The translations under genes and the position numbers were made by a program. Of a stretch of DNA of 64,000 nucleotides, positions 1-64,000 are shown in pieces. Numbering within the stretch: position 1 is the first letter of the stretch; each line of letters opens with the position of its first letter. Origin of the DNA: Methanomicrobiales archaeon HGW-Methanomicrobiales-1 (GTDB taxonomy: Archaea; Halobacteriota; Methanomicrobia; Methanomicrobiales; Methanospirillaceae); contig PGYM01000003.1 of NCBI GenBank assembly GCA_002839675.1, forward strand, positions 1-64,000, read 5' to 3'. Under the pieces are notes generated by a model. That model was given only the letters and a program-made list of their open reading frames with translations. It searched no databases and had not been told where the DNA came from.

Positions 1-280
1 ATAACAAAATAAGGAGACACCGTACCTTAGATCTTTTGGTCGATTCAGACTTTTTTATCCCCAATGAAATGATTTCTACAGAGCAAAAAATAAAAATCAC
101 CCTTCGATTTTATTTTTTAAACCACAACTCACTAAAAATAAAAAAATCGGAACCCTGCTCCAAAAAAAAATTCCAGCCAGACCCTGCTTCAAACAAAAAA
201 TTCAAAAAACCAAACCCGGCCCGAAAACCAGACCCGGGGTCCAGTTCCCACTCCCCACAAAAAAACCCCAAAAACCAAAA
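1..280. other. A-rich intergenic stretch, no gene
   Basis: I see no convincing gene. On the plus strand the sequence is dominated by A runs; read on the minus strand these become T runs directly downstream of tRNA-Val and could end its transcript. Short open frames here have low-complexity K/N/P-rich translations and no ribosome binding site. Confidence 0.6.
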
Positions 281-354
281 TGGGCCTGACCGGATTCGAA
301 CCGGTGACCTCCGCCGTGTAAGGGCGACGTCATAACCAACTAGACCACAAGCCC
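281..354 (-). tRNA. tRNA-Val (anticodon UAC)
   Basis: Folded by eye on the minus strand. A 7-bp acceptor stem (GGGCTTG with CAGGCCC) closes a D arm GTC/GAC, an anticodon stem TCGCC/GGCGG with loop CTTACAC, and a T arm ACCGG/CCGGT with loop TTCGAAT. The anticodon is TAC, reading GTA valine codons. The discriminator base is A and no CCA is encoded. There is no intron. It lies 73 bases downstream of porB on the same strand. Confidence 0.95.
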
Positions 355-427
355 AATTTCTTACTAATGTCACCCTGAACACTATTAATTGTGTTGATAA
401 GAAAACTCCGCTTCAGGGATTAAAAAA

Positions 428-1330
428 TTATTCCTTCTTGGGAGGGAGTTTGATATCGATACCAAACTTCTCCGCATTCTTATCCGCAATTGCCTGGATA
501 GCGGCGATCTCCGCATCCTGCCGCGTGGGCTTGAAGAGGTGGCGGAACCGTTTCTGGGTCTTTAAGTACTCCTCGACGGGCTTGCGCACTACCTTCTTGA
601 CCTTTGTCACCTTGCCATCGATCATCTCGTAGTTGACCCAGAGGCCGGTCTCGATCGCGAGTTTTGCAATCGCGATCGTTTGCTCGCCTTCAAATCCCCA
701 CCCGGTGCAGCAGGGTGCATGGACCTGCACATAGCTGGGACCGGGGGTTGCGATCGCCTTTTCCACCTTCTGGAGGAGATCGGCGGGGTAGGCAATGGAT
801 GTCGTTGCAACATACGGTGCACCGTGTGCAGCAAGGATCGCCGGCATGTCCTTCTTTTGCATCTTGTTGCCAAAGGAACATTTTCCTGCCGGGCTGGTAG
901 TCGTGCTCGCATCGTACGGGGTTGCACCGGAACGCTGGATACCGGTGTTCATGTAGGCCTCGTTGTCGTAGCAGACGTAGGTAAAGTCGTGGCCGCGTTC
1001 GAACGCCCCGCTGATACAGATCATACCGATATCAAAGGTTGCCCCATCGCCGGCCATGATCACGATCTTTTCCTTACGGCCCTGCTTTTTGAGCGACGCC
1101 TCGATACCGGATGCAACCGCGGCTGCATTCTCAAAGAGGGAGTGGATCCACGGCACTTTCCATGCAGTCTCCGGGTAAGGTGTGGAGAACACTTCCATGC
1201 ATCCTGTAGACGAGACAAAGATCGAGTCTTTGCCGGCTGCCTTGGTTACCAGCCGTGCCGCAAGGGATGCACCGCAACCGCCGCAGGCCCGGTGTCCGCA
1301 GTCAAACAATTCACAGGTTTTTTCTGCCAT
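428..1330 (-). CDS. porB: Pyruvate:ferredoxin oxidoreductase, beta subunit
   Basis: The 300-residue thiamine-diphosphate-binding subunit of pyruvate synthase, which interconverts acetyl-CoA plus CO2 and pyruvate using ferredoxin; in methanogens it is the entry to biosynthesis. The TPP motif is visible as GDG (residues 94-96) through NEAYMNTG (123-130). N-terminal cysteines at 6, 11, 16 and 19 and later cysteines fit the cluster ligands of this subunit. The length is normal. It is the last gene of porC-porD-porA-porB, starting just after porA. A related 2-oxoacid oxidoreductase is possible, but the gene order is that of archaeal POR. Confidence 0.93.
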
Positions 1331-1331
1331 T

Positions 1332-2486
1332 TCAGATCAACTCCTTGCGCAGGCCATAGAATATATCGCCCTGCCCCTTTTCGCAGAGTTCAACAATCTG
1401 CCTGATGTCCCGTTTCCTGACGTCCCTGCCGCCAAGTCCCAGCACATAGCCTTTTACCGGTATGGAAGAACCGTAGAGTGCATCCCTCACTTCCATAGCG
1501 GTTGCCCCTTTGGCACCGAGCGAGATGTTCTTGTCAAGCACGGCAACACGCTTGACGTGCGAGAGCATTTTGGCGATCTCTTCTGACGGGAAGGGCCGGA
1601 AGACACGGATCTTCAACAACCCGACTTTCTTTCCTGCCGCCCGCATCTCATCGATGGCATCCTTGGTGGTTCCGCAGATGGACCCCATCGCAACGATCGC
1701 CGTCTCGGCATCATCGAGTTTGTATCCCTCGATAAGCGCGCTATAGTCCCGGCCGAACATTTCGCCGAACTCTTTTCCGGCCTTTGCGATCACGCCTTTT
1801 GCCTGTTTCAGGGCCAGGTCCATCTCGTACCTGAATTCGAGGTAATATTCGGGCGTAGCGTACATGCCGAAACTGATCGGGTCTGCCGCGTCAAGACGCT
1901 CAGCGGGGTTGAACTTCGGGAGATACTTATCCACATCTTCCTGGGTGAGCATATCCACCGGTTCGTAGGTGTGGGAGAGGATAAACCCGTCAAAGCAGAC
2001 GAAAGCGGGGAGCTGGATAGTTGGGTCTTCTGCCACCCGGTAGGCGATCATGTGCAGGTCCGCTGCTTCCTGGTTATCCTCGGCATAGAACTGGAGCCAG
2101 CCTGCATCCCTTAAGGAAACTGAGTCCTGCTGGTCGTTCCAGATCGAGAGCGGTGCTCCCATTGCCCGGTTGGCAATTGACATGATGATCGGCAGGCGCA
2201 TGCCCGATGCATTGAAGACGACCTCGGCCATCAGCATCAGACCCTGTGAGGTGGTTGCCGAGTAGGTTCGTGAACCGGCGGCGCTTGCTCCCACGCAGGC
2301 AGAGAGGGCAGAGAGTTCGTTCTCAACGGTGATGTATTCGGCATCGAGCGTGCCGTTTGCAACAAAATCAGCCAGTGCCTCAACGATATGGGTCTGGGGG
2401 GTAATGGGGTAGGCAGAGACCACCTGCGGACGGCAGAGACGGACTATCTCTGCGACTGCGTGCGATCCCTCGATTATCTCCATCAT
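1332..2486 (-). CDS. porA: Pyruvate:ferredoxin oxidoreductase, alpha subunit
   Basis: The 384-residue alpha subunit of the four-subunit pyruvate synthase. The N-terminal region has the family features YPITPQT and the glutamate-containing ENELSA, and a segment around residues 95-110 continues the substrate/TPP domain. The C-terminal third is the transketolase-C-like domain. It starts with two consecutive ATG codons directly after the porD stop, preceded by an AGGAGGAAA ribosome binding site inside the end of porD. Translation is therefore probably coupled. Confidence 0.93.
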
Positions 2487-2747
2487 TTATTTTTCCTCCT
2501 GTTTCATGGTGATTGCTTCCTTGGGGCACTCGACTGCGCAGATCCCACAGCCCTTGCAGTATGTATAATCGGGATCGAACAATCCTTCAGCATCCTCGTG
2601 TACGCATCCCTCAGGACAGAGTGTCCTGCACATCCCGCACTTCGAGCACTTCTCGTGGTCGAAGATCGGTTTGAAAACGCGCCACGAACCTGTCTTGTTA
2701 TCCCGTGCTTTTCCCGGCCGTGCCCGGCACCCGACAGCGAGCGCCAT
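2487..2747 (-). CDS. porD: Pyruvate:ferredoxin oxidoreductase, delta (ferredoxin) subunit
   Basis: A small 86-residue subunit with two [4Fe-4S] motifs, CSKCGMCRTLCPEGC and CKGCGICAVECPKE, which carries electrons from the TPP site to soluble ferredoxin. Its ATG overlaps the porC stop codon by one base (TAATG) and it abuts porA, so the genes are probably translationally coupled. Length and position match archaeal porD. Confidence 0.94.
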   Translation of the reverse strand: MALAVGCRARPGKARDNKTGSWRVFKPIFDHEKCSKCGMCRTLCPEGCVHEDAEGLFDPDYTYCKGCGICAVECPKEAITMKQEEK

Positions 2748-3289
2748 TATGCCGCCCCTTTGACGATATCGAACGCCACTTTTGCAGCAGCGATATTCTT
2801 TGCCGCAAGCTCCTTGGGGAAGCGGTGGTTGAGTGCCTTTTCCAGAGCAGAGAACTGGATCTCGCCCGTTGCGGCAGCAAATGCTCCCATCAAAGAGGTA
2901 TTGGTGATGGGCAGCCCGATTGCCTTGAGTGCAATCGAGGTGGCATCAAGGGTGATAAGTTTCACACCTTCAGGAACCGTATAATCCGGCTTCTTTTCCG
3001 TGTTGACGATCACGATGCCCCCCGTCCTTACGCCCATGAAGACGTTGACGTCCTTGATTAAGGTGCTGTCCTGCACAATGATGTAATTGGGTTCATACAC
3101 CTGGCTGCGCAGCCGGATCTTTTTGTCATCGAACCTGACAAATGCCTGCACCGGGGCTCCGCGCCGTTCAACGCCAAACGCCGGGAATGCCTGGGCAAAG
3201 CTGCCGCCTTCAAACGCGGCGACTGCAATCAGTTCGGCAGCAGTGACGGACCCCTGGCCACCCCTGCCATGTATGCGTAGTTCTCTCAA
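2747..3289 (-). CDS. porC: Pyruvate:ferredoxin oxidoreductase, gamma subunit
   Basis: The 180-residue gamma subunit, first gene of the por operon. The N-terminus reads RELRIHGRGGQGSVTAAEL, the strongly conserved opening of this family. That fixes the start at a TTG codon at 3289; there is no upstream in-frame ATG that would suit. A TATA-like box lies about 35 bases upstream. Confidence 0.92.
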   Translation of the reverse strand: MRELRIHGRGGQGSVTAAELIAVAAFEGGSFAQAFPAFGVERRGAPVQAFVRFDDKKIRLRSQVYEPNYIIVQDSTLIKDVNVFMGVRTGGIVIVNTEKKPDYTVPEGVKLITLDATSIALKAIGLPITNTSLMGAFAAATGEIQFSALEKALNHRFPKELAAKNIAAAKVAFDIVKGAA

Positions 3290-3321
3290 GGAAAATCCCT
3301 GATCATATTACATGATTAATC

Positions 3322-3330
3322 GATATAAAT
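3322..3330 (-). promoter_or_regulatory. TATA box of the por operon
   Basis: On the minus strand the sequence ATTTATATC is preceded by purines (AGG) resembling a BRE. A start about 25 bases downstream would give a leader of roughly 10 bases before the porC TTG. The box sits against the end of the preceding gene (stop at 3332), so the por genes probably have their own promoter. Inferred from sequence only. Confidence 0.55.
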
Positions 3331-3331
3331 C

Positions 3332-4204
3332 CTAGAGATCTACATCGAGCCCGAGAATAGTTATGCTTCCGGAAAAAACGTCCCGGGCGATCCGGGCAAG
3401 GCCGCGTGAAGCGCACCATTCGTCATATACGGCCACATCTGCGCCCAGAAGGGACCGGACCTCAGGGGCAATGGCGGGTGCAAGACTTCCGGCAAGCGCA
3501 ATGGCAGCGCGTGGATTCAGGAGGCGCAGTGCGGCACATTCCATGGCCGAGAACATCGCGACCGCCGGTATGCGCGATGCTTCGGGCAGGGAGAAGTTCA
3601 CTCCCGCATGCTGGAATGCCTCGTTTGCGGTGCACTCCCCGGCATCGATCTTCCGGATCGCATCCACATCGAGTGCACCGTGCAGGGTTCCCGGTGCAAA
3701 GATGCACGCATCGAACGCCCCTACCAGTTTTCCCGCAGATACGAGCAGGGAAACGGTATTTGAACTGACATCGGAGACGATTACGTCCCCTCCAAGCGTA
3801 TGGCAGGCCTCGTAGGCAATCCCGATCTTCTCCGGGCTGGTCTGGTGGGAATAGGCCTTGAAGCGCGGATCCGTGGGGGAACCCCGGTGAAGGCCCGGGA
3901 TAACTATTGCAGGAATGCCACTCTGTGCAATCTCGTCAAAGACTTTGGTTCCGCCGCCGATATGCTTGCCCGCACCCTCGCGGCTGATGATTCCCCGGTT
4001 CTTTACTTTACCAATCGAGGTGATGGACGTGATACCATCCCCCATGGAATAGCAGAGGGCAATTCCTTCGATCTCGTCAATCGGGCAAAGTTGGGAGAGT
4101 GAGTCTGTGGTAAAATCCCTGGCAGCCTCCCGCGAAATTTTGAATTGTCCGCTGTCCCCGGCAAACCGCATCGCGCTTGTGCCGTGATCAATCCCGATAA
4201 ACAT
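3332..4204 (-). CDS. Methanogenesis marker protein 12 (ASKHA-fold)
   Basis: A 290-residue protein starting MFIGIDHGTSAMRFA, a phosphate-1 loop typical of the ASKHA/actin-like ATPase fold. I recognise it as the family called methanogenesis marker 12, found across methanogens with no proven function. I chose the ATG at 4204; the frame is open 57 codons further upstream, but that extension overlaps the divergent epimerase and looks non-coding. GGGTKVFDEIAQSG and a C-terminal ALAGSLAPAI segment fit further nucleotide-binding elements. It lies just upstream of por on the same strand. Confidence 0.8.
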   Translation of the reverse strand: MFIGIDHGTSAMRFAGDSGQFKISREAARDFTTDSLSQLCPIDEIEGIALCYSMGDGITSITSIGKVKNRGIISREGAGKHIGGGTKVFDEIAQSGIPAIVIPGLHRGSPTDPRFKAYSHQTSPEKIGIAYEACHTLGGDVIVSDVSSNTVSLLVSAGKLVGAFDACIFAPGTLHGALDVDAIRKIDAGECTANEAFQHAGVNFSLPEASRIPAVAMFSAMECAALRLLNPRAAIALAGSLAPAIAPEVRSLLGADVAVYDEWCASRGLARIARDVFSGSITILGLDVDL

Positions 4205-4243
4205 AGCAGTAATCCTATAGCATGGATGACATATTAGGTATTG

Positions 4244-5179
4244 ATGTTTGATGTGGTAACAGGGGGAGCCGGGTTCATCGGCTCGCACCTGGTTGACACG
4301 CTCGTTGCACAGGGTAACGAAGTCCTGGTGATTGACTCGCTCTGCGCCGGGCGCAAAGAGACGATTGCACAGCACCTGGATTCCTGCAAGGTCCGGTTTT
4401 TACAAAAAGATCTGCTGGGCGATGGCTGGCAGGACTCAATTGAAGGAGCCGACCGGCTCTTCCACCTCGCGGCAGACCCCGATGTCCGCCAGAGCGCCGT
4501 GAACCCGGACCCGACCATACAGAACAATATCATCGCAACGTACCGGGTGCTCGAAGCCATGCGCCGGCACCAGGTGCCCGAACTGGTGTTTACCTCGACT
4601 TCCACTGTGTATGGCGATGCAACAATCATTCCCACGCCGGAAAACTATACCCCGCTCGAACCGATCTCCGTGTACGGGGCGAGCAAGCTGGCCTGCGAGT
4701 CCCTGATCTCGTCCTACTGCCACTCGTTTGGTATGAAGGCGTACAACTTCCGGTTTGCCAATATCATCGGCTCCCGGAGCGGTCACGGGGTTCTTACGGA
4801 TTTCATTAAAAAACTGGAGCAGAATCCCAAAGAGCTCGAGATTCTCGGCGACGGTAAGCAGACCAAGTCCTATCTCGAAGTCCATGAATGTGTTGCCGCA
4901 ATGCTCTTTGCCGTCGGGCATGCCCGGGACACGGTCAATACCTTCAATGTCGGGTCCGAGGACTGGATCGATGTGAAGAGCATTGCAGAGATCGTGTGCG
5001 AAGAGATGCACCTTGACGGCACGAAGTTCCGGTTCACCGGCGGCGAACGCGGGTGGGTCGGGGATGTGCCGAGAATGCAGCTCGCAGTCGGGAAGATCAA
5101 GGCGCTGCGCTGGAAACCCCAGCTGGGTTCCCGCGAGAGCGTGCGGATCGCCGTGCAGGCAATGCTTGCCGAACGGTAA
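4244..5179 (+). CDS. NAD-dependent nucleotide-sugar epimerase/dehydratase
   Basis: A 311-residue extended short-chain dehydrogenase. The Rossmann motif GGAGFIG is at residues 7-13, and the catalytic YGASK (Tyr-x-x-x-Lys) follows the TSTSTVYG strand. The family includes UDP-glucose 4-epimerase and related sugar epimerases that supply precursors for surface glycans; the exact sugar cannot be told from sequence. ATG 4244 is preferred over the TTG one codon upstream. apgM follows after 10 bases on the same strand. The upstream gene is divergent, so the 39-base gap must hold closely packed signals. Confidence 0.82.
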   Translation: MFDVVTGGAGFIGSHLVDTLVAQGNEVLVIDSLCAGRKETIAQHLDSCKVRFLQKDLLGDGWQDSIEGADRLFHLAADPDVRQSAVNPDPTIQNNIIATYRVLEAMRRHQVPELVFTSTSTVYGDATIIPTPENYTPLEPISVYGASKLACESLISSYCHSFGMKAYNFRFANIIGSRSGHGVLTDFIKKLEQNPKELEILGDGKQTKSYLEVHECVAAMLFAVGHARDTVNTFNVGSEDWIDVKSIAEIVCEEMHLDGTKFRFTGGERGWVGDVPRMQLAVGKIKALRWKPQLGSRESVRIAVQAMLAER

Positions 5180-5189
5180 CGAGGCAGTC

Positions 5190-6341
5190 ATGAAGTATAT
5201 CGTCATTTGCGGGGATGGCATGGCAGACGAGCCCATCGCTTCGCTTGGCAACAAAACCCCGCTCGAATATGCCAAAACCCCGAACATGGACCGGCTGGCT
5301 CGCGAGGGTGCATCCGGGTTGCTCTCCACCATCCCGGATGGGTTTGAAGCGGGCAGCGATATCGCCAACATGTCGATTCTCGGGTATGCCCCGGAAAAGT
5401 ACTATACCGGCCGGGGACCCCTTGAGGCCCTGAGCATGGGCGTTGATCTTGCACCGGGGGATGTGGCGTACCGCTGCAACCTGGTGACGGTGGAGGACAA
5501 CACCATGGTGGATTTCTCTGCCGGCCATATCTCCAGCGGGGAAGGAGCAGAACTCTTTGCCTCGCTCCAGCGGGAAATTCCTGAAGTCATGTTTAAAGCC
5601 GGGGTCAGCTACCGAAACCTGCTTGTTGTCCACGACGGACAGGGTGCCGCAACAACGCCCCCGCATGATATAGTAGGGCAGGGGATCTCTCCTTTCCTTC
5701 CCAAGGGTGGCGACGCAGAACTGCTCCATCAGTGCATGGAAAAAAGCCGGCAGGTGTTTGACCGCCATCCGGTGAATGAAGCCCGGAGAGCGGCAGGCAA
5801 ACGCATCGCCACCCGGATCTGGCCGTGGAGCGGCGGGCACAAGCCGGCATTTCCCCTGTTTGAAAAGAAGTACGGGAAGAAAGGCGGTATCATATCCGCA
5901 GTCGACCTTTTGCAGGGCATCGGGCGCTGCGCGGGAATGGAGATTATCCGGGTTCCCGGTGCAACCGGGTACCTTGATACCGATTACGATGCCAAAGCGC
6001 GGTACGCAATTGCCGCAATGGAACACCTCGACTTCCTTTACCTGCATATCGAAGCGCCGGATGAAGCCGGGCACCTGGGAAGTATTGAGGAGAAAGTAAA
6101 GGCGATCGAGCGGGTGGACGATGTTATCGGCACGATCCTTGGGAGTTTTGACGGCGTAGTGGCCGTTCTGCCGGATCACCCGACCCCGATACGCGCAAAG
6201 ACCCATACCCGCGATCCGGTGCCCTTTGCGGTGCGGGGGAAAGATACCGATACTACTTTGGAATTCTCCGAAACGGCAGCCCGGTCCGGGGGGCTCGGGA
6301 TGAAAAACGCGGTGGATTTCCTGGGTTTCTTATTTAACTAA
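5190..6341 (+). CDS. apgM: 2,3-bisphosphoglycerate-independent phosphoglycerate mutase
   Basis: A 383-residue archaeal-type cofactor-independent phosphoglycerate mutase of the alkaline phosphatase superfamily, interconverting 3- and 2-phosphoglycerate. The opening YIVICGDGMAD supplies the metal-binding Asp, and GSDIANMSILGY contains the serine that carries phosphate. HIEAPDEAGH and DHPTP supply the remaining metal ligands. The start is the ATG at 5190, ten bases after the epimerase stop with GAGG upstream; the frame is open further upstream but there it only shadows the epimerase. Confidence 0.93.
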   Translation: MKYIVICGDGMADEPIASLGNKTPLEYAKTPNMDRLAREGASGLLSTIPDGFEAGSDIANMSILGYAPEKYYTGRGPLEALSMGVDLAPGDVAYRCNLVTVEDNTMVDFSAGHISSGEGAELFASLQREIPEVMFKAGVSYRNLLVVHDGQGAATTPPHDIVGQGISPFLPKGGDAELLHQCMEKSRQVFDRHPVNEARRAAGKRIATRIWPWSGGHKPAFPLFEKKYGKKGGIISAVDLLQGIGRCAGMEIIRVPGATGYLDTDYDAKARYAIAAMEHLDFLYLHIEAPDEAGHLGSIEEKVKAIERVDDVIGTILGSFDGVVAVLPDHPTPIRAKTHTRDPVPFAVRGKDTDTTLEFSETAARSGGLGMKNAVDFLGFLFN

Positions 6342-6629
6342 AAGAAAGTGCGGCATCAGTACCCTGCTTCATCACTGAATCAGTGGGGGTAACTTTCATC
6401 ATCTGCCGCAATTTCGTTTATTTTTTATTTTGTTTATAGCAGGATATAGATTTGGCCTTTTCTTTGATGCTTCTCCCGATCCATCACTTTCAGGCCATGC
6501 TGAATATATTTGATATAAGGGAACACCAATCCTTTGTAACTATGACGGACCATTTCTCTGTTAAGTAAGATTTCCCGGTCCGATTCATTCAGATGCAGTT
6601 AATACCGATGCCGCACGAGGTGTAATGAG
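6342..6629. other. Possible replication origin region beside orc1/cdc6
   Basis: This 288-base interval has no gene. It holds a perfect dyad CACTGAATCAGTG (6373-6385) running into a G run (6384-6389), followed by an AT-rich stretch around 6416-6445. A 14-base segment GTGCGGCATCAGTA (6348-6361) recurs inverted with one mismatch at 6603-6616, so the interval is bracketed by inverted copies. A dyad plus G string is the general form of archaeal origin recognition boxes, and these often lie beside orc1/cdc6. The sequence is not a close match to any ORB I know. Confidence 0.4.
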
Positions 6630-7754
6630 ATGAAAAAGAACCTGCTGATGTGGGATGAAACACTCTTCCGTGACCCGGAGGTACTGGAGATTGATTACGT
6701 TCCCGAGCAGTTCGAGTTCCGTGATCCCCAGATGCAAGAACTCGCGTTCCAGATCCGCCCTGCCCTCCGGGGGGGACGCCCGTTAAACACGGTCTGCAAA
6801 GGCCTGCCGGGCACGGGAAAGACAACAAGTGTCCGGAAACTCTTTGCCGAGATCGAAGAGACCACAAAAAAACTCGTGCCGGTGTATATCAACTGCCAGA
6901 TTGACAATACCAAGTTTGCCATCATCTCGCAGATCTACAAGAAACTCGCCGGCCATCTCCCCCCCTCATCCGGCACCTCGTTCAAGCAGGTGTTCGATGC
7001 GGTTGCCCGGATACTGGTTAAAGACGAGATTGTTCTGCTTGTAGCACTCGACGATGCGAACTATCTCCTCTATGAAAACGAGATCAACAAGGTGCTTTAC
7101 ACCCTGCTCCGCTCCCATGAGGCCTATGAAGGCACCCGCATCGGCGTGATCGTGATCATCAGCGATATGGATGTCGACCTGTCGCGGGCAGTCGATGCCC
7201 GGGTTTCTTCGGTCTTCCTGCCCATCGAGATCTATTTCGAACCCTACGGGGATGCTGAAGTGCGGGAGATCATGAAGGCGAGGGTGATGGAGGGGCTGTT
7301 TACGGGTGTGCTCAGCGAGGACCTGCTCAGTCTTGTGGTTGAAAAGACCCTTGCCTGCGGGGATCTCCGGGTGGGTATCGATCTCCTGAAACGGGCCACG
7401 CTCAGTGCCGAGCGGGCAGCCCGGCGCAGTATTGAGCGCGAGGATATCTGCGGTGCGTATGAGATCTCGAAGTACCTGCATCTCTCCTACACGGTCAAGA
7501 CCTTAAAAGACGAGGAGCGGCAGATCCTCAAATCCTTTGCAGAGAGGAGTCTTAAGGAATCGGAGATGAACGCAGGTGAGGTTTACAAATCCATCAAGGA
7601 ATCGCTCTCTATCGGGTACACCCGGTTCTATGAGATCGTAAAAAAGATGGATGCGCTGCGCCTGATCAATCTCCAGTACCGCGATGGGAAGGGAAGAACC
7701 CGGATCATCACGCTCCGCTACGAGCCGGCAAAGGTGCTCGAATACCTTTCCTGA
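6630..7754 (+). CDS. cdc6: Orc1/Cdc6-family replication initiator
   Basis: A 374-residue AAA+ ATPase with C-terminal winged helix that binds replication origins in archaea. Walker A is GLPGTGKTT (58-66). The Walker B region reads LLVALDDAN (136-144), so the usual Asp-Glu is Asp-Asp. The N-terminal DYVPEQFEFRD is the typical lead-in. The sensor and arginine-finger region follows (around ISDMDVDLSRAVDAR), and the last 80 residues fit the wHTH. Whether this paralogue is the active initiator cannot be judged. Confidence 0.88.
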   Translation: MKKNLLMWDETLFRDPEVLEIDYVPEQFEFRDPQMQELAFQIRPALRGGRPLNTVCKGLPGTGKTTSVRKLFAEIEETTKKLVPVYINCQIDNTKFAIISQIYKKLAGHLPPSSGTSFKQVFDAVARILVKDEIVLLVALDDANYLLYENEINKVLYTLLRSHEAYEGTRIGVIVIISDMDVDLSRAVDARVSSVFLPIEIYFEPYGDAEVREIMKARVMEGLFTGVLSEDLLSLVVEKTLACGDLRVGIDLLKRATLSAERAARRSIEREDICGAYEISKYLHLSYTVKTLKDEERQILKSFAERSLKESEMNAGEVYKSIKESLSIGYTRFYEIVKKMDALRLINLQYRDGKGRTRIITLRYEPAKVLEYLS

Positions 7755-7803
7755 CCTTTTTCCTTTATAATGCCCAAGCGTTTGAAAAATATTATCTATC
7801 CTT

Positions 7804-7833
7804 AAAACCCTCATTTATGATACAGAGGGTTTT
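7804..7833 (+). promoter_or_regulatory. Hairpin covering the mch ribosome binding site
   Basis: AAAACCCTC (7804-7812) pairs perfectly with GAGGGTTTT (7825-7833) across a 12-base loop. The right arm contains GAGGG, the only Shine-Dalgarno-like sequence, eight bases before the mch ATG at 7838. If transcription starts upstream of 7804 (TATA-like CTTTATAAT at 7763-7771) the RNA would hide its ribosome binding site. A second AT-rich box at 7785-7796 could instead start transcripts inside the loop and remove the left arm. Confidence 0.5.
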
Positions 7834-7837
7834 GTTC

Positions 7838-8782
7838 ATGCTGAGTGTTAACGAACTGGCACTGGAAATTTTTGATAATCTGGCCGACTTGGCCGAGGAA
7901 TTCAACGCTTGTTACCATGAACTGGATAACGGCGCACGTATCGTTGACTGCGGGGTAAGTGTACGCGGTGGTTATGCAGCAGGCAGGGCCTTTACCGAGA
8001 TCTGCATGGGCGGACTTGGCGAGGTTAACTTCCGCATGGGGCACATCAAGGAGTTCCCGATGCCCTTTGTCGATGTCACCACGGACTTCCCGTCGATCTC
8101 CTGCCTTGGTTCGCAGAAGGCCGGCTGGACCGTCAAGGTAGGCAACTACTTTGCGATGGGCAGCGGCCCGGCCCGGGCGCTCTCGTTAAAGCCGAAGCAC
8201 ACCTTTGAGGTCATCGAATACGAAGACGACTACGACTGTGCTGTCATGTGTCTTGAGAGCGACCACCTGCCGAACGCAGAGGTCATGGAGAAGATCGCAG
8301 AAGAGTGCCACGTGGATGTAGCAAATGTCTGTGCAGTTGTTGCACCCACTTCCTCATTAGTTGGCTCGATCCAGGTATCCGGCCGCTGTGTTGAGACCGC
8401 AATCTACAAGCTCAACGAACTTGGGTTTGACACCCGGAAGATCATTGCCGCTATGGGCACTGCACCGGTTCCACCGGTACGGGGACCCAAGCTTGCAATG
8501 GGGGTAACGAACGATGCCACGATCTACCACGGCAGGATCAACCTCACGATGAACGCACCCGAGATCAAGGACTACCTCGAGAAGATCCCGAGCAGCAGTT
8601 CCAAGGGATACGGCAAACCGTTCAACGACATCTTCAAGGAAGCAGGGTATGATTTCTACAAGATCGATACCTCGCTCTTCTCCCCCGCAGAAGTCATCAT
8701 AAACGAGCTCTCAACGGGCTCAGTCTACCATGTCGGTGCAGTGAATGCCGATGTGACCCTGAAGTCATTCGGGCTTCAGTAA
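7838..8782 (+). CDS. mch: Methenyl-tetrahydromethanopterin cyclohydrolase
   Basis: A 314-residue enzyme that interconverts formyl- and methenyl-tetrahydromethanopterin in the CO2-reducing methanogenesis pathway; cytoplasmic. Recognised from the N-terminus LSVNELALEIFDNL, the segments GGYAAGRAFTEICMGGL and GTAPVPPVRGPK, and the C-terminal STGSVYHVGAVNADVT. Length is normal. I start at ATG 7838; an open extension of seven codons runs through the upstream hairpin and does not match the family. A T run just after the stop probably terminates the message. Confidence 0.96.
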   Translation: MLSVNELALEIFDNLADLAEEFNACYHELDNGARIVDCGVSVRGGYAAGRAFTEICMGGLGEVNFRMGHIKEFPMPFVDVTTDFPSISCLGSQKAGWTVKVGNYFAMGSGPARALSLKPKHTFEVIEYEDDYDCAVMCLESDHLPNAEVMEKIAEECHVDVANVCAVVAPTSSLVGSIQVSGRCVETAIYKLNELGFDTRKIIAAMGTAPVPPVRGPKLAMGVTNDATIYHGRINLTMNAPEIKDYLEKIPSSSSKGYGKPFNDIFKEAGYDFYKIDTSLFSPAEVIINELSTGSVYHVGAVNADVTLKSFGLQ

Positions 8783-9054
8783 AATCTCTTTTTTTCCGGT
8801 TCATCTAAAAAAGATAGGAAATTTCCTTTCGGCATTCCTTGTGATTCTGGTTTTATACCATACCTGGTAAGGTTTAAAAAACAGCTTTGCGGGAATGCCA
8901 GCCTTTTTTTGTCTGCAAGCCCCGGGTGGAGATTTTTACCCCGGTGTTTCCTTACGTGAATATTTAAAAAATAGGGAGATTTTTTAATGCTGCGAGGTAT
9001 CGCCCGGGTTGTCATTTGCGGGAAATGATCTTCCCGGATTTCGTTTTTAAAAAT
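8783..9054. terminator. Convergent intergenic region with T runs and inverted repeats
   Basis: It lies between convergent mch and the lipoprotein gene. A T run begins 8 bases after the mch stop. A perfect palindrome AGGAAATTTCCT lies near 8816-8827, and GGCATTCC (8831-8838) pairs with GGAATGCC (8892-8899). Further T and A runs follow. This is best read as bidirectional termination; a short open frame on the plus strand at its right end overlaps the lipoprotein gene and is not a gene. Confidence 0.45.
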
Positions 9055-9600
9055 TTATACCGGCAGGAGGACATTATCGGCCTGAATGGTTGCCGGCATT
9101 ATGCAGCGAATGCTGGTTGGATTGCCGGTGGGGGGTTTGAGTATGATAGTAATTATCTGGTTGGGGACAATAGGGGCTTTTGGGTTGATGCGGATGACAA
9201 ACTGCTCTTCATAAGAGATCCGGTTATTGGGTTCGCCTATCTCGTTTTGCACAGAGAGTATCCCCCAGCTTCCTGAGGAGGGATCGCCCCGGAACCCCTC
9301 GACGGGTTTGAGGGTTTCAGTCCGGATTGCATCCGCGTAGACGATGACCAGTTCATTCATCTCCATGGATTTTATTTCAGGATTAAGGCCGACCTTAAAC
9401 GTAATGGTGTCGATGGTCCCATGGGGTATGCCCAGTCCGGTCACATCCCCGTAAACCTGTAAAACCTGCCCCGGTTGCAGGTTGCCCTGCGGAGTCACTG
9501 CTGCCGGGACGGGAGGGGGGGAATCCTCTCCAAGACAACCCGCTGCAAGAATCCCGGAGATAAGTACGAGAGTCAAGAGAATAAAGTGCCATTTTGTCAT
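9055..9600 (-). CDS. Lipoprotein with archaellin-like domain
   Basis: A 181-residue exported protein. The N-terminus has a hydrophobic stretch ending in the lipobox LAAGC at about residues 18-22, so it is probably a lipid-anchored surface protein. The rest (LQVYGDVTG through NPKAPIVPNQIITIILKPP) resembles the beta-rich outer domain of archaeal flagellins. It lacks the class III signal and the long hydrophobic N-terminal helix that builds the archaellum filament. I chose ATG 9600 because it places the signal peptide at the terminus; the frame is open 79 codons upstream. Function is unknown. Confidence 0.7.
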   Translation of the reverse strand: MTKWHFILLTLVLISGILAAGCLGEDSPPPVPAAVTPQGNLQPGQVLQVYGDVTGLGIPHGTIDTITFKVGLNPEIKSMEMNELVIVYADAIRTETLKPVEGFRGDPSSGSWGILSVQNEIGEPNNRISYEEQFVIRINPKAPIVPNQIITIILKPPTGNPTSIRCIMPATIQADNVLLPV

Positions 9601-9810
9601 GGATGATCCTGTCATCTGGTGTAGAAAAACTAGGCGGGGGTACTTAAAAAAGCAATGGGATCCGTCATAAAAATGATGACGGAATGCGGTATCGTACAGG
9701 TCTTTACGATCCGTCAGGGAAGGTATCGCCTCATCTGGCCTTTCCTGCTTTTCCGGTACCGGTGTTCCATACCTTGAAGTGAACGGTGAGCGATAATTAA
9801 TCAGAATCCC

Positions 9811-10788
9811 ATGAATACTACTCCTTTGGACAAACAATCACTGGACCGGCTCAAAGAGAAGACAGCGCGGCTATCCGTCCTGTCCAATACCTGCCTGGTA
9901 CTGATGAAATTTGTCGTCGGGTTTGCCATAGGTTCGGTCAGTATCATTTCAGAAGCGATCCACTCTTCCATGGACCTGATCGCAGCAGTGATCGCATTTT
10001 TCTCGGTGCGGAAATCCGCAGAACCCCCGGATGCGGGACATTCATTCGGGCACGGAAAGTTCGAGGATATCTCGGGTCTTATTGAGGCACTGCTCATCTT
10101 TGTTGCTGCAATCCTGATCATCCGGGAAGCCTTAGTAAAACTGCTGGGTGAACCCACCGAGCATTTCACCCCTGAGCTGCTCATTTATGGTATTGCCATT
10201 ATGGGTATCTCATCACTGGTCAACTGGTATGTTTCCCAGCGGCTCATGAAGGTGGCAAAACAGACTGAGTCTATTGCGCTCGAGAGCGATGCATGGCACC
10301 TGAGGACAGATGTGTATACCTCTGCAGGTGTGATGGTCGGACTTGTCCTGATCAAGCTAACCGGTATCGCGATCATCGACCCGCTCTTTGCCCTCGGTGT
10401 GGCGGTCGTGATCATGAAGGCCGCATATGACCTCACGGTTCGCTCATTTGCCGATCTGATCGACCACAGCCTTCCCGATGGGGATGAGAAGCGGATTCAG
10501 GATATCATCTGCGAGCATGCAAACGATTATGCCGGATTCCATGATCTGAAGACCCGCCGGTCGGGCCCGGAGATATTCATTGAATTCCACCTGGTGATGT
10601 CGGGAAAGGTAACGGTGTACCAGTCTCATGATCTTGCCGATCACCTGGAGTCCGATCTCAAGATCGAGTTTCCCCGGGCAAATATTACGATTCACATTGA
10701 ACCGTGCAATGAAGGGTGCACCCGGTGTGGTTCATTCTGTAATTTTTATGAAAAACAGAAAAAGGATTCCGGGCAAACCCCCCGGTAA
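9811..10788 (+). CDS. Cation diffusion facilitator (CDF) family metal transporter
   Basis: A 325-residue inner membrane exporter, probably for Zn2+, Fe2+, Mn2+ or similar. Metal-site motifs are visible: HSSMD (51-55) in helix 2 and H163/D167 in DAWHLRTD of helix 5. Six membrane helices span about 20-210, and a cytoplasmic domain follows. The C-terminus carries a cluster of four cysteines at 299, 303, 306 and 310 (CNEGCTRCGSFC), not a general CDF feature, which could bind metal. It begins beyond the start chosen for the divergent lipoprotein gene; a T run follows the stop. Confidence 0.88.
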   Translation: MNTTPLDKQSLDRLKEKTARLSVLSNTCLVLMKFVVGFAIGSVSIISEAIHSSMDLIAAVIAFFSVRKSAEPPDAGHSFGHGKFEDISGLIEALLIFVAAILIIREALVKLLGEPTEHFTPELLIYGIAIMGISSLVNWYVSQRLMKVAKQTESIALESDAWHLRTDVYTSAGVMVGLVLIKLTGIAIIDPLFALGVAVVIMKAAYDLTVRSFADLIDHSLPDGDEKRIQDIICEHANDYAGFHDLKTRRSGPEIFIEFHLVMSGKVTVYQSHDLADHLESDLKIEFPRANITIHIEPCNEGCTRCGSFCNFYEKQKKDSGQTPR

Positions 10789-10850
10789 TTTTTTTTGGCC
10801 CTGTGATTCACCCGGTTGTCCGGGCATTTCCCGTTTTACGTAAATTTACG
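10789..10850 (+). terminator. T run and small hairpins after the CDF gene
   Basis: Eight T residues directly follow the stop codon. A CCCGG/CCGGG hairpin lies near 10810-10824, and a perfect 12-base palindrome CGTAAATTTACG is at 10839-10850. The T run fits archaeal termination; the palindrome could be an operator but has no obvious client. Confidence 0.45.
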
Positions 10851-11003
10851 GGTCGTTTATGGCGTCCTGAAAACGGGTTAAATGCTGCTCTCTCCGGGCG
10901 GTTCCTGCCTTTGAAGGCGAAAGTTCCTTCTCATTCCTGCAGGAAGCAAGCAATAAAATTTGGATTTTGACGAGCCTTCAATGCCCGGAGTGTATGAAAA
11001 AAA

Positions 11004-11639
11004 TTATTGCGATCGTTTCATCACGAGAAAGAAGGGGAGTAATAAAACAATTGCAATGACTATCCAGAAGTTGCCGAACAGGTAGAGCAGCTGTTCGCGC
11101 CACTGGTCGTAAAACCGGATCTCAATAGTCCGGACCTTATTCCATTGGATGAGGGTGGTATTGTCCGGAAATCGTGTGACATTGGCACCCTGGCTGACGC
11201 TGGCAAGCAGGGTATTTCGTACATCCAGTTCTGCCGGGAGGGACACACTCACGTTATACTGCTTATCGTAAACTGCCTGGAGCGTGTTATCTTTCAGGGG
11301 TGCCATATACGACACGGTGTAATTGCCGCGCTCAAACGTGATTGCTGATGGCCTTCCCCAGCCCTTGCTCCAGTTGAATTCGCACGGTGAACAGTTCCCT
11401 GAAAGGTTCACCTGGTCAACATTGATGGCAACATCCTCGCCTAAAAAACCGACATCGGCAAATTCGTACCGGTCCACACCGGTGATCTCGATGGACACAT
11501 TGTAGGCGGTTCCGTTGGGAAATACCCGGTAATCTGCCGATAGTGCACTTGCAGCCGGCACTGCAATCAGCAGGATTACAAGTGCAGCGCAGAGAGCAGC
11601 GAGGGCAGATCGGCGTCGATCTCGGTCGGGGGTTCGCAT
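11004..11639 (-). CDS. Exported membrane-anchored protein, unknown function
   Basis: 211 residues. A signal peptide (about 11-33, ending ASA) precedes an extracellular beta-rich part with several N-x-S/T sequons. A single C-terminal membrane helix (about 187-207) ends with basic residues, so the bulk faces outside. CSPC near residue 85 is a close cysteine pair. It starts 64 bases inside the end of thrC on the same strand, so it is probably expressed with it. It may belong to the DUF5803 group, but I am not sure. Confidence 0.6.
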   Translation of the reverse strand: MRTPDRDRRRSALAALCAALVILLIAVPAASALSADYRVFPNGTAYNVSIEITGVDRYEFADVGFLGEDVAINVDQVNLSGNCSPCEFNWSKGWGRPSAITFERGNYTVSYMAPLKDNTLQAVYDKQYNVSVSLPAELDVRNTLLASVSQGANVTRFPDNTTLIQWNKVRTIEIRFYDQWREQLLYLFGNFWIVIAIVLLLPFFLVMKRSQ

Positions 11640-12781
11640 TGTTTAATCACCGTTTCCGGATCCTTGAGCAGATGTCCGGTTACTACGCAGACAATCTTTT
11701 CGTTCCGGTCAATCATTCCCATCTCTACCAGTTTGCGTATACCGGCAACCGATGCTGCCGATGCCGGTTCGACACCGATACCTTCTTTGCGGGCGAGATC
11801 GCGCTGCATGCTTAAGATCTCTTCATCGGTCACAGTCTCAGCAAGTCCCCGGGTCATACGGATTGCTGTTAAGGCTTTTTCTGCATTGACCGGCGCCCCG
11901 ATTCGAATCGCAGTTGCGATAGTCTCAGGATTGGCCTCGGGTATCACTACCGGGAGGTTGTCACGGATGGCCCGGACAACCGGGCTGGAACCCTGGGCCT
12001 GGATGCCGGTCATCATCGGAAGCCGGTCAATGAAACCGAGTTCCTGTAACTCGAGAAAACCTTTGTACACAGCAGAGATATTGCCTGCATTTCCGACCGG
12101 AAGGACGAAACGGTCCGGAATTTCTCCCAACTGGTCGAGCGCTTCAAACCCGATGGTCTTCTGGCCTTCCAGCCGGTAGGGGTTGATCGAATTGAGCAGG
12201 TACAGGCCATGGGAGAGGCAGAGATCGTGGACCATCTCAAGCGCACGATCGAAGTTGCCCCGGATGGAGATGACTTTTGCCCCGTGCATCAGCGCCTGCG
12301 CCACTTTTCCTACGGCGACTTTTCCCGCGGGAAGCAGCACTACGGCAGGAATGCCGGCTTTTGCTGCATAGACGGCAAGGCTTGCGGAGGTATTGCCGGT
12401 GCTTGCGCAGGCTACACTCTTCTTGCCGAGCTGGATGGCCATCGATACGCCGACGGTCATGCCCCGGTCCTTGAACGAACCGGACGGGTTCATGCCCTCA
12501 TGTTTTGCATAGAGATGCGGCAGTCCCATCTCCGCTCCCAGTTTTTTTAAGTGATAGAGAGGGGTGCCGCCTTCCTGCAGGGTGACCGGGGGGATCGTGA
12601 CCGGAAGCAGTTCCTTATAGCGCCAGACCGAGAGCGGGCGCTGGTTCCAGGTGGCCCTTGAAATGGATAGTTCATCCAGCGGATATTTCACTGCGAGCAG
12701 GTGACCGCATTTTGTGCAATTATAGATGATCTCGTCAGCGGGATAGGTGGCTCCACAGTTGACGCACACGAGATGGTACAT
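11576..12781 (-). CDS. thrC: Threonine synthase
   Basis: A 401-residue PLP enzyme that converts O-phosphohomoserine to threonine. An N-terminal zinc ribbon (Cys 7, 10, 22, 25) is typical of archaeal ThrC. The PLP lysine is in NPSGSFKDRG (Lys104), and STGNTSASL and the glycine-rich loop PVGNAGN follow. I start at MYHLVCVNCG (12781); the frame extends nine codons upstream. It sits between the nitrilase gene and a membrane-protein gene that overlaps its 3' end. Confidence 0.93.
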   Translation of the reverse strand: MYHLVCVNCGATYPADEIIYNCTKCGHLLAVKYPLDELSISRATWNQRPLSVWRYKELLPVTIPPVTLQEGGTPLYHLKKLGAEMGLPHLYAKHEGMNPSGSFKDRGMTVGVSMAIQLGKKSVACASTGNTSASLAVYAAKAGIPAVVLLPAGKVAVGKVAQALMHGAKVISIRGNFDRALEMVHDLCLSHGLYLLNSINPYRLEGQKTIGFEALDQLGEIPDRFVLPVGNAGNISAVYKGFLELQELGFIDRLPMMTGIQAQGSSPVVRAIRDNLPVVIPEANPETIATAIRIGAPVNAEKALTAIRMTRGLAETVTDEEILSMQRDLARKEGIGVEPASAASVAGIRKLVEMGMIDRNEKIVCVVTGHLLKDPETVIKQCEPPTEIDADLPSLLSALHL

Positions 12782-12853
12782 GGAATAGTGTTGTGCTGCC
12801 AGATACATATAGGCGTGCGGTTTTACCGACTCTTTGGATGATACTCTTACGAT

Positions 12854-13651
12854 TTACTTTTCGTTAAGAAGGGTATGGTAGAGTGCATCCTTCCGGTCTT
12901 TTTCTACCGGGAGCGCAGATCGTGCTGCAGCAACCTCTGCCGGATCGATGTCGATAAAAAGCAGCTGCTCGGCATCATTTGCATGACTGATGATAGTGCC
13001 GTGGGGATCTGCTGCCATGGATGAACCGGAATACCGGTCAACCGGCGTAGTTCCTGTAGTATTCACGCCAATAACATATATCTGGTTCTCCGCAGCCCTC
13101 GCCTGGATGAAGAGTTCCCAGTGTAGGATGCGGCTCGCCGGCCATGCTGCCGGTACGAAGACTGCCTGCACTCCTTTCTGTGCATAGATCCGGAAAAGCG
13201 ATGGAAACCGGAGATCATAACAGATCGCAAGCCCGCAGGTGAGCGGCCCGAGAGAAAAAATCCCCAGATCGGATCCCGGGATAAAATGCTCGTCTTCCTT
13301 TGCAGGAGAAAACAAGTGTATTTTTGAATACGTGGCGAGAATACTGCCATCGTTCCCGATTGCAACCGTGGTATTTTTCGGGTGTGGGGATGATGCTTCA
13401 CGGATCGATCCGATTACGGCGATCCTGTTTGCTTTCGCACAGGCCTGCAGCCGGGTGAGGATGTTTCCCGTTAATTCCTGCACATTTTTATGAGAAAGTG
13501 GATCCCAGCCTGTGGCAAACTGCTCGGGAAAACAGATCAGCTGCGCACCACAGGCTGCTGCATGCGCGATGAACCCTTCTGCCTTGTCCAATGTTTTTTT
13601 CGGATCTTCCCAAAAATTCGTGATTTGGGCACTGCATACCCGGACACTCAT
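12854..13651 (-). CDS. Carbon-nitrogen hydrolase (nitrilase superfamily)
   Basis: A 265-residue cytoplasmic amidase-type enzyme with the Glu-Lys-Cys triad visible as E43 (FPEQF), K110 (YSKIHLF) and C144 (GLAICYDLRFP). The family hydrolyses amides such as omega-amino dicarboxylic acid monoamides; the substrate here is unknown. The start is MSVRVCSAQI at 13651, since residues upstream in the open frame do not match the family. It follows the small membrane protein by 19 bases in a leftward operon. Confidence 0.85.
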   Translation of the reverse strand: MSVRVCSAQITNFWEDPKKTLDKAEGFIAHAAACGAQLICFPEQFATGWDPLSHKNVQELTGNILTRLQACAKANRIAVIGSIREASSPHPKNTTVAIGNDGSILATYSKIHLFSPAKEDEHFIPGSDLGIFSLGPLTCGLAICYDLRFPSLFRIYAQKGVQAVFVPAAWPASRILHWELFIQARAAENQIYVIGVNTTGTTPVDRYSGSSMAADPHGTIISHANDAEQLLFIDIDPAEVAAARSALPVEKDRKDALYHTLLNEK

Positions 13652-13670
13652 GTTCTGATCCCTGGCAGGA

Positions 13671-13874
13671 TCATCCCTTCCTGGCATTGGCCTTCTGTTC
13701 CCCGTAGATGATCAGGATTGCGCTGATAACGATCAACAAGGATGTGGTAATCAGAAGAAACGGGGCAATATTAATGGTGATTCCTAAAAGCAATGCAGCA
13801 ATAATGGTACCTGCGGCAGTTATACTGCTCCCTATCAGCACCAGACCAATCGATGTAAGATCCCAGTCTTCCAT
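13671..13874 (-). CDS. Small two-helix membrane protein
   Basis: 67 residues beginning MEDWDLTSIG, with two hydrophobic segments (about 8-30 and 35-57) and a basic tail. A very good ribosome binding site (AGGAGG) lies seven bases before the ATG, and the start is two bases after the MarC stop, so it is a real gene although short. It is the end of a much longer open frame that otherwise shadows MarC. I do not recognise the family. Confidence 0.75.
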   Translation of the reverse strand: MEDWDLTSIGLVLIGSSITAAGTIIAALLLGITINIAPFLLITTSLLIVISAILIIYGEQKANARKG

Positions 13875-13876
13875 TT

Positions 13877-14527
13877 TTATCCTCCTGAAAGCAGCGGAAA
13901 TGCGAGCCGGATACCATTGATGACAAACTGTACCGCAATGGCGATGAGCAGCATGCCCATTAAGCGGTTGATGGCCCGGTATTCCCTTTGCCCGATTCTC
14001 GTAAGGATATAATCTGAATTTCGCATCATATAATAGGTGAGGGCGATTGAGATTGCGATCGAGACCAGCACAATCCCGATAGCAATCGGTGTCATGGTTG
14101 TTGCTTCGTTCATCAGCACGATTGTCGTAGTAATTGCACCCGGGCCGGCAATCATGGGGATGGCAAGCGGCATAATGGCGATATCCTCGGTATCCCGGGA
14201 CTCGTATTTTTCTGTTGCAGTCAGTTTGGTCCGGGATGTTTTTGCATAGACCATTTCCATACCTATCCCGAATAACAGGATCCCGCCGGCAATCCGGAAT
14301 GCCTCGAGGGTTATGCCGAAGAGCTGAAGAACCCAGGTCCCGATAAGCGCGACGATGAGCAGGATTAAGAATGCAATCCGGCATGCGTCGCGGGCAACGG
14401 CATCCCGCCCGGACTGATCCAGGTTTGTAGTGAGGGAAACATAGATCAGGGTTGCGCCAAGGGGGTTTACAATGATGAGGATAGATGAGATGGATAACAG
14501 GGCAAAACTGAGGACATCTCCTGCCAT
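13877..14527 (-). CDS. MarC-family integral membrane protein
   Basis: A 216-residue protein with about six membrane helices. Family landmarks are visible: NPLG in the first helix, PLAIPMIAGPGAI in the middle, and NRLMGMLLIAIAVQF near the end. MarC proteins have unknown transport or membrane roles; the link to multiple antibiotic resistance was not upheld. First gene of a leftward run: MarC, small membrane protein, nitrilase, thrC, exported protein. Confidence 0.88.
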   Translation of the reverse strand: MAGDVLSFALLSISSILIIVNPLGATLIYVSLTTNLDQSGRDAVARDACRIAFLILLIVALIGTWVLQLFGITLEAFRIAGGILLFGIGMEMVYAKTSRTKLTATEKYESRDTEDIAIMPLAIPMIAGPGAITTTIVLMNEATTMTPIAIGIVLVSIAISIALTYYMMRNSDYILTRIGQREYRAINRLMGMLLIAIAVQFVINGIRLAFPLLSGG

Positions 14528-14598
14528 TATGCAATAGTGCGGTTTTTAAGAGTAATAGAGATTATGGTATCGGATAAACGTTGGAAAAGAAAAAGAAA

Positions 14599-15051
14599 TT
14601 AGTATTCGTATATCACAGATTCGTCAATCCGTGTATACGTGAACAGTTCTGTTGGTTTGAAGTGGATCGCAATCTCTATTGCGGCACTTTCAGGAGCATC
14701 CGATGCGTGGATAACATTCCGGCCGATATCGATCCCGAAATCGCCCCGGATTGTTCCCGGCATGGCTTCCTGTGGATTTGTTGCACCGATCACCTTGCGG
14801 ACGATCGCTACGACATTCCTTCCTTCCCAGACCATGAGGAAACAGGGTCCCCCCATGATATATTTCTTTAATGACGGGAAGAAGGGTTTTGCAAGGTGTT
14901 CCTTGTACTGCTCCGTCACTCTTGGTTCAGGAAGAACCTCAAAGCGGGCAGCAACAAGTTTCAGTCCTTTTGCTTCGAGCCGGGAAACAATCTCACCGAC
15001 AAGGCCGCGCTGGACCCCGTCGGGTTTGATCATGACGAATGAGCGGTCCAT
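14599..15051 (-). CDS. ndk: Nucleoside diphosphate kinase
   Basis: A 150-residue enzyme that moves the gamma phosphate from ATP to other NDPs. The phosphohistidine is H115 in NVIHASD, and the N-terminus [14 protein letters not shown] is the family signature. It closes the operon rpl7ae-rps28e-rpl24e-ndk, a widely conserved archaeal order. Confidence 0.97.
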
Positions 15052-15057
15052 GGATGC

Positions 15058-15249
15058 TCACTTCTTGCCTAAGGCTTTCTTGCCGGCAACGGTCCACTCA
15101 ACACGGCGGGGAACCCTGCCGAGTTTGTGGTTGTTCTGGCATTTCGAGCTGCAGAAATACATGACTGACCCGTCTTTCTTGACGTACATTTTGCCGGTGC
15201 CGGGCTCAAGCTGAACTCCGCAGAATGTGCAGACGTGTTGTTCTACCAT
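15058..15249 (-). CDS. rpl24e: Large subunit ribosomal protein L24e
   Basis: 63 residues with a C4 zinc finger: CTFCG near residue 7 and CSSKC near residue 33. It starts three bases after rps28e. Length and sequence are typical of archaeal L24e. Confidence 0.96.
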
Positions 15250-15252
15250 GGT

Positions 15253-15462
15253 TTACCGCCTCGACATTTTCTTTGCTTCGCGCTCGGTTTCGAGGAGCAT
15301 AATGACATCTCCTTCGCGGATGGGACCAACCGTATTGCGGGTGATGATCCTGCCCTTGTTGTTGCCGTCGAGGATACGGCATTTGACCTGCATTGCCTCA
15401 CCGTGCATACCGGTTGAGCCAACTACCTCGATCACTTCGGCTGGCGTTGCATCTTCTGCCAT
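15253..15462 (-). CDS. rps28e: Small subunit ribosomal protein S28e
   Basis: 69 residues ending in the conserved [14 protein letters not shown]. The middle segment [19 protein letters not shown] is the OB-fold core. Second gene of the L7Ae operon. Confidence 0.97.
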
Positions 15463-15472
15463 AGTGATATCC

Positions 15473-15841
15473 TCACGCCTTCAGCGCGGTCAGCTGCTTT
15501 GCAAGGTCGTCGATCGTTTCTTTTGCCTTGCCGGGCTTGACAATTGCTGCGGCTGCCGATCCGACATCGAGACCGCTTGCTGCGCCGACATCGTTCTGCT
15601 TGTTGATGAAGATATAGGGGATCTTCTTCTCTTCGCAGAGGGGTGCAAGGTGCATGACGATCTCTTCGGGTTCGACATCTGCACCAATAAGAACGAGAGC
15701 TGCGATACCGCGCTCAATGGCCTTGGTTGCTTCGTTGGAGCCTTTCTTGATCTTACCGGTGTCTCGTGCAACTTCAAGGGCTTCAAGAGCCTTGTTCTGA
15801 AGCTCTTCTGGAGCTTGTGTTTTAACGTAACCTTTTGACAT
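15473..15841 (-). CDS. rpl7ae: Ribosomal protein L7Ae, kink-turn binding
   Basis: A 122-residue protein of the ribosome and of archaeal C/D and H/ACA RNPs and RNase P. The sequence [10 protein letters not shown] and the downstream VEPEEI and [12 protein letters not shown] segments are the RNA-binding signature. A GAGGTGAG ribosome binding site precedes the ATG. First gene of its operon; the leader contains a possible L7Ae site. Confidence 0.97.
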
Positions 15842-15853
15842 AACTCACCTCAT

Positions 15854-15874
15854 TCAGGAGTAGCGTTCTCCTTC
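15854..15874 (-). promoter_or_regulatory. Possible kink-turn hairpin in rpl7ae leader
   Basis: On the minus strand AGGAG pairs with CTCCT across a 7-base loop, and GA dinucleotides flank the stem on both sides, allowing tandem G-A pairs. L7Ae is known to bind kink-turns in its own mRNA leader in some archaea, so an autoregulatory site is plausible. The match is short and untested. Confidence 0.35.
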
Positions 15875-16009
15875 ATTACTCATCAGTCAGCAATGATGCC
15901 ATGATGTAGCCATATTATTACGACTAGGACTGAAATAAAGGTTTGTGCCTGACGGATTTGCAGGTTTTTGTATACCTGTTTTTTTATATCCCCAAAAAAT
16001 AGCCCACGC

Positions 16010-18058
16010 TTATCCGGAGAGACGGTAAATATCAGTCCCTCGTGCTGAATAAACTGACTCAAGACCGGCAGTTGAGATATTTACCTTGTAGCGTTCGCGT
16101 TCTGCATCTCCCACGTAGAGAAGCGTGGCCTGGTATTTTTTCATTAAGGGAATAGTCTTGTCCGGCTGCTCATAGATGGCTTTTACGTCATTGTTCCGTG
16201 TGCTGAACCACCCGGTATCATCACCGCGCCACATAAATTCGTGGAATGGCATGCCGATAATACCGGGAATTCCCGTGAAGGATGAAACCCGGGAGTAATA
16301 TGCGTAATCGCCTCCTTCTGCCTCAACAAGTGTCTCGTTGCCGGAAAGAGATCGGAGGTAGGCGATCGCAGAAGCATCTCCCGGGTGAGAGTCTTCAATA
16401 TAAGCCAGTCCGTCAAGTGTATGGGTTCCATAACTGACCGTAAACGGTACCATAAAGGGCACCACAAAAAGTATGCCAATCATGGTTATGGCAAGAACTG
16501 CTGATTGCCGGGCCGGAAGGACAGGAATTTTCCCACATTTTTCCAGCCATTTACCCGCCATCGCAAACGCTGCAATGCCAAGCAGGATCCACGCGGGCAG
16601 ATACGCTTTAAAGATCGTGTTCATCCGGAAATAGGTGTCACCCATGTTATCCTTGAGATAGAACAATTCACAGAAGATCAAAATCAGGAGACCGAGAATG
16701 GCGAGCAGCCCGGCGCTGTCCGTCTCTCTCTTTTCAGCCAGTCGCGCGATAAAGTAAATCGCCGGAACCGCTGCAATCGCGGCTGCGGTATAGCCCAGGA
16801 TAATAAAGGGTAATGCGACCAGCAGCAGGTACGGGCGCCTGGCAATATCCCGGATTAAAAATACATAAAAAAGTGCAATAAACCAGCCATTGACGAGGAG
16901 AAATTCGAGCGGGTTCGAAGGAATCTGCACAATAGATAATCCACCGGTGCTCGTCTGTAACTGCAGGTAGAAGGGCAGGTAGCAGAGGATGGCGGCGGGA
17001 GGAACAATAACAAGTAATGCCCAGGAGACGCTGGGAAACCAGTCTTTCCTGCATCGCCAGAGAATCAATGCACCAAAGACAAGGGTGATCGGGGCATAGA
17101 TCAGCACATCCCAGGTATTGAACAGGGGCATGGAACCAAGACTGAGTGCGGCAAGCATGCACAGGATCCATTTTCCCCGTTTTTCAAGCGTCTCCCATCG
17201 CTGGTAGGCATACAGGAGCAGGAAGAGCAAGAACACCTGGTTGAAGATAGAGACAACATGGGCATGGACATCCCCCCAGATGAACGAGAAGAGGGGGTAT
17301 TCGTTGATGGTATTGGTTATGGTACGGGTGCTGTCCCACAACACCGTATTCATCGCTTTACCCTGCACGAACTGGTAAACAAATGAAGGATTTGGTAAGA
17401 AGAAAATCAGAAGCGGAAGCCAGTGGAATCGTTTGAGTACCAGCGTTCCAATGGCGTAAACATTCACTGCGGCAATGCCAAATACCGTGGGAAGCGTGAG
17501 GTTGAATGCAATGTTTGACGGAACGCCGCTCACAATTGCAAGGCACCCGAACATCCAGTACCCGAGATAATAGTAGACGTTCAAGGTCCCCCCTGCAAAC
17601 CACGGGTCAAGCGGGGGAACGATGGGCGTTCGTATCACGGATGCGAGAAATGCATGGTCCATGAACTTCTCCGCATAGGAGATGGTGGGATTGACAAACC
17701 GCACATCGAGCATCAGCAAAAAGCAGATGAGGAACAGAGCCTCCCAGTGCCACTCTTTTTTCAGGTCGTCAAATGTGTAATGCCGGTGCCAGATGTGATA
17801 CACGAACAGTATCAGAGATGGCAACAGGGCAAGTTGCACCGGCAGATGACAAAGGCCACAATACCATGAGAGAATCGTGAAGATCAGAAGCGACGCAGAG
17901 AAAGCGGCAGGAAACGCAAAACTATTGAATGTCTTTTTCAGCGATGGGTAAATGGAGAGCTGGATCAGCGTGAGGGCAAAAAGCCAGCTGATGACTGAAA
18001 TGATCTGCTGTTCAACGGCCAGAAGTATCCTCTCCACCGAATTTTGAGTTCCATGCAT
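16010..18058 (-). CDS. YYY/DUF2298 multi-pass membrane protein
   Basis: A 682-residue protein with roughly a dozen or more membrane helices. NVYYYLGYW gives the YYY signature of the archaeal/Chloroflexi DUF2298 family, and NPTISYAEKFMDHAF and WGDVHAH look like conserved loops. These are thought to be GT-C-like glycosyltransferases or helpers of surface glycosylation, but activity is unproven. Its 5' end overlaps the preceding flippase-like gene by 47 bases on the same strand. It is the last gene of a four-gene run with FAD enzyme, GT2 and flippase-like protein. Confidence 0.78.
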   Translation of the reverse strand: MHGTQNSVERILLAVEQQIISVISWLFALTLIQLSIYPSLKKTFNSFAFPAAFSASLLIFTILSWYCGLCHLPVQLALLPSLILFVYHIWHRHYTFDDLKKEWHWEALFLICFLLMLDVRFVNPTISYAEKFMDHAFLASVIRTPIVPPLDPWFAGGTLNVYYYLGYWMFGCLAIVSGVPSNIAFNLTLPTVFGIAAVNVYAIGTLVLKRFHWLPLLIFFLPNPSFVYQFVQGKAMNTVLWDSTRTITNTINEYPLFSFIWGDVHAHVVSIFNQVFLLFLLLYAYQRWETLEKRGKWILCMLAALSLGSMPLFNTWDVLIYAPITLVFGALILWRCRKDWFPSVSWALLVIVPPAAILCYLPFYLQLQTSTGGLSIVQIPSNPLEFLLVNGWFIALFYVFLIRDIARRPYLLLVALPFIILGYTAAAIAAVPAIYFIARLAEKRETDSAGLLAILGLLILIFCELFYLKDNMGDTYFRMNTIFKAYLPAWILLGIAAFAMAGKWLEKCGKIPVLPARQSAVLAITMIGILFVVPFMVPFTVSYGTHTLDGLAYIEDSHPGDASAIAYLRSLSGNETLVEAEGGDYAYYSRVSSFTGIPGIIGMPFHEFMWRGDDTGWFSTRNNDVKAIYEQPDKTIPLMKKYQATLLYVGDAERERYKVNISTAGLESVYSARGTDIYRLSG

Positions 18059-18983
18059 CTTTTATGCTGGGAATAACCCAGTCCCCGAAGAAAAAGATCG
18101 AGATAACTCCCCCGGCAAAGGTGACAATATTTTTGATCAGATGGTCGATCACCGCAATAAGAGTGGCAACTGCCGGGGAAATCCCTGCCAGCCCGAAGGT
18201 GATGGCAAGCGAAAGTTCATAGGTACCAATTCCCCCCGGGGTAATGGGAACCGCTTTTACGAGGTTACCAATCACAATCGCAAGAACAATAATTGCAAAG
18301 GGAATCTGCTGCTGAAACATCAGAACAACAGCATAGCAGACAAGGATATCGAGCATCCAGATAACCAGCGAAGAACTTCCCAGCAACACAATGGATTTCA
18401 GGGTGAGGGAAGCCCGCTTGATTTCGTGAAGCATGGTAAGGATGATCTGGATATATTTGTTTTCTGAGGAACATTTCCCAACGCACAGCAAAACGATAAA
18501 AAAAAGAATTCCAGCAATGATCGGGACGAATATTATAACATAAAATTCTGAACGCACATGGATTACGAACAGGAGTGAAACTGCACCGAGAAGGGCGATT
18601 GTAATGATATCAAAAACCCGTTCCACGACCAGGGATGAAACACCTTCTGAGTAGGTGGTGTTGTAATCATGCTTCAGGATGAACACCCGAACAAAATCGC
18701 CCAACCGTGCCGGAACAATCAGGTTGACCGTCTGGCTCACAAAGATACATGCGGTTGCAACCGTTATGCTGACCGAATAGTTGAGACTTTTAAGGATGGA
18801 ATGGTACCGCCAGCCTCTCAACCACCATGCGGCAAGGCAGATAATAATTCCTGCTGCCAGGTATTCAGGCACCATATGCTGGAGTGCTTCAATGAGGTCT
18901 CCCCATACGCGGTAGAGCATAAATGCGATGATACCGATGGCGAGAATCGTAGGAACAAGAATTGCACTAATCTTTTTGTACAT
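18012..18983 (-). CDS. Lysylphosphatidylglycerol synthase/flippase-like TM protein
   Basis: A 323-residue protein with about eight membrane helices, of the UPF0104/LPG synthase TM type. LIVPARLGDFVRVFIL and PITPGGIGTYE are the recognisable conserved parts. In haloarchaeal AglD this domain is fused behind a GT2 domain; here the two are separate genes that overlap by 17 bases. The start is MYKKISAILV at 18983; the open frame runs 16 codons further into the GT2 gene. Confidence 0.8.
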   Translation of the reverse strand: MYKKISAILVPTILAIGIIAFMLYRVWGDLIEALQHMVPEYLAAGIIICLAAWWLRGWRYHSILKSLNYSVSITVATACIFVSQTVNLIVPARLGDFVRVFILKHDYNTTYSEGVSSLVVERVFDIITIALLGAVSLLFVIHVRSEFYVIIFVPIIAGILFFIVLLCVGKCSSENKYIQIILTMLHEIKRASLTLKSIVLLGSSSLVIWMLDILVCYAVVLMFQQQIPFAIIVLAIVIGNLVKAVPITPGGIGTYELSLAITFGLAGISPAVATLIAVIDHLIKNIVTFAGGVISIFFFGDWVIPSIKDAWNSKFGGEDTSGR

Positions 18984-19689
18984 GTATCTGCCACCAGAGA
19001 TCCAGGATTGATGACCCCATCTCAAAGACATCTTTGATTTTTACTGTTGTCCCCTTGCCTGCACGCCAGCGAACCGGGAATTCAGCAACCCGGTAACCCT
19101 TGCGTTGCGCCCGGACAAGGAGCTCGGTATCCCAGAACCAGTGATTTGCTTTTATTGCTGGCAGGAGGGGAATGATGTACGTTTTCTTAAAACCCTTGAA
19201 CCCGCATTGGTGATCAAAAACCCTGCTGCCGAGAAAAAGTCTTACTAGGAAATTGTACGTCCGGCTTGCAATCTCCCGGCCCCCAGTCCGGACAATATCA
19301 CTTGCGGGCATTAGTCGTGATCCTGTTGAGATAATTGCCCCCTCGCGGATCGCTGCAATCAGCTCGGGAAGATGACGCATATCGGTAGCGAGATCAACAT
19401 CATAATAACAGACAATTGACCCTTTTGCATCGCGGATCGCCCGGTTAAGTGCTTTTCCTCTCCCGAGACGGCTGTCACTGTGGAGAAGTCGTACCCGCCC
19501 GTCCCGTTTTGCATAGGTCTGGACATATTCTGCACTCCCGTCATTACTCCCGTCTTCAGCAACAATAATCTCAAACTCGCTCGTTATTGTCTGGAGAATC
19601 TCAATCGATCGCGGGAGGGCAATCTCAAGGGATATCCGGTCATTATATACGGGGATGATTGCCGAAATTTCAGGACCCGTCATGGGCAC
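18967..19689 (-). CDS. Family 2 glycosyltransferase (dolichyl-phosphate sugar synthase type)
   Basis: 240 residues of GT-A fold. SAIIPVYNDR binds the nucleotide, EIIVAEDGSNDGS follows, and YYDVDLATD supplies the DxD-like metal site. RVFDHQCGFKGFKK and W-rich DTELLVRAQRKG are typical of dolichyl-phosphate mannose/glucose synthases. There are no membrane helices in this protein; the partner membrane domain is probably the next gene. The start may be MP or the ATG two codons later. It overlaps the upstream FAD gene by 20 bases. Confidence 0.85.
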   Translation of the reverse strand: MPMTGPEISAIIPVYNDRISLEIALPRSIEILQTITSEFEIIVAEDGSNDGSAEYVQTYAKRDGRVRLLHSDSRLGRGKALNRAIRDAKGSIVCYYDVDLATDMRHLPELIAAIREGAIISTGSRLMPASDIVRTGGREIASRTYNFLVRLFLGSRVFDHQCGFKGFKKTYIIPLLPAIKANHWFWDTELLVRAQRKGYRVAEFPVRWRAGKGTTVKIKDVFEMGSSILDLWWQIHVQKD

Positions 19690-20908
19690 CCCGGTTGTTT
19701 ATACACGCTGCAATATCCAGTCCGGCCCGGATGGATCCTTCCATACTCCGCTCCGGGTAATTTGGCTGGGAAAACATTCCCGCCATATAGAGCCCTTTTT
19801 GCTCATAGGCGGGGATAAGCGATCGGTAGCCGGTTGTGTAGACTGGACCTGCCAGGGGATCAATCGCCATTTTATGCCAGTGGATCTCTGCCGGGGCAAC
19901 AGAGAACCGGTTGCAGAAGTCATCGAGCATACGGCGGTCTAACTGAGTCGGGACGGTCCCGGAAAAATATGATGCAAGGTATACGATATGCTCGCCATAA
20001 CGCTCTCTTGAAATGAAGTTAGTATGGGTAACGACAGCCCCGTAGGGAGCAGCGTCCTTCATGTTCAGCCAGTATATCCCATGGGTCACTTCCCGGTCCA
20101 TGGCAAGGGTCATGCATGCGGCTCCCTGGTAAGGAACCGTTTGCATTTCAGGCCCCCCCATTTTCATGAGCTCCTGCGGTGGGATCGTTGAGATAACTGC
20201 ATCGTACCGGTTATCATTTATTGCCCAGTATCCATTTTCGTGGATAATCGATGAAACTGGTTGTTGTTTCCTGATTTTTCCACCATTTCTTTCAATGGAT
20301 TGCTCAAGGGCATCGATGAGATGATGAAAACCGCCGTTAAGGTAGCCGAGATTTTCTCCGGATACACCCCGGTTTGAGCGGATGGCGATCCGGCTCAAAA
20401 GCCATGCTGCAGATACTTTCTCTCTTTGTTCTCCGAATTTACTCTTGAGGAGGGGTTCGAAAAACGATGTGTAGACATTTGCTCCAAGATGTTTGATGAT
20501 ATACTGGTCTGCCGGGATGGCATCCAATGCTGCGAGATCAGCTTTTTTTGCGGTAAATGTGAGGTACGTAAGTTGGGCTTTGTCAGTAATGGAGAGTTCG
20601 GGATAACGCAGGATCTCGACAGGTGTATTTAGCGGATAAATTTTTTTACTGGCGTAATAGCCGCTTGTCCCGGTTTTCCATTCGAGTTTTTCCGACAACC
20701 CCAGTTCACGAATAAGGGAAAAAAGATGCGTATCCGTGGAAAAACAATGATGATAGTAGCGCTCGATCCAGTAATTGTCGATGGAATAAGATGAAAGGCA
20801 CCCTCCAAGGAAGGGCATTTTTTCAAAAACTTCAACCTCATGTTCTCTCGATAGAGCATGGGCTGCGACAAGCCCGGTCAATCCCCCCCCGATAATCCCG
20901 ATCTTCAT
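19670..20908 (-). CDS. FAD-dependent oxidoreductase, amine oxidase/HemY-like
   Basis: 412 residues starting with the dinucleotide-binding GIIGGGLTG (4-12) and an acidic strand end VEVFEK. GGCLSSY and the C-terminal GLYMAGMF-containing FAD motif fit the flavin amine oxidase/protoporphyrinogen-oxidase-like superfamily. Members near sugar genes include polyprenyl- or sugar-modifying enzymes. The link to the downstream glycosyltransferase genes by overlap suggests a lipid- or glycan-modifying role, which is inference. First gene of its run. Confidence 0.8.
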   Translation of the reverse strand: MKIGIIGGGLTGLVAAHALSREHEVEVFEKMPFLGGCLSSYSIDNYWIERYYHHCFSTDTHLFSLIRELGLSEKLEWKTGTSGYYASKKIYPLNTPVEILRYPELSITDKAQLTYLTFTAKKADLAALDAIPADQYIIKHLGANVYTSFFEPLLKSKFGEQREKVSAAWLLSRIAIRSNRGVSGENLGYLNGGFHHLIDALEQSIERNGGKIRKQQPVSSIIHENGYWAINDNRYDAVISTIPPQELMKMGGPEMQTVPYQGAACMTLAMDREVTHGIYWLNMKDAAPYGAVVTHTNFISRERYGEHIVYLASYFSGTVPTQLDRRMLDDFCNRFSVAPAEIHWHKMAIDPLAGPVYTTGYRSLIPAYEQKGLYMAGMFSQPNYPERSMEGSIRAGLDIAACINNRGAHDGS

Positions 20909-21099
20909 GATAAATATTCTATAGTATTTTTCTGGGCGAAATGAAAAATCCTCCGCAAAAAATGAGGATTTTTTATTGTACCCTCGAAGATTTATAACAA
21001 AGTTTTTGTACTGCCGAAATAAAGGTTCATACGAGCAAAAGGTCTTAAAAGAATTAAAAGAAAATAATTATCTCTTAGCCCATTGGATGGTGTCATCAG

Positions 21100-22278
21100 A
21101 TGCGTGTATTTTTCATAGGATTCGGCCAGGCGGGCGGTAAAATTGTTGATATGTTTATCGAGCAGGATAGGAAGCTCGGTACCAACAGTTTCAGAGGCAT
21201 TGCCGTCAACACTGCCCGAACCGATCTGATGGGATTAAAAAATATCGAGATGAAGGACCGGATTCTTATCGGTCAGACAATGGTGAAAGGGCATGGTGTA
21301 GGCACCGACAACGTGACCGGAGCCCGTGTCACTGCCGATGAAATTGACAGTATCATCAGCGCGATTGATATGAGAGGCACTCATGATGTGGATGCATTTG
21401 TCATTGTTGCGGGCCTTGGAGGAGGCACTGGTTCTGGTGGTTCGCCGGTCCTTGCCCGCCATCTCAAGCGCATCTATCGTGAACCTGTGTATGCTTTAGG
21501 GATTATTCCGGCACCCGAAGAAGGCAGGCTCTATTCTTATAATGCGGCAAGAAGCCTGACCACCTTGGTAAACGAGGCCGACAATACCTTTATTTTTGAT
21601 AACAGTGCCTGGAAAAATGAAGGGGAAAGTGTAAAAACTGCGTTCAACCGTTTGAATAATGAAGTTGTCCGCCGTTTTAGTGTTCTCTTCCGGGCAGGAG
21701 AAGTCAGTAAATACGGTGTTGGTGAGATGGTGGTCGACTCAAGTGAGATCATCAACACCCTCCGTGGCGGTGGGATTACCTCTGTTGGTTATGCGATCAG
21801 CGAAGTTATGAGTAAAAGCACGAAAGACAAACGCGGGATCTTCGGGGGTTTAAAAGACAAGTTCGGTCCAAAGAAAGAGGCCAACGAGGAAGTCCTCATG
21901 GGAGAGGATAAGTCTGCAAAGATTGTCTCTCTCGTGCGTCGTGCGATGCTGGGAAGACTTACTCTCCCCTGCGATTACTCCACCGCGGAACGTGCACTGG
22001 TTCTCATTGCCGGGCCTCCGAATGAGATGGACAGAAAAGGTATTGAGAAAGCAAAGAGCTGGGTAGAGGAAAATATTGCGGGTGTTGAGGTACGTGGCGG
22101 CGATTACCCGGTGAACAGTGAATATATTGCCGTAGTTGTGATGCTGGCTACCGTTGGTAATGCCCCGAGAATCAAAGAGCTTCTTGATATCGCAAAAGAA
22201 ACAAAAGAAGATGTTATAAAGTCAAAGGAGAAAAAATCGAATATGTTTGAGGAAGGTATTGATCCGCTATTCGAGTGA
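21100..22278 (+). CDS. cetZ: CetZ, tubulin/FtsZ-superfamily cytoskeletal GTPase
   Basis: A 392-residue protein that opens VFFIGFGQAGGKIVD and has the tubulin signature GGGTGSGG at 107-114. VDSSEI fits the catalytic T7 loop. It is CetZ rather than FtsZ by the N-terminus and overall sequence; in haloarchaea CetZ proteins control cell shape and motility. A charged tail around 345-392 follows the GTPase core. The next gene begins eight bases after its stop, so the two are probably translated together. Divergent from the FAD gene. Confidence 0.88.
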   Translation: MRVFFIGFGQAGGKIVDMFIEQDRKLGTNSFRGIAVNTARTDLMGLKNIEMKDRILIGQTMVKGHGVGTDNVTGARVTADEIDSIISAIDMRGTHDVDAFVIVAGLGGGTGSGGSPVLARHLKRIYREPVYALGIIPAPEEGRLYSYNAARSLTTLVNEADNTFIFDNSAWKNEGESVKTAFNRLNNEVVRRFSVLFRAGEVSKYGVGEMVVDSSEIINTLRGGGITSVGYAISEVMSKSTKDKRGIFGGLKDKFGPKKEANEEVLMGEDKSAKIVSLVRRAMLGRLTLPCDYSTAERALVLIAGPPNEMDRKGIEKAKSWVEENIAGVEVRGGDYPVNSEYIAVVVMLATVGNAPRIKELLDIAKETKEDVIKSKEKKSNMFEEGIDPLFE

Positions 22279-22286
22279 GGTTGACA

Positions 22287-23393
22287 ATGAAGGGTTTTAA
22301 AGCATCGATTCTATTAATGGTTATTCTCTTATGCTGTATTTCGGCTGCATCTGCATTTTCTGTAACCTCGATTTCAATAGATCCTTCGGGTTCATTGATT
22401 CCGGGCACTCCGGTTACAGCATCGTATAAAATAGACACTTCTGGATTTGCCAGTGGGGGGGATCTTCAGTTCTATACAGACCTTGATAGTCCCCTTTGGA
22501 CCTACACTATCCTAGTGAACGGTGTTGAAAATCTTCGTCCGGCACTGGGTGGACGCACGCTTACTATTACAGGTTTTGAACTTTCATACAAAACGGGTGA
22601 TGATGTTGCTGTGAGAGCAACTCTCGAAGGCAAAGCACCTACGGTAACTGAAACAACAGATAAAACAATTATCCGAATACAGGAAATAGGTTCGAATGGG
22701 GCTGCGATCACCAGCACCAAGGTTGAACGAACCGGAAAAGTTATCAATACTGGTGAAGTGCCCAAGGTAATTGCTGAACGTGATACCGAACTCCAGACCT
22801 ACCGGACTCACATTGATGAGAAGGCAGTTCTTGGTATCGATACCTCCGATGCTGAAGCAAAATACAATGATGCAAAACAGAAAATTGACTCTGCACGTGC
22901 CCGCCCAACAAACCAGTATGCAGAGGCTTTGGCGGACCTGACTGCCGCACAGGCGAGTATCAGTGATGGTGAAAAAGCTCTCGATAAAGCATGGGCTGAG
23001 AATGAAGTTGCGGCAGCGCAGATCCCAATCAACAATGTTGATACGGTCATTGCATGGTTCAAAGGTAACCAGAGCACGGCAAATGACCAGCAACTCCCTA
23101 CAATTGTCACAAAACGAGAAGTAGCGCTTAGCTACATATCAACGGCAAATGATCAGATTGCCAGTGGAGAGTATACACAGGCGCGGTCAAAAGCACAGGA
23201 AGCCCTTGCGAAAGGAACGGAATCGTATAACGATGCGATAGCACGCCAAAAACAATTGTCAAGTGGTTTCATTTGGCCGCAGATTCAGATTCCTGGTGGA
23301 ATCTTTATTGTTTTAGGTGTTGTAGTTGTCATCCTGGTTGCTGTCGGTATCGTGATATACCGGAAACGTTCCCGATGGGATGAACTCGGATAA
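22287..23393 (+). CDS. Membrane-anchored exported protein with helical stalk
   Basis: 368 residues. A signal peptide (first ~24 residues, ending ASA) leads a beta-rich domain to about 130. A long, charged, alanine-rich helical region (about 155-325) follows, likely coiled coil. A C-terminal helix (about 335-357) with a short basic tail anchors it, so the body is outside the cell. The start is ATG 22287 with GAGGT upstream. Position directly behind cetZ suggests a surface or envelope partner, which is inference. I do not recognise a named family. Confidence 0.75.
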   Translation: MKGFKASILLMVILLCCISAASAFSVTSISIDPSGSLIPGTPVTASYKIDTSGFASGGDLQFYTDLDSPLWTYTILVNGVENLRPALGGRTLTITGFELSYKTGDDVAVRATLEGKAPTVTETTDKTIIRIQEIGSNGAAITSTKVERTGKVINTGEVPKVIAERDTELQTYRTHIDEKAVLGIDTSDAEAKYNDAKQKIDSARARPTNQYAEALADLTAAQASISDGEKALDKAWAENEVAAAQIPINNVDTVIAWFKGNQSTANDQQLPTIVTKREVALSYISTANDQIASGEYTQARSKAQEALAKGTESYNDAIARQKQLSSGFIWPQIQIPGGIFIVLGVVVVILVAVGIVIYRKRSRWDELG

Positions 23394-23603
23394 CTTCATT
23401 CACGCATTTTTTTTTAAATATCAGATGTTTTAAAGTATGGTTTTTTTTACCTATGATTTTTCCTGTTTAACGGGTGCTTTGGTGTAACTATCTCATAATC
23501 CTGTTGAAGACGCCATCCCCTTGAGAACTGTCCTTAAATGGTCATTTCTATTATCATTGTGGTAATAGTAGTGACCCTGTTGGATCTCTTTTAAAAAAGA
23601 TAT
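23394..23603. terminator. Convergent intergenic region with T runs
   Basis: It lies between the cetZ operon and the leftward glycosyltransferase gene. T runs occur soon after the first stop (near 23408 and 23443), and A/T runs occur near 23592 on the opposite side. There is no open frame worth calling. Confidence 0.45.
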
Positions 23604-25268
23604 TTATGCTGGTTTTTGGATGGTAAAGACATCTAAGTTAATACTCCCCATCTTGCCATCCCGGTGAAGATAGTAATCTGCAAATCTTTTATCATTGTCG
23701 TAGAATGAGAACCAGTAACTCAGTTTGTAGGTTTTTTTATCATAACCATCAATAACTGGATAACTTTCGCTATCATGAAGAATAATTACACCGGGATTTT
23801 TTTCCGTCAGGGTCTTTTCATCAGACCGGTTGCCATAGAATTTTACCTTGTTCCAGCGATCGCCACGATAATACCACGGTAGTGGCCAGTAATCCTTCGA
23901 TGCAATGACTACATTATCGGATGCATCGATAAGCTGCATCACCTCACGCATGTCTTCAGAGTTCTGAACCTGGACAATCGGTTCATTGATATCTACGGGA
24001 ATGAATGCAACGTGCCAGGTCATGACAACAAGGAAGATACAGCCAACCAGGGCAAATACGATCTTCTGCCAGTTCAGCTTATACGCTGCGACAAAACACA
24101 TAGGGAGGAGCTGGGGGATGACCAGCCAGGGGACCTTCTCCCCTACATAGGCATAGAATGCCATAGTCAGGATCATCCAGTAGATACAGAACCGGAAAAA
24201 CTCATCCGATTTGGAATAACCCGGGCGGGGATTTTGCAGCTGATACAGACTTGTTTCGGCAAGATCGCTTGTTGTCCGGGTGAGTCTGCGTGTCAAAATT
24301 ATATTTTTCAACCGTCTGAATGCTTGAGAGAGATCAATTCCCGCTAGGATGAACTGAAGTGTACCTATGATGGCAAGGATAAAGATCGGCAGTTCATACA
24401 GGAGGTAGAAGGGGATATAGAAATAAAACGGACCCCCAAGACGCTGCTCGTTGTGCATGGCAGTCCAATGGTCTATGGCTTTGTACCAGCCGGTGGTATT
24501 CATCTCAAAATGAGCACCCTGGACTGAAAGCTGAGGGTTCTGTCCTACCAGCGTTTCAGGATGGTTTCCAAATCCGGTATAGAGCAGACTCATTATTGTT
24601 ATTGCAAGGAGTAATCCGAATACAAGATCTCGTTTCCAGGTAGCAGGTAAGGTTAAGCTACCTCGCCAGATGGCAAAGGTGAAAAACGAGGCAAAGATCA
24701 GGAGGATGACCGGCATCTCTTCCTTGCAACTCAGTGCCCCTGCCATCGCTACAGCTGCGATTATGGCAAATCGGAGTTGTCCTCGTTCAAAATAATACAG
24801 GAGGGCAACCAGAAGAAGAAATGTGAAAAAGAGCATGAATATGTCGTGTCTCAGGAAGCGGGAGAAATACACCATATCCGGCGATACTGCAATAAATAGT
24901 GCAACGATAAGGGTCTGGTTTTTATTGATATAGCCTATGCGATAAATGCAATAAGCCAGAGGGATTAACAGGGTGCCAAAGAGTGCAGGAAGCAACCGGG
25001 CTACCAGATCGGAATCTCCAAACGCAGAGAACATGCCTGCAGTGACATAATAGAGAAATGGCCCATGGTAACTCGGATCGTATATCCATGTGCCTTTTGT
25101 GAGCAATTCATAGGAGAACCATGAATGAATTGCTTCATCGTGGTGGAGCAGTTTGAGATCAAGGGTCCAGAATCGAACAAATATTGATATAAGAAGGATT
25201 AAAATAAAAATTCTGTTAAAAGTGAAAAAATTTTTAATTTTTTCTGATATGCATGCGGCTTGCTGCAC
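23604..25268 (-). CDS. GT-C fold membrane glycosyltransferase, Agl23/TIGR03663 type
   Basis: 554 residues with about ten membrane helices followed by a soluble C-terminal domain. LLHHDEAIHSWFS in the first outer loop is the acidic DE motif of GT-C enzymes. FSRFLRHDIFMLFF and CKEEMPVI are further conserved parts. I recognise the family defined as TIGR03663, named flippase-activity-associated Agl23. It probably acts on lipid-linked sugars at the outer face, in the same process as the YYY and AglD-like genes. It ends a gene run with rps10 upstream, an unlikely functional pair. Confidence 0.75.
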   Translation of the reverse strand: MQQAACISEKIKNFFTFNRIFILILLISIFVRFWTLDLKLLHHDEAIHSWFSYELLTKGTWIYDPSYHGPFLYYVTAGMFSAFGDSDLVARLLPALFGTLLIPLAYCIYRIGYINKNQTLIVALFIAVSPDMVYFSRFLRHDIFMLFFTFLLLVALLYYFERGQLRFAIIAAVAMAGALSCKEEMPVILLIFASFFTFAIWRGSLTLPATWKRDLVFGLLLAITIMSLLYTGFGNHPETLVGQNPQLSVQGAHFEMNTTGWYKAIDHWTAMHNEQRLGGPFYFYIPFYLLYELPIFILAIIGTLQFILAGIDLSQAFRRLKNIILTRRLTRTTSDLAETSLYQLQNPRPGYSKSDEFFRFCIYWMILTMAFYAYVGEKVPWLVIPQLLPMCFVAAYKLNWQKIVFALVGCIFLVVMTWHVAFIPVDINEPIVQVQNSEDMREVMQLIDASDNVVIASKDYWPLPWYYRGDRWNKVKFYGNRSDEKTLTEKNPGVIILHDSESYPVIDGYDKKTYKLSYWFSFYDNDKRFADYYLHRDGKMGSINLDVFTIQKPA

Positions 25269-25277
25269 GCCGCACCT

Positions 25278-25586
25278 TCAACTCTCTAAAACTATCTCAA
25301 TGCCGATATCCTTTGGCACCTGAATGCGCATGAGCTGGCGGAGTGCACGCTCATCTGCATCGATATCAATGAGGCGTTTGTGCACACGCATCTGCCAGCG
25401 GTCCCATGTGGCAGTCCCTTCACCATCAGGGCTCTTGCGGATTGGAACAACCAACCGTTTGGTTGGGAGCGGTATCGGACCGGCCAGATTCACTCCTGTG
25501 CGTTCTGCAATCTCACGGATTTTGTCACAGACCATCTCTACTTTATTAAAGTCTGTACCTGTCAGGCGAATTCTGGCTTTCTGCAT
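25278..25586 (-). CDS. rps10: Small subunit ribosomal protein S10
   Basis: 102 residues, the uS10 protein. KARIRLTG at the start and GPIPLPTK and [10 protein letters not shown] in the body are diagnostic. Directly downstream of tuf, the usual archaeal pairing. Confidence 0.97.
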
Positions 25587-25605
25587 GGTATGTCTCCAAA
25601 AAAAA

Positions 25606-26883
25606 TTATCTCATTTGTTTTGCCTTGATGGCTATACACATGCCAGCGGCAATAGTTGTTCCCATATCCCGGACTGCGAACCGGCCCAGCTGGGGGAGTT
25701 CCTTGATATTTTCGATGACCATCGGCTTTGTTGGTTTGATAACAACAATTGCTGCATCGCCACTCTTGAGGAACGTCGGGTTCTCTTCTTTGGTCTGGCC
25801 GGTGCGGGGGTCAAGTTTCTTCTGGAGTTCCATGAACGTGCAGGCAGTCTGGGTGGTGTGGCAGTGGAAGACCGGGGTGTACCCAACGGTCAGTGCACTG
25901 GGGTGCTGGAGCACGACAATCTGTGCAGTGAATTCATCAGCAACAGTTGGTGGTGCCTCTGCGGGTCCACAGACATCGCCACGGCGGATTTCGCCTTTTG
26001 CGATACCACGGACGTTGAACCCGATGTTGTCACCGGGTAATGCCTGCGGAATCTCTTCGTGGTGCATCTCAATGGACTTGATTTCTCCGTCCTTGTTGGC
26101 AGGCATGAAGGAAACTTTCATTCCCTTCTTCATGATACCCGTTTCAACACGGCCAACCGGCACAGTGCCGATACCGCTGATGCTGTAGACATCCTGAATT
26201 GGAAGACGGAACGGTTTTTCAGTTGGTTTTGCGGGTTCCTTGAATGTGTCAAGTGCCGGTATGAGTGCGAGGCCTTTGTACCAGGCCATCTCGGGGCTGT
26301 TTACCTTGATATTCTGGCCGCCAAGTGAACTGATCGGGATGAAAAGAGTCTCTTCAGGTTTGTACCCTACCATCTTGATAAGATCGGAAAGATCCTTCTT
26401 GACCTCGTTGAACCGCTTCTCATCGAATTTTACTGCATCCATCTTGTTGATGGCGATGATGATTTGCGTAATGCCGAGTGTACGGGCAAGGAATACGTGC
26501 TCCTTCGTCTGGTCCATGACACCATCTGGGGCTGCTACCACGAGAATTGCTGCATCAGCCTGTGATGCACCGGTGATCATGTTCTTGACGAAGTCTCTGT
26601 GTCCTGGGCAGTCCACAACGGTAAAGTAGAACTTGGCTGTATCGAAACGCTTGTGGGCGATATCAATGGTGATACCTCTCTCACGTTCTTCCTTTAAGTT
26701 GTCCATAACCCATGCAAATTCAAAGGTGGCCTTACCCTTGGTTGCAGCCTCCTTTCGGTAACCTTCGATGATATGTGCAGGTACTGCACCAGTCTCGAAC
26801 ATCATTCTACCAACGGTAGTTGACTTTCCGTGGTCGATGTGTCCGATAACAGCCAGATTCATGTGGGGCTTGTCAGATGCCAT
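25606..26883 (-). CDS. tuf: Translation elongation factor EF-1alpha
   Basis: A 425-residue GTPase that delivers aminoacyl-tRNA to the ribosome. G1 is [10 protein letters not shown]3 DCPGH and G4 NKMD; VGRVETG begins domain 2. Normal archaeal length. The ATG is preceded by GGGAGG. A clear promoter and a leader hairpin lie upstream. Confidence 0.97.
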
Positions 26884-26910
26884 TTATGTTCCTCCCAAAT
26901 AAACGTGTGG

Positions 26911-26928
26911 GACTGTCCGCTTACAGTC
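26911..26928 (-). promoter_or_regulatory. Hairpin in the tuf leader
   Basis: GACTGT and ACAGTC are perfectly complementary across a 6-base loop and fall inside the likely 5' leader, about 30 bases before the start codon. It could affect translation or stability of an abundant message; no known motif is matched. Confidence 0.45.
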
Positions 26929-26961
26929 AGTTTATGCGAGTATTACTTATATGAGACCCAT

Positions 26962-26977
26962 CTATATAAAGCATTTC
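26962..26977 (-). promoter_or_regulatory. BRE/TATA promoter of tuf-rps10
   Basis: On the minus strand CGAAATGC followed by TTTATATAG is a strong archaeal BRE/TATA pair. A start about 25 bases downstream gives a leader near 55 bases. Confidence 0.75.
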
Positions 26978-27057
26978 GATTGACGGAGATCTTGCTTTTT
27001 TAACAGGTAAAATACACATCGGTATTATCATATTGGATGGTTGAATACCTTTTCTCT

Positions 27058-27354
27058 ATGAAGACCTTGCCTTTTGAGCGCGATGAGAAAAAAAACCGTG
27101 TACTTGTTTCGTGTGCGGATGGAGATGTATCGGTATACAGCCATTGTGCGTACTGCAAGAACTGTAAAGGGGTATTGGTGGGAAAACGACTTACGTCCAC
27201 TCCCCAGCATCAGGCTCTGAATGATATGAAGAAAGGATCGGCTGCAGATGATAATCTGATGAATGCTGCCATGTTGTTCAATACGTTAATCCGGGATGGC
27301 TCAGCAATTGAATGCGGAGATGACGCAAATAAAGGATTTTCGCGAATGTATTAG
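27058..27354 (+). CDS. Small cysteine-containing protein, unknown
   Basis: 98 residues starting MKTLPFERDEKKNRV. CAYCKNC (near residues 32-38) has three close cysteines that could bind a metal, and one more lies near the C-terminus. Composition looks coding and it is divergent from tuf with a TATA-like sequence upstream, but no clear ribosome binding site is seen. An open frame on the opposite strand is a weaker candidate. I do not recognise the family. Confidence 0.5.
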   Translation: MKTLPFERDEKKNRVLVSCADGDVSVYSHCAYCKNCKGVLVGKRLTSTPQHQALNDMKKGSAADDNLMNAAMLFNTLIRDGSAIECGDDANKGFSRMY

Positions 27355-27572
27355 GCTGATCTTTTTAAAAATCTGCCAGTAATCTTTTTTGATATTTCGA
27401 TCACTACCTCTCTAAACTGGAGGATGTTGAGATGTTCTGTCACACTATGCGCGCCTGTTCACTCAGTTTTCAATTCTCTCAATGGCATGAATCACCAGTT
27501 CTTCAAGTTTGAGTGAATGTAATTGTCATCAAATCCCTGACAGCAAATCGATTGTCAATAATGATGTTAAAA

Positions 27573-28283
27573 TCAGATTATCACCAGTGCCAGAATAGCA
27601 CAAGCCCGGGTAATCTCATTTGTGGCACCAACAACATCCCCATTTACTCCTCCGAACAAACGGTTTGAAATAAGGAGCATGACTGCCGGGCATATGAGTG
27701 CTGCCAGGAAGGCACCCATCACTTTGAGAGGAGCAATGGGCATGAAGAAAAGTGGCGCACACAAGATTGCAGCAATGAGGGGGAAATGAGGTTGCGAAAA
27801 CTGGTGGAGATAACTGTGAATACCTTGTCTGAATGGCGTACCGTATACGGTAAGTAGTGACATTGAAAATTTTGCACAGACTTCTCCAATTATAATAGCA
27901 AACACAAGAAAAGTTGATGCCTGTAATCCGGAGAACAGAAGGAGTGTGATCACGATTCCTGCAGCGACCCCCCCAGCTCCAATATAACGGTCCGTAAGTG
28001 CCTTGATCCGTTTTTCACTATCTCCATGCGCCATTAACCCGTCACCGAAATCGAGGAGCCCGTCAAAATGATGGACACCTGATATCAGCATGATCAGGGC
28101 AATGGCAACCGCCGCTGCAATTGTCTGGTTTGTAATAAAAAAAACCGGCAGTGCGACAAGTGCCCCAATGACATACCCCGCTATAGGGTAGAGATATGAA
28201 TGGCGGGCAAATAACTCGAGATCCTGCGGTCTACCTAGCGGAAGAATTGTCGTGAACTGCAGGAGGGAACGGAGTACCTTCAT
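27573..28283 (-). CDS. cobS: Adenosylcobinamide-GDP ribazoletransferase (cobalamin synthase)
   Basis: A 236-residue membrane enzyme joining the lower-ligand nucleotide to adenosylcobinamide-GDP, the last assembly step of cobamides. HHFDGLLDFGDGLM and the D-rich loop are diagnostic; about six membrane helices follow. The ATG overlaps the cobZ stop as ATGA, so I use 28283 rather than the longer frame. Methanogens need cobamides for methyl transfer. Confidence 0.9.
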   Translation of the reverse strand: MKVLRSLLQFTTILPLGRPQDLELFARHSYLYPIAGYVIGALVALPVFFITNQTIAAAVAIALIMLISGVHHFDGLLDFGDGLMAHGDSEKRIKALTDRYIGAGGVAAGIVITLLLFSGLQASTFLVFAIIIGEVCAKFSMSLLTVYGTPFRQGIHSYLHQFSQPHFPLIAAILCAPLFFMPIAPLKVMGAFLAALICPAVMLLISNRLFGGVNGDVVGATNEITRACAILALVII

Positions 28284-28714
28284 ATGCATTCGCTGTAGAG
28301 ACGGGATGTGCACCCTGCGATCAATCCGGCGACCGCATCATCGAGAAATGGTCCGAGTTTTGCAAGGATTCCGGGTTTTTTCTGGTCATACCGGGTAAAT
28401 TCAAACCGTGCATAGGTACCCCCGATACATTCTGCGATAGCCATGCCGATGATTTCATCGCTCAGTAAAAAGACCGGGTCATCGGCAATTTCTGAATTTT
28501 TTCGTTTATTGTAAAGCTCGTCTTCAAGGAGTATCGCGCCAAGAAGAAGTGAGGATACGTTCGGATCTGCCAAATATTTCTTTATTTTGCGCATGATCTC
28601 CGCGGCTGCCTCCTCTTCTGGCATACCGTGGGAAACGTAAAGTCCCATGGCAGCATCCACAATATCTTCAAGCGTGATGCCGTTATCGCGCAACCGCTGT
28701 TCAATTTCAAACAT
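28280..28714 (-). CDS. cobZ: Alpha-ribazole phosphatase CobZ, PgpA-like
   Basis: 144 residues with the PgpA-like domain used by archaeal CobZ, which removes phosphate from alpha-ribazole-5'-phosphate or the cobalamin phosphate. SDEIIGMAIAE and KLGPFLDDAVAGLIAG are visible. Overlap with cobS supports the cobamide role over phosphatidylglycerophosphatase. Confidence 0.82.
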   Translation of the reverse strand: MFEIEQRLRDNGITLEDIVDAAMGLYVSHGMPEEEAAAEIMRKIKKYLADPNVSSLLLGAILLEDELYNKRKNSEIADDPVFLLSDEIIGMAIAECIGGTYARFEFTRYDQKKPGILAKLGPFLDDAVAGLIAGCTSRLYSECI

Positions 28715-28810
28715 ATGAATAGGTGTTGTACCGAACGGACTATTATATCGTTGTGGATTTTTACCGATATATTCAAACTGGAATGAATTGAAATATACGA
28801 GTTGATACGT

Positions 28811-29821
28811 ATGGGATTCCTTTCCGAAATACCGGATGTTACGTTTAAAAAACCGCTCTTCTGCGCCATTCTCGGAAATACCCTGCTCTCCACGGTTCCG
28901 GGAGTATCGGGTGCAGGATCAAGCCCTGATAATACCCTGCTGACTCCCATTCTGGATGCGGAACTCGTTGTTCATGGAGCAATAACAAGCCATCCCATAA
29001 AACCAAACACCCCCACGGGCTGTCCGACACCGGCATCCATCACCCGTTCGATGATGGAATTAACCCGGTTGCAACCACTGTTCATAAATGCCGGGCTCCG
29101 ACACTCTCCCACTGTCCCCTGCATCGATGTGTATGGGGAGATTGGAGATGATCCCCGGTTTCATAATGCAGTTCCCCGGGCACAAGCCCTGTTTGAACAG
29201 GGAAAATTGATCGGAAAGACTCTTTCTGATTTCAGCGATCTTCTTGTCATAGGTGAATGTGTGCCCGGCGGGACAACCACCGCGCTCTGTGTACTGCGTG
29301 CACTCGGGTACAATGCTTCGGTGAGCAGCAGTTTTATTGACAATCCGGTTACCCGGAAAGAAGAGATCTGCCAGATAGCGCTGGCGCGTATCAAGGCTGA
29401 CAATATCACCGCGCCACTGGATGTACTGAAATATTCCGGAGATCCAATGATGCCGGTGGCGGCAGGAATTGCCTGCACCTATACCGGGCATCTTCTCCTC
29501 GCAGGCGGTACCCAGATGCTTGCGGTGAGTGCAATAATTAAGGCAATGGGATTACATCTCCCCTCTGTAGTCACAACTTCCTACGTGAAGGATGATCCCT
29601 CGGCCAATGTTGAGCAGATCGCCCGGCAGATTGGGGTAAAAATATTCTATGTTGACCCTGGTTTTGGGGATATCGGACATTCTGGTCTTGCACGGTATTG
29701 CATTGGGGAAGTAAAGGAAGGAATGGGTGCTGGCGGGGCGATGTGTCTTGCGCATCTTCTTGGGCACTCCCCGGATGAGATCCGGGCAAAAATCCTGAGT
29801 ACGGTGAGTGCCTACAGCTGA
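28811..29821 (+). CDS. cobT: Nicotinate-nucleotide:dimethylbenzimidazole phosphoribosyltransferase-like (CobT)
   Basis: 336 residues of the archaeal CobT family that makes the lower-ligand riboside phosphate. GVSGAGSSPDNT, GECVPGGTTTALCVL and GAGGAMCLAHLLGHS are the recognised glycine-rich parts. The start is taken at ATG 28811; a TTG lies three codons upstream. It is divergent from cobZ-cobS over about 100 bases containing TATA-like sequences on both strands, so the module may be coordinately controlled. Confidence 0.85.
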   Translation: MGFLSEIPDVTFKKPLFCAILGNTLLSTVPGVSGAGSSPDNTLLTPILDAELVVHGAITSHPIKPNTPTGCPTPASITRSMMELTRLQPLFINAGLRHSPTVPCIDVYGEIGDDPRFHNAVPRAQALFEQGKLIGKTLSDFSDLLVIGECVPGGTTTALCVLRALGYNASVSSSFIDNPVTRKEEICQIALARIKADNITAPLDVLKYSGDPMMPVAAGIACTYTGHLLLAGGTQMLAVSAIIKAMGLHLPSVVTTSYVKDDPSANVEQIARQIGVKIFYVDPGFGDIGHSGLARYCIGEVKEGMGAGGAMCLAHLLGHSPDEIRAKILSTVSAYS

Positions 29822-29854
29822 ACAGAATTATAGTGCATCAATACAAACCTCAGC

Positions 29855-30421
29855 ATGATGCTTCCCATTTATGTAGTCAATAATTTCGGCCAGTTCAATC
29901 ATCTCATCCACCGCGCATTGAGAGATCTGGAAATTGAAGTGGAACTGGTGCCTAATTCCACATCAAAGGAACAGGTTGCGGAAGGATGTCGGGGAATTAT
30001 TCTTGGGGGAGGCCCGGCCATTGAGCGTGCAGGGAACTGCAGCCAGTATCTCGATCTCGGATTGCCCGTTTTGGGAATATGTCTTGGGCTTCATATTATT
30101 GCAAAAAAATTTCACGGCGATGTGAATCCCGGGCGCAGTGGGGGATACGGTCCGGTGGAAGTAGAAATCTGCCAACCTGATGATATCCTTGCAGGGTATC
30201 CCGGCAAAGTGAGTGTATGGGCATCGCATGCCGATGAGGTGTCACGGTTGCCAGATGGATTTACCCTGCTCGCTCATTCGTCCATCTGCAATAATGAGGC
30301 GATTGCCCATCTGGATAAGCAGATATACGGGCTCCAGTGGCATCCGGAAGTGAGTCATACGTTCGAAGGAAAACGGGTATTTGAAAATTTCAACCAACTC
30401 ACGCTTGATCACAAGAGATGA
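29855..30421 (+). CDS. guaAA: GMP synthase subunit A (glutamine amidotransferase)
   Basis: 188-residue class I amidotransferase, the separate small subunit of archaeal GMP synthase that feeds ammonia to XMP amination. The nucleophile Cys is in GICLGLH, and WHPEVSH holds the catalytic His and Glu. Length is normal for the split archaeal form. It follows cobT by 33 bases but likely has a separate role. The GuaB/ATPase subunit is not in the window. Confidence 0.9.
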   Translation: MMLPIYVVNNFGQFNHLIHRALRDLEIEVELVPNSTSKEQVAEGCRGIILGGGPAIERAGNCSQYLDLGLPVLGICLGLHIIAKKFHGDVNPGRSGGYGPVEVEICQPDDILAGYPGKVSVWASHADEVSRLPDGFTLLAHSSICNNEAIAHLDKQIYGLQWHPEVSHTFEGKRVFENFNQLTLDHKR

Positions 30422-30579
30422 CTTGTGTTGTACTATTGCCGCTTGGATAGAACGACATAGGATCTTGCATATGAAATCCTATTCTCTGCTGGTACGCATT
30501 TCAAAAAATAATCTTTATTTTTCTCCGAATCGCCGGTATGTTTGTTAATTTTATATATTAGCAGGAAAGATGGATCAAT

Positions 30580-31617
30580 ATGATAAGCAAAAACGCAAAA
30601 TGCTGTGTTTTGTTGATATTCGGGATCCTTTTTTTGGTTAGTCCCGTGTTTGCCGCAATAAATACGATCCGTCCTGGAGAAATGGTTTTTCTTGGCGAAC
30701 AGGGTCTCAATGTAAACTCTGCAATGGAAGGGGATACAAAGATCGGATGGTGGGCATCTGCAGCATCGATTGCCGGCAGTTCCCCGGATAGTACGGTCTC
30801 TGTCTCAAATCCTGAAAGTTTCTCCGTCTCCCCAAATTTATTTGGGTCTTATCCTGGGGTATGGTATCATCTTAACCCATCCGGGCAGGCAAATGGGACC
30901 GCTTTCAATGTTGTAGATCCTCAATTGGATATCAAAGTAGAGGATACTACCGTTAATGTCGATGTTACTGACAAATGGGTACCCTCGGGTGATGCACTTC
31001 GTTTCAGGATCGATACCAACATGTATCCTATATCCTCAAGAACAGGTGGATCGGCATTACCCGTTACCATCAAAGTACAATCCCCTGATGGAGCGATTTT
31101 CACCACTCTGATAAGCAACTCCGGAGGAACAACATCCATCGTTGACTATGGTGTTACGACATCCCCCCAATACACCGATTCAATCTGGGGTACAAATAAT
31201 CGTGAAGCCTATCCCACTGGAACATATACCATATGGGCCGAGTGCAACGTTAACGGTATGAAAGACAATTATGGTGTATCAGGGAAGACCATAAGCAGGG
31301 CAGTGAGTTTGCTCAACCAGGATCAGAATCCTCTTATCAAAGTCAATGTGCCGACAACAAATCCAACCCAACAGACAGTCTCCCCTACTAAAACAGTTAC
31401 AACCCTTTCAACAACGGTACAGCAAACTCCGCAGAATACCTCAGTACCCACACTAACTCAATCCCCAGTCCCAACAGCTACACCCACAATTATCGAAACC
31501 ACAGTCACTTCGCTTCCAACACTCACTCCGACTAAAACAAAATCTGCCGGATTTGAAGCTGTACTCGCGGGGTTTGCTCTTATACTAGCACTTGTTTTCT
31601 GCGCAAAGAAAGAATAA
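30580..31617 (+). CDS. Surface protein with DUF3821 domain
   Basis: 345 residues. A signal peptide (about 1-25) is followed by an N-terminal domain beginning NTIRPGEMVFLGEQGLN, characteristic of DUF3821 in methanogens. A Thr/Pro-rich linker (about 255-318) looks glycosylated. A C-terminal membrane segment (about 321-342) with AGF and a basic end resembles sorting tails of the PGF-CTERM kind. A TATA box about 28 bases upstream of the ATG suggests little or no leader. Confidence 0.75.
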   Translation: MISKNAKCCVLLIFGILFLVSPVFAAINTIRPGEMVFLGEQGLNVNSAMEGDTKIGWWASAASIAGSSPDSTVSVSNPESFSVSPNLFGSYPGVWYHLNPSGQANGTAFNVVDPQLDIKVEDTTVNVDVTDKWVPSGDALRFRIDTNMYPISSRTGGSALPVTIKVQSPDGAIFTTLISNSGGTTSIVDYGVTTSPQYTDSIWGTNNREAYPTGTYTIWAECNVNGMKDNYGVSGKTISRAVSLLNQDQNPLIKVNVPTTNPTQQTVSPTKTVTTLSTTVQQTPQNTSVPTLTQSPVPTATPTIIETTVTSLPTLTPTKTKSAGFEAVLAGFALILALVFCAKKE

Positions 31618-31642
31618 ACTCTCTTTTTTTACCGGTTCGCAA

Positions 31643-31654
31643 GATTTTATTAAC
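31643..31654 (+). promoter_or_regulatory. TATA-like box of the nitroreductase gene
   Basis: CGCAAG followed by ATTTTATTA lies 21-32 bases before the ATG at 31675. The spacing predicts a transcript beginning at or near the start codon (leaderless). Confidence 0.45.
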
Positions 31655-31674
31655 TTACTTTCCCATTCCGGTGT

Positions 31675-32181
31675 ATGAACATAGTAACCACCGTAATAAA
31701 ATCCCGCCATAGCGTGCGGAAATTCAAACCAGAATCTGTGAGCGATATTATCATAAATGACGCGCTCGAATGTGCTTCGCAGGCCCCCACCGCAATGAAT
31801 ATCCAGCCATGGTTGTTTGGTGTTATTAAAAACAAAGAAGTACTTGCAAAGATCGCAGCAATCGCGGATCATGGGACGTTTATCGCAGACTGTCCGCTGT
31901 GCTTTGCGGTTTTTGGCGAGAAGAAAGAGACCTATTATCTCGAGGATTGCTGCGCTGCAACAGAAAATATCATTCTCGCTTTGCAGGCTCAAGGCGTTGC
32001 ATCCTGCTGGGTAGCCGGTGAAAAAAAAGCGTATGCTGATCAAATACGGGTGATGCTGGATGTTCCCGAACAATTCACCTTGGTTTCACTCGTCGCCGCA
32101 GGTCTCCCCGCTGAAATTACGATTGCAAATAAAAAGGAGATCAAAAATATTGTTTTTCGGGAAAAATTTGAAACCGATTAA
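31675..32181 (+). CDS. Nitroreductase-family flavoprotein
   Basis: 168 residues with the FMN-binding opening SRHSVRKF and the central APTAMNIQPW loop. GVASCWVAGE is the second family landmark. Likely an FMN-dependent NAD(P)H oxidoreductase; substrate unknown. A second, distinct family member lies at 58.5 kb. Confidence 0.86.
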   Translation: MNIVTTVIKSRHSVRKFKPESVSDIIINDALECASQAPTAMNIQPWLFGVIKNKEVLAKIAAIADHGTFIADCPLCFAVFGEKKETYYLEDCCAATENIILALQAQGVASCWVAGEKKAYADQIRVMLDVPEQFTLVSLVAAGLPAEITIANKKEIKNIVFREKFETD

Positions 32182-32633
32182 TAAACTATTTTTAGAAGAA
32201 AAAGGCTCAAACTCAATTTTAAGCATCGGTTATTTTCATACTTCTCATTAAAAAATATTGTAGAATGATCACGCGATCGAAATCGGAATAGATCCGTCCA
32301 TCCTCATGATTTGAGGGGAGGGGTATCCCTGCCCATCGCGTAGAAAATCAGTCACTCCCTCCTACTGGTCATGAGGGGGTACCCCCACCCCCCCTGTGGG
32401 CCGCGTCCGGCGTGAACAAAGTAAATTTTGTCAAATGTACAATTGATAATCAAGTGTACATTTGATTATCAATTGCACATCTTACCCGCGATTTTGGCAG
32501 TTGGATCTCAGCGTGCTGCAAAACCAGCACACCAAAAGGAATAATCAGGAAACAACCGGTTGCAATATGCCGACCATGTCAACACCCAAAAACCCCGGAA
32601 TTATTAAGCATCCGGCCAATCACATCATTGATC
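32182..32633. other. Structured intergenic region upstream of hps
   Basis: No gene seen. It contains a C/G-rich stretch (32310-32410) with the palindrome GGGGGTACCCCC, the tandem operator-like palindromes at 32435-32480, and a perfect hairpin GTGCTG/CAGCAC (32513-32530). A TATA-like AATTATTAAG near 32599-32608 could serve the next gene. The density of paired segments might indicate a leader or small RNA. Confidence 0.4.
32435..32480. promoter_or_regulatory. Tandem palindromic operator-like repeats
   Basis: Two 11-base palindromes, TTGATAATCAA (32443-32453) and TTGATTATCAA (32462-32472), have centres 19 bases apart and each follows TGTACA. The whole forms a 19-base inverted repeat with one mismatch around an 8-base spacer. 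The form is that of a repressor or activator site, about 150 bases before the Hps fusion gene. Confidence 0.55.
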
Positions 32634-33920
32634 ATGAATAAAGCGGTTCTGCAGGTGGCACTGGATCTTCTTGAATTGAAACGGGCTTTGCAGATCGCAC
32701 AGGAAGCCATCGACGGTGGTGCAGACTGGATTGAGGTCGGGACCCCTCTTATAAAAAGTGAAGGTATGGCTGCAGTCCGGGCGATGCGGGATCGTTTTCC
32801 CGATTCGGTAATTGTTGCGGATATGAAAATTGCCGATACCGGCGCTCTTGAAGTGGAAATGGCTGCCAAGGCCGGAGCAAATATTGTATGTGTGCTCGCT
32901 GATGCAGATGATGCGGTCATTGAAGATGCTATCAGGGCTGCACGGCTCTATGGAATTAGACTGATGGCGGATCTGATCAATGTCACAGATCCGATATCCC
33001 GTGCCGGCCAACTCGAAATCCTTGGAATTGATATAATCTGTGCCCATGTTGGCATAGATCAGCAGATGATCGGCAGGAATTCGATCGAACTCCTCTCTAC
33101 TCTTACCGACGCTGTTCACGTCCCCCTCGCTGTTGCTGGAGGTATCGATGCCTATAGTTCCGGAGATGCCGTACGATCTGGAGCAGATATCATCATTGTC
33201 GGGGGTAGTATTACTCGTTCGGCAGATGTTACCGGATCAACAAAAAAGATCCGTACCGCAATGGATAATCCCTCGATCAAAGCGATCGAAAAAAAATCGG
33301 CTGATGAAGAGATCCGTGCCCTCCTGATGCAGGTCTCTGCCCCCAACATCACGGATGCAATGCATCGTAAGGGGGCGATGGCCGGGATTTTTTCTGTTTG
33401 CGGGAATGTGAAAATGGTGGGAAAGGCAGTCACCGTCCAGACGCTCTCCGGGGACTGGGCAAAACCTGTAGAAGCCATCGATGTTGCCCGAAAAGGTGAC
33501 GTAATCGTGATCAACAACGATGGGTGTACGCATATTGCCCCGTGGGGAGAACTGGCAACCATGAGCTGCGTGAGTAAAGACCTGTCAGGAGTTGTCATTG
33601 ATGGTGCAGTACGCGATGTGGATGATATCCGGGCAATGAAATTTCCCGTTTTTGCAAAAGCAATTGTTCCGAATGCCGGTGAACCCAAAGGATTAGGGGA
33701 GATCAATGCTGAAATCCAGTGTGCCGGACAGAGTGTGTGCCCGGGTGACTGGATTGTTGGTGATGAAAGTGGAGTTGTTGTGATACCTGCTGTACGTGCA
33801 TATGAAGTTGCACGAAGAGCACTGGAAGTCAGGAAGAACGAAGAGCGTATTCGCGAAGAGATCCGCAGGGGAAGTACCCTTTCTAAAGTTGCAGAATTAA
33901 TAAAATGGGAAAAGAAGTGA
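32634..33920 (+). CDS. hps: Hexulose-6-phosphate synthase fused to RraA-like domain
   Basis: 428 residues. Residues 1-210 are an OMP-decarboxylase-like Hps domain with the metal/catalytic motif DMKIADTG and GGIDAYSSGDAVRSGA for phosphate binding. Residues ~225-400 are RraA/dimethylmenaquinone-methyltransferase-like (GDVIVINNDG, GVVIDGAVRD). In methanogens Hps releases formaldehyde from hexulose 6-phosphate to give ribulose 5-phosphate, a pentose source. The role of the RraA-like half is unclear, and this fusion is known. Start ATG 32634; TTG 32628 is also possible. Confidence 0.85.
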   Translation: MNKAVLQVALDLLELKRALQIAQEAIDGGADWIEVGTPLIKSEGMAAVRAMRDRFPDSVIVADMKIADTGALEVEMAAKAGANIVCVLADADDAVIEDAIRAARLYGIRLMADLINVTDPISRAGQLEILGIDIICAHVGIDQQMIGRNSIELLSTLTDAVHVPLAVAGGIDAYSSGDAVRSGADIIIVGGSITRSADVTGSTKKIRTAMDNPSIKAIEKKSADEEIRALLMQVSAPNITDAMHRKGAMAGIFSVCGNVKMVGKAVTVQTLSGDWAKPVEAIDVARKGDVIVINNDGCTHIAPWGELATMSCVSKDLSGVVIDGAVRDVDDIRAMKFPVFAKAIVPNAGEPKGLGEINAEIQCAGQSVCPGDWIVGDESGVVVIPAVRAYEVARRALEVRKNEERIREEIRRGSTLSKVAELIKWEKK

Positions 33921-33927
33921 TACTGTT

Positions 33928-34362
33928 TTAGTGGAACACGCTTCGTTCCAGAAGAGTTGCGCCTGAATTTTTAATCCTTTTTATCGCATCTTCAACCTGA
34001 TCTACCCTGAGGATAAGCACTGCTCCCTCTTTTCCGGAATAAGCATACGAATACTCAATGTTTATGCCGGCATCTCCCAGGATTTTTGCGACTTCATAAA
34101 GTCCGCCCGGCTGATCTTTCATGTGCACGGCAATCACATCGGTAAATGCGATATTAAATCCCAGTGACAGCAGTTTGTCATGCGCTTTTTCCGGGTGATC
34201 TACCAGTGCCCTTACGACGCCAAAACCATTTGCCTCAGCAATACTGAAAGCAAGGATATTGATCTTCTCTTCTCCCAGTGCATGAGCAATCGCTGCAAGC
34301 CTGCCCGGGCGGTTTTCAGAAAATATCGAAATCTGCCTGATTACATAATTTTTCGTGTCCAT
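33928..34362 (-). CDS. Tandem ACT-domain protein
   Basis: 144 residues made of two ACT domains (about 8-70 and 76-140), beginning RQISIFSENRPGRLAAIA. ACT pairs bind amino acids and usually regulate enzymes. It lies immediately downstream of two PaaK-type ligases on the same strand (one base between stop and start), as in many archaea, suggesting it senses an aromatic amino acid or product. Confidence 0.85.
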   Translation of the reverse strand: MDTKNYVIRQISIFSENRPGRLAAIAHALGEEKINILAFSIAEANGFGVVRALVDHPEKAHDKLLSLGFNIAFTDVIAVHMKDQPGGLYEVAKILGDAGINIEYSYAYSGKEGAVLILRVDQVEDAIKRIKNSGATLLERSVFH

Positions 34363-35664
34363 TTACATCGACCTCTTATCGATTACCTTCTTTGATTTAC
34401 CTTCAAATCTTGGTAATGAGCCCGGTTCGACCAGTTCGACATCTACATTCACGTTCAAGGAATTCCTGAGCCGGTGTTCGACCTTCTGCCGTACCTTCAT
34501 GATATCATTGATTTTGTCACTGAATGATTCCTTGTTCAGTTCTACGCGGACGAGCATATCATCAAGAGCACCCTTCCTCTCGACAATGATCTGGAAATGT
34601 TCCCCCACTTCCGGAATTGCCATCAGTGCAAATTCGATCTGTGACGGGAAGACGTTGATACCCCGGATGATGAGCATGTCGTCGACTCTTCCCTGGATTC
34701 TCTGGATCCTCGGGTGAGTTCTGCCGCAGGCACAGGTATCTTCCTCCATCGAAGTGATATCACCGATGCGATACCGTATCATGGGAAGGGCCTCTTTCTG
34801 AAGAATGGTGATGGTTAATTCGCCTTTTTCACCGGGTTCAAGGATTTCGCCGGTTTTAGGGTCAATTATTTCCACCAGGGCGATGTCAGACCAGATATGG
34901 AATCCTTTTTGCTCGGCACATTCTGTGAACATCGGGCCGGACAGTTCACTGGTGCCATAGATATCATAAGCCCTGATACCCAGCCATTCCTGGATGCGGT
35001 CCCGCATACCTTCTGTCCAGGGTTCTGCACCCAGGATTCCGGTACGGAGCTGAGTATCTTTTTTGATATCAACCCCCATCTTTGCGGCAACTTCCCCAAT
35101 GTGAAGGAGGTATGAGGGTGTGCAGGCTATCGCAGTTGCTCCCAGATCCTGCATGAGTTCTATCTGGCGTTCGGTATTTCCCACGCTTGTCGGCAGAACG
35201 GTTGCACCAATACGCTCGGCACCATAATGCATACCGAGACCCCCGGTAAACAGGCCGTACCCATAACTTACCTGAATTACATCCCCCCTACCCAGTCCGA
35301 CTGAAGTAAGGCCCCGGGCAAGCGATGTTGTCCATGTCTGTAAATCATTTTGGGTATAGCCGACAACGGTGGGTTTTCCTGTAGTGCCCGATGATACGTG
35401 ATAACGGACAAGTTCATCCTGGGTTGCCGTGAAAATCTTATCCGGGTAATTATCCCTGAGATCCCGTTTGAACATGAACGGGAGTTTATGCACATCGGCA
35501 AGTTCACGGATATCATCCGGATGGACTTTCTGTTCTTTCATGCGGTCATGGTAAAATGGAGAGAAACTGTATAATCGATATACAAGACTTTTCAAAAGTT
35601 TGTACTGCATTCTCTTGAGTTCTTCCTGAGGCATTGCCTCGATGCGTGGATCCCAGCATACCAT
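34363..35664 (-). CDS. paaK: Phenylacetate-CoA ligase-type AMP-forming ligase
   Basis: 433 residues. The AMP-binding loop SSGTTGKPTVVGYT, the adenylate segment YDIYGTSEL and the hinge-to-C-terminal GRVDDMLIIRG are present. Family members activate aryl acetates such as phenylacetate or indoleacetate to CoA thioesters, a path linked to aromatic amino acid synthesis or breakdown in archaea. It is a paralogue of the next gene and overlaps it by one base. Confidence 0.87.
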   Translation of the reverse strand: MVCWDPRIEAMPQEELKRMQYKLLKSLVYRLYSFSPFYHDRMKEQKVHPDDIRELADVHKLPFMFKRDLRDNYPDKIFTATQDELVRYHVSSGTTGKPTVVGYTQNDLQTWTTSLARGLTSVGLGRGDVIQVSYGYGLFTGGLGMHYGAERIGATVLPTSVGNTERQIELMQDLGATAIACTPSYLLHIGEVAAKMGVDIKKDTQLRTGILGAEPWTEGMRDRIQEWLGIRAYDIYGTSELSGPMFTECAEQKGFHIWSDIALVEIIDPKTGEILEPGEKGELTITILQKEALPMIRYRIGDITSMEEDTCACGRTHPRIQRIQGRVDDMLIIRGINVFPSQIEFALMAIPEVGEHFQIIVERKGALDDMLVRVELNKESFSDKINDIMKVRQKVEHRLRNSLNVNVDVELVEPGSLPRFEGKSKKVIDKRSM

Positions 35665-36953
35665 TATATCGCCTCCCTTCTGTCGATTACCCGTTTTGCT
35701 TTCCCCTCAAAACGTGGCAGTGATCCTGGCTCTACAAGCCTGACTGTCGTTCGCAGTTCCAGAGAATCGCGGAGTTCTTTCCCCACTTTTTTCTGGATCT
35801 TTGCCAGGTCTGCCAGTTCACCACTGAATGAGTCTCGGTTAATCTCAACTTCGACAGTCATTTCGTCCAGATGATTTATTCTGTCAATATATACCATAAA
35901 CTGATTGCCCACTTCAGGGATCTTAAGGAGCACGTGTTCAATCTGGGAGGGGAACACGTTGATACCCCGGATGACCAGCATATCATCGCTCCTTCCCGTG
36001 ATCCTGGCGATCTTCTGCCCTCTCCTGCACAGGCATCCATCCTCCATCAGCATGGTGACATCACCGGTACGGTATCGCAGTAATGGCATTGCCTCTTTTA
36101 CCAGGGGGGTAACAACCAACTCCCCGCGCTCTCCGTCAGAAACACGTTCGCCTGTATTTGGATCAATGATCTCAACTAAGTAAGAATCATGCCAGATATG
36201 GAGCCCGTCCCTCTCTGCGCATTCAAAGGCAACACCCGGGCCGAAGAGCTCGCTCAGGCCGTATGAATCGTATGCCGTAACTCCCAATCGTTTTTCAAGG
36301 GTGTGCCGGACACTTTCTGACCAGGGTTCTGCCCCAAAAATTCCTGTTTTAAGGCTGTCAAGAGATTCGCCCATCTCTTCAGCAACTTCTGAAAGATGCA
36401 TTGCATAACTGGGGGTGCAGTGAATTGTTGTCACGCCAAAATCCCGGATCATCTCGATCTGGCGTTTGGTATTTCCCGTGGCACTGGGGATAACCGTCAT
36501 TCCGATTTTTTCTGCACCATAGTGGAAACCAAGACCCCCGGTGAACATGCCGTAATTGACCATGTTCTGGAAAATATCTTCCTTTCCTACACCGATCATG
36601 GTCATATTGCGTGCTATCAGGTCTGCCCAGACGTCAAGATCTTTTTTTGTATATCCTACGACCGTGGGTTTTCCGGTTGTACCTGATGTAGTGTGGATAC
36701 GGACAATATCTTTGAGAGGTACTGCAAATAACCCGAAAGGATAGCCATCCCGAAGATCCTGTTTTTTGGTAAAGGGTATTTTCCGGATGTCATCCAGTGT
36801 TTTTATTGAGGATGAAGTGATGCCCGCATCCGAGAGACGCTTTTTATAAAAACCGACTTTTTGTGCCTGACTTATCGTTTTTTTCAAGCGTTTGAGCTGA
36901 AGTGCCTGCAATTCATCAGGTTTGAGGGTTTCAATTTTCTTATCCCAGAACAT
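35664..36953 (-). CDS. paaK: Phenylacetate-CoA ligase-type AMP-forming ligase, second copy
   Basis: 429 residues, clearly homologous to the adjacent downstream ligase: TSGTTGKPTVVGYT, YDSYGLSELFGPG and GRSDDMLVIRG. The two differ enough to be an old duplication. First gene of the paaK-paaK-ACT operon; GAGGT precedes the ATG. I cannot tell different substrates from sequence. Confidence 0.87.
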   Translation of the reverse strand: MFWDKKIETLKPDELQALQLKRLKKTISQAQKVGFYKKRLSDAGITSSSIKTLDDIRKIPFTKKQDLRDGYPFGLFAVPLKDIVRIHTTSGTTGKPTVVGYTKKDLDVWADLIARNMTMIGVGKEDIFQNMVNYGMFTGGLGFHYGAEKIGMTVIPSATGNTKRQIEMIRDFGVTTIHCTPSYAMHLSEVAEEMGESLDSLKTGIFGAEPWSESVRHTLEKRLGVTAYDSYGLSELFGPGVAFECAERDGLHIWHDSYLVEIIDPNTGERVSDGERGELVVTPLVKEAMPLLRYRTGDVTMLMEDGCLCRRGQKIARITGRSDDMLVIRGINVFPSQIEHVLLKIPEVGNQFMVYIDRINHLDEMTVEVEINRDSFSGELADLAKIQKKVGKELRDSLELRTTVRLVEPGSLPRFEGKAKRVIDRREAI

Positions 36954-37434
36954 CTTCGACCTCTGTTATGCTATCGCATGACAAACTATGTCGTGGCTAC
37001 GGTATATATCCACCGAAATTTCTGGATGATTCGAACACAAGAGACAGGATTCTGTAGGTTCACTATTTTGGCAAAACGGAAATTGTTTCAATGGTAGAAT
37101 TCCAAAAAACAAAACACTGGACCAATTGTCACCAAGACATTCTCACTGCAATCGATCTCCGGGAATTTTTTTTCAACAATACCTTGCCGTACGAGCCCGC
37201 CCCTTCACCTCAGAGAAAATGATCTGTTGTTAGATAATTATCCAACTGTTAGCAGCTTTACTAACACCCCCGTACCCTGATTGGAATTTTTTCAGCAGTG
37301 TCTGCTATGAAAATGTTTCAGAATACAAGGGTTCCGGAACATCCTTTTAAAATTATCCGGAAATGTACAACGATGATTTAATCTGTGGAAATGTGGTAGT
37401 AATTATCTGAATTGCGCTGGATCGTACGGGGTTT
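36954..37434. other. Intergenic region between paaK and solo cas1; no CRISPR
   Basis: The left part carries the paaK promoter: a TATA-like GGATATATACC on the minus strand (around 37000-37010) with purine-rich sequence before it. The right part is AT-rich with a small AGCA/TGCT hairpin near 37300. I looked for direct repeats with spacers on both strands because cas1 follows, and found none. No convincing open frame. Confidence 0.6.
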
Positions 37435-38367
37435 ATGGAAACGAATTATCCTTGGTTGTCGGTGAGTGGGTTTGGCTCTCACATCAAATCGACACAGACA
37501 AAATTAATTATCCAGAAAAAAAATGGCATCGAGGAATACTCTCTTGATGCTGTAAAAAACCTCCTTATAGTCGGTGGACACACGATTAGCTCGGCAACTA
37601 TTACCCAGCTGATAAAAAAAGGTGCAGTAATCTCATTTTTTGAACCTGATGGAAATCCGGTGGGGAGTATCAGTCCTTTTGGCTACCATAATGATTCGGA
37701 TATTTATCAGGCACAGCAGACCGAATCACGCCATCGCTTCGCAATGACAATTGCCCAGAGTGCCCTGAAGTCCCGCCTTGTCGCTATCAGCCGCTTACAG
37801 GAAGCACAGAGTGTATCCCTTTTTTATGAAGCTGAGTTAGATTTCCTTCACAAATCTTTAGAAGAAATGGCGTATCTCATCAAACTCGACGAGATCCGTC
37901 GCCTTCACCGTATGACTTCTGATATGTATTATGAGATAATGTCGCGTAACACCAAGCCGGAATTTGGATTCCGGAGAAGGACATTACGCCCTCAAACCGA
38001 TCCTATCAATGCAATGATCTCATTCGGCTATGCAATGCTGTTTGGCAATTGCTGTGTTTCACTGATAGGGGCGAGGCTGGATCCCGACATTGGCCTGTTG
38101 CACGAGGGGAAAGGAAGTCTGGTGAATGATATTGCCGAGTCAATGAAATCTGAAATGATCGATGAAGCAGTATTCAGGATCGCACGCGAGTCCCTCACCT
38201 CTGCCGACTTCGAACTCTCTCCTGACCGGTGCATGTTGTCTGATGAATTAGCCAGAAATCTCATTAAAACATTTCATGTTACCATAAACAATAAAAAAAT
38301 TGATGAACAGGTATCCAATCTCTCAAATGCGATAAGAAATAGTGGTGAATTCAAAGCGCTGTACTGA
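37435..38367 (+). CDS. cas1: Solo Cas1 family protein, altered active site
   Basis: 310 residues with the Cas1 layout: N-terminal beta domain (about 20-85, with NLLIVGGHTISSATI) and C-terminal helical domain. PEFGFRRRTLRP and DPINAMISFGYAML (189-202) are diagnostic. Of the metal ligands, H223 (GLLH) and D232/E235 (SLVNDIAES) are present, but the position of the first Glu (usual RGIEG) reads RRLHR, with His158. No cas2, cas4, other cas gene or CRISPR array lies in the window. Solo Cas1 groups have been described in methanogens; casposases also have Cas1 but add DNA-binding domains not seen here. It converges on acylphosphatase, overlapping by 17 bases. Confidence 0.88.
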   Translation: METNYPWLSVSGFGSHIKSTQTKLIIQKKNGIEEYSLDAVKNLLIVGGHTISSATITQLIKKGAVISFFEPDGNPVGSISPFGYHNDSDIYQAQQTESRHRFAMTIAQSALKSRLVAISRLQEAQSVSLFYEAELDFLHKSLEEMAYLIKLDEIRRLHRMTSDMYYEIMSRNTKPEFGFRRRTLRPQTDPINAMISFGYAMLFGNCCVSLIGARLDPDIGLLHEGKGSLVNDIAESMKSEMIDEAVFRIARESLTSADFELSPDRCMLSDELARNLIKTFHVTINNKKIDEQVSNLSNAIRNSGEFKALY

Positions 38368-38647
38368 TACGCCCCTCTCCTTTGATGATTGAAAAGTCAT
38401 CAAAGGCCTTTAACGGTATCTCCGATTGCCGGAGATCCCTGATAACTGCACGGGGACAACCATACACCATTGAAACAAATTTTTCAAGAATCATCAGCTC
38501 GCCCGTTGCATAGATGTGAACCCTTCCATCCGGCAGGTTCATTACTGTCCCGGATACTTTCAAATCGGTAGCGATTCTTCGCACGCATGCCCTGAATCCG
38601 ACTTTCTGGACCCTTCCTGAGATGAAGATCTCGATTGTCCTCATCAT
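38351..38647 (-). CDS. acyP: Acylphosphatase
   Basis: 98 residues hydrolysing carboxyl-phosphate bonds. The active-site loop GRVQKVGFRACVRR supplies the phosphate-binding arginine, and GTVMNLPDG the asparagine. Its ATG overlaps the stop of the 1185-residue protein by one base (TGATG), so it is translated with it. Confidence 0.92.
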   Translation of the reverse strand: MMRTIEIFISGRVQKVGFRACVRRIATDLKVSGTVMNLPDGRVHIYATGELMILEKFVSMVYGCPRAVIRDLRQSEIPLKAFDDFSIIKGEGRISTAL

Positions 38648-41600
38648 CAGATCTCCTGCATTATCTTAATCGCAAGCCCGAGTTCATCGAATACTTCATC
38701 GCGCAGTGCTGACTGGCGTATATTGGTCGCTGCGTCAATGGCAGAATCGAGCACTTCCTGAGCTTCGCTTTCACAGCCTGCAGCATGACTCTTCATTGCA
38801 ATATCGCACATCACATAAGCCCTTCGGGAGAGTGGCCGGATAATCCGTGCTTCTTTCATTGCACTTTGCAGCATGCGCTTTGAGAGTTTTCCATTCCCTT
38901 CCTGCCGGAAAAGGATCGAAAGATTACAGAAAAAGATTGCTTCTTTTCCACGATCGGCTATTGAACTGACGATACGTTCAAGTGAGGCGATCTGATTGGG
39001 CTGAGCACCGTCATCTAAAATTTTTTCGGTCATCGCCCTGATTTTACTATACTGGGGGGAGATCTCATAAGACTCTTTTTGCCCCATTTGCGTGAGGCGG
39101 TGAAGTCTTAACCTGTCATCGTCAATAGTCCGCGTTGTTTCAATGGCGTAGCGGAGGTATTTCTTATCGCTGTGCGTTGTGTACAGCATCGAATACACTT
39201 GGGCGACATTGTCGCGGATGGTATCTGCGATATACTGGATGTTGATGTTTTTTGTCAATGCATCTGCCTTTTTTAGTAACGGCATAAATGCATCATCTTT
39301 ATTGCATTGCAGTGCGAGCGGGACAATATCAAGGATAACTGATGCCTGTTCATACGGTGAATGGATCTGTTCTGTTGCCCCCACCATAAGGGTGAGCAAT
39401 TCAGCACATCGATCATCATCGTTAATTACCATTCGGGACATGGCAATGAGCGATTTGATGTAATCGACCGGTTCTTTGATTTCGGATACGATGTCGAATG
39501 CAATATTGATTAAGGAATCATCGGAGGTGGCGGTATTCAGGCTGGCGATGGCAAAAACAATCTGTCTCCGTGCTATCCCACTATCGGGGAATTCTGCGCT
39601 ATTCAGGATCTGGATTCCTTCATCAAGGCATTTTTTTGCCATTTTCTGATCGATGGGACCAAACAGTGTGGTCAGGTCAGCTAAAATCAATACTTTCTGA
39701 TATTCTGTGGGAAGTTTTTCCAGTGAACCTGATACTTCTTTCAGAATTTCAATAGACCAGTCCGGATCTCCTGACTTGAACACGGAATCTGCAAGATTTA
39801 ACAATCCTGTGAGACGATTGTAAGGATCTTGTATCAGGTGGAGGACCCGGAATATCAGGTTAATAGAAACCGGATTGGATTGTGCCTGTTCCGATCTCTG
39901 AAGAAGGTAGGCCAGAATCTCGTAAGGATCGGTTGAACCCGGGAAGGGAGTTTCATCATTGAGATTCGAAATAATACGGGACATCATTGCATCCCTTTCT
40001 AATGCATTGCTGATCTCCAGAGAGTACATCGCCAGCGGGATAATAAAATCCGGATTATCGCTCGTTTTTGAATACGAGAGAATCACATCGATTAACCCGG
40101 CAATCTTAAGCGAGATTTGCGGTGTTTTTACATTCTTTTTGATTATTTCCAGTCCGCGCTCAAACGGAGGAACCGCATCTGAAAAATTTTGCAGGGGTGG
40201 CAAAATCTTTGGTTCTTTGAGCAGGATACATCCAATCTTAATAAAACACTCTGCAATACGTTCGAATAATTGGGTTTTTAATGCAGGATCTTCGATTTTC
40301 TGTGCGATCAGGTATGCCTTTTCGAGAGCGTCAGGTGAACGGTTATCAATTGCGTATTTTATCACACCCTCGATAATGTTTGCCATTGCATACGCTGCAA
40401 GATCTTTTTCGAGAAGGGAGTTGCTCCATTTTTCCATTCTCAAAAGGAGATCAAGATCTCCCTGGTGCGCTGCCAGGATCGCGGCTTCATCAATAATCCT
40501 GCTCAAAGTGGCTGAACGGGTATTCTGTCCATCAATCTGACAGGTAAGCCCGACTGCTCTCTGGAGGAAATCGCGGTTATTTATCTGCACACCGATCTGG
40601 GCAATTTTTATGACAATGCTTGAAATAGCTCGCTCTTTTAATGACAATTCTGTGATCGAATCTGCAAGTTTAATCAGGATGCCCGGTTCAAGAGCATCCA
40701 GAAATCCCCTGTCCACAAGAAGGGTGATGCACTCAAGAAAGAGAGGATCCCTTCGGGGGTGTAAGTTGATTAGTTCTTTCATGGAATGGATATGGGGGAC
40801 TATCTCATCAAATGGAGAATTCCGGGAAATTTCAACTGCTGCATGGTATACGGCATTATGAGAAATTTCTGCGGGGATATTCTGGAGAATTGAACTATTA
40901 ATTTTTGCAATGGAATTTTTTATTACCCCTGCCTTCAGAAGGTTTGTTAAACAATCTGTGTAGAGCGTAATATTTTCTGATTCATGATTGACTTTCCCAA
41001 ATACATTGAGCGCTGATTCAAAATTTCCTGAACCCAGCATAATCTGGGAAAACTGAAGATAGACCCGGGATAAATATACCGTATTGCAGTTCTTTTCAAT
41101 AATAGGAATGAGATCAGAAAGCACGTTAATTTCATTAGAACTGCGAGAAACTGAAATACCCGCCTTAATTATCTCCTTTATTGGATATTTGTCGGGATTT
41201 GAAATCAGCTGCTGAAGTTGCATTGCAGATTCAAAATACCAGGTATCCCCGGACTGTTCCGCTTTCCTGAGAAGATCAATGACAAGAGTCTCTGTTACAA
41301 AAGGCAGGGTTTCGCAGAGGGACTGAAGTACTCTGGCGATCTGTTTTTTATCCTTTTCGCGATCGAGAAGCTGATCAACCAGGGCGCTGATAATCTCGAG
41401 TTGATTATCTGAATTACTATCGTTAAAGTGTTGGATAAATGCCGGGATATCGGATATATCCCGGGAAAAAGCAGATTTTATCCCTTTCTCCACAATTGAA
41501 TTGATACAGTTCTGCCTGCGGATCTTCTGGTGGATATCGGTCGCAATTCTGATACTATCAAGGAATAATGGGCAATTTTTTTCCAGAATCGCAATGGTTG

Positions 41601-42204
41601 CGATTGCTTTTGCAAGTTCGGAATGAAGGACCGCTCGTTTTGAGATATCACTTATGTCTTCTATGAGACTGAGTGAAGTACGGAGACGTTTTTCATCCCG
41701 CGTTGTGATCGCCCAGACAATCAGAAGGGGAATGATATCGATCATGATATCGGAGCGGTATTTCCGGAAACTGATCCGATCGAGCATAATCATGCCCAGT
41801 TTGATGAACGAAGGATCTGAATGAGAAACCCCTGCTTCAATGAGATCCCGTGCCATCAATGCAAACACGCGGGACTGATAACTTTTTTTGCCTAATATCT
41901 CGGACAGGAATTGAAGAGATTTAAGCCATGTATCATTTTTTGTTTTAATATACTGACAAAGAATACCCGAGAATAAATCCTCTATTTCATTGCTCGGAAT
42001 ATTGGCAATGGCGTATAAAAATGCTGGATTGTTTGTTTTGATGGCTTTATCAACAAGGAGATGATTCAGATCGGAAACAATTGTTTTTCTGGCATGTCGC
42101 CCCTGATTCAGGTGCAGCTCCTCAATGCTATCCCTGACGCTCTTCCAATCCTCTGCTGATAGCGCCTGCTGAATCTTATCGATTATTTCGGTGGGTTTAA
42201 CCAT
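38647..42204 (-). CDS. Giant helical-repeat protein, unknown
   Basis: 1185 residues, predicted almost entirely alpha-helical. It has no signal peptide or membrane helix. The sequence runs through many degenerate helix pairs of about 30-40 residues, in the style of TPR/HEAT solenoids, with recurrent small-hydrophobic patterns, e.g. RDEVFDELGLAIKI near the end. I see no enzyme motif and no nucleotide-binding loop. Such solenoids usually scaffold proteins or nucleic acids. It is coupled to acylphosphatase and faces the solo cas1 gene. I do not recognise the family. Confidence 0.7.
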   Translation of the reverse strand: MVKPTEIIDKIQQALSAEDWKSVRDSIEELHLNQGRHARKTIVSDLNHLLVDKAIKTNNPAFLYAIANIPSNEIEDLFSGILCQYIKTKNDTWLKSLQFLSEILGKKSYQSRVFALMARDLIEAGVSHSDPSFIKLGMIMLDRISFRKYRSDIMIDIIPLLIVWAITTRDEKRLRTSLSLIEDISDISKRAVLHSELAKAIATIAILEKNCPLFLDSIRIATDIHQKIRRQNCINSIVEKGIKSAFSRDISDIPAFIQHFNDSNSDNQLEIISALVDQLLDREKDKKQIARVLQSLCETLPFVTETLVIDLLRKAEQSGDTWYFESAMQLQQLISNPDKYPIKEIIKAGISVSRSSNEINVLSDLIPIIEKNCNTVYLSRVYLQFSQIMLGSGNFESALNVFGKVNHESENITLYTDCLTNLLKAGVIKNSIAKINSSILQNIPAEISHNAVYHAAVEISRNSPFDEIVPHIHSMKELINLHPRRDPLFLECITLLVDRGFLDALEPGILIKLADSITELSLKERAISSIVIKIAQIGVQINNRDFLQRAVGLTCQIDGQNTRSATLSRIIDEAAILAAHQGDLDLLLRMEKWSNSLLEKDLAAYAMANIIEGVIKYAIDNRSPDALEKAYLIAQKIEDPALKTQLFERIAECFIKIGCILLKEPKILPPLQNFSDAVPPFERGLEIIKKNVKTPQISLKIAGLIDVILSYSKTSDNPDFIIPLAMYSLEISNALERDAMMSRIISNLNDETPFPGSTDPYEILAYLLQRSEQAQSNPVSINLIFRVLHLIQDPYNRLTGLLNLADSVFKSGDPDWSIEILKEVSGSLEKLPTEYQKVLILADLTTLFGPIDQKMAKKCLDEGIQILNSAEFPDSGIARRQIVFAIASLNTATSDDSLINIAFDIVSEIKEPVDYIKSLIAMSRMVINDDDRCAELLTLMVGATEQIHSPYEQASVILDIVPLALQCNKDDAFMPLLKKADALTKNINIQYIADTIRDNVAQVYSMLYTTHSDKKYLRYAIETTRTIDDDRLRLHRLTQMGQKESYEISPQYSKIRAMTEKILDDGAQPNQIASLERIVSSIADRGKEAIFFCNLSILFRQEGNGKLSKRMLQSAMKEARIIRPLSRRAYVMCDIAMKSHAAGCESEAQEVLDSAIDAATNIRQSALRDEVFDELGLAIKIMQEI

Positions 42205-42460
42205 TATTTATTTCCCTGATACAGAAATTCGGGTTATTTATCTCAATTTGACCAAATTAGTTAATAAACCTTACTCTTTTATTTAGGCATAAATTTATAT
42301 TTTTTTTGGATACTAAAGCAGATTTATCGGTCTTTTGCCTGATATCTCAATAATGGGGCCTTCATTTTTAAGAAACTATAATAATTTCAATTAATTTTTG
42401 AATTAAACCATAAAAATCCGTTATTTATTATTTTTACAAACACCCTAAAAAAATTCTGTA

Positions 42461-43846
42461 TTAATTTGCCCGATCAGGATTGTTCTTTGTAACATTCCGG
42501 ATTGTTTCCATAAGTTCGTCCCGCAGTGCCCTGCCTTGCTTATCATCATCTGCATCAATGATGATCCGGATGAGGGGTTCTGTTCCCGATGCCCGCACCA
42601 GAGCCCATGAATTATTCCGAAAAATTTTCACTCCGTCGGTCTGATCAATGATCCCGTGCGAATATGCCGATTTTAATGCTTCGAGTATTGCTGCACCCCC
42701 GCTTGCCGAGATCTTATCTTTGATCATATGTCGCTTAGGTAATTCTTCTAATAACCCGGATAATTTTTGTCCGCGTGAAGCAAGAATTGCAACCATCATC
42801 GCTGCGGTCATACCCCCGTCACGGCAGAATTGATGGTCGGGAAAGATTAGCCCGCCATTTCCTTCTCCGCCAAAAATAACCTGTGACCCCTTCTCAATAA
42901 GCGATCGCATTGTACGGGCAACATAGATGCTTCCGACCGGCGTGTAGGTTACGGTACAGTTGTTCTTTTTAGCTACTATCTCAACCATCTGTGATGTGCT
43001 GACCGGAGTAACAATAACTCCTTTTTTCTGATGACAGATATGGTCTGCGACAAGTGCAAACTCCTGGTTTTCCTCGACAAATTGTCCCTTTTCATCAATA
43101 AAGACAGCACGATCTGCGTCCCCATCGTGAGCAACTCCAAATGCCGCTCCGCTGCTCACAACGAGCGCAGCAAGCCCTTTTAGTCCCTCTTGGGATGGTT
43201 CGGGAAGCCTTCCGGGAAATGTGCCGTCCATAATCCCGTTAATCGTCAGCACCCTGCAACCCAGGCGTGTGAGAATATCCGGGGTTGTGGAGCAGGCCGG
43301 GCCTGAACCGGGATCTACAACAACGGTAATTCCTGCACCCGGTTTGCCGGGAAAATAATCCGCTATTGCAGTGACATATTCTTCAATAAAATGAGGTGCA
43401 ATGGTTTCGTGTCCCACGTGTTCCCAGGAGGTTGTGGAATATGTATGGTCGAATATCCTTTGTTCGAGTTTGATGGTCTCTTCATCTCCCATCTCTGTAC
43501 CATCAGATTCGATGATTTTAACGCCGTTATATTCCGGGGGATTATGAGATGCGGTGATCATCGCCCCGCCATCAAAGTGATTTTTTACCAGATACTGGAG
43601 TGCCGGTGTCGGGAGGATGCCACAGTCTGTCACATCGCATCCCACAGCCATGAGTCCTGACTTGACCGCGTAAGCAAGCGTTTCACCGCTGGTTCTGGTA
43701 TCCCTGCCAACAGCGATGCGCCCATTTCTCATCGTTCCGAACGCCTCTCCTATGGAAAGTACAAGTTCAGGAGTCAGATCTTTTCCAACAATTCCTCTCA
43801 CTCCATTAGTACCGAACAATCGTTTCTGGATTTTTTTTGTTTCCAT
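42461..43846 (-). CDS. glmM: Phosphoglucosamine mutase
   Basis: 461 residues of the alpha-D-phosphohexomutase family, making glucosamine 1-phosphate for UDP-GlcNAc-type sugars. The phosphoserine is S100 in TASHNPPEYNG, the metal loop is DGDADR, and ASGTEPLIRI is the C-terminal phosphate loop. The opening FGTNGVRG distinguishes this group. Third gene after the DUF5806 protein and mobB. Confidence 0.9.
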   Translation of the reverse strand: METKKIQKRLFGTNGVRGIVGKDLTPELVLSIGEAFGTMRNGRIAVGRDTRTSGETLAYAVKSGLMAVGCDVTDCGILPTPALQYLVKNHFDGGAMITASHNPPEYNGVKIIESDGTEMGDEETIKLEQRIFDHTYSTTSWEHVGHETIAPHFIEEYVTAIADYFPGKPGAGITVVVDPGSGPACSTTPDILTRLGCRVLTINGIMDGTFPGRLPEPSQEGLKGLAALVVSSGAAFGVAHDGDADRAVFIDEKGQFVEENQEFALVADHICHQKKGVIVTPVSTSQMVEIVAKKNNCTVTYTPVGSIYVARTMRSLIEKGSQVIFGGEGNGGLIFPDHQFCRDGGMTAAMMVAILASRGQKLSGLLEELPKRHMIKDKISASGGAAILEALKSAYSHGIIDQTDGVKIFRNNSWALVRASGTEPLIRIIIDADDDKQGRALRDELMETIRNVTKNNPDRAN

Positions 43847-43868
43847 GTTTTTTGACTCCCTTTATTTT

Positions 43869-44285
43869 TTAAGGACAAAAATCTTCAAAGGAATTGAGTG
43901 ATGCAAGCACTTCATCAAGTCTTGGGTTGGACAGGACACAATGATCAGTTTCGAGATTTCCAATAACTATTCTGGGGTATGCTATCTGTTTGAACCCTTC
44001 GATAACGGTGAAATTCATACCCTGGTCGAAAAGAAGTCTTAATGTGCCCTCTAATGAATTGTTACGTATCGCAGCTACGGATTTATCAGCGTCGATCCCT
44101 ACGGAAACATCAGCACCGGCTTCAAAAAAACCGGTAGTGTCTTTTCCCTCTTCAAGAACATACTCGTGATCCCCGAGATGCTTGATCACTGCAACATGCC
44201 CTTTTGTTTTGAGTATAGGGATAAGCTGTTTGATGAAGGTGGTTTTACCGGAATTTGATCTTCCTACAACCTGAATTATCTTCAT
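43869..44285 (-). CDS. mobB: Molybdopterin-guanine dinucleotide biosynthesis protein MobB
   Basis: 138-residue P-loop GTPase-like protein, Walker A GRSNSGKTT (8-16). VAVIKHLGDHE and FTVIEGFKQIAYPRIV are family landmarks. It helps nucleotide attachment to molybdopterin, used by formylmethanofuran and formate dehydrogenases in methanogens. Its ATG overlaps the preceding stop as ATGA. Confidence 0.87.
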   Translation of the reverse strand: MKIIQVVGRSNSGKTTFIKQLIPILKTKGHVAVIKHLGDHEYVLEEGKDTTGFFEAGADVSVGIDADKSVAAIRNNSLEGTLRLLFDQGMNFTVIEGFKQIAYPRIVIGNLETDHCVLSNPRLDEVLASLNSFEDFCP

Positions 44286-45175
44286 GGGGTTTCATCTCCT
44301 GTAATGTCGGGATCTTCTTTTACGGGGCTGATATCTTGAATATTTTCCTGATTTTTATTTATTAGCGTGAGGACCGTTGTTGAAAGAGGGGAAATCATTT
44401 CCTGTTCATGATCACTCGATGGTGAAGTAATGACAGGAAAATTTACGGCCGATTCATCGCTATGAATGGCCGTTGTTTCCAAATCCCCGGGCGAAACGTC
44501 CACTCTGTCCGGAGATAGCGGCTCCGTACGGGTGCCTTCTGTAGGAACCGTTTCTTTTGTTTTCCTTCGTCTCTTTGTTTTTTGCTGTGTCGATATATCC
44601 GTTTCTAAAGGGGCTGTTATTTTTTCTGTTATGTCGGGTTTTCCCTGGGGTATGGCCCCTGTTTCGGTATCTTCTGCTCTTGTCCGGAGTATTGTTTTTG
44701 CTGCTTCTCCGACACTTCGCATGACCTTGGTGATGCGATCCTCTATATCGATCTCTTCATCGATATCCAGGGTTGTGCCTTCGACTTCCAATAAAAATCG
44801 TGCAACTTCGCTGGCTTCAAAGAGCAGATCGTCGAGTTCATCGGTAGTAAAAAATCCACACATTGCTCCATAAAAAAATGTGGCACTCGATTTACGCACC
44901 TTTTTTTTGAAAGAATTGCGTGCCTGGTTCACTGCCTGGGGAGTATAGGTATCCTCCATAAAAGGGACAAGTTCCGGCAGATGGTTTCCGATAAAGGTCA
45001 TTTCAGCTCCACCGGATGTGCGGAAATCAGTGCACAGGCGTGCAAGCGCCCATTCACGGGCCGTTATATAGGTCCTTTTGCGTAAAAACTGGTTTACCTT
45101 GCGATAGGTTGCTCCATCGACTTTCTTGAATTTTTTATATTTATTGATCTCCTGCTGGATATTTGCGTTGTCCAT
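44282..45175 (-). CDS. DUF5806 family protein with low-complexity tail
   Basis: 297 residues. The N-terminal ~165 residues (QFLRKRTYITAREWALARLC through FFYGAMCGFFTTDELDDLL) are conserved in methanogens and match what I know as DUF5806. The rest is a Thr/Ser/Pro/Lys-rich, probably disordered tail with a basic stretch TKRRRKTKE. Start ATG 45175, eight bases after AAGGTG; earlier codons in the open frame lie beyond that site. Function unknown. Coupled to mobB. Confidence 0.72.
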   Translation of the reverse strand: MDNANIQQEINKYKKFKKVDGATYRKVNQFLRKRTYITAREWALARLCTDFRTSGGAEMTFIGNHLPELVPFMEDTYTPQAVNQARNSFKKKVRKSSATFFYGAMCGFFTTDELDDLLFEASEVARFLLEVEGTTLDIDEEIDIEDRITKVMRSVGEAAKTILRTRAEDTETGAIPQGKPDITEKITAPLETDISTQQKTKRRRKTKETVPTEGTRTEPLSPDRVDVSPGDLETTAIHSDESAVNFPVITSPSSDHEQEMISPLSTTVLTLINKNQENIQDISPVKEDPDITGDETP

Positions 45176-45220
45176 TATCATACACCTTTCAAGAATTGGT
45201 TTATCCCCGTATGGGAACAT

Positions 45221-48200
45221 TCTCCAAGAGATAGTTGATTATTTGGCCGCTTTATTTATAGCATTATATGGTTTATAAATGGCAATCACTACGTCGGATT
45301 ACGATGTTTCTCCCTCGAAATCAGAGAGCGAATTAAAGGGATATTCGAAAAAGAACCACGAATTGACTATTTCTCATTCTTTTTTTTATGGCGAAAATAC
45401 TGATTTTTCTTTATTGAAATATTGCAGATTTTTCGTAGAACATTTATTCTCTTGTATTATCCCTAACGGGACTCTTCGGAAATGCAATTATATGACGTCC
45501 TTTTTAATTCCGATACTTTCCGCTCTACCCCTACTGCAGGGGCATTTTTAATATCGGGGTTGGATCACGGAAGATTTTGTATTCGGTGGGAAAAGTGAAG
45601 ATTAAAGGTTGGTGTCAATGGGATGTCCCTCCCGGATTTTCTCCATTATCAGGAGTGTACTCATACCCTCATAGCCGGTTGAGGAATATTGGTGAATTCT
45701 TGGAAGTTACAGGCTCTCTGCAGAGTGCTTAATGAGACTTTCCCATTTAATGAGGGGATAATTCGGGTAGTGTGTAGGATATTGAATTTGTAATGTTCCC
45801 GGACAACAAATTTGTGGAATAATAATGGATGGGATGTTTAGATTGTATAATCCGTGAACAAACGATAATCAAATTGGAATTGACGGCTTTGTAGATCCCA
45901 GGTGATGTTTATCGATGTAATATTTTAAAAATAATCAAGACTGGTAGCAAATATTGTGTACGCCCAGGCGCTCTTTGCACACATTCCAGGTAATAATTTC
46001 TGCAGATGCTGGTTCGACTATTGTATGCATAACCGATATCTGGTGAGTTTTTTATTACCCATTGCATGGGCCTAATCCTGTTCGGTTAAAATGCTTTTTT
46101 TTTAAATAAATTTTCTTTCGAGTTTTTTTGTACCTTTTTGATATTGGTTTATTCCGGTTTAATCAGGTTTTTCTGAATAATATCAGAGAACCAAATCATA
46201 AAACGCCCCTTTTACATATAGCATCATATAGTTTATTAGATGTTCTGCAACATTTTTCAAAATTCCACAAAATGCTCAAAATGACTTCTTTTTAATAAAA
46301 TAACAAAAATCTGGGGCTTTTGCAGTTTTCAATAATTTGGGTATCATTCATTTTTAATTAAGCTGCATCCTGTTCCGGATTGTAATTATGTAGCGAAGAC
46401 CCTGAAAAAAATCCGAATAATGGGAAGGAAAACAGGGTAAATGAAGAAAAGGGGATAATTCTTGCCCATTTTTTATTGTTCAGGTTCATTTTTCATTTCA
46501 CCTTCGCATCTGTATTTAGTTCATGCACAGGGGAGTAACATAAAAAAATGATGTAATTTTTCATATGTAGTTAGTTTTTGAACCCGTCGATAATCGAATA
46601 AATAGCCTGGAATGGCTGTTATCGCTTCATTTTTTAATCAGATTCAGATATTTTGGTTTTTTTTAAGTCTAACCTGCCAGAATCTCTTTCCTGGAAGCAG
46701 TGATTTACAAATGCCTTTTTTATAAGTTTCCAACGGGTGAATGGCAAAAAAAACAGCAATGCCAATATAATTACATCGATATTTTATCACTGAAGAAGGG
46801 ATACAAAGGGCAAGAAATAATGAAAAGATCGTTGTCATCTGTGGGAAGATGCACGGGTAATTCGATAGATCCCAACGAACAGGTCAGAGAGAAATATCCG
46901 GATTAGTCTGGCCGAAAGGATTTCGCCAGGAAAAATATTAGCACTCGGTAGCACAAAACAAGGGAGAAATTCAGCGCTAAAACCGGATTCCTGATAATAA
47001 TGGGATTGGATTTTTTATTCTGTGGGCATTGCCCATCGCATTTTTCAGCCCGTAAATTTTCAATTTGACGCTCGGGAAATTCTTGTGAGGCACCAAAGAA
47101 TCGCTCTCGGAGGCTACAGTATTTCGTGCTTCAGCCCCCGCCGACCGGGCATCCCCCCAATATCACGTTAGCCGTCAGAAATCTGACAAATTCCTTAAGA
47201 TGGGAGTCGGGGGAACTATCCCCTTGGGCAGTCTCTCCCTTTGGGGAGAGAGGGGGTCATCCACCTACTGTTATAGAGGACCTTCGGGCAACGGAAAATA
47301 GAATTTTAACTGACCTTTTTGAATTAAAAATCATTCCAGTTCCGGCGGAAAAAAGGTTTCAGGGCCGCCATACCGGTGATTTGGAAAGTGGATATCCAAT
47401 TTAATTTGGATACGGGATGTCGCCAGTATCTTTCATCCGGCTTAATCAACGATAAAACACGTCCTTTTTAAGAAAACAGAATTAATTCGCCCTAAAAACC
47501 CGGCTTCAGAAGTCCTTTAGATTCATTCTGCAGTTCGAAATGGATGATTCCAGGAATATTTTTACGCCCGGGATTTTTGAAAATTGTAGGTTTTATTAGA
47601 CCAAAGTGAAAGAAAAACGAGAGCATTCTTCCTTTTTTTGCCGATTGGAAATCTTTCATCAGAATGGAAAATCCAATTGTAAATCCAGATTTTCTGACGA
47701 CAGATTGGCTGAAAAAATCCCCATTTTTTCCAATTTGATCAGACTTCCCGGGTTCTCAGCCAGCAATCCGATTTCGCCGGCATCTTCCCGTTAAAAATTT
47801 CATAACGGGACATTACAAAAAAAATCATTGAACGAAACTCAGTCCAAAGTGAACAATATTCCTTGAAAAAACCGGACATTATTTTTATATTTCCCAACCA
47901 GGCAAAATGATATCAGAGGAATTTTCTCAACAGGCACAAAAAACATCGTTCCAGTGCATTTATTCTCCGACGTTAATTTACTTTGCAGGGCAATAGCGGG
48001 CTTCCGGTCGATGATCACAAGGGTGATGGGGGTCTGGGACCATCAAATTGAAAAAAAGGCCTGTTTTGAAAACTCGTTTTTTATTACCGACAGACATTTT
48101 GTGAACTTTTTGCACTTTTCTTATGTCCATGTGGATGAGGGAATGATATTTTTTTGTATTTCCGGAATTTTTTTTTTGAAGAGATTACTCTCTTTTTTGA

Positions 48201-48236
48201 AAAACAGTAAAAATTTTGGAATTTTTCAGACTTCGC
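45221..48236. other. 3-kb AT-rich gene-poor region
   Basis: After the promoter of the DUF5806 operon (TATA-like at about 45251-45260), nothing here reads as a gene. Short plus-strand frames (45279-45551, 46700-46906, 47126-47404, 47954-48268) lack ribosome binding sites and have non-protein-like composition. Noted signals: a CCCAT/ATGGG hairpin near 46058-46071, a CTGGC-type hairpin near 46909-46929, a GC-richer patch at 47100-47300 with a CTCTCCC/GGGAGAG hairpin (47233-47252), and GGAAAATCCAATTG (47666-47679), which resembles the repeats upstream of the 50.4-kb gene. Base composition is much more AT-rich than the flanks. Confidence 0.6.
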
Positions 48237-48268
48237 AGAATAGGTATTCTACGAAAACCTTTATTTAA
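48237..48268 (+). promoter_or_regulatory. xerA promoter with adjacent palindrome
   Basis: A palindrome AGAATAGGTATTCT (48237-48250) is followed at once by CGAAAACC and TTTATTTAA (48252-48268), a fair BRE/TATA pair. Transcription would begin close to the ATG at 48291, so the mRNA is probably leaderless. The palindrome is well placed to be an operator. Confidence 0.55.
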
Positions 48269-48290
48269 TCGAGCAAAGATAGAATAGAGC

Positions 48291-49211
48291 ATGGAAAGCG
48301 GGTATTTCTCGGAGTGGCTCAAAAGCTACCGGAACTACCTCCGGATGCGCAACTACTCTCCCCGCACACTTGACAGTTATGAGCAGGTGATGAAACATTT
48401 TGCTTATTATGTCTGGCTTCGCAGGAATACGGAGATAACCAAACTCGTCATCTACTGGAAAGATTTCGAAAATGCCCGCCTCGACACAAGTGTTGAGGTG
48501 ACCCCCCTCATGGTGACTGATTTTCTCTCATTTGTCTCGTCGATGCGAACGTACAAGCCAAAGACGTTTCATCGCATTATCTCGACGATGAGTTCATTTT
48601 ACCGGTTTCTTTACACCCAGGGGGCTGTCACTTCCAACCCCCTGACCGGCATTGAACGGCCGCGAGTCAAGCAGCAGGACATAAAATATCTCAAACATAA
48701 CCAGGTGCTTCGCCTGATTGATTCGATAGAAGATCCTCGTGACAATCTCATTGTCCGGACCATATATGCCACCGGTGTCCGTGTATCAGAACTGTGTGGA
48801 ATGAATGTTGAGGACATTGACTTCGACGAGCACACGATACGGATCCGGGGTAAAGGTGATAAGTCCCGAATCGTCTTTGTCGATGATGATACCCTGGCCG
48901 ATCTCCTGAAATTTATTGGCAATCGTATCGTCGGCCCCGTCTTCGTCGGGCAGCAGGGAAAACACATCTCTTCCCGTGCCATCCAGCATATTTTCAAGCA
49001 CTATGCCCCGAGCGGAATTACCCCGCACAAGATACGCCACAGTTACGCCAGCGAACTCTATAAGCGTTCAAAGAATCTTCGGGTTGTCCAGGAAAATCTT
49101 GGCCATACTTCCATCAAAACAACGGAGATCTACCTGCATACCGATATTGATGAGCGCCGTCAGGTCTACCAGCAGTTTTTCCCGCTCTCCAAGACAAACG
49201 GGAACGGGTAA
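48291..49211 (+). CDS. xerA: Xer-type tyrosine recombinase
   Basis: 306 residues. A SAM-like N-terminal core-binding domain (YSPRTLDSYEQVMKHF onward) precedes the catalytic domain. All catalytic residues are visible: R164 (GVRVSELCG), K188, H246 and R249 (HKIRH), H272 (LGHTSIKTT) and Y281 (EIYLHT). It resembles archaeal XerA, which resolves chromosome dimers at dif, but a mobile-element integrase cannot be ruled out. It stands alone, with 3 kb of gene-free sequence before and 1.2 kb after. Confidence 0.85.
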   Translation: MESGYFSEWLKSYRNYLRMRNYSPRTLDSYEQVMKHFAYYVWLRRNTEITKLVIYWKDFENARLDTSVEVTPLMVTDFLSFVSSMRTYKPKTFHRIISTMSSFYRFLYTQGAVTSNPLTGIERPRVKQQDIKYLKHNQVLRLIDSIEDPRDNLIVRTIYATGVRVSELCGMNVEDIDFDEHTIRIRGKGDKSRIVFVDDDTLADLLKFIGNRIVGPVFVGQQGKHISSRAIQHIFKHYAPSGITPHKIRHSYASELYKRSKNLRVVQENLGHTSIKTTEIYLHTDIDERRQVYQQFFPLSKTNGNG

Positions 49212-49760
49212 TTTTACTTTCCCCTAGTGAATACATGACAAGAAATTATCCCGGGATTCCTTCTTTTTTGACAATGCAGAATATCTCAAAATATTAGTTA
49301 TTTCTCTATTTAACGTTCAAATCGTGCTGTTTTTTCTTTTTCTCTCATCTCATCATTTTTCGCAATAAACCGTATGATGCTATATGGTAACTACTTAACT
49401 TTTTTAGCTTCGATCGGGCCAAACGAGATGCTGGATTAATGCCCCGATCATTTGCGTGGCTGGTTTTTGAATACAAAAACCTGAAACAAATGCCCGGAAA
49501 ATAAAGTGCACGGAATAACTCCCCGGCAACCCTGGCTGTTTAAAAAAACAGGTCGGTATAGAGGTCAAATCCCGGTAAATGCCCCGTATCCGGAACATTT
49601 TTGGATCCTCCCGGCATTATCCGGCCCTGTTGAAATACCCGGCCCGGGTAATCACTGGGCGGGAATACCGGTTCCCTGGATATCTCGTCTCCTCAGTGTG
49701 AAACAATTGCAAATCTAATGGTGTTGCAATTGCGTGGGAACCGGGTATCCTTTCCTTAAA
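49212..49760. other. Hairpin-rich intergenic region after xerA
   Basis: No gene. Strong inverted repeats cluster here: CTGTTT/AAACAG (49536-49551), TACCCGG-C-CCGGGTA (49636-49650), and a large nested stem in which 49665-49676 pairs with 49736-49748 (one unpaired base), enclosing CAATTGCAA/TTGCAATTG (49704-49732). The GC-rich parts contrast with the AT-rich flanks. It could be a structured RNA or a recombination or segregation site. Confidence 0.5.
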
Positions 49761-49769
49761 ATCCAGAAT

Positions 49770-50440
49770 TTTTTTAATCCAATCCAATTCAATTACATCT
49801 CCCGTCATTTATCATCATAAATCAATCAAATCCAATTATTTTGAAAATCGAATCCCATGAAGTAAAAATTCATGCAAATCCGGATTTATCTAATTTTTCC
49901 TCATCTCACAATGTGGATACGCATATTTTCATTACGTTGGAACTGGTATTTTATAAAAACTCTTTTTAAAAAAATCAAATCTTTTTTCAATTTAATATTT
50001 TTTGTATCGTAATCTTCCACAATTCCAATGTTTTGGAAATCCAAACGCATTTCTGATAAATGTCTTTTTCTAATTTATCCAAAATATTCCCATAATCTCG
50101 CCTGAAAACAAATCCTTTGAAAAAATAATCTTCGGGCACTGCACATTTCTTTTATTTTCACTCCTTAACCGTACTAGCCCTAAAATAATCCAATGTTTTC
50201 GGAAATCCAATTCCCTGCCATACATCATCTGTAATTGGATAAAATATCAAATTTTTCAATTTTTATTCGTGCAATCAAATATATCCAATTCTTTTGAAAA
50301 TAAATGTTATAACGTATGATTTAATCAAATCCAATTTTTTATAATATCTTGAAATTGTCCCTGTTCTAGTATTTCCCAAATCCAATCATTTATATGCAGA
50401 TTTTCTGACGTGGATAGATTAAAATTCGAAAATATCCAAT
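49770..50440. repeat. Array of ATCCAAT repeats
   Basis: About ten degenerate copies of TCCAAT lie within 670 bases, mostly in one orientation (near 49778-49788, 49831, 50024, 50190, 50206, 50284, 50330, 50381, 50434; one inverted near 50233). The better copies extend to ATCCAAT, then TTTT, then GAAAATC, and several have a second ATCCAA about 17 bases on (50189/50206, 50024/50040). The last copy abuts the start of the small gene that follows. No gene lies inside. Confidence 0.6.
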
Positions 50441-50450
50441 GTTTTACCCT

Positions 50451-50912
50451 ATGCCAAAGGTCCATAAACGAAAATACGAAAAAATCGATGATGCCGAGAT
50501 TGACCTCGTCATCCAGTGCAATGACAGTCATGAATTTTACGAGCGGTACCGGGAGGTCTTTCCCACAAAAAAGAAAGGAATCGACAGCATCAGCAAGATC
50601 TGGAAACGCCGCAGTGAATTTATTAAAAAACTGCAGCCCGCTGAGGAATCCATAGAACCCGCCAATGGATCAGGATCTTCGCGAGAACTCGAGCTGCTGG
50701 TTACCGCACAGAATAAAATCCTGTCTGAATTGTCAAATGTTATGAAAGAACAGCTCAAGGTAAGCAGGGAAATTCTCGCACATCTCCCAAAACATATTCA
50801 GAAAAATGAGGAACCCGCAGCCCGGCACACTGAAACCAGTACTCCGGAACAGAAAGAACCGGCAAAGAAATCCTGTCCGGAAAAACGTGCTGACATTGTT
50901 ATCGGATCCTGA
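50451..50912 (+). CDS. Small basic protein with coiled-coil part, unknown
   Basis: 153 residues from MPKVHKRKYEK (an ATG four codons upstream is also open). The first ~62 residues are basic and helical (DAEIDLVIQCNDSHEFYERY, IWKRRSEFIKK) and look DNA-binding. Residues ~75-110 are heptad-like (QNKILSELSNVMKEQLKVSRE), probably an oligomerising coiled coil. A polar Pro/Glu/Lys-rich tail follows. No family is recognised. The repeat array ends at its start codon, suggesting that it binds these repeats and may control its own gene; this is inference. Confidence 0.65.
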   Translation: MPKVHKRKYEKIDDAEIDLVIQCNDSHEFYERYREVFPTKKKGIDSISKIWKRRSEFIKKLQPAEESIEPANGSGSSRELELLVTAQNKILSELSNVMKEQLKVSREILAHLPKHIQKNEEPAARHTETSTPEQKEPAKKSCPEKRADIVIGS

Positions 50913-51093
50913 TTTCCTGATACCTTGTGTCCTATAGTAAAACCATTCGTGAACAAAAAATAATTATATCACCTTCCCCTTTTTTCCCTGCAAAATGACC
51001 GGGGCAAAAGCTATCCTTATAGTCCTGACATGCATAGGTATTATGGCATTTTCCTGCAGGGAAAATGTGCGGTTAACCATTCCGTAAATCAAA

Positions 51094-51166
51094 ACCCCCG
51101 TAGTGTAGCGGTCAATCATGCCAGCCTTTGGAGCTGGCGACACCAGTTCGAATCTGGTCGGGGGTA
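51094..51166 (+). tRNA. tRNA-Gln (anticodon UUG)
   Basis: Acceptor ACCCCCG pairs with CGGGGGT. The D arm starts GTG; the anticodon stem CCAGC/GCTGG closes loop CTTTGGA (anticodon TTG); the T arm is ACCAG/CTGGT with loop TTCGAAT. Discriminator A, no CCA encoded, no intron. The charging enzymes GatD and GatE, which convert Glu-tRNA(Gln) to Gln-tRNA(Gln), are encoded 9-12 kb to the right. Confidence 0.93.
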
Positions 51167-51179
51167 TGCAGAGTGAAAT

Positions 51180-51299
51180 ATGGGCGATTCTCGCCCATTT
51201 CTCTAAAATGGGTCAAATTTGAATCTTTTTTGTTTATAATGACAATTTTAGAGTATCGAAATCAGAGCGAACGCGAGACTGCGGAGACGAACAGTCTCG
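51180..51299 (+). other. Hairpins downstream of tRNA-Gln
   Basis: ATGGGCGA and TCGCCCAT form a perfect 8-bp stem with a TTC loop (51180-51198), followed by a T run near 51226, which could terminate the tRNA transcript. A second perfect 8-bp stem, CGAGACTG/CAGTCTCG, spans 51274-51299. No gene is seen before 51380. Confidence 0.5.
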
Positions 51300-51379
51300 A
51301 CCGATATTCATGTCAGCAAACTACCGTTGAGACGGTGTGAGGGGAGCGGAGCTCTACCAGAATCAGAATGAACGCCAGA

Positions 51380-52168
51380 TCAACTACTGTAAAGATTCCG
51401 GACCATATTCATAACCCCCATGCCTTTTTCTGTTACTGTATAGAGCCCGCTTGTCTCGGATTTGATCACGAGGCCGGCTTCGATAAGGCGGGTGATGTGG
51501 AAGAGGAGATGACCTCCCTTATGTCCGGTGAGTGTACTCAGCTCCGAGTACGACATGCTGCCATTCGAGAGCGCTTTGATCATGGAAAAGCGTACCGGAT
51601 TCGCCAGCGGTTCGATGATGGATGAGAGGACCAACTCATCCGGCAACTCGGAGATAAGGATATCCTGGTTCTTCCGCTTCAGGGCACGCCGGGTTGCCGA
51701 AAGATCCCGGATCGCATGGATCATCCGGTCGCGTTCAACAGAGAATACCTCAATGCAGGCTTTGCACTGCAGGCTGTTCCGGAGGTAGCGGTCTGCCATC
51801 TCCCGGTCCTGCCGAATTTGGTCCTCGATGAACCGTTCAGTACTCTCCGGATCCAGGCGTTCGCCGAATTCCCGCAGCCGGTTAAGGGTGATATCCATGC
51901 ACTCCTTCCGGTCATAGACATTGCAGGGATCCGGGCAGACCCGCTCGAACTCACGCTTTGCATCAGAGAGGACAAGATCAAGGAGAAGCCGCTGGTACCC
52001 CTGGCCGAGCTGTTGGCGCATGGCCTCGATCTTCTCTTCTATGAGGAGTGACTGGAACGAACGCAGCTCCGTAACAATGGTCTCGCTGATATCCCGTTGC
52101 CCGGCCTGCAGGTCACGGAGCGTCTTCTCTATCCGCACGATCCGGTCTTCAATCTCATCCTTGCGCAT
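51380..52168 (-). CDS. Winged-helix transcription regulator with coiled-coil sensor region
   Basis: 262 residues. A long N-terminal coiled coil (about 5-70) precedes a cysteine-containing middle (CPDPC near 80, C near 91, CKAC near 134-137) that could bind metal or a cluster. The C-terminal ~85 residues are an ArsR-like wHTH (LANPVRFSMIKALSNGSMSYSELSTLTG). It is divergent from the DUF3795 gene over 70 bases and may regulate it. The ligand is unknown. Confidence 0.75.
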   Translation of the reverse strand: MRKDEIEDRIVRIEKTLRDLQAGQRDISETIVTELRSFQSLLIEEKIEAMRQQLGQGYQRLLLDLVLSDAKREFERVCPDPCNVYDRKECMDITLNRLREFGERLDPESTERFIEDQIRQDREMADRYLRNSLQCKACIEVFSVERDRMIHAIRDLSATRRALKRKNQDILISELPDELVLSSIIEPLANPVRFSMIKALSNGSMSYSELSTLTGHKGGHLLFHITRLIEAGLVIKSETSGLYTVTEKGMGVMNMVRNLYSS

Positions 52169-52238
52169 GCTTTGATTCCTGTAAGTATAGTGGAATTACC
52201 TTCAGATATATTTCTTTTTCACACAATCCTGTACGTGC

Positions 52239-52676
52239 ATGAAAGAAGAAATCAATGCAACAGATTATCGCGAAATGACCGCCCCGTGCGGCCTCGACTG
52301 CTTCAACTGCCCGGTGCACCTGGCACAATTGGACGAAGAGATCCGGAAACAGATCATGGTAAACCTTAGCGTGAACTATAACGATGCAGCATGCGGCGGC
52401 TGCCGGAGCGTGAACGGTGTCTGTCCGCTTGGGCGGAAGCACGGCGCAAAACAGTGTGAGACCTACTCCTGTGTCATCGCAAAAGACATTGGGACCTGTG
52501 CTGACTGCACAGACTTCCCGTGCGACAGGCTCCAGCCATCGGCGAACCTACCTGCCGGGGTCCCGCACAACCTCAAGGTGTACAACCTGGCATTGATCCG
52601 GAAGATGGGTTTAGAGAAATGGGCTCTCGAAAAAGCAAATCTTGTGCGAGATGCATATTTCGGTAAAAAAATCTGA
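52239..52676 (+). CDS. DUF3795 cysteine-rich protein
   Basis: 145 residues with ten or more cysteines. APCGLDCFNCPVH, CGGCRSVNGVCPLG and CADCTDFPC give paired motifs likely to bind zinc or an Fe-S cluster; the pattern matches DUF3795, common in anaerobes, function unknown. A TATA-like AGATATATTT lies about 35 bases upstream. The opposite-strand regulator faces it. Confidence 0.78.
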   Translation: MKEEINATDYREMTAPCGLDCFNCPVHLAQLDEEIRKQIMVNLSVNYNDAACGGCRSVNGVCPLGRKHGAKQCETYSCVIAKDIGTCADCTDFPCDRLQPSANLPAGVPHNLKVYNLALIRKMGLEKWALEKANLVRDAYFGKKI

Positions 52677-52856
52677 CCACCCGGTTTTTTTCAGGAATGT
52701 TCCGGCCTCCCGCATTGCCGGGGTCCGGAAGACTGTAAAAACATCGGCAAGGGGCGCGGATTGAAAAAGATTCTAACTTATTGTCAGGAATCTGGTCGGG
52801 GGTATTACCACGAATCAAAGGATTTCTTTTTTACGTATAACAGAAGAATGTGATTG

Positions 52857-53675
52857 ATGGAACCACTTCCGCTCAGGCTCCGTATTTACCTGACCATATT
52901 TTTGATTGTAGTCCTGGGAGGTGCCATTGGGATGATGGCCGTTGAACACCTCTCTCCGGTAGATGCATTCTACTTTATCGTCGTTACCCTGACTACCGTC
53001 GGATATGGGGATATCTATCCCCTCACAACCGTGGGTAAACTGCTGGTGATGGTGATCATTCTTGCCGGGGTAAGTTGTTTTCTCGGCCTGGCCGCAGATG
53101 CGGTTGAATTTATCCTCGAACGGCGCGAGCGGGAAAAACGGCTGGCAAAACTGAATATGATCATCGGGATTTTTTATTCTGAAGTGGGTACCCGGCTGCT
53201 GAGAAAATTCAGTGTCCATGATACTGGTGTTGAAAAAATCCGGTCTGCCCTGCTCGTCTCAAATACCTGGTCCGATGAGGATTTTAAAAAAGCACATGCT
53301 CTTTTAAAGGATCATTCATTCCAGCTGGACAGCCGTTCTCTCCCGCTTGAGGAATTACATGGTTTCCTTTCGCATCACAAGGGGTTCATGCTGGCCCTGC
53401 TGGAAAATCCCCAACTCTACGAACATGACCGGTTCACCGATCTCATGCACGCCGTTTTCCACCTGGCAGAAGAGCTGATCTCCCGGGAACGGCTGGTGGA
53501 TCTCCCGCAAGCCGATTATAATCATTTATCCGGTGATATCACCCGCGTGTACAGTCAGCTGGTGGTGGAGTGGCTGGTCTATATGCAACATCTCAAAAAA
53601 CATTACCCGTACCTCTTCTCGCTGGCAATGAGAACGAACCCGTTCGATGCGCATGCAAGTGCAATCGTGCAGTGA
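52857..53675 (+). CDS. Two-helix potassium channel
   Basis: 272 residues. TM1 (about 10-28), a pore helix and the K+ selectivity filter TTVGYGD (46-52), and TM2 (about 60-80). The remaining ~190 residues are soluble and helical, without a visible RCK/TrkA nucleotide-binding motif, so gating is unclear. The start is ATG 52857; a TTG is one codon upstream. Confidence 0.86.
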   Translation: MEPLPLRLRIYLTIFLIVVLGGAIGMMAVEHLSPVDAFYFIVVTLTTVGYGDIYPLTTVGKLLVMVIILAGVSCFLGLAADAVEFILERREREKRLAKLNMIIGIFYSEVGTRLLRKFSVHDTGVEKIRSALLVSNTWSDEDFKKAHALLKDHSFQLDSRSLPLEELHGFLSHHKGFMLALLENPQLYEHDRFTDLMHAVFHLAEELISRERLVDLPQADYNHLSGDITRVYSQLVVEWLVYMQHLKKHYPYLFSLAMRTNPFDAHASAIVQ

Positions 53676-53846
53676 TCGAACGCCAACCAGGACTTATCCA
53701 TTTTTTTTATTTTTCGTTAACTCCCCCAATTGCAGTGCCATCACGATCAAACCTGTCCCTGTCCGGAATGCATGGCACGATTGCCTGTCTGGCCGTCCGC
53801 ATAAAATTCCGTTACCAGAGATTTACTTGACGAAGCTGAAAAAAAA
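53676..53846. other. Convergent intergenic, T run and hairpin
   Basis: A T run (53700-53708) follows the channel gene. GTGCCAT (53735-53741) pairs with ATGGCAC (53772-53778). This lies downstream of the tnpB-like gene on its strand, where guide RNAs of TnpB systems are encoded, but I cannot recognise one. Confidence 0.3.
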
Positions 53847-54623
53847 TTATCCCAGTTCCAGCACCGCGAGCAGGTTTTCCCTGGCTGCCATTTCCGTGAT
53901 CACCGATACGACCGGGGCAGGCGAAAGTGCAGGTCTGCGCCGGGCCTCGGCTTTTGCCATCCTGCGCATCTGCTTTTTCGAGAGCAGGAATGCCCGGTCT
54001 TCCTCCGCTGCAAAAAGATCCAGCGGGGTGCACCTGATGGGCGTAGTCGCAATATTGAATGCCGCATTCACATCGGCGTGCACCACATACCCGCAGTGCG
54101 GGCACTCGAACCGCTTGCGAAACCTCCTGCCAAATTCCCCGCACCGGCAGCAGCGTTTGGACGTGTAGGCCGGGTTTACGTAAATAACAGGAATTCCCCG
54201 GTTGTGCGCCCGCTGTTCAACCATTTTCTGGAGCGTGAAAAACGATCCATTGTCGAACGTGAATTCATACTCCCGGACATTTTGTTCGTGACGGGTGTAA
54301 TGATTCGAAAAGAGCTTCTCAAATTTGATGCCGGTGCCCATGGATTCGGCAAAGTTGACGATCTGCCGTGTTATGGCGGCAAGGGCTGCTTTGAATGATT
54401 TTCGTTCCCGGGTTTTTAATTTTTTTAATTTCCAGAGTTTTCCTTCTTTCCAGAATTTTGTGCAGTTGTTGACAGAGTGCGTGTGGGTATGATGGATACT
54501 TTTCCCCAGTTTCAGGATCTTTCCGCTCAGCGGGTCTGCGGCAACTGCCACGTGGCCCGTGGTGTTTAAGTCAACACCAATCCAGCGGATCTCATTGAGT
54601 GTGGCGAAATGAACTTCAATCAC
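53847..54623 (-). CDS. tnpB: TnpB-like RuvC nuclease, N-terminally truncated
   Basis: 258 residues covering only the RuvC and zinc-finger part of IS200/IS605 TnpB. The catalytic triad is visible as D18 (GVDLNTTGH), E102 (KFEKL) and D184 (HADVNAAFNIA). The zinc finger is CCRCG...CPHCG (158-177). The usual N-terminal ~150 residues (HTH and wedge domains) are absent; a GTG start precedes the RuvC domain by 17 codons. No tnpA lies nearby. A 65-residue basic tail follows the finger. It is either a decayed transposon remnant or a reduced derivative. A short coding-like stretch in another frame just upstream hints at a frameshift or deletion. Confidence 0.75.
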   Translation of the reverse strand: MIEVHFATLNEIRWIGVDLNTTGHVAVAADPLSGKILKLGKSIHHTHTHSVNNCTKFWKEGKLWKLKKLKTRERKSFKAALAAITRQIVNFAESMGTGIKFEKLFSNHYTRHEQNVREYEFTFDNGSFFTLQKMVEQRAHNRGIPVIYVNPAYTSKRCCRCGEFGRRFRKRFECPHCGYVVHADVNAAFNIATTPIRCTPLDLFAAEEDRAFLLSKKQMRRMAKAEARRRPALSPAPVVSVITEMAARENLLAVLELG

Positions 54624-54792
54624 CTCTCATACGGGAATTCCGACGGCGATACTTATCCTTACCAAACACTTCAGTGGTCTTGTCATCCTCCTTTGCTTAG
54701 AGAATAGTAACCGAAGTATTTCGGATATATCTTGTGGTCGGCATGAACCGGTAAAAAAAAGAGGGATGCATCGTGACAATCAGGGTTGAAGT

Positions 54793-56604
54793 CTATGCCA
54801 TCACTGCATAGGCGACAAGCGAGAGCAGGAATGCGAGCAGCAGCATGGCAAGCGAGAGCGGGGCGACAAATACGAGCATCGCATTGACCGTGCTTGCCAG
54901 CTGGGAAATCCGGTTCGAGCCAAAGACAACCACATGTTCGCAGTGCGCCGTGCTCGCGGCCACTTCAGCGGGTGACAGGTCGCTGATTGCGTCCCGGATG
55001 CTCTGCATGACGAATGGCAGGAACTCTGCAACCGGGACATGCATGCCGACAGGATTTTTCCCGGTTATCGTGTTGACGACATGGGAATCCGTTGTCATGA
55101 CTTCTGCATGATCGACAAGCGTAAGGATCTGCTCAACCAGCACCTCACGCACTCCCTGGGCCATGTTATTGCCATCGATGAGCACATAGGCAGTCCGCTG
55201 CCCGTCCACCTCCGTGATCAGTGCCTGGATTCCTAAGTCCCCGAATCCCTGCTCACGGCTGTAGGGCAGGGTCACGTGGGATACCCCCATGCTCAGGGGG
55301 AGGAGAGGAGCTTTGCTGCATATTTCCATTGCATTAAATGCCGCACGCTGGTACTCGGTTGCCGTCAGGGTTGCAAGAAGGATTGGCGACGAAAGATCGG
55401 TCATACAGTTGTGGCCGTCGACAAGGGCGACATGGGGGAACCAGCGGTGGCCTTCTGCCATGATCGTGGATCCAATGGAAAAATCCAGGTCCTCGGTCCG
55501 CTGTGGCGAGCGGGTGGTGACGAGCAGCACGGAGTCGCTGAACCGCTGGTAGAGCACCTGGACAGAACCTACCGTCAGGCGCCCGGATCTCCCTGCGGTC
55601 CCTGCATACGACAGGTCATTGCGCGATTTCCGTACCGCATCGATCACTTTGTTGATCTCGGATTCCGACACGAGATTGAAGTCATGGGTGGCGCACCCGT
55701 GAGGGACAAGCGTCTCTTCGGGGAAATTGTCATGCAATACTTTGGGCAGGTTTCCCCCGCCGATCTCGCCCATGGGGCCCGGGTGAAGGTTCGGCACGGT
55801 AAACAGGACCGGCGTTCCCTTTTCGCGCCGGAAGAAGAAATTTACCTGCGGGACAAAGATCTCTTCCCCAATCTCCCGGAAAAAGTCCTCCATTCCCTTC
55901 GAACCGTCGGTCATGTGGGCAATAAACGCGTTGATGAAAGCAAGGCCCCGTATTTTGAAGGCACGCTTGAGGGGGCGCTCTATCATCCAGATGAGGATCA
56001 CAAAACCCAGCCCGAAGACGAGGTGGAGGACCAGCGCTAAGATTGCAAATGAGGGGGTGAAGAGAAACATTCCCACCAGGATACCCACACCGCTCTGGGT
56101 GAGGGCAGGGAGGATCATTCTCGGTACCCGGTAATCAGCAATCGCAACAAGGACTAAAAGACGAAGACCGAAAATAAACCCGAGCGAGATTGCATAGAAG
56201 AGGGGAATGAAGGAAACTGAGGATAACAGTGCAGCAAGGGTGATGATCACGCCAAAGACCGTGCAGGTGAGCGCGAGAAGCCCGGACCGGTTCCAGGTCA
56301 TGGTCTTGCCACTGTACTCAATCATGGGCTTTGTCAGGAGCAGGGCCGCGATTGCGGGTATGCTGAACGCGAGAGTTCCGGAGAAGAGGAATTTTTCCGG
56401 CAGGAAGAACAGGTTGCTGCTCAGCACGGTCGGGAGGGTAAAGCCGATATTACTGGTGAACGGGAGGTTTAACCAGGAACGGGCACTGGCCCCATCGATG
56501 ATAAGGCCGAGGATAACGATGAGGAAAAAGGACCTGAGTGCAGAAGGAGCAGTGAAAATATACCGGGAGAGCTGCCCCAGTTTCACATCACTGTCCTGTC
56601 CCAT
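54793..56604 (-). CDS. DUF2070 membrane protein
   Basis: 603 residues: about seven N-terminal membrane helices (to about 215), a long soluble domain (about 230-560), and a pair of C-terminal helices. NLHPGPMGEIGGGNLP, VDGHNCM and DSHVVNTITGKNPVG are distinctive conserved parts with His/Asp/Glu that could be a metal site. I recognise it as archaeal DUF2070, function unknown. It overlaps the dph6 stop by one base. Confidence 0.83.
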   Translation of the reverse strand: MGQDSDVKLGQLSRYIFTAPSALRSFFLIVILGLIIDGASARSWLNLPFTSNIGFTLPTVLSSNLFFLPEKFLFSGTLAFSIPAIAALLLTKPMIEYSGKTMTWNRSGLLALTCTVFGVIITLAALLSSVSFIPLFYAISLGFIFGLRLLVLVAIADYRVPRMILPALTQSGVGILVGMFLFTPSFAILALVLHLVFGLGFVILIWMIERPLKRAFKIRGLAFINAFIAHMTDGSKGMEDFFREIGEEIFVPQVNFFFRREKGTPVLFTVPNLHPGPMGEIGGGNLPKVLHDNFPEETLVPHGCATHDFNLVSESEINKVIDAVRKSRNDLSYAGTAGRSGRLTVGSVQVLYQRFSDSVLLVTTRSPQRTEDLDFSIGSTIMAEGHRWFPHVALVDGHNCMTDLSSPILLATLTATEYQRAAFNAMEICSKAPLLPLSMGVSHVTLPYSREQGFGDLGIQALITEVDGQRTAYVLIDGNNMAQGVREVLVEQILTLVDHAEVMTTDSHVVNTITGKNPVGMHVPVAEFLPFVMQSIRDAISDLSPAEVAASTAHCEHVVVFGSNRISQLASTVNAMLVFVAPLSLAMLLLAFLLSLVAYAVMA

Positions 56605-57260
56605 CAGGAAAAACCCCCGAGCACCAGTTCATGCCGGTCGGGTAGCGACCGGATCTCTGAACTCGTGTAAGTGATCGGCCGGGAGAAGAATGGCGCATTG
56701 AGCGTGAGGCTCTCGTACTCCCCGCCTTCGCCGGCAAGATTGATCCGCCGGGCAGCAGCGACCCGTTTGAGCCGGCTGATGAGATCCTCGTTGAAATGCG
56801 CCCCGAGAAAACTCTCGTCAAGTCCTTCTGCGGCAGTGACAATGATCATGGCATCCATACGGGCCGCCACTTCCTTCAGCAGGAGTTCGGTATCCATGTG
56901 CCAGAGCGGCGTGAAAAGTTCAACGCCGAGTTTGTCGGTGATCGTCTTCACCCGGACTGCCTGGTATTCCGATGCAACCGCGCCGGCAATTACGCCCTCG
57001 ATATCCAGTGCGGCAAGCCCGGCTTCGAGATCTGCCAGTTCATCTTCCTTGCGCCCGTGGGTTGCGATCTCAATGTACTCCATACCGGCAACTTTTGCCA
57101 TAACCGGGACTGCATCGAGATTGGCTGAATGGAACATGTACGAGTCGCGGTTCTCGGGGCGGGCCGTCACCATGTACCGCACATCCTTTCCGCTGTCGAT
57201 GGCCTTCTGGCACGACAGGATCGAGTCTTTTCCCCCGGAAGTGAGTGCGGCCCAGCTCAT
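56604..57260 (-). CDS. dph6: Diphthine--ammonia ligase
   Basis: 218-residue ATP-dependent amidase of the PP-loop type (SGGKDS near residue 8) that completes the diphthamide modification of elongation factor 2. GAVASEYQAVRV, GLDESFLG and AGEGGEYESLTL are family landmarks. Second in a run pfkB-dph6-DUF2070. Confidence 0.88.
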   Translation of the reverse strand: MSWAALTSGGKDSILSCQKAIDSGKDVRYMVTARPENRDSYMFHSANLDAVPVMAKVAGMEYIEIATHGRKEDELADLEAGLAALDIEGVIAGAVASEYQAVRVKTITDKLGVELFTPLWHMDTELLLKEVAARMDAMIIVTAAEGLDESFLGAHFNEDLISRLKRVAAARRINLAGEGGEYESLTLNAPFFSRPITYTSSEIRSLPDRHELVLGGFS

Positions 57261-57262
57261 GA

Positions 57263-58162
57263 TTATACTCCTGTCTTTCCCGGCGTCTCAAGGGTACCGA
57301 AATGCTGCTGGTACCGCATCTTCATCGCGTTCCAGTCCGGCAGGTGCGTCTGGCAGCCAACGTGTTCGACCACGTACGATGCCGTGACCGTGCCGATCTT
57401 GCAGCACGTTACCGGGGTATACCCGCGTACGTATGCCGAGAGGAACCCGGCCCGGTACGCGTCTCCGGCACCGGTTGGATCGGCAAGCGTGACCGGGACT
57501 ACCGGCACGAAATGCTCCTTGCCTTTTGTATAAAGCGTGCTCCCGTCCCCGCTCATGGTGAAAATTGCCGTGTCCACCTGGCCGATCAGCGCTTCGCGGG
57601 TGATACCCAGCGTCCCGCACATCTGTTTTACCTCGTGCTGGTTGGCAAAGAGTACATCGATATTGGTGATGATCGTCTCGAGCTGTTCCCTGGAATAATA
57701 GAAAACATCCTGCCCGGGATCGAACGAGGCAAACTCGCTTCGCTCCGCAACCCGGCAGTTGAACGTTGGATCCGCCGTTGCCATGTGAACGAACGGGAGT
57801 GACGGCGCATCGGAAGTCGCGAATGCCTTTGAAGCCCCCCACTCGAAAAAGGTCATCTGGTCGCCGCAATCATCGGTGAACATAAACGCAGTCGGGGTAT
57901 GGGTGCCCGGCACCGCAAAGAACTGCTGACCGATGCCGAGTTTATGCATCCAGCGATCATAGTCGCTGCCGGTAAAATCATCGCCAATGCAGGAGACTAA
58001 GGTTACCTTCTCGCCCAGCATCGCGATACCTGCTGCAATATTTGCCGCACCGCCGCCGAAATAGATCTGCCGGTCAGAGATATGGGTCGAGCAGTTCTTT
58101 TCGGGCAGGTGGGCTACCCGGGATATATGATCGATAGCCGTGTGCCCGACAATATGGATCAT
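57263..58162 (-). CDS. PfkB-family sugar/nucleoside kinase
   Basis: 299 residues with [17 protein letters not shown] at the N-terminal signature and [13 protein letters not shown] as the anion hole/catalytic Asp. The family phosphorylates sugars, nucleosides or ADP-dependent substrates; the archaeal archetype at this size is an ATP-dependent nucleoside or sugar kinase, not identifiable further. Its ATG overlaps the DUF555 stop (ATGA). Confidence 0.88.
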
Positions 58163-58497
58163 TGTTCCTGCACGTCCAATAATTTTAAGGGAACATCCCG
58201 CAGGGCTTTTCCAATCGTCTGCTTGGCGATCCGGCCGGCATGTTCCGGTGTCTCGGCGCGGAAGACTTTCATCTCCAGCACGAGCCCGACAAGGGCGGTA
58301 TCTGCCACAACGATTGCGCTTGAGAGCGTCTCTTCGCAGTAGGGGCAGGCTAAAAATCCTGCTTCGACTTCAACGTACTTTGCCTGGGGATTCAGGCGTT
58401 TTCCCGCTTCACTGATGGCAATCCCGATCGCGTCATCCAGCGTCTTGACATCGCGAACGAGCCAAGCGGATTCAATTGTTACAAGATAATCTGGCAT
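58159..58497 (-). CDS. DUF555/UPF0212 family protein
   Basis: 112 residues beginning [22 protein letters not shown] near residue 52 could bind zinc. It is a conserved euryarchaeal family of unknown function. Overlaps the kinase gene and follows the nitroreductase gene by 13 bases. Confidence 0.85.
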
Positions 58498-58510
58498 TTT
58501 TCCTCTCCAT

Positions 58511-59038
58511 TTACCACGTATTCAGGTGCACGTGCTCTCCTTCTGCCATGCGCCCGCTCAGTTGTGCCGGCGGGTGGCCTTTTCCTACGGCAAGCAGGGA
58601 GACCGGGCGGATGTGTGGGGGCAGCGAGAGTACGGTGCGTACTTCCTCGTCATCGAATGCGCCGGTCCAGCAGGACTGGAGTTTGCGTGCATGGGCGGCA
58701 AGCATCATGTACGTGCAGGCAATCGTTGCATCCTCAAGCCCGTACAGGATTCCCCGGTCCCCGTAGCGCGACATCCCCCGCACATAATTGGCACACACGA
58801 CAAAGATCGCGGGCGCTTTTTCGATATGCTCCTGGTCGAGCGCAGCTTCGGCCAGCATAGCTTTTGTCTCTTCATCCGTGACCACGACCACGTCCCAGGA
58901 CTCAAGATTCCCGGCACTCGGTGCGGTACCTGCACAGGTCACGAGATAATCGATCTCTTCCTGGGTCAGGGGCTCGTCACTGTACTCGCGCACCGACGAA
59001 CGGCTGGTTAAAAATCCTAAAAATTCAGAGGAGTCCAT
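58511..59038 (-). CDS. Nitroreductase-family flavoprotein
   Basis: 175 residues. [10 protein letters not shown] and [11 protein letters not shown] are the FMN-binding segments, and [12 protein letters not shown] the second. The start is [10 protein letters not shown] at 59038; the open frame upstream is basic and lies over the next gene. It overlaps the preceding 119-residue protein by 14 bases. Confidence 0.85.
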
Positions 59039-59381
59039 GTTCTGAAAGTACCTGCCATGCTTCCTGCGCAGGCGTAGTGGATGAGCTGATTGCAGCGGCA
59101 ACCTTCTGCGATGCCTGGTCGAACTCGTTGCTCTCAACCAGCGAGATCGCTTCCGAGAGCGCATTGATCGCTTTTTGGAATTCGCTCTGCCCGGTGCTCT
59201 TGAAGGCAAACTGGAGCTCGTTACGGACCTGGTCCATCATCATGATGAGCATCCGTTTTCCCCCGGCCCGCTCCTGTTCTGAGAACCCGGTCAGTGCGAT
59301 ACTTAACTGGGATATAATAATCAGTTCGGATTTTGCCTTTTCACCGAACTGGTAACTTCTGACTGCAGTCTTGAGATCCAT
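59025..59381 (-). CDS. Small helical protein, unknown
   Basis: 118 residues from MDLKTAVRSY (an ATG three codons upstream is also possible). It is all-helical by composition, with the hydrophobic IIISQLSIALTG near the start and a QFAFKSTGQSEFQKAINAL segment. No motif known to me. Co-directional with and overlapping the nitroreductase gene. Confidence 0.65.
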   Translation of the reverse strand: MDLKTAVRSYQFGEKAKSELIIISQLSIALTGFSEQERAGGKRMLIMMMDQVRNELQFAFKSTGQSEFQKAINALSEAISLVESNEFDQASQKVAAAISSSTTPAQEAWQVLSEHGLL

Positions 59382-59504
59382 ACTCACCATAGTTGTTATG
59401 GATAAAAGATAGTTATCCTTGACGGAATAGATCGCAAAAAATCAATTCAAAAAACCAGGGTGGGTGGATCTTTTTTATCCACCCGGCACGGGCGTATTGT
59501 TATA

Positions 59505-59831
59505 TTACCGTGCAGATTTTGCCTTTGCACCGAGCGCGGACACCTTGGGCCGGGCCATGCGCCTGCGGATCATCGGGTTTGCCGTTGACTCGTTCAAACC
59601 GGAGCCGCCGGACCTGTCGCCCCTGCTGCCTCCGCGCCTGCCGCCGCCACGCTTGCCGCCGCGTCCCTGCATTGCTTCTGCCATGGCGTCGACCTGCTTG
59701 ACGTTTGCGCCTGCCTTGAATCGCTGGTTCGGGCCGGGAGTCTTTGCCTGTCCTTCCTTCTTCGGGACGAGCCTGATCTTACCTTTTACTCCCTTAATCT
59801 GTGCCCATATTGTTGTTCCTGTCTTGCCCAT
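59505..59831 (-). CDS. DUF5350-like protein with RGG-rich tail
   Basis: 108 residues. The first ~45 (MGKTGTTIWAQIKGVKGKI) resemble the small methanogen family DUF5350. A glycine/arginine-rich stretch follows (GRGGKRGGGRRGG, then SRGDRSGGSG), and a basic tail ends it. RGG sequences commonly bind RNA. Predicted cytoplasmic and very basic (many Lys/Arg). The gene has a GGAG ribosome binding site and precedes nothing else on its strand closely. Confidence 0.7.
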   Translation of the reverse strand: MGKTGTTIWAQIKGVKGKIRLVPKKEGQAKTPGPNQRFKAGANVKQVDAMAEAMQGRGGKRGGGRRGGSRGDRSGGSGLNESTANPMIRRRMARPKVSALGAKAKSAR

Positions 59832-59914
59832 AATTAAACTCCTTATCTAATTCTGTCCCACCACTCATAAATGTTCGCGCCTGCATCCGGGCGTGCAGGG
59901 AAAAAAAGAGAGGA

Positions 59915-61771
59915 TTATTCTTTCCTGCCGGCAACTGCCGCATCGATCTCTTTTCGTAAGATCTCGCTGACCCGCTTGCCGTCAACCGAGCCCCGGACCT
60001 CTTCCATCACGAGTCCCATGAGCGGTCCCAGTGCGGCCTTTCCCTTTTCCTTAACAAAGTCCGAACGGGTGGCGATGATCTTTCTTACGACGGTCTCGAG
60101 TTCTGCGCGCGAGATCGCAGGCGCGAGCTGGGCGAGGGCAGCATCCACGGTACTTCCGGCAGCGATACTGCGGAGAAGATCGGGGATTGCTTCCTTTGCT
60201 GCACGCCCGGTCTCCACGGCATGCCAGATCGCGAGATAACTCTCATCGGTTACCGCACGCACATCAACGCCTTCGCGCCGGAGTTCGGTTGCGGTGGAGA
60301 GGATGGTGAATGCCGCAAGCTTGGGCTTGATCTTTTCGCTGACTGCCCGTTCAAACAGCGGCAGCTTGTCAGATGCCGCCAGCTGGAGCGCGTAATTCAG
60401 GTCAATCGCATAGTCCTTTGCGTACCGCTCGGCCTTGTGCGTGAGCAGTTCCGGCACGGTGACTGCCTTCCAGCGTTCTTCCCCGATCACGACCGGCAGG
60501 ACATCCGTCTCCGGGTACATCCTCGCTGCGCCGGGCAGCGGGCGCATGTACGCGGTGCTGCCTTCTTCCAGCATCTTCCGCGTCTCTTCCGGTACCGGAG
60601 AATCAGAGAGTGCCATGCCGGCCCGGATGACGACCTGGCTGAGGGCACAGGCCGCCTGCTTCTCGTTAGCTCCCGAGACAATGATCACGCAGTCCCCTGC
60701 CTCCGCGTGCATGTGGCTGCGCAGCATCGCGACTTCCTCTTCCGTCACACCGTATGCAGGCAGCTCATCGGTGTGGAAGATTCCCCCCACCCCGCATTTC
60801 TTGGCATAGTCCGACATCTCACTGCCGAGACGGCGGCCCGGCTGGATCTCGCGACCCACGATCCCGGCAAATCCTTTGAGCGTGATCGCAGAGATCCGCT
60901 TGGCCTTTTTCAGGACCGTTGATTTCGTGTCTTTGAAGAGTCCGGTCACGTCCTGTGCCGTCGCATGGGCAACCGATGCACCCTTCGCCCGCAGTTCATC
61001 GCGGATCGCAAGCAGTGCCTGCTGGCGCTGGACCTCGCGTTTCACGACTTCTGCAATCAGGTCGAGTTCCTGCACGCCTTTGATCTCAACCCGGGCACCG
61101 CTTGCAATCGAGATATTCACGTCCTGCCGGATCGTGCCGATCCCGCGCTTGACTTTTCCGGTGGAGCGCAGCACCATGCCGATATACTCGGCCATCTTCT
61201 GCACCTCTTCGGGTGTGTGCATGCAGGGCGAGGTGGTGATCTCGATCAAGGGGATGCCCAGCCGGTCGAGCGAGAAGTGATCGTCTTTTACCCGCTGCGC
61301 CGCTTCTTCTTCAAGGCAGATGGTCTCGATCTCCCCGCCGTTCGGGAGGATTCCTTTTACCGCGACAAGACCCGTGCGCTGGAACCCGCTCGTGTTCGAG
61401 CCGTCAATGACCAGCTTGCGCATCGTGTGGATCTGCGGGATGGGGGTCATACCAAACATCTTGCCGATCGTCAGGCAGACCGAGAGTGCCTCATCATTGA
61501 GCGGTGCCGGGGGTTCCTCATCATTCTCGACAAGACACGTGGTATCGTACGTAGAGTACAGGAACTTCCGGTCGCGTTTCATCTCTTCCTTAGCTGCCCG
61601 GTCGATCTCGCCCATCTCGCTCTCGGTTGCCCGGAGGTAGCGGAAGAATTCCCCGCTGTGTTCGGTAACTTCGCGGAGCAGGGTCGGGCAGTGACAGAAG
61701 AGTTTCTCCTTAGTATCCAGCTGCTGGTGGATCTCGATGCCCGCAACCAGTCCCAGCGCCTTATAATCCAT
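59915..61771 (-). CDS. gatE: Glutamyl-tRNA(Gln) amidotransferase subunit E
   Basis: 618 residues; the archaeal subunit that activates Glu-tRNA(Gln) for amidation. GLVAGIEIHQQLDTKEKLFCHC and DGSNTSGFQRTGLVA are diagnostic, an AspRS-like insertion lies at about 260-380, and a YqeY tail ends it. Its start overlaps the gatD end by 11 bases. Confidence 0.95.
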   Translation of the reverse strand: MDYKALGLVAGIEIHQQLDTKEKLFCHCPTLLREVTEHSGEFFRYLRATESEMGEIDRAAKEEMKRDRKFLYSTYDTTCLVENDEEPPAPLNDEALSVCLTIGKMFGMTPIPQIHTMRKLVIDGSNTSGFQRTGLVAVKGILPNGGEIETICLEEEAAQRVKDDHFSLDRLGIPLIEITTSPCMHTPEEVQKMAEYIGMVLRSTGKVKRGIGTIRQDVNISIASGARVEIKGVQELDLIAEVVKREVQRQQALLAIRDELRAKGASVAHATAQDVTGLFKDTKSTVLKKAKRISAITLKGFAGIVGREIQPGRRLGSEMSDYAKKCGVGGIFHTDELPAYGVTEEEVAMLRSHMHAEAGDCVIIVSGANEKQAACALSQVVIRAGMALSDSPVPEETRKMLEEGSTAYMRPLPGAARMYPETDVLPVVIGEERWKAVTVPELLTHKAERYAKDYAIDLNYALQLAASDKLPLFERAVSEKIKPKLAAFTILSTATELRREGVDVRAVTDESYLAIWHAVETGRAAKEAIPDLLRSIAAGSTVDAALAQLAPAISRAELETVVRKIIATRSDFVKEKGKAALGPLMGLVMEEVRGSVDGKRVSEILRKEIDAAVAGRKE

Positions 61772-62987
61772 GAGCAGACCTCCGGTTCAGTTCGCCTTTG
61801 CAATCGCTCTGCATCATCGCCGCCGCTTTTGTCCTGTCTTTCTCGTTGCCCAGCACCCACATCATCTTCACGAGCGCCACTTCGGGAAGCATGTCGCCGC
61901 CTTCGATGACTCCCGCGTTGAGAAGGTCGCGCCCGGTATCATAGACCCGGTCGCAGACCCGGCCATGCATGCACTGCGAGGTCATGACAACGAGCGTGCC
62001 CGCCTCGATGAGCTTCTTTATGGCCGGGATGAGCAGCGTGCTGACATGCCCGAGACCGGTGCCCGAGAGCACGAGGCCCTTGTAGCCGGCATAGGCGTTG
62101 ATCAGGTCCGGTGACATGCCCGGGTAGAACTGCAGAAGTGCGCAGTGCGGTTCGAGCTGGTCGCGGAGTGCGAGTTTACAACTGCCGCGCCGGACTGCAT
62201 CCGGTGTAAGTGTTACGGTGCGGGACGGGTACGCAACCGAGCCGATGGCCGGAAGGCCCACGCTCTGGAACGCGTCGCGGCGTGAGGTGTGCATCTTTCG
62301 TACTCGTGTACCCCTATGGATGGCGCAGGTGTCGTCGTTGGTGGTTGCGTGCATGACGACTGCAACTTCGCCCAGTTCACTGGTTGCTGCAGCAGCGGCA
62401 CAGATTGCGTTCATCGCATTGTCGCTGGACGGCCGGTCCGCGGAACGCTGCGAGCCGACAAAGATGATCGGGACGGGCGTGTCGAGCATGAAACTGATCG
62501 CAGCCGCACTGTAGGCCATCGTGTCGGTGCCGTGCGTGACGATGATACCAGCTGCGCCGTTTTTGATCTCCGCATGGATCGCCCGGGCAAGTTCCTGCCA
62601 GATCGCCGGTGTCATATTCTCTGAGAGGATTGCGGCGAGCGGGAGCGTGCGGTAATTGGCAATCTGCGCAAGTTCGGGGATCGCGGTCAGGATATCGCTC
62701 GCATCGAACTGGCTGGAGACCGAGCCGGTCCGGTAATCGATCCGGCTCGCAATCGTTCCGCCGGTCGAGATGATCGAAAGTTCCGGCAGTCCTTCGGTTT
62801 TTTTCACTTCGCGGGATCGCGGGGGTGTCGGGACTGCCTGTTCAATGCAGGTGCAGGATACCGGCGGCACCCCGATATTGTAGCCCGAGCTGAGCTTGAC
62901 TACAGCCATGCCGTCCCGGCTCGTGATGAAGATCCCCTTGTGGGTCTTGCCCCCGTATTCGCAGGACACGAGATCGCCGGATTTCAT
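61761..62987 (-). CDS. gatD: Glutamyl-tRNA(Gln) amidotransferase subunit D
   Basis: 408 residues of L-asparaginase type that release ammonia from glutamine for GatE. STGGTIASR and THGTDTMAYSAAAI carry the catalytic Thr residues and SGTGLGHVS follows. A short N-terminal domain of about 75 residues precedes. It starts eight bases after the argH stop. Confidence 0.95.
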   Translation of the reverse strand: MKSGDLVSCEYGGKTHKGIFITSRDGMAVVKLSSGYNIGVPPVSCTCIEQAVPTPPRSREVKKTEGLPELSIISTGGTIASRIDYRTGSVSSQFDASDILTAIPELAQIANYRTLPLAAILSENMTPAIWQELARAIHAEIKNGAAGIIVTHGTDTMAYSAAAISFMLDTPVPIIFVGSQRSADRPSSDNAMNAICAAAAATSELGEVAVVMHATTNDDTCAIHRGTRVRKMHTSRRDAFQSVGLPAIGSVAYPSRTVTLTPDAVRRGSCKLALRDQLEPHCALLQFYPGMSPDLINAYAGYKGLVLSGTGLGHVSTLLIPAIKKLIEAGTLVVMTSQCMHGRVCDRVYDTGRDLLNAGVIEGGDMLPEVALVKMMWVLGNEKDRTKAAAMMQSDCKGELNRRSAHGL

Positions 62988-62995
62988 TGCGTTGG

Positions 62996-64000
62996 TTATG
63001 CTACCAGCCTCCGGGCATCCCTGATGAGCTCGTCCTTTGCTGTTGCCAGTTTTGCCAGCCGTTCGTCGATCAGTGCGGAATCCTTATCGAGTTGTTTCCG
63101 GCGTTCATCGAGAGCAATCTTTGTTGCAAACGGTGCCGGGCCCCCGGGCGCTTTTCGCAGCGCAACCGAGTGGACCGGATCGAGCGCCTCATCGATCTTC
63201 TGCTGGGTGAGCCCTTTCGCGGAAAGCGAGATGCCGGCATCGAGTTCTTTTGCCGCCTCATCCAGCGTTGCCAGCGAGAGGCTGCCCTTCTGCACGGCCC
63301 GGCCAACAATATTGTGGGCGGTGCGGAACGGCAGGCCATAGTTCCTCACCAGCGTGTCGGCCAGTTCGGTTGCGGTGGAAAATCCCTTGCCCGCTTCCTC
63401 CTTCATCCGCTCCGTATCGAACGTTGCGCTCGCGAGCATATCGACGAGCAGCCGCACGCAGACTTTCGCGTCATGCATGGCCCGCCAGATATTGGGCGTG
63501 AGTTCCTGGAGGTCGCGGTTGTAACTCATGGGCAGTCCCTTGACGGTCATCATGGCGGCTGAGTACGCGCCAAAGACCGAGCCGCTCTTTCCCCGCATGA
63601 TCTCGGCGGTATCCGGGTTCTTCTTCTGGGGCATAATGGATGAGGTTGAACAGAAGGCATCGTCGAGCGAGACGAACTTCACAAACGAGGTGCTCCAGAT
63701 GATCAGTTCCTCGCAGAGCCGGCTCGTGTTGGCCATCAGGATCGAGAGATCGGCAAGCACTTCGAGCGCAAAGTCCCGCCCGGCCACTGCGTCCATCGTG
63801 TTGGTGACAAGGCCGTCGAACCCGAGCAGGCGTGCGGTGAGTTCGCGGTTGATGGGATAGCCGGTGGAGGCAAAGGCTGCTGCGCCGAGCGGGGAGAGGT
63901 TCACCCGCACGTACGCATCTTTGAGCCGGTCGAAATCCCGGGAGTACATCTGCTCGTAAGCGAGCAGGTGGTGGGCAAGGGTGGTGGGCTGGGCATGCTG
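62996..64000 (-). CDS. argH: Argininosuccinate lyase, partial at window edge
   Basis: About 334 C-terminal residues are visible; the start lies beyond the right edge. Cleaves argininosuccinate to arginine and fumarate. SSIMPQKKNPD is the family signature (GSSxMPxKxNP), and the edge sequence AQPTTLAHHLLAYEQM confirms that the frame continues. There is no internal start to prefer. Confidence 0.93.
   Translation of the reverse strand, partial: QHAQPTTLAHHLLAYEQMYSRDFDRLKDAYVRVNLSPLGAAAFASTGYPINRELTARLLGFDGLVTNTMDAVAGRDFALEVLADLSILMANTSRLCEELIIWSTSFVKFVSLDDAFCSTSSIMPQKKNPDTAEIMRGKSGSVFGAYSAAMMTVKGLPMSYNRDLQELTPNIWRAMHDAKVCVRLLVDMLASATFDTERMKEEAGKGFSTATELADTLVRNYGLPFRTAHNIVGRAVQKGSLSLATLDEAAKELDAGISLSAKGLTQQKIDEALDPVHSVALRKAPGGPAPFATKIALDERRKQLDKDSALIDERLAKLATAKDELIRDARRLVA

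Follow-up and report, generated by a model that had tools for sequence, protein, structure and literature searches.

The stretch of DNA analyzed here, 64,000 nucleotides in length (the window), carries on its forward strand a gene for Cas1, the enzyme whose usual task is to insert CRISPR memories. The coordinates of this gene, cas1-solo, of the codons discussed below and of the flanking features are collected in Table 1. Cas1 (PF01867) was the sole Pfam domain found in the protein, with a match spanning residues 10–280 (E = 1.8e-54), and the TIGR00287 score of 153 bits exceeded the cut-off of 71.7. An AlphaFold2 model built from a 55-row family alignment reached a mean pLDDT of 92.3 and a pTM of 0.88, and its top structural matches, in Foldseek likewise, were Cas1 chains that each covered nearly the whole model: 7cr6, a Synechocystis Cas1-Cas2-prespacer complex, with the best Z of 29.5, the casposase 6opm with 29.3, and 7mi4 with 28.9. 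The protein thus belongs to the Cas1 family by full-length sequence and by fold, the whole two-domain Cas1 fold is kept, and the identification as Cas1 made in an earlier note on this DNA was correct.

Table 1. Features at the cas1-solo locus (window coordinates)
Feature	Position	Strand	Remarks
Intergenic region	36954..37434	.	Between divergent phenylacetate-CoA-ligase-type gene and cas1-solo; putative promoter
cas1-solo (group 1) ORF	37435..38367	+	310 aa, full-length Cas1 fold; ATG at 37435, stop ends 38367
Codon Arg156	37900..37902	+	141/141 in solo family; Gly in most CRISPR Cas1
Codon His158	37906..37908	+	Column of catalytic Glu (E. coli E141); His in 78/141 family members
Codon His223	38101..38103	+	Column of catalytic His (E. 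coli H208); 82/141 His
Codon Asp232	38128..38130	+	Column of E. coli D218; 139/141 Asp
Codon Glu235	38137..38139	+	Column of E. coli D221; 132/141 Glu or Asp
Acylphosphatase, 98 aa	38351..38647	-	Convergent; conserved downstream neighbour, not operon partner

Genomic context

Neither a CRISPR array nor a member of the Cas2 and Cas4 families was found in the window, this genome's matches to both families lying outside it, and these array and family searches agree with the earlier note, which had seen no cas2, array or other cas gene. Its broader wording, that no CRISPR is nearby, holds for the window and fails for the genome: the same contig (C3) carries a complete type I-C locus (cas3-cas5c-cas8c-cas7c-cas4-cas1c-cas2c) with an array of at least 37 repeats, approximately 129 kb from the solo gene. 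The solo gene itself has no adjacent cas2 or array of the kind that marks an adaptation Cas1.

We compared 57 loci, which cover each of the order's six families, with neighbours called by a simple longest-ORF procedure, and found that synteny around cas1-solo was stable across much of the order. The upstream gene was divergent in 42 of the 57 (two phenylacetate-CoA-ligase-type genes in the genus of the window), and a convergent acylphosphatase lay downstream in about 42. In the window, cas1-solo and the oppositely oriented acylphosphatase share 17 bases at their 3′ ends (38351–38367), and overlaps of 4–19 bases occurred in 26 of 41 loci. No same-strand partner recurred in the 57 loci, and neither a cas gene nor polB was present among the nine neighbours scanned, nor was a transposon partner found nearby. 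Both flanking genes were rejected as operon partners, the one being divergent and the other convergent with an overlap of up to 19 bases, and from this arrangement we concluded that cas1-solo is mostly a lone transcription unit.

Three further genes of the window were recorded. A 1185-aa protein without a Pfam match, which to the eye resembles helical repeats, adjoins the acylphosphatase (38647–42204, reverse strand) and recurs in 28 of the 57 loci; a DUF5806 protein (44282–45220, reverse strand) is syntenic in 32; and a 430-aa protein that joins an OMPdecase/HUMPS-type domain to an RraA-like domain is encoded at 32628–33920 on the forward strand.

Active-site columns and the arginine cluster

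When the window protein was aligned by HMMER with the sequences of four Cas1 structures (PDB 7cr6, 4xtk, 7ei1 and 4wj0), His158 fell in the column of the catalytic Glu without a nearby gap, and His223 and Asp232 fell in the catalytic columns where they were expected. A joint alignment with CRISPR Cas1 of the phylum, in which columns 158, 223 and 232 were Glu, His and Asp in 36 of 36 sequences and column 235 was Glu or Asp in all 36, gave the same result for position 158, in support of the claim in the earlier note that a His sits where the metal-binding Glu should be. Glu153, the acid which that note had thought might occupy the metal site after all, is conserved in the family, yet its column, five residues ahead of that of the catalytic Glu, is variable in CRISPR Cas1, and Glu153 was rejected as the residue that binds the metal.

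Across 141 distinct relatives, position 158 was His in 78, Ser in 28, Phe in 10, Glu in 8 and Tyr in 7, with a few Asn, Gln, Ala, Leu or Asp, while position 223 was His in 82, Tyr and Asn in 14 each, Ser and Arg in 11 each, and other residues in the remainder. Position 235 was Glu in 83 and Asp in 49. Asp232 has stayed fixed, being present in 139, and some metal binding may therefore persist. The combination seen in the window protein (H158-H223-D232 with Glu or Asp at 235) occurred in 46 of the 141 sequences, and the full E-H-D-E set only at locus L094. This locus (coordinates 7969–8895) lies in a Lac Pavin MAG (genome G161), and other members of the same genus have E-N-D-E or E-K-D-E.

On a tree of 81 members, the minimum number of changes was 19 at position 158, 28 at position 223 and 2 at position 232. 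His158 and His223 were uncoupled (Fisher p = 0.86), and a paired-His metal site was rejected on the ground that the two residues vary independently. Site rates pointed the same way: all four catalytic sites were among the slowest few per cent in CRISPR Cas1, whereas in the solo family position 223 evolved at the median rate, 235 outpaced 43% of sites, and 158 outpaced 33%, a rate far higher than that of the fixed sites. The Glu-His-Asp-Asp/Glu metal site of a catalytic Cas1 is therefore missing from the window protein, which has His158 for Glu, and is eroded family-wide; the metal-holding residues have drifted at positions 158 and 223 and partly at 235. The Glu at position 158 has been lost and the position has relaxed. 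Given the variability of this position, its many changes and the absence of coupling to His223, His is the residue found most often where constraint has relaxed and not a conserved new ligand; it is not present throughout the clade, a point on which the earlier note had asked for a check, and the defined new chemistry which that note attached to it did not hold up.

In the solo family, the GIEG motif of CRISPR Cas1 is replaced by RR[LIV]x[RK]. Comparing the frequency of Lys or Arg in the solo family with that in CRISPR Cas1, we found gains at R155 (88% vs 23%), R156 (100% vs 0), R159 (80% vs 0), R171 (100% vs 23%), R180 (91% vs 14%), R181 (97% vs 14%) and R185 (82% vs 34%), and, by position along the chain, these seven family-specific arginines flank the former active site. 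The adjoining R182 is nearly universal in both groups and belongs, with Y165, N192 and D243, to the residues found in all CRISPR Cas1 examined that the solo family still keeps. Conserved non-catalytic residues specific to the family are W7, E134, M164, E167, R265 and C266. Basic residues have gone from positions 19, 104, 123, 184, 273 and 283, which are Lys or Arg in 69–91% of CRISPR Cas1, and the family is acidic, with a mean pI of 6.3, whereas CRISPR Cas1 from this order averages 8.1 (net charge, Mann-Whitney p = 4e-9, for related and thus not independent sequences). This acidity and the lost basic positions argue against a generic DNA-binding role.

Distribution, selection and descent

A protein search of one genome per species found relatives in 217 of the 232 genomes of the order, divergent genera included, and in 133 of the 135 that are near-complete, which bears out the description in the earlier note of a conserved Cas1 outside CRISPR. 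No internal stops were present among the family matches listed. In genomes drawn from the phylum beyond the order, scores to the family profile were 160 bits or less, compared with about 300 or more for near-full-length members inside it. Named records of the family come from Methanoregula (the nearest to the window protein), Methanoculleus, Methanolinea, Methanocalculus, Methanogenium, related MAGs and unplaced Euryarchaeota MAGs, so that the family is confined to Methanomicrobiales with one exception among named records, locus L173. The cas1-solo at that locus resembles those of Methanoregula but comes from a MAG with the title Geobacter sp. UBA4074; the bin is probably mixed or wrongly labelled.

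Among the near-complete genomes, the main Cas2 family was found in 68, type I-E Cas2 in 27, and both together in 14; 81 of the 135 thus have Cas2 and 54 lack it. The two near-complete genomes without the solo gene (G005 and G134) are both among these 54, so the gene is kept in 52 of the 54 and, with Cas2 in just 81, it has no obligate Cas2 partner. Cas4 was likewise rejected as a universal partner, with Cas4-type matches in 95 of the 135, many of them weak or inside long ORFs. As for viral carriage, no relative was found in IMG/VR using profile-derived patterns, which divergent copies could escape.

We estimated dN/dS for 17 pairs of close relatives by the Nei-Gojobori method (NG86, a simple estimator): 15 pairs fell between 0.036 and 0.16, one gave 0.21, and one was saturated at synonymous sites. 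Selection is thus purifying, the second matter that the earlier note had proposed to check, and with values mostly of 0.04–0.16 the gene is not vestigial. Across the order, 28 positions are at least 97% identical. We concluded that in Methanomicrobiales the solo gene is housekeeping-like, nearly always single-copy and kept regardless of CRISPR.

In a tree built without columns 158 and 223, by a quick search with one matrix and no mixture model, the 81 members formed one clade apart from CRISPR Cas1 (SH-aLRT 100); two long branches (L052 and L053) may be misplaced. As to horizontal transfer, the family is one clade with stable synteny, yet this quick tree does not recover some of the order's families as monophyletic. 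Agreement with the species tree has been reported to be better for solo cas1 genes than for those of CRISPR loci (PMC5704561), and Cas1-solo group 1 was described as restricted to Methanomicrobiales, with no evidence that it had been horizontally transferred (Krupovic 2014, PMC4046053).

Proposed role and known systems

The reading we favour, at a probability of about one half, is that solo Cas1 is non-catalytic and that its arginine pocket binds a phosphate ligand, likeliest a DNA end, the protein being a dimeric binder of DNA structures in genome maintenance. The protein would no longer cut or join DNA. The arginine side chains may have taken over charge neutralisation from the metal, a step suggested by their adjacency in sequence, and would have turned the old active-site region into a metal-independent pocket that holds a phosphate-bearing ligand and performs no chemistry. 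That ligand would most likely be a DNA end that is branched or broken; branched DNA is a substrate of E. coli Cas1 (PMC4046053), a fact that supports a DNA-structure role by analogy only. More tentative is the extended claim of an order-wide core pseudo-integrase, in which an invariant arginine cluster has replaced the metal and metal-free DNA-structure binding serves genome maintenance independently of CRISPR; we hold this to be possible and not probable.

A lesser chance goes to a role away from nucleic acids, with the protein a dimeric structural or protein-interaction module whose conserved arginines serve to bind a partner protein or a small phosphorylated ligand. Its acidity, the lost basic positions and the family-specific set from W7 to C266 would fit such a role, while the retention of Y165, R182, N192 and D243 and an arginine cluster that would lie beside the old DNA-processing site speak against it. 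The changed chemistry of the earlier note, that is, an enzyme still active at a metal site re-made with His158 and/or other ligands, is improbable: the recurrent four-residue combination, the nearly invariant D232 and the full set at L094 can be cited for it, and they are opposed by the Ser, Phe, Tyr, Leu, Ala and Gln also found at 158, by the uncoupled histidines and by the repeated changes at both positions. We are equally doubtful that the protein regulates the cell's active Cas1 or casposases, for instance by forming mixed dimers in which it is dominant-negative: the shared fold, the lost active site and the active-looking I-C Cas1 in its own genome are set against retention in nearly all near-complete genomes that lack any Cas2, the absence of linkage to cas loci and an identity to the local Cas1 of just 27% over the aligned part. 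Decay as a vestigial gene, a view of these solo genes repeated as probable in PMC9755687, accounts for the lost catalytic residues and is very improbable, contradicted as it is by the dN/dS values and the near-identical positions, and by intact frames among the matches listed.

Returning to the favoured reading of a non-catalytic binder, a CRISPR-type protein would here have a core cellular role. Retention across almost the whole order, strong purifying selection, cas2 independence and the arginine signature indicate a working gene, and its role could be probed at R156, R171, R181 and R265, with the relaxed positions 158 and 223 as controls. The literature since 2013–14 has set Cas1-solo group 1 aside as inactive or probably vestigial; the earlier source for the group is reportedly Makarova in 2013. 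Our literature search found no functional study of Cas1-solo group 1. The group itself and its lack of a full active site are already published (PMC4046053), while the residue survey, selection, near-universality, arginine cluster and cas2 independence are new.

The window protein is a member of Cas1-solo group 1, with which it shares the order, the absence of CRISPR linkage, the incomplete quartet (140 of 141 relatives, the window protein included) and the distinct clade. L094, with E-H-D-E, is an exception to the published statement that no member has the full catalytic set, made in a paper that set the group aside (PMC4046053). Type III-linked Cas1 (L224 and L125) are among the best-scoring CRISPR relatives by profile (approximately 145–160 bits), but have the full E/H/D/E set, adjacent cas2 and type III genes, and GIEG in place of the solo motif. 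Casposases (Cas1-solo group 2, 6opm) share the fold and the lack of an adjoining CRISPR array; however, their catalytic quartet is intact and polB accompanies them (PMC4046053), and the solo gene shows neither feature. The type I-C Cas1 of the same genome (C3, ~166.4–167.4 kb) is of the same family, but has the canonical RGIEG and adjoins cas2, cas4 and the array, all of which the solo Cas1 does without.
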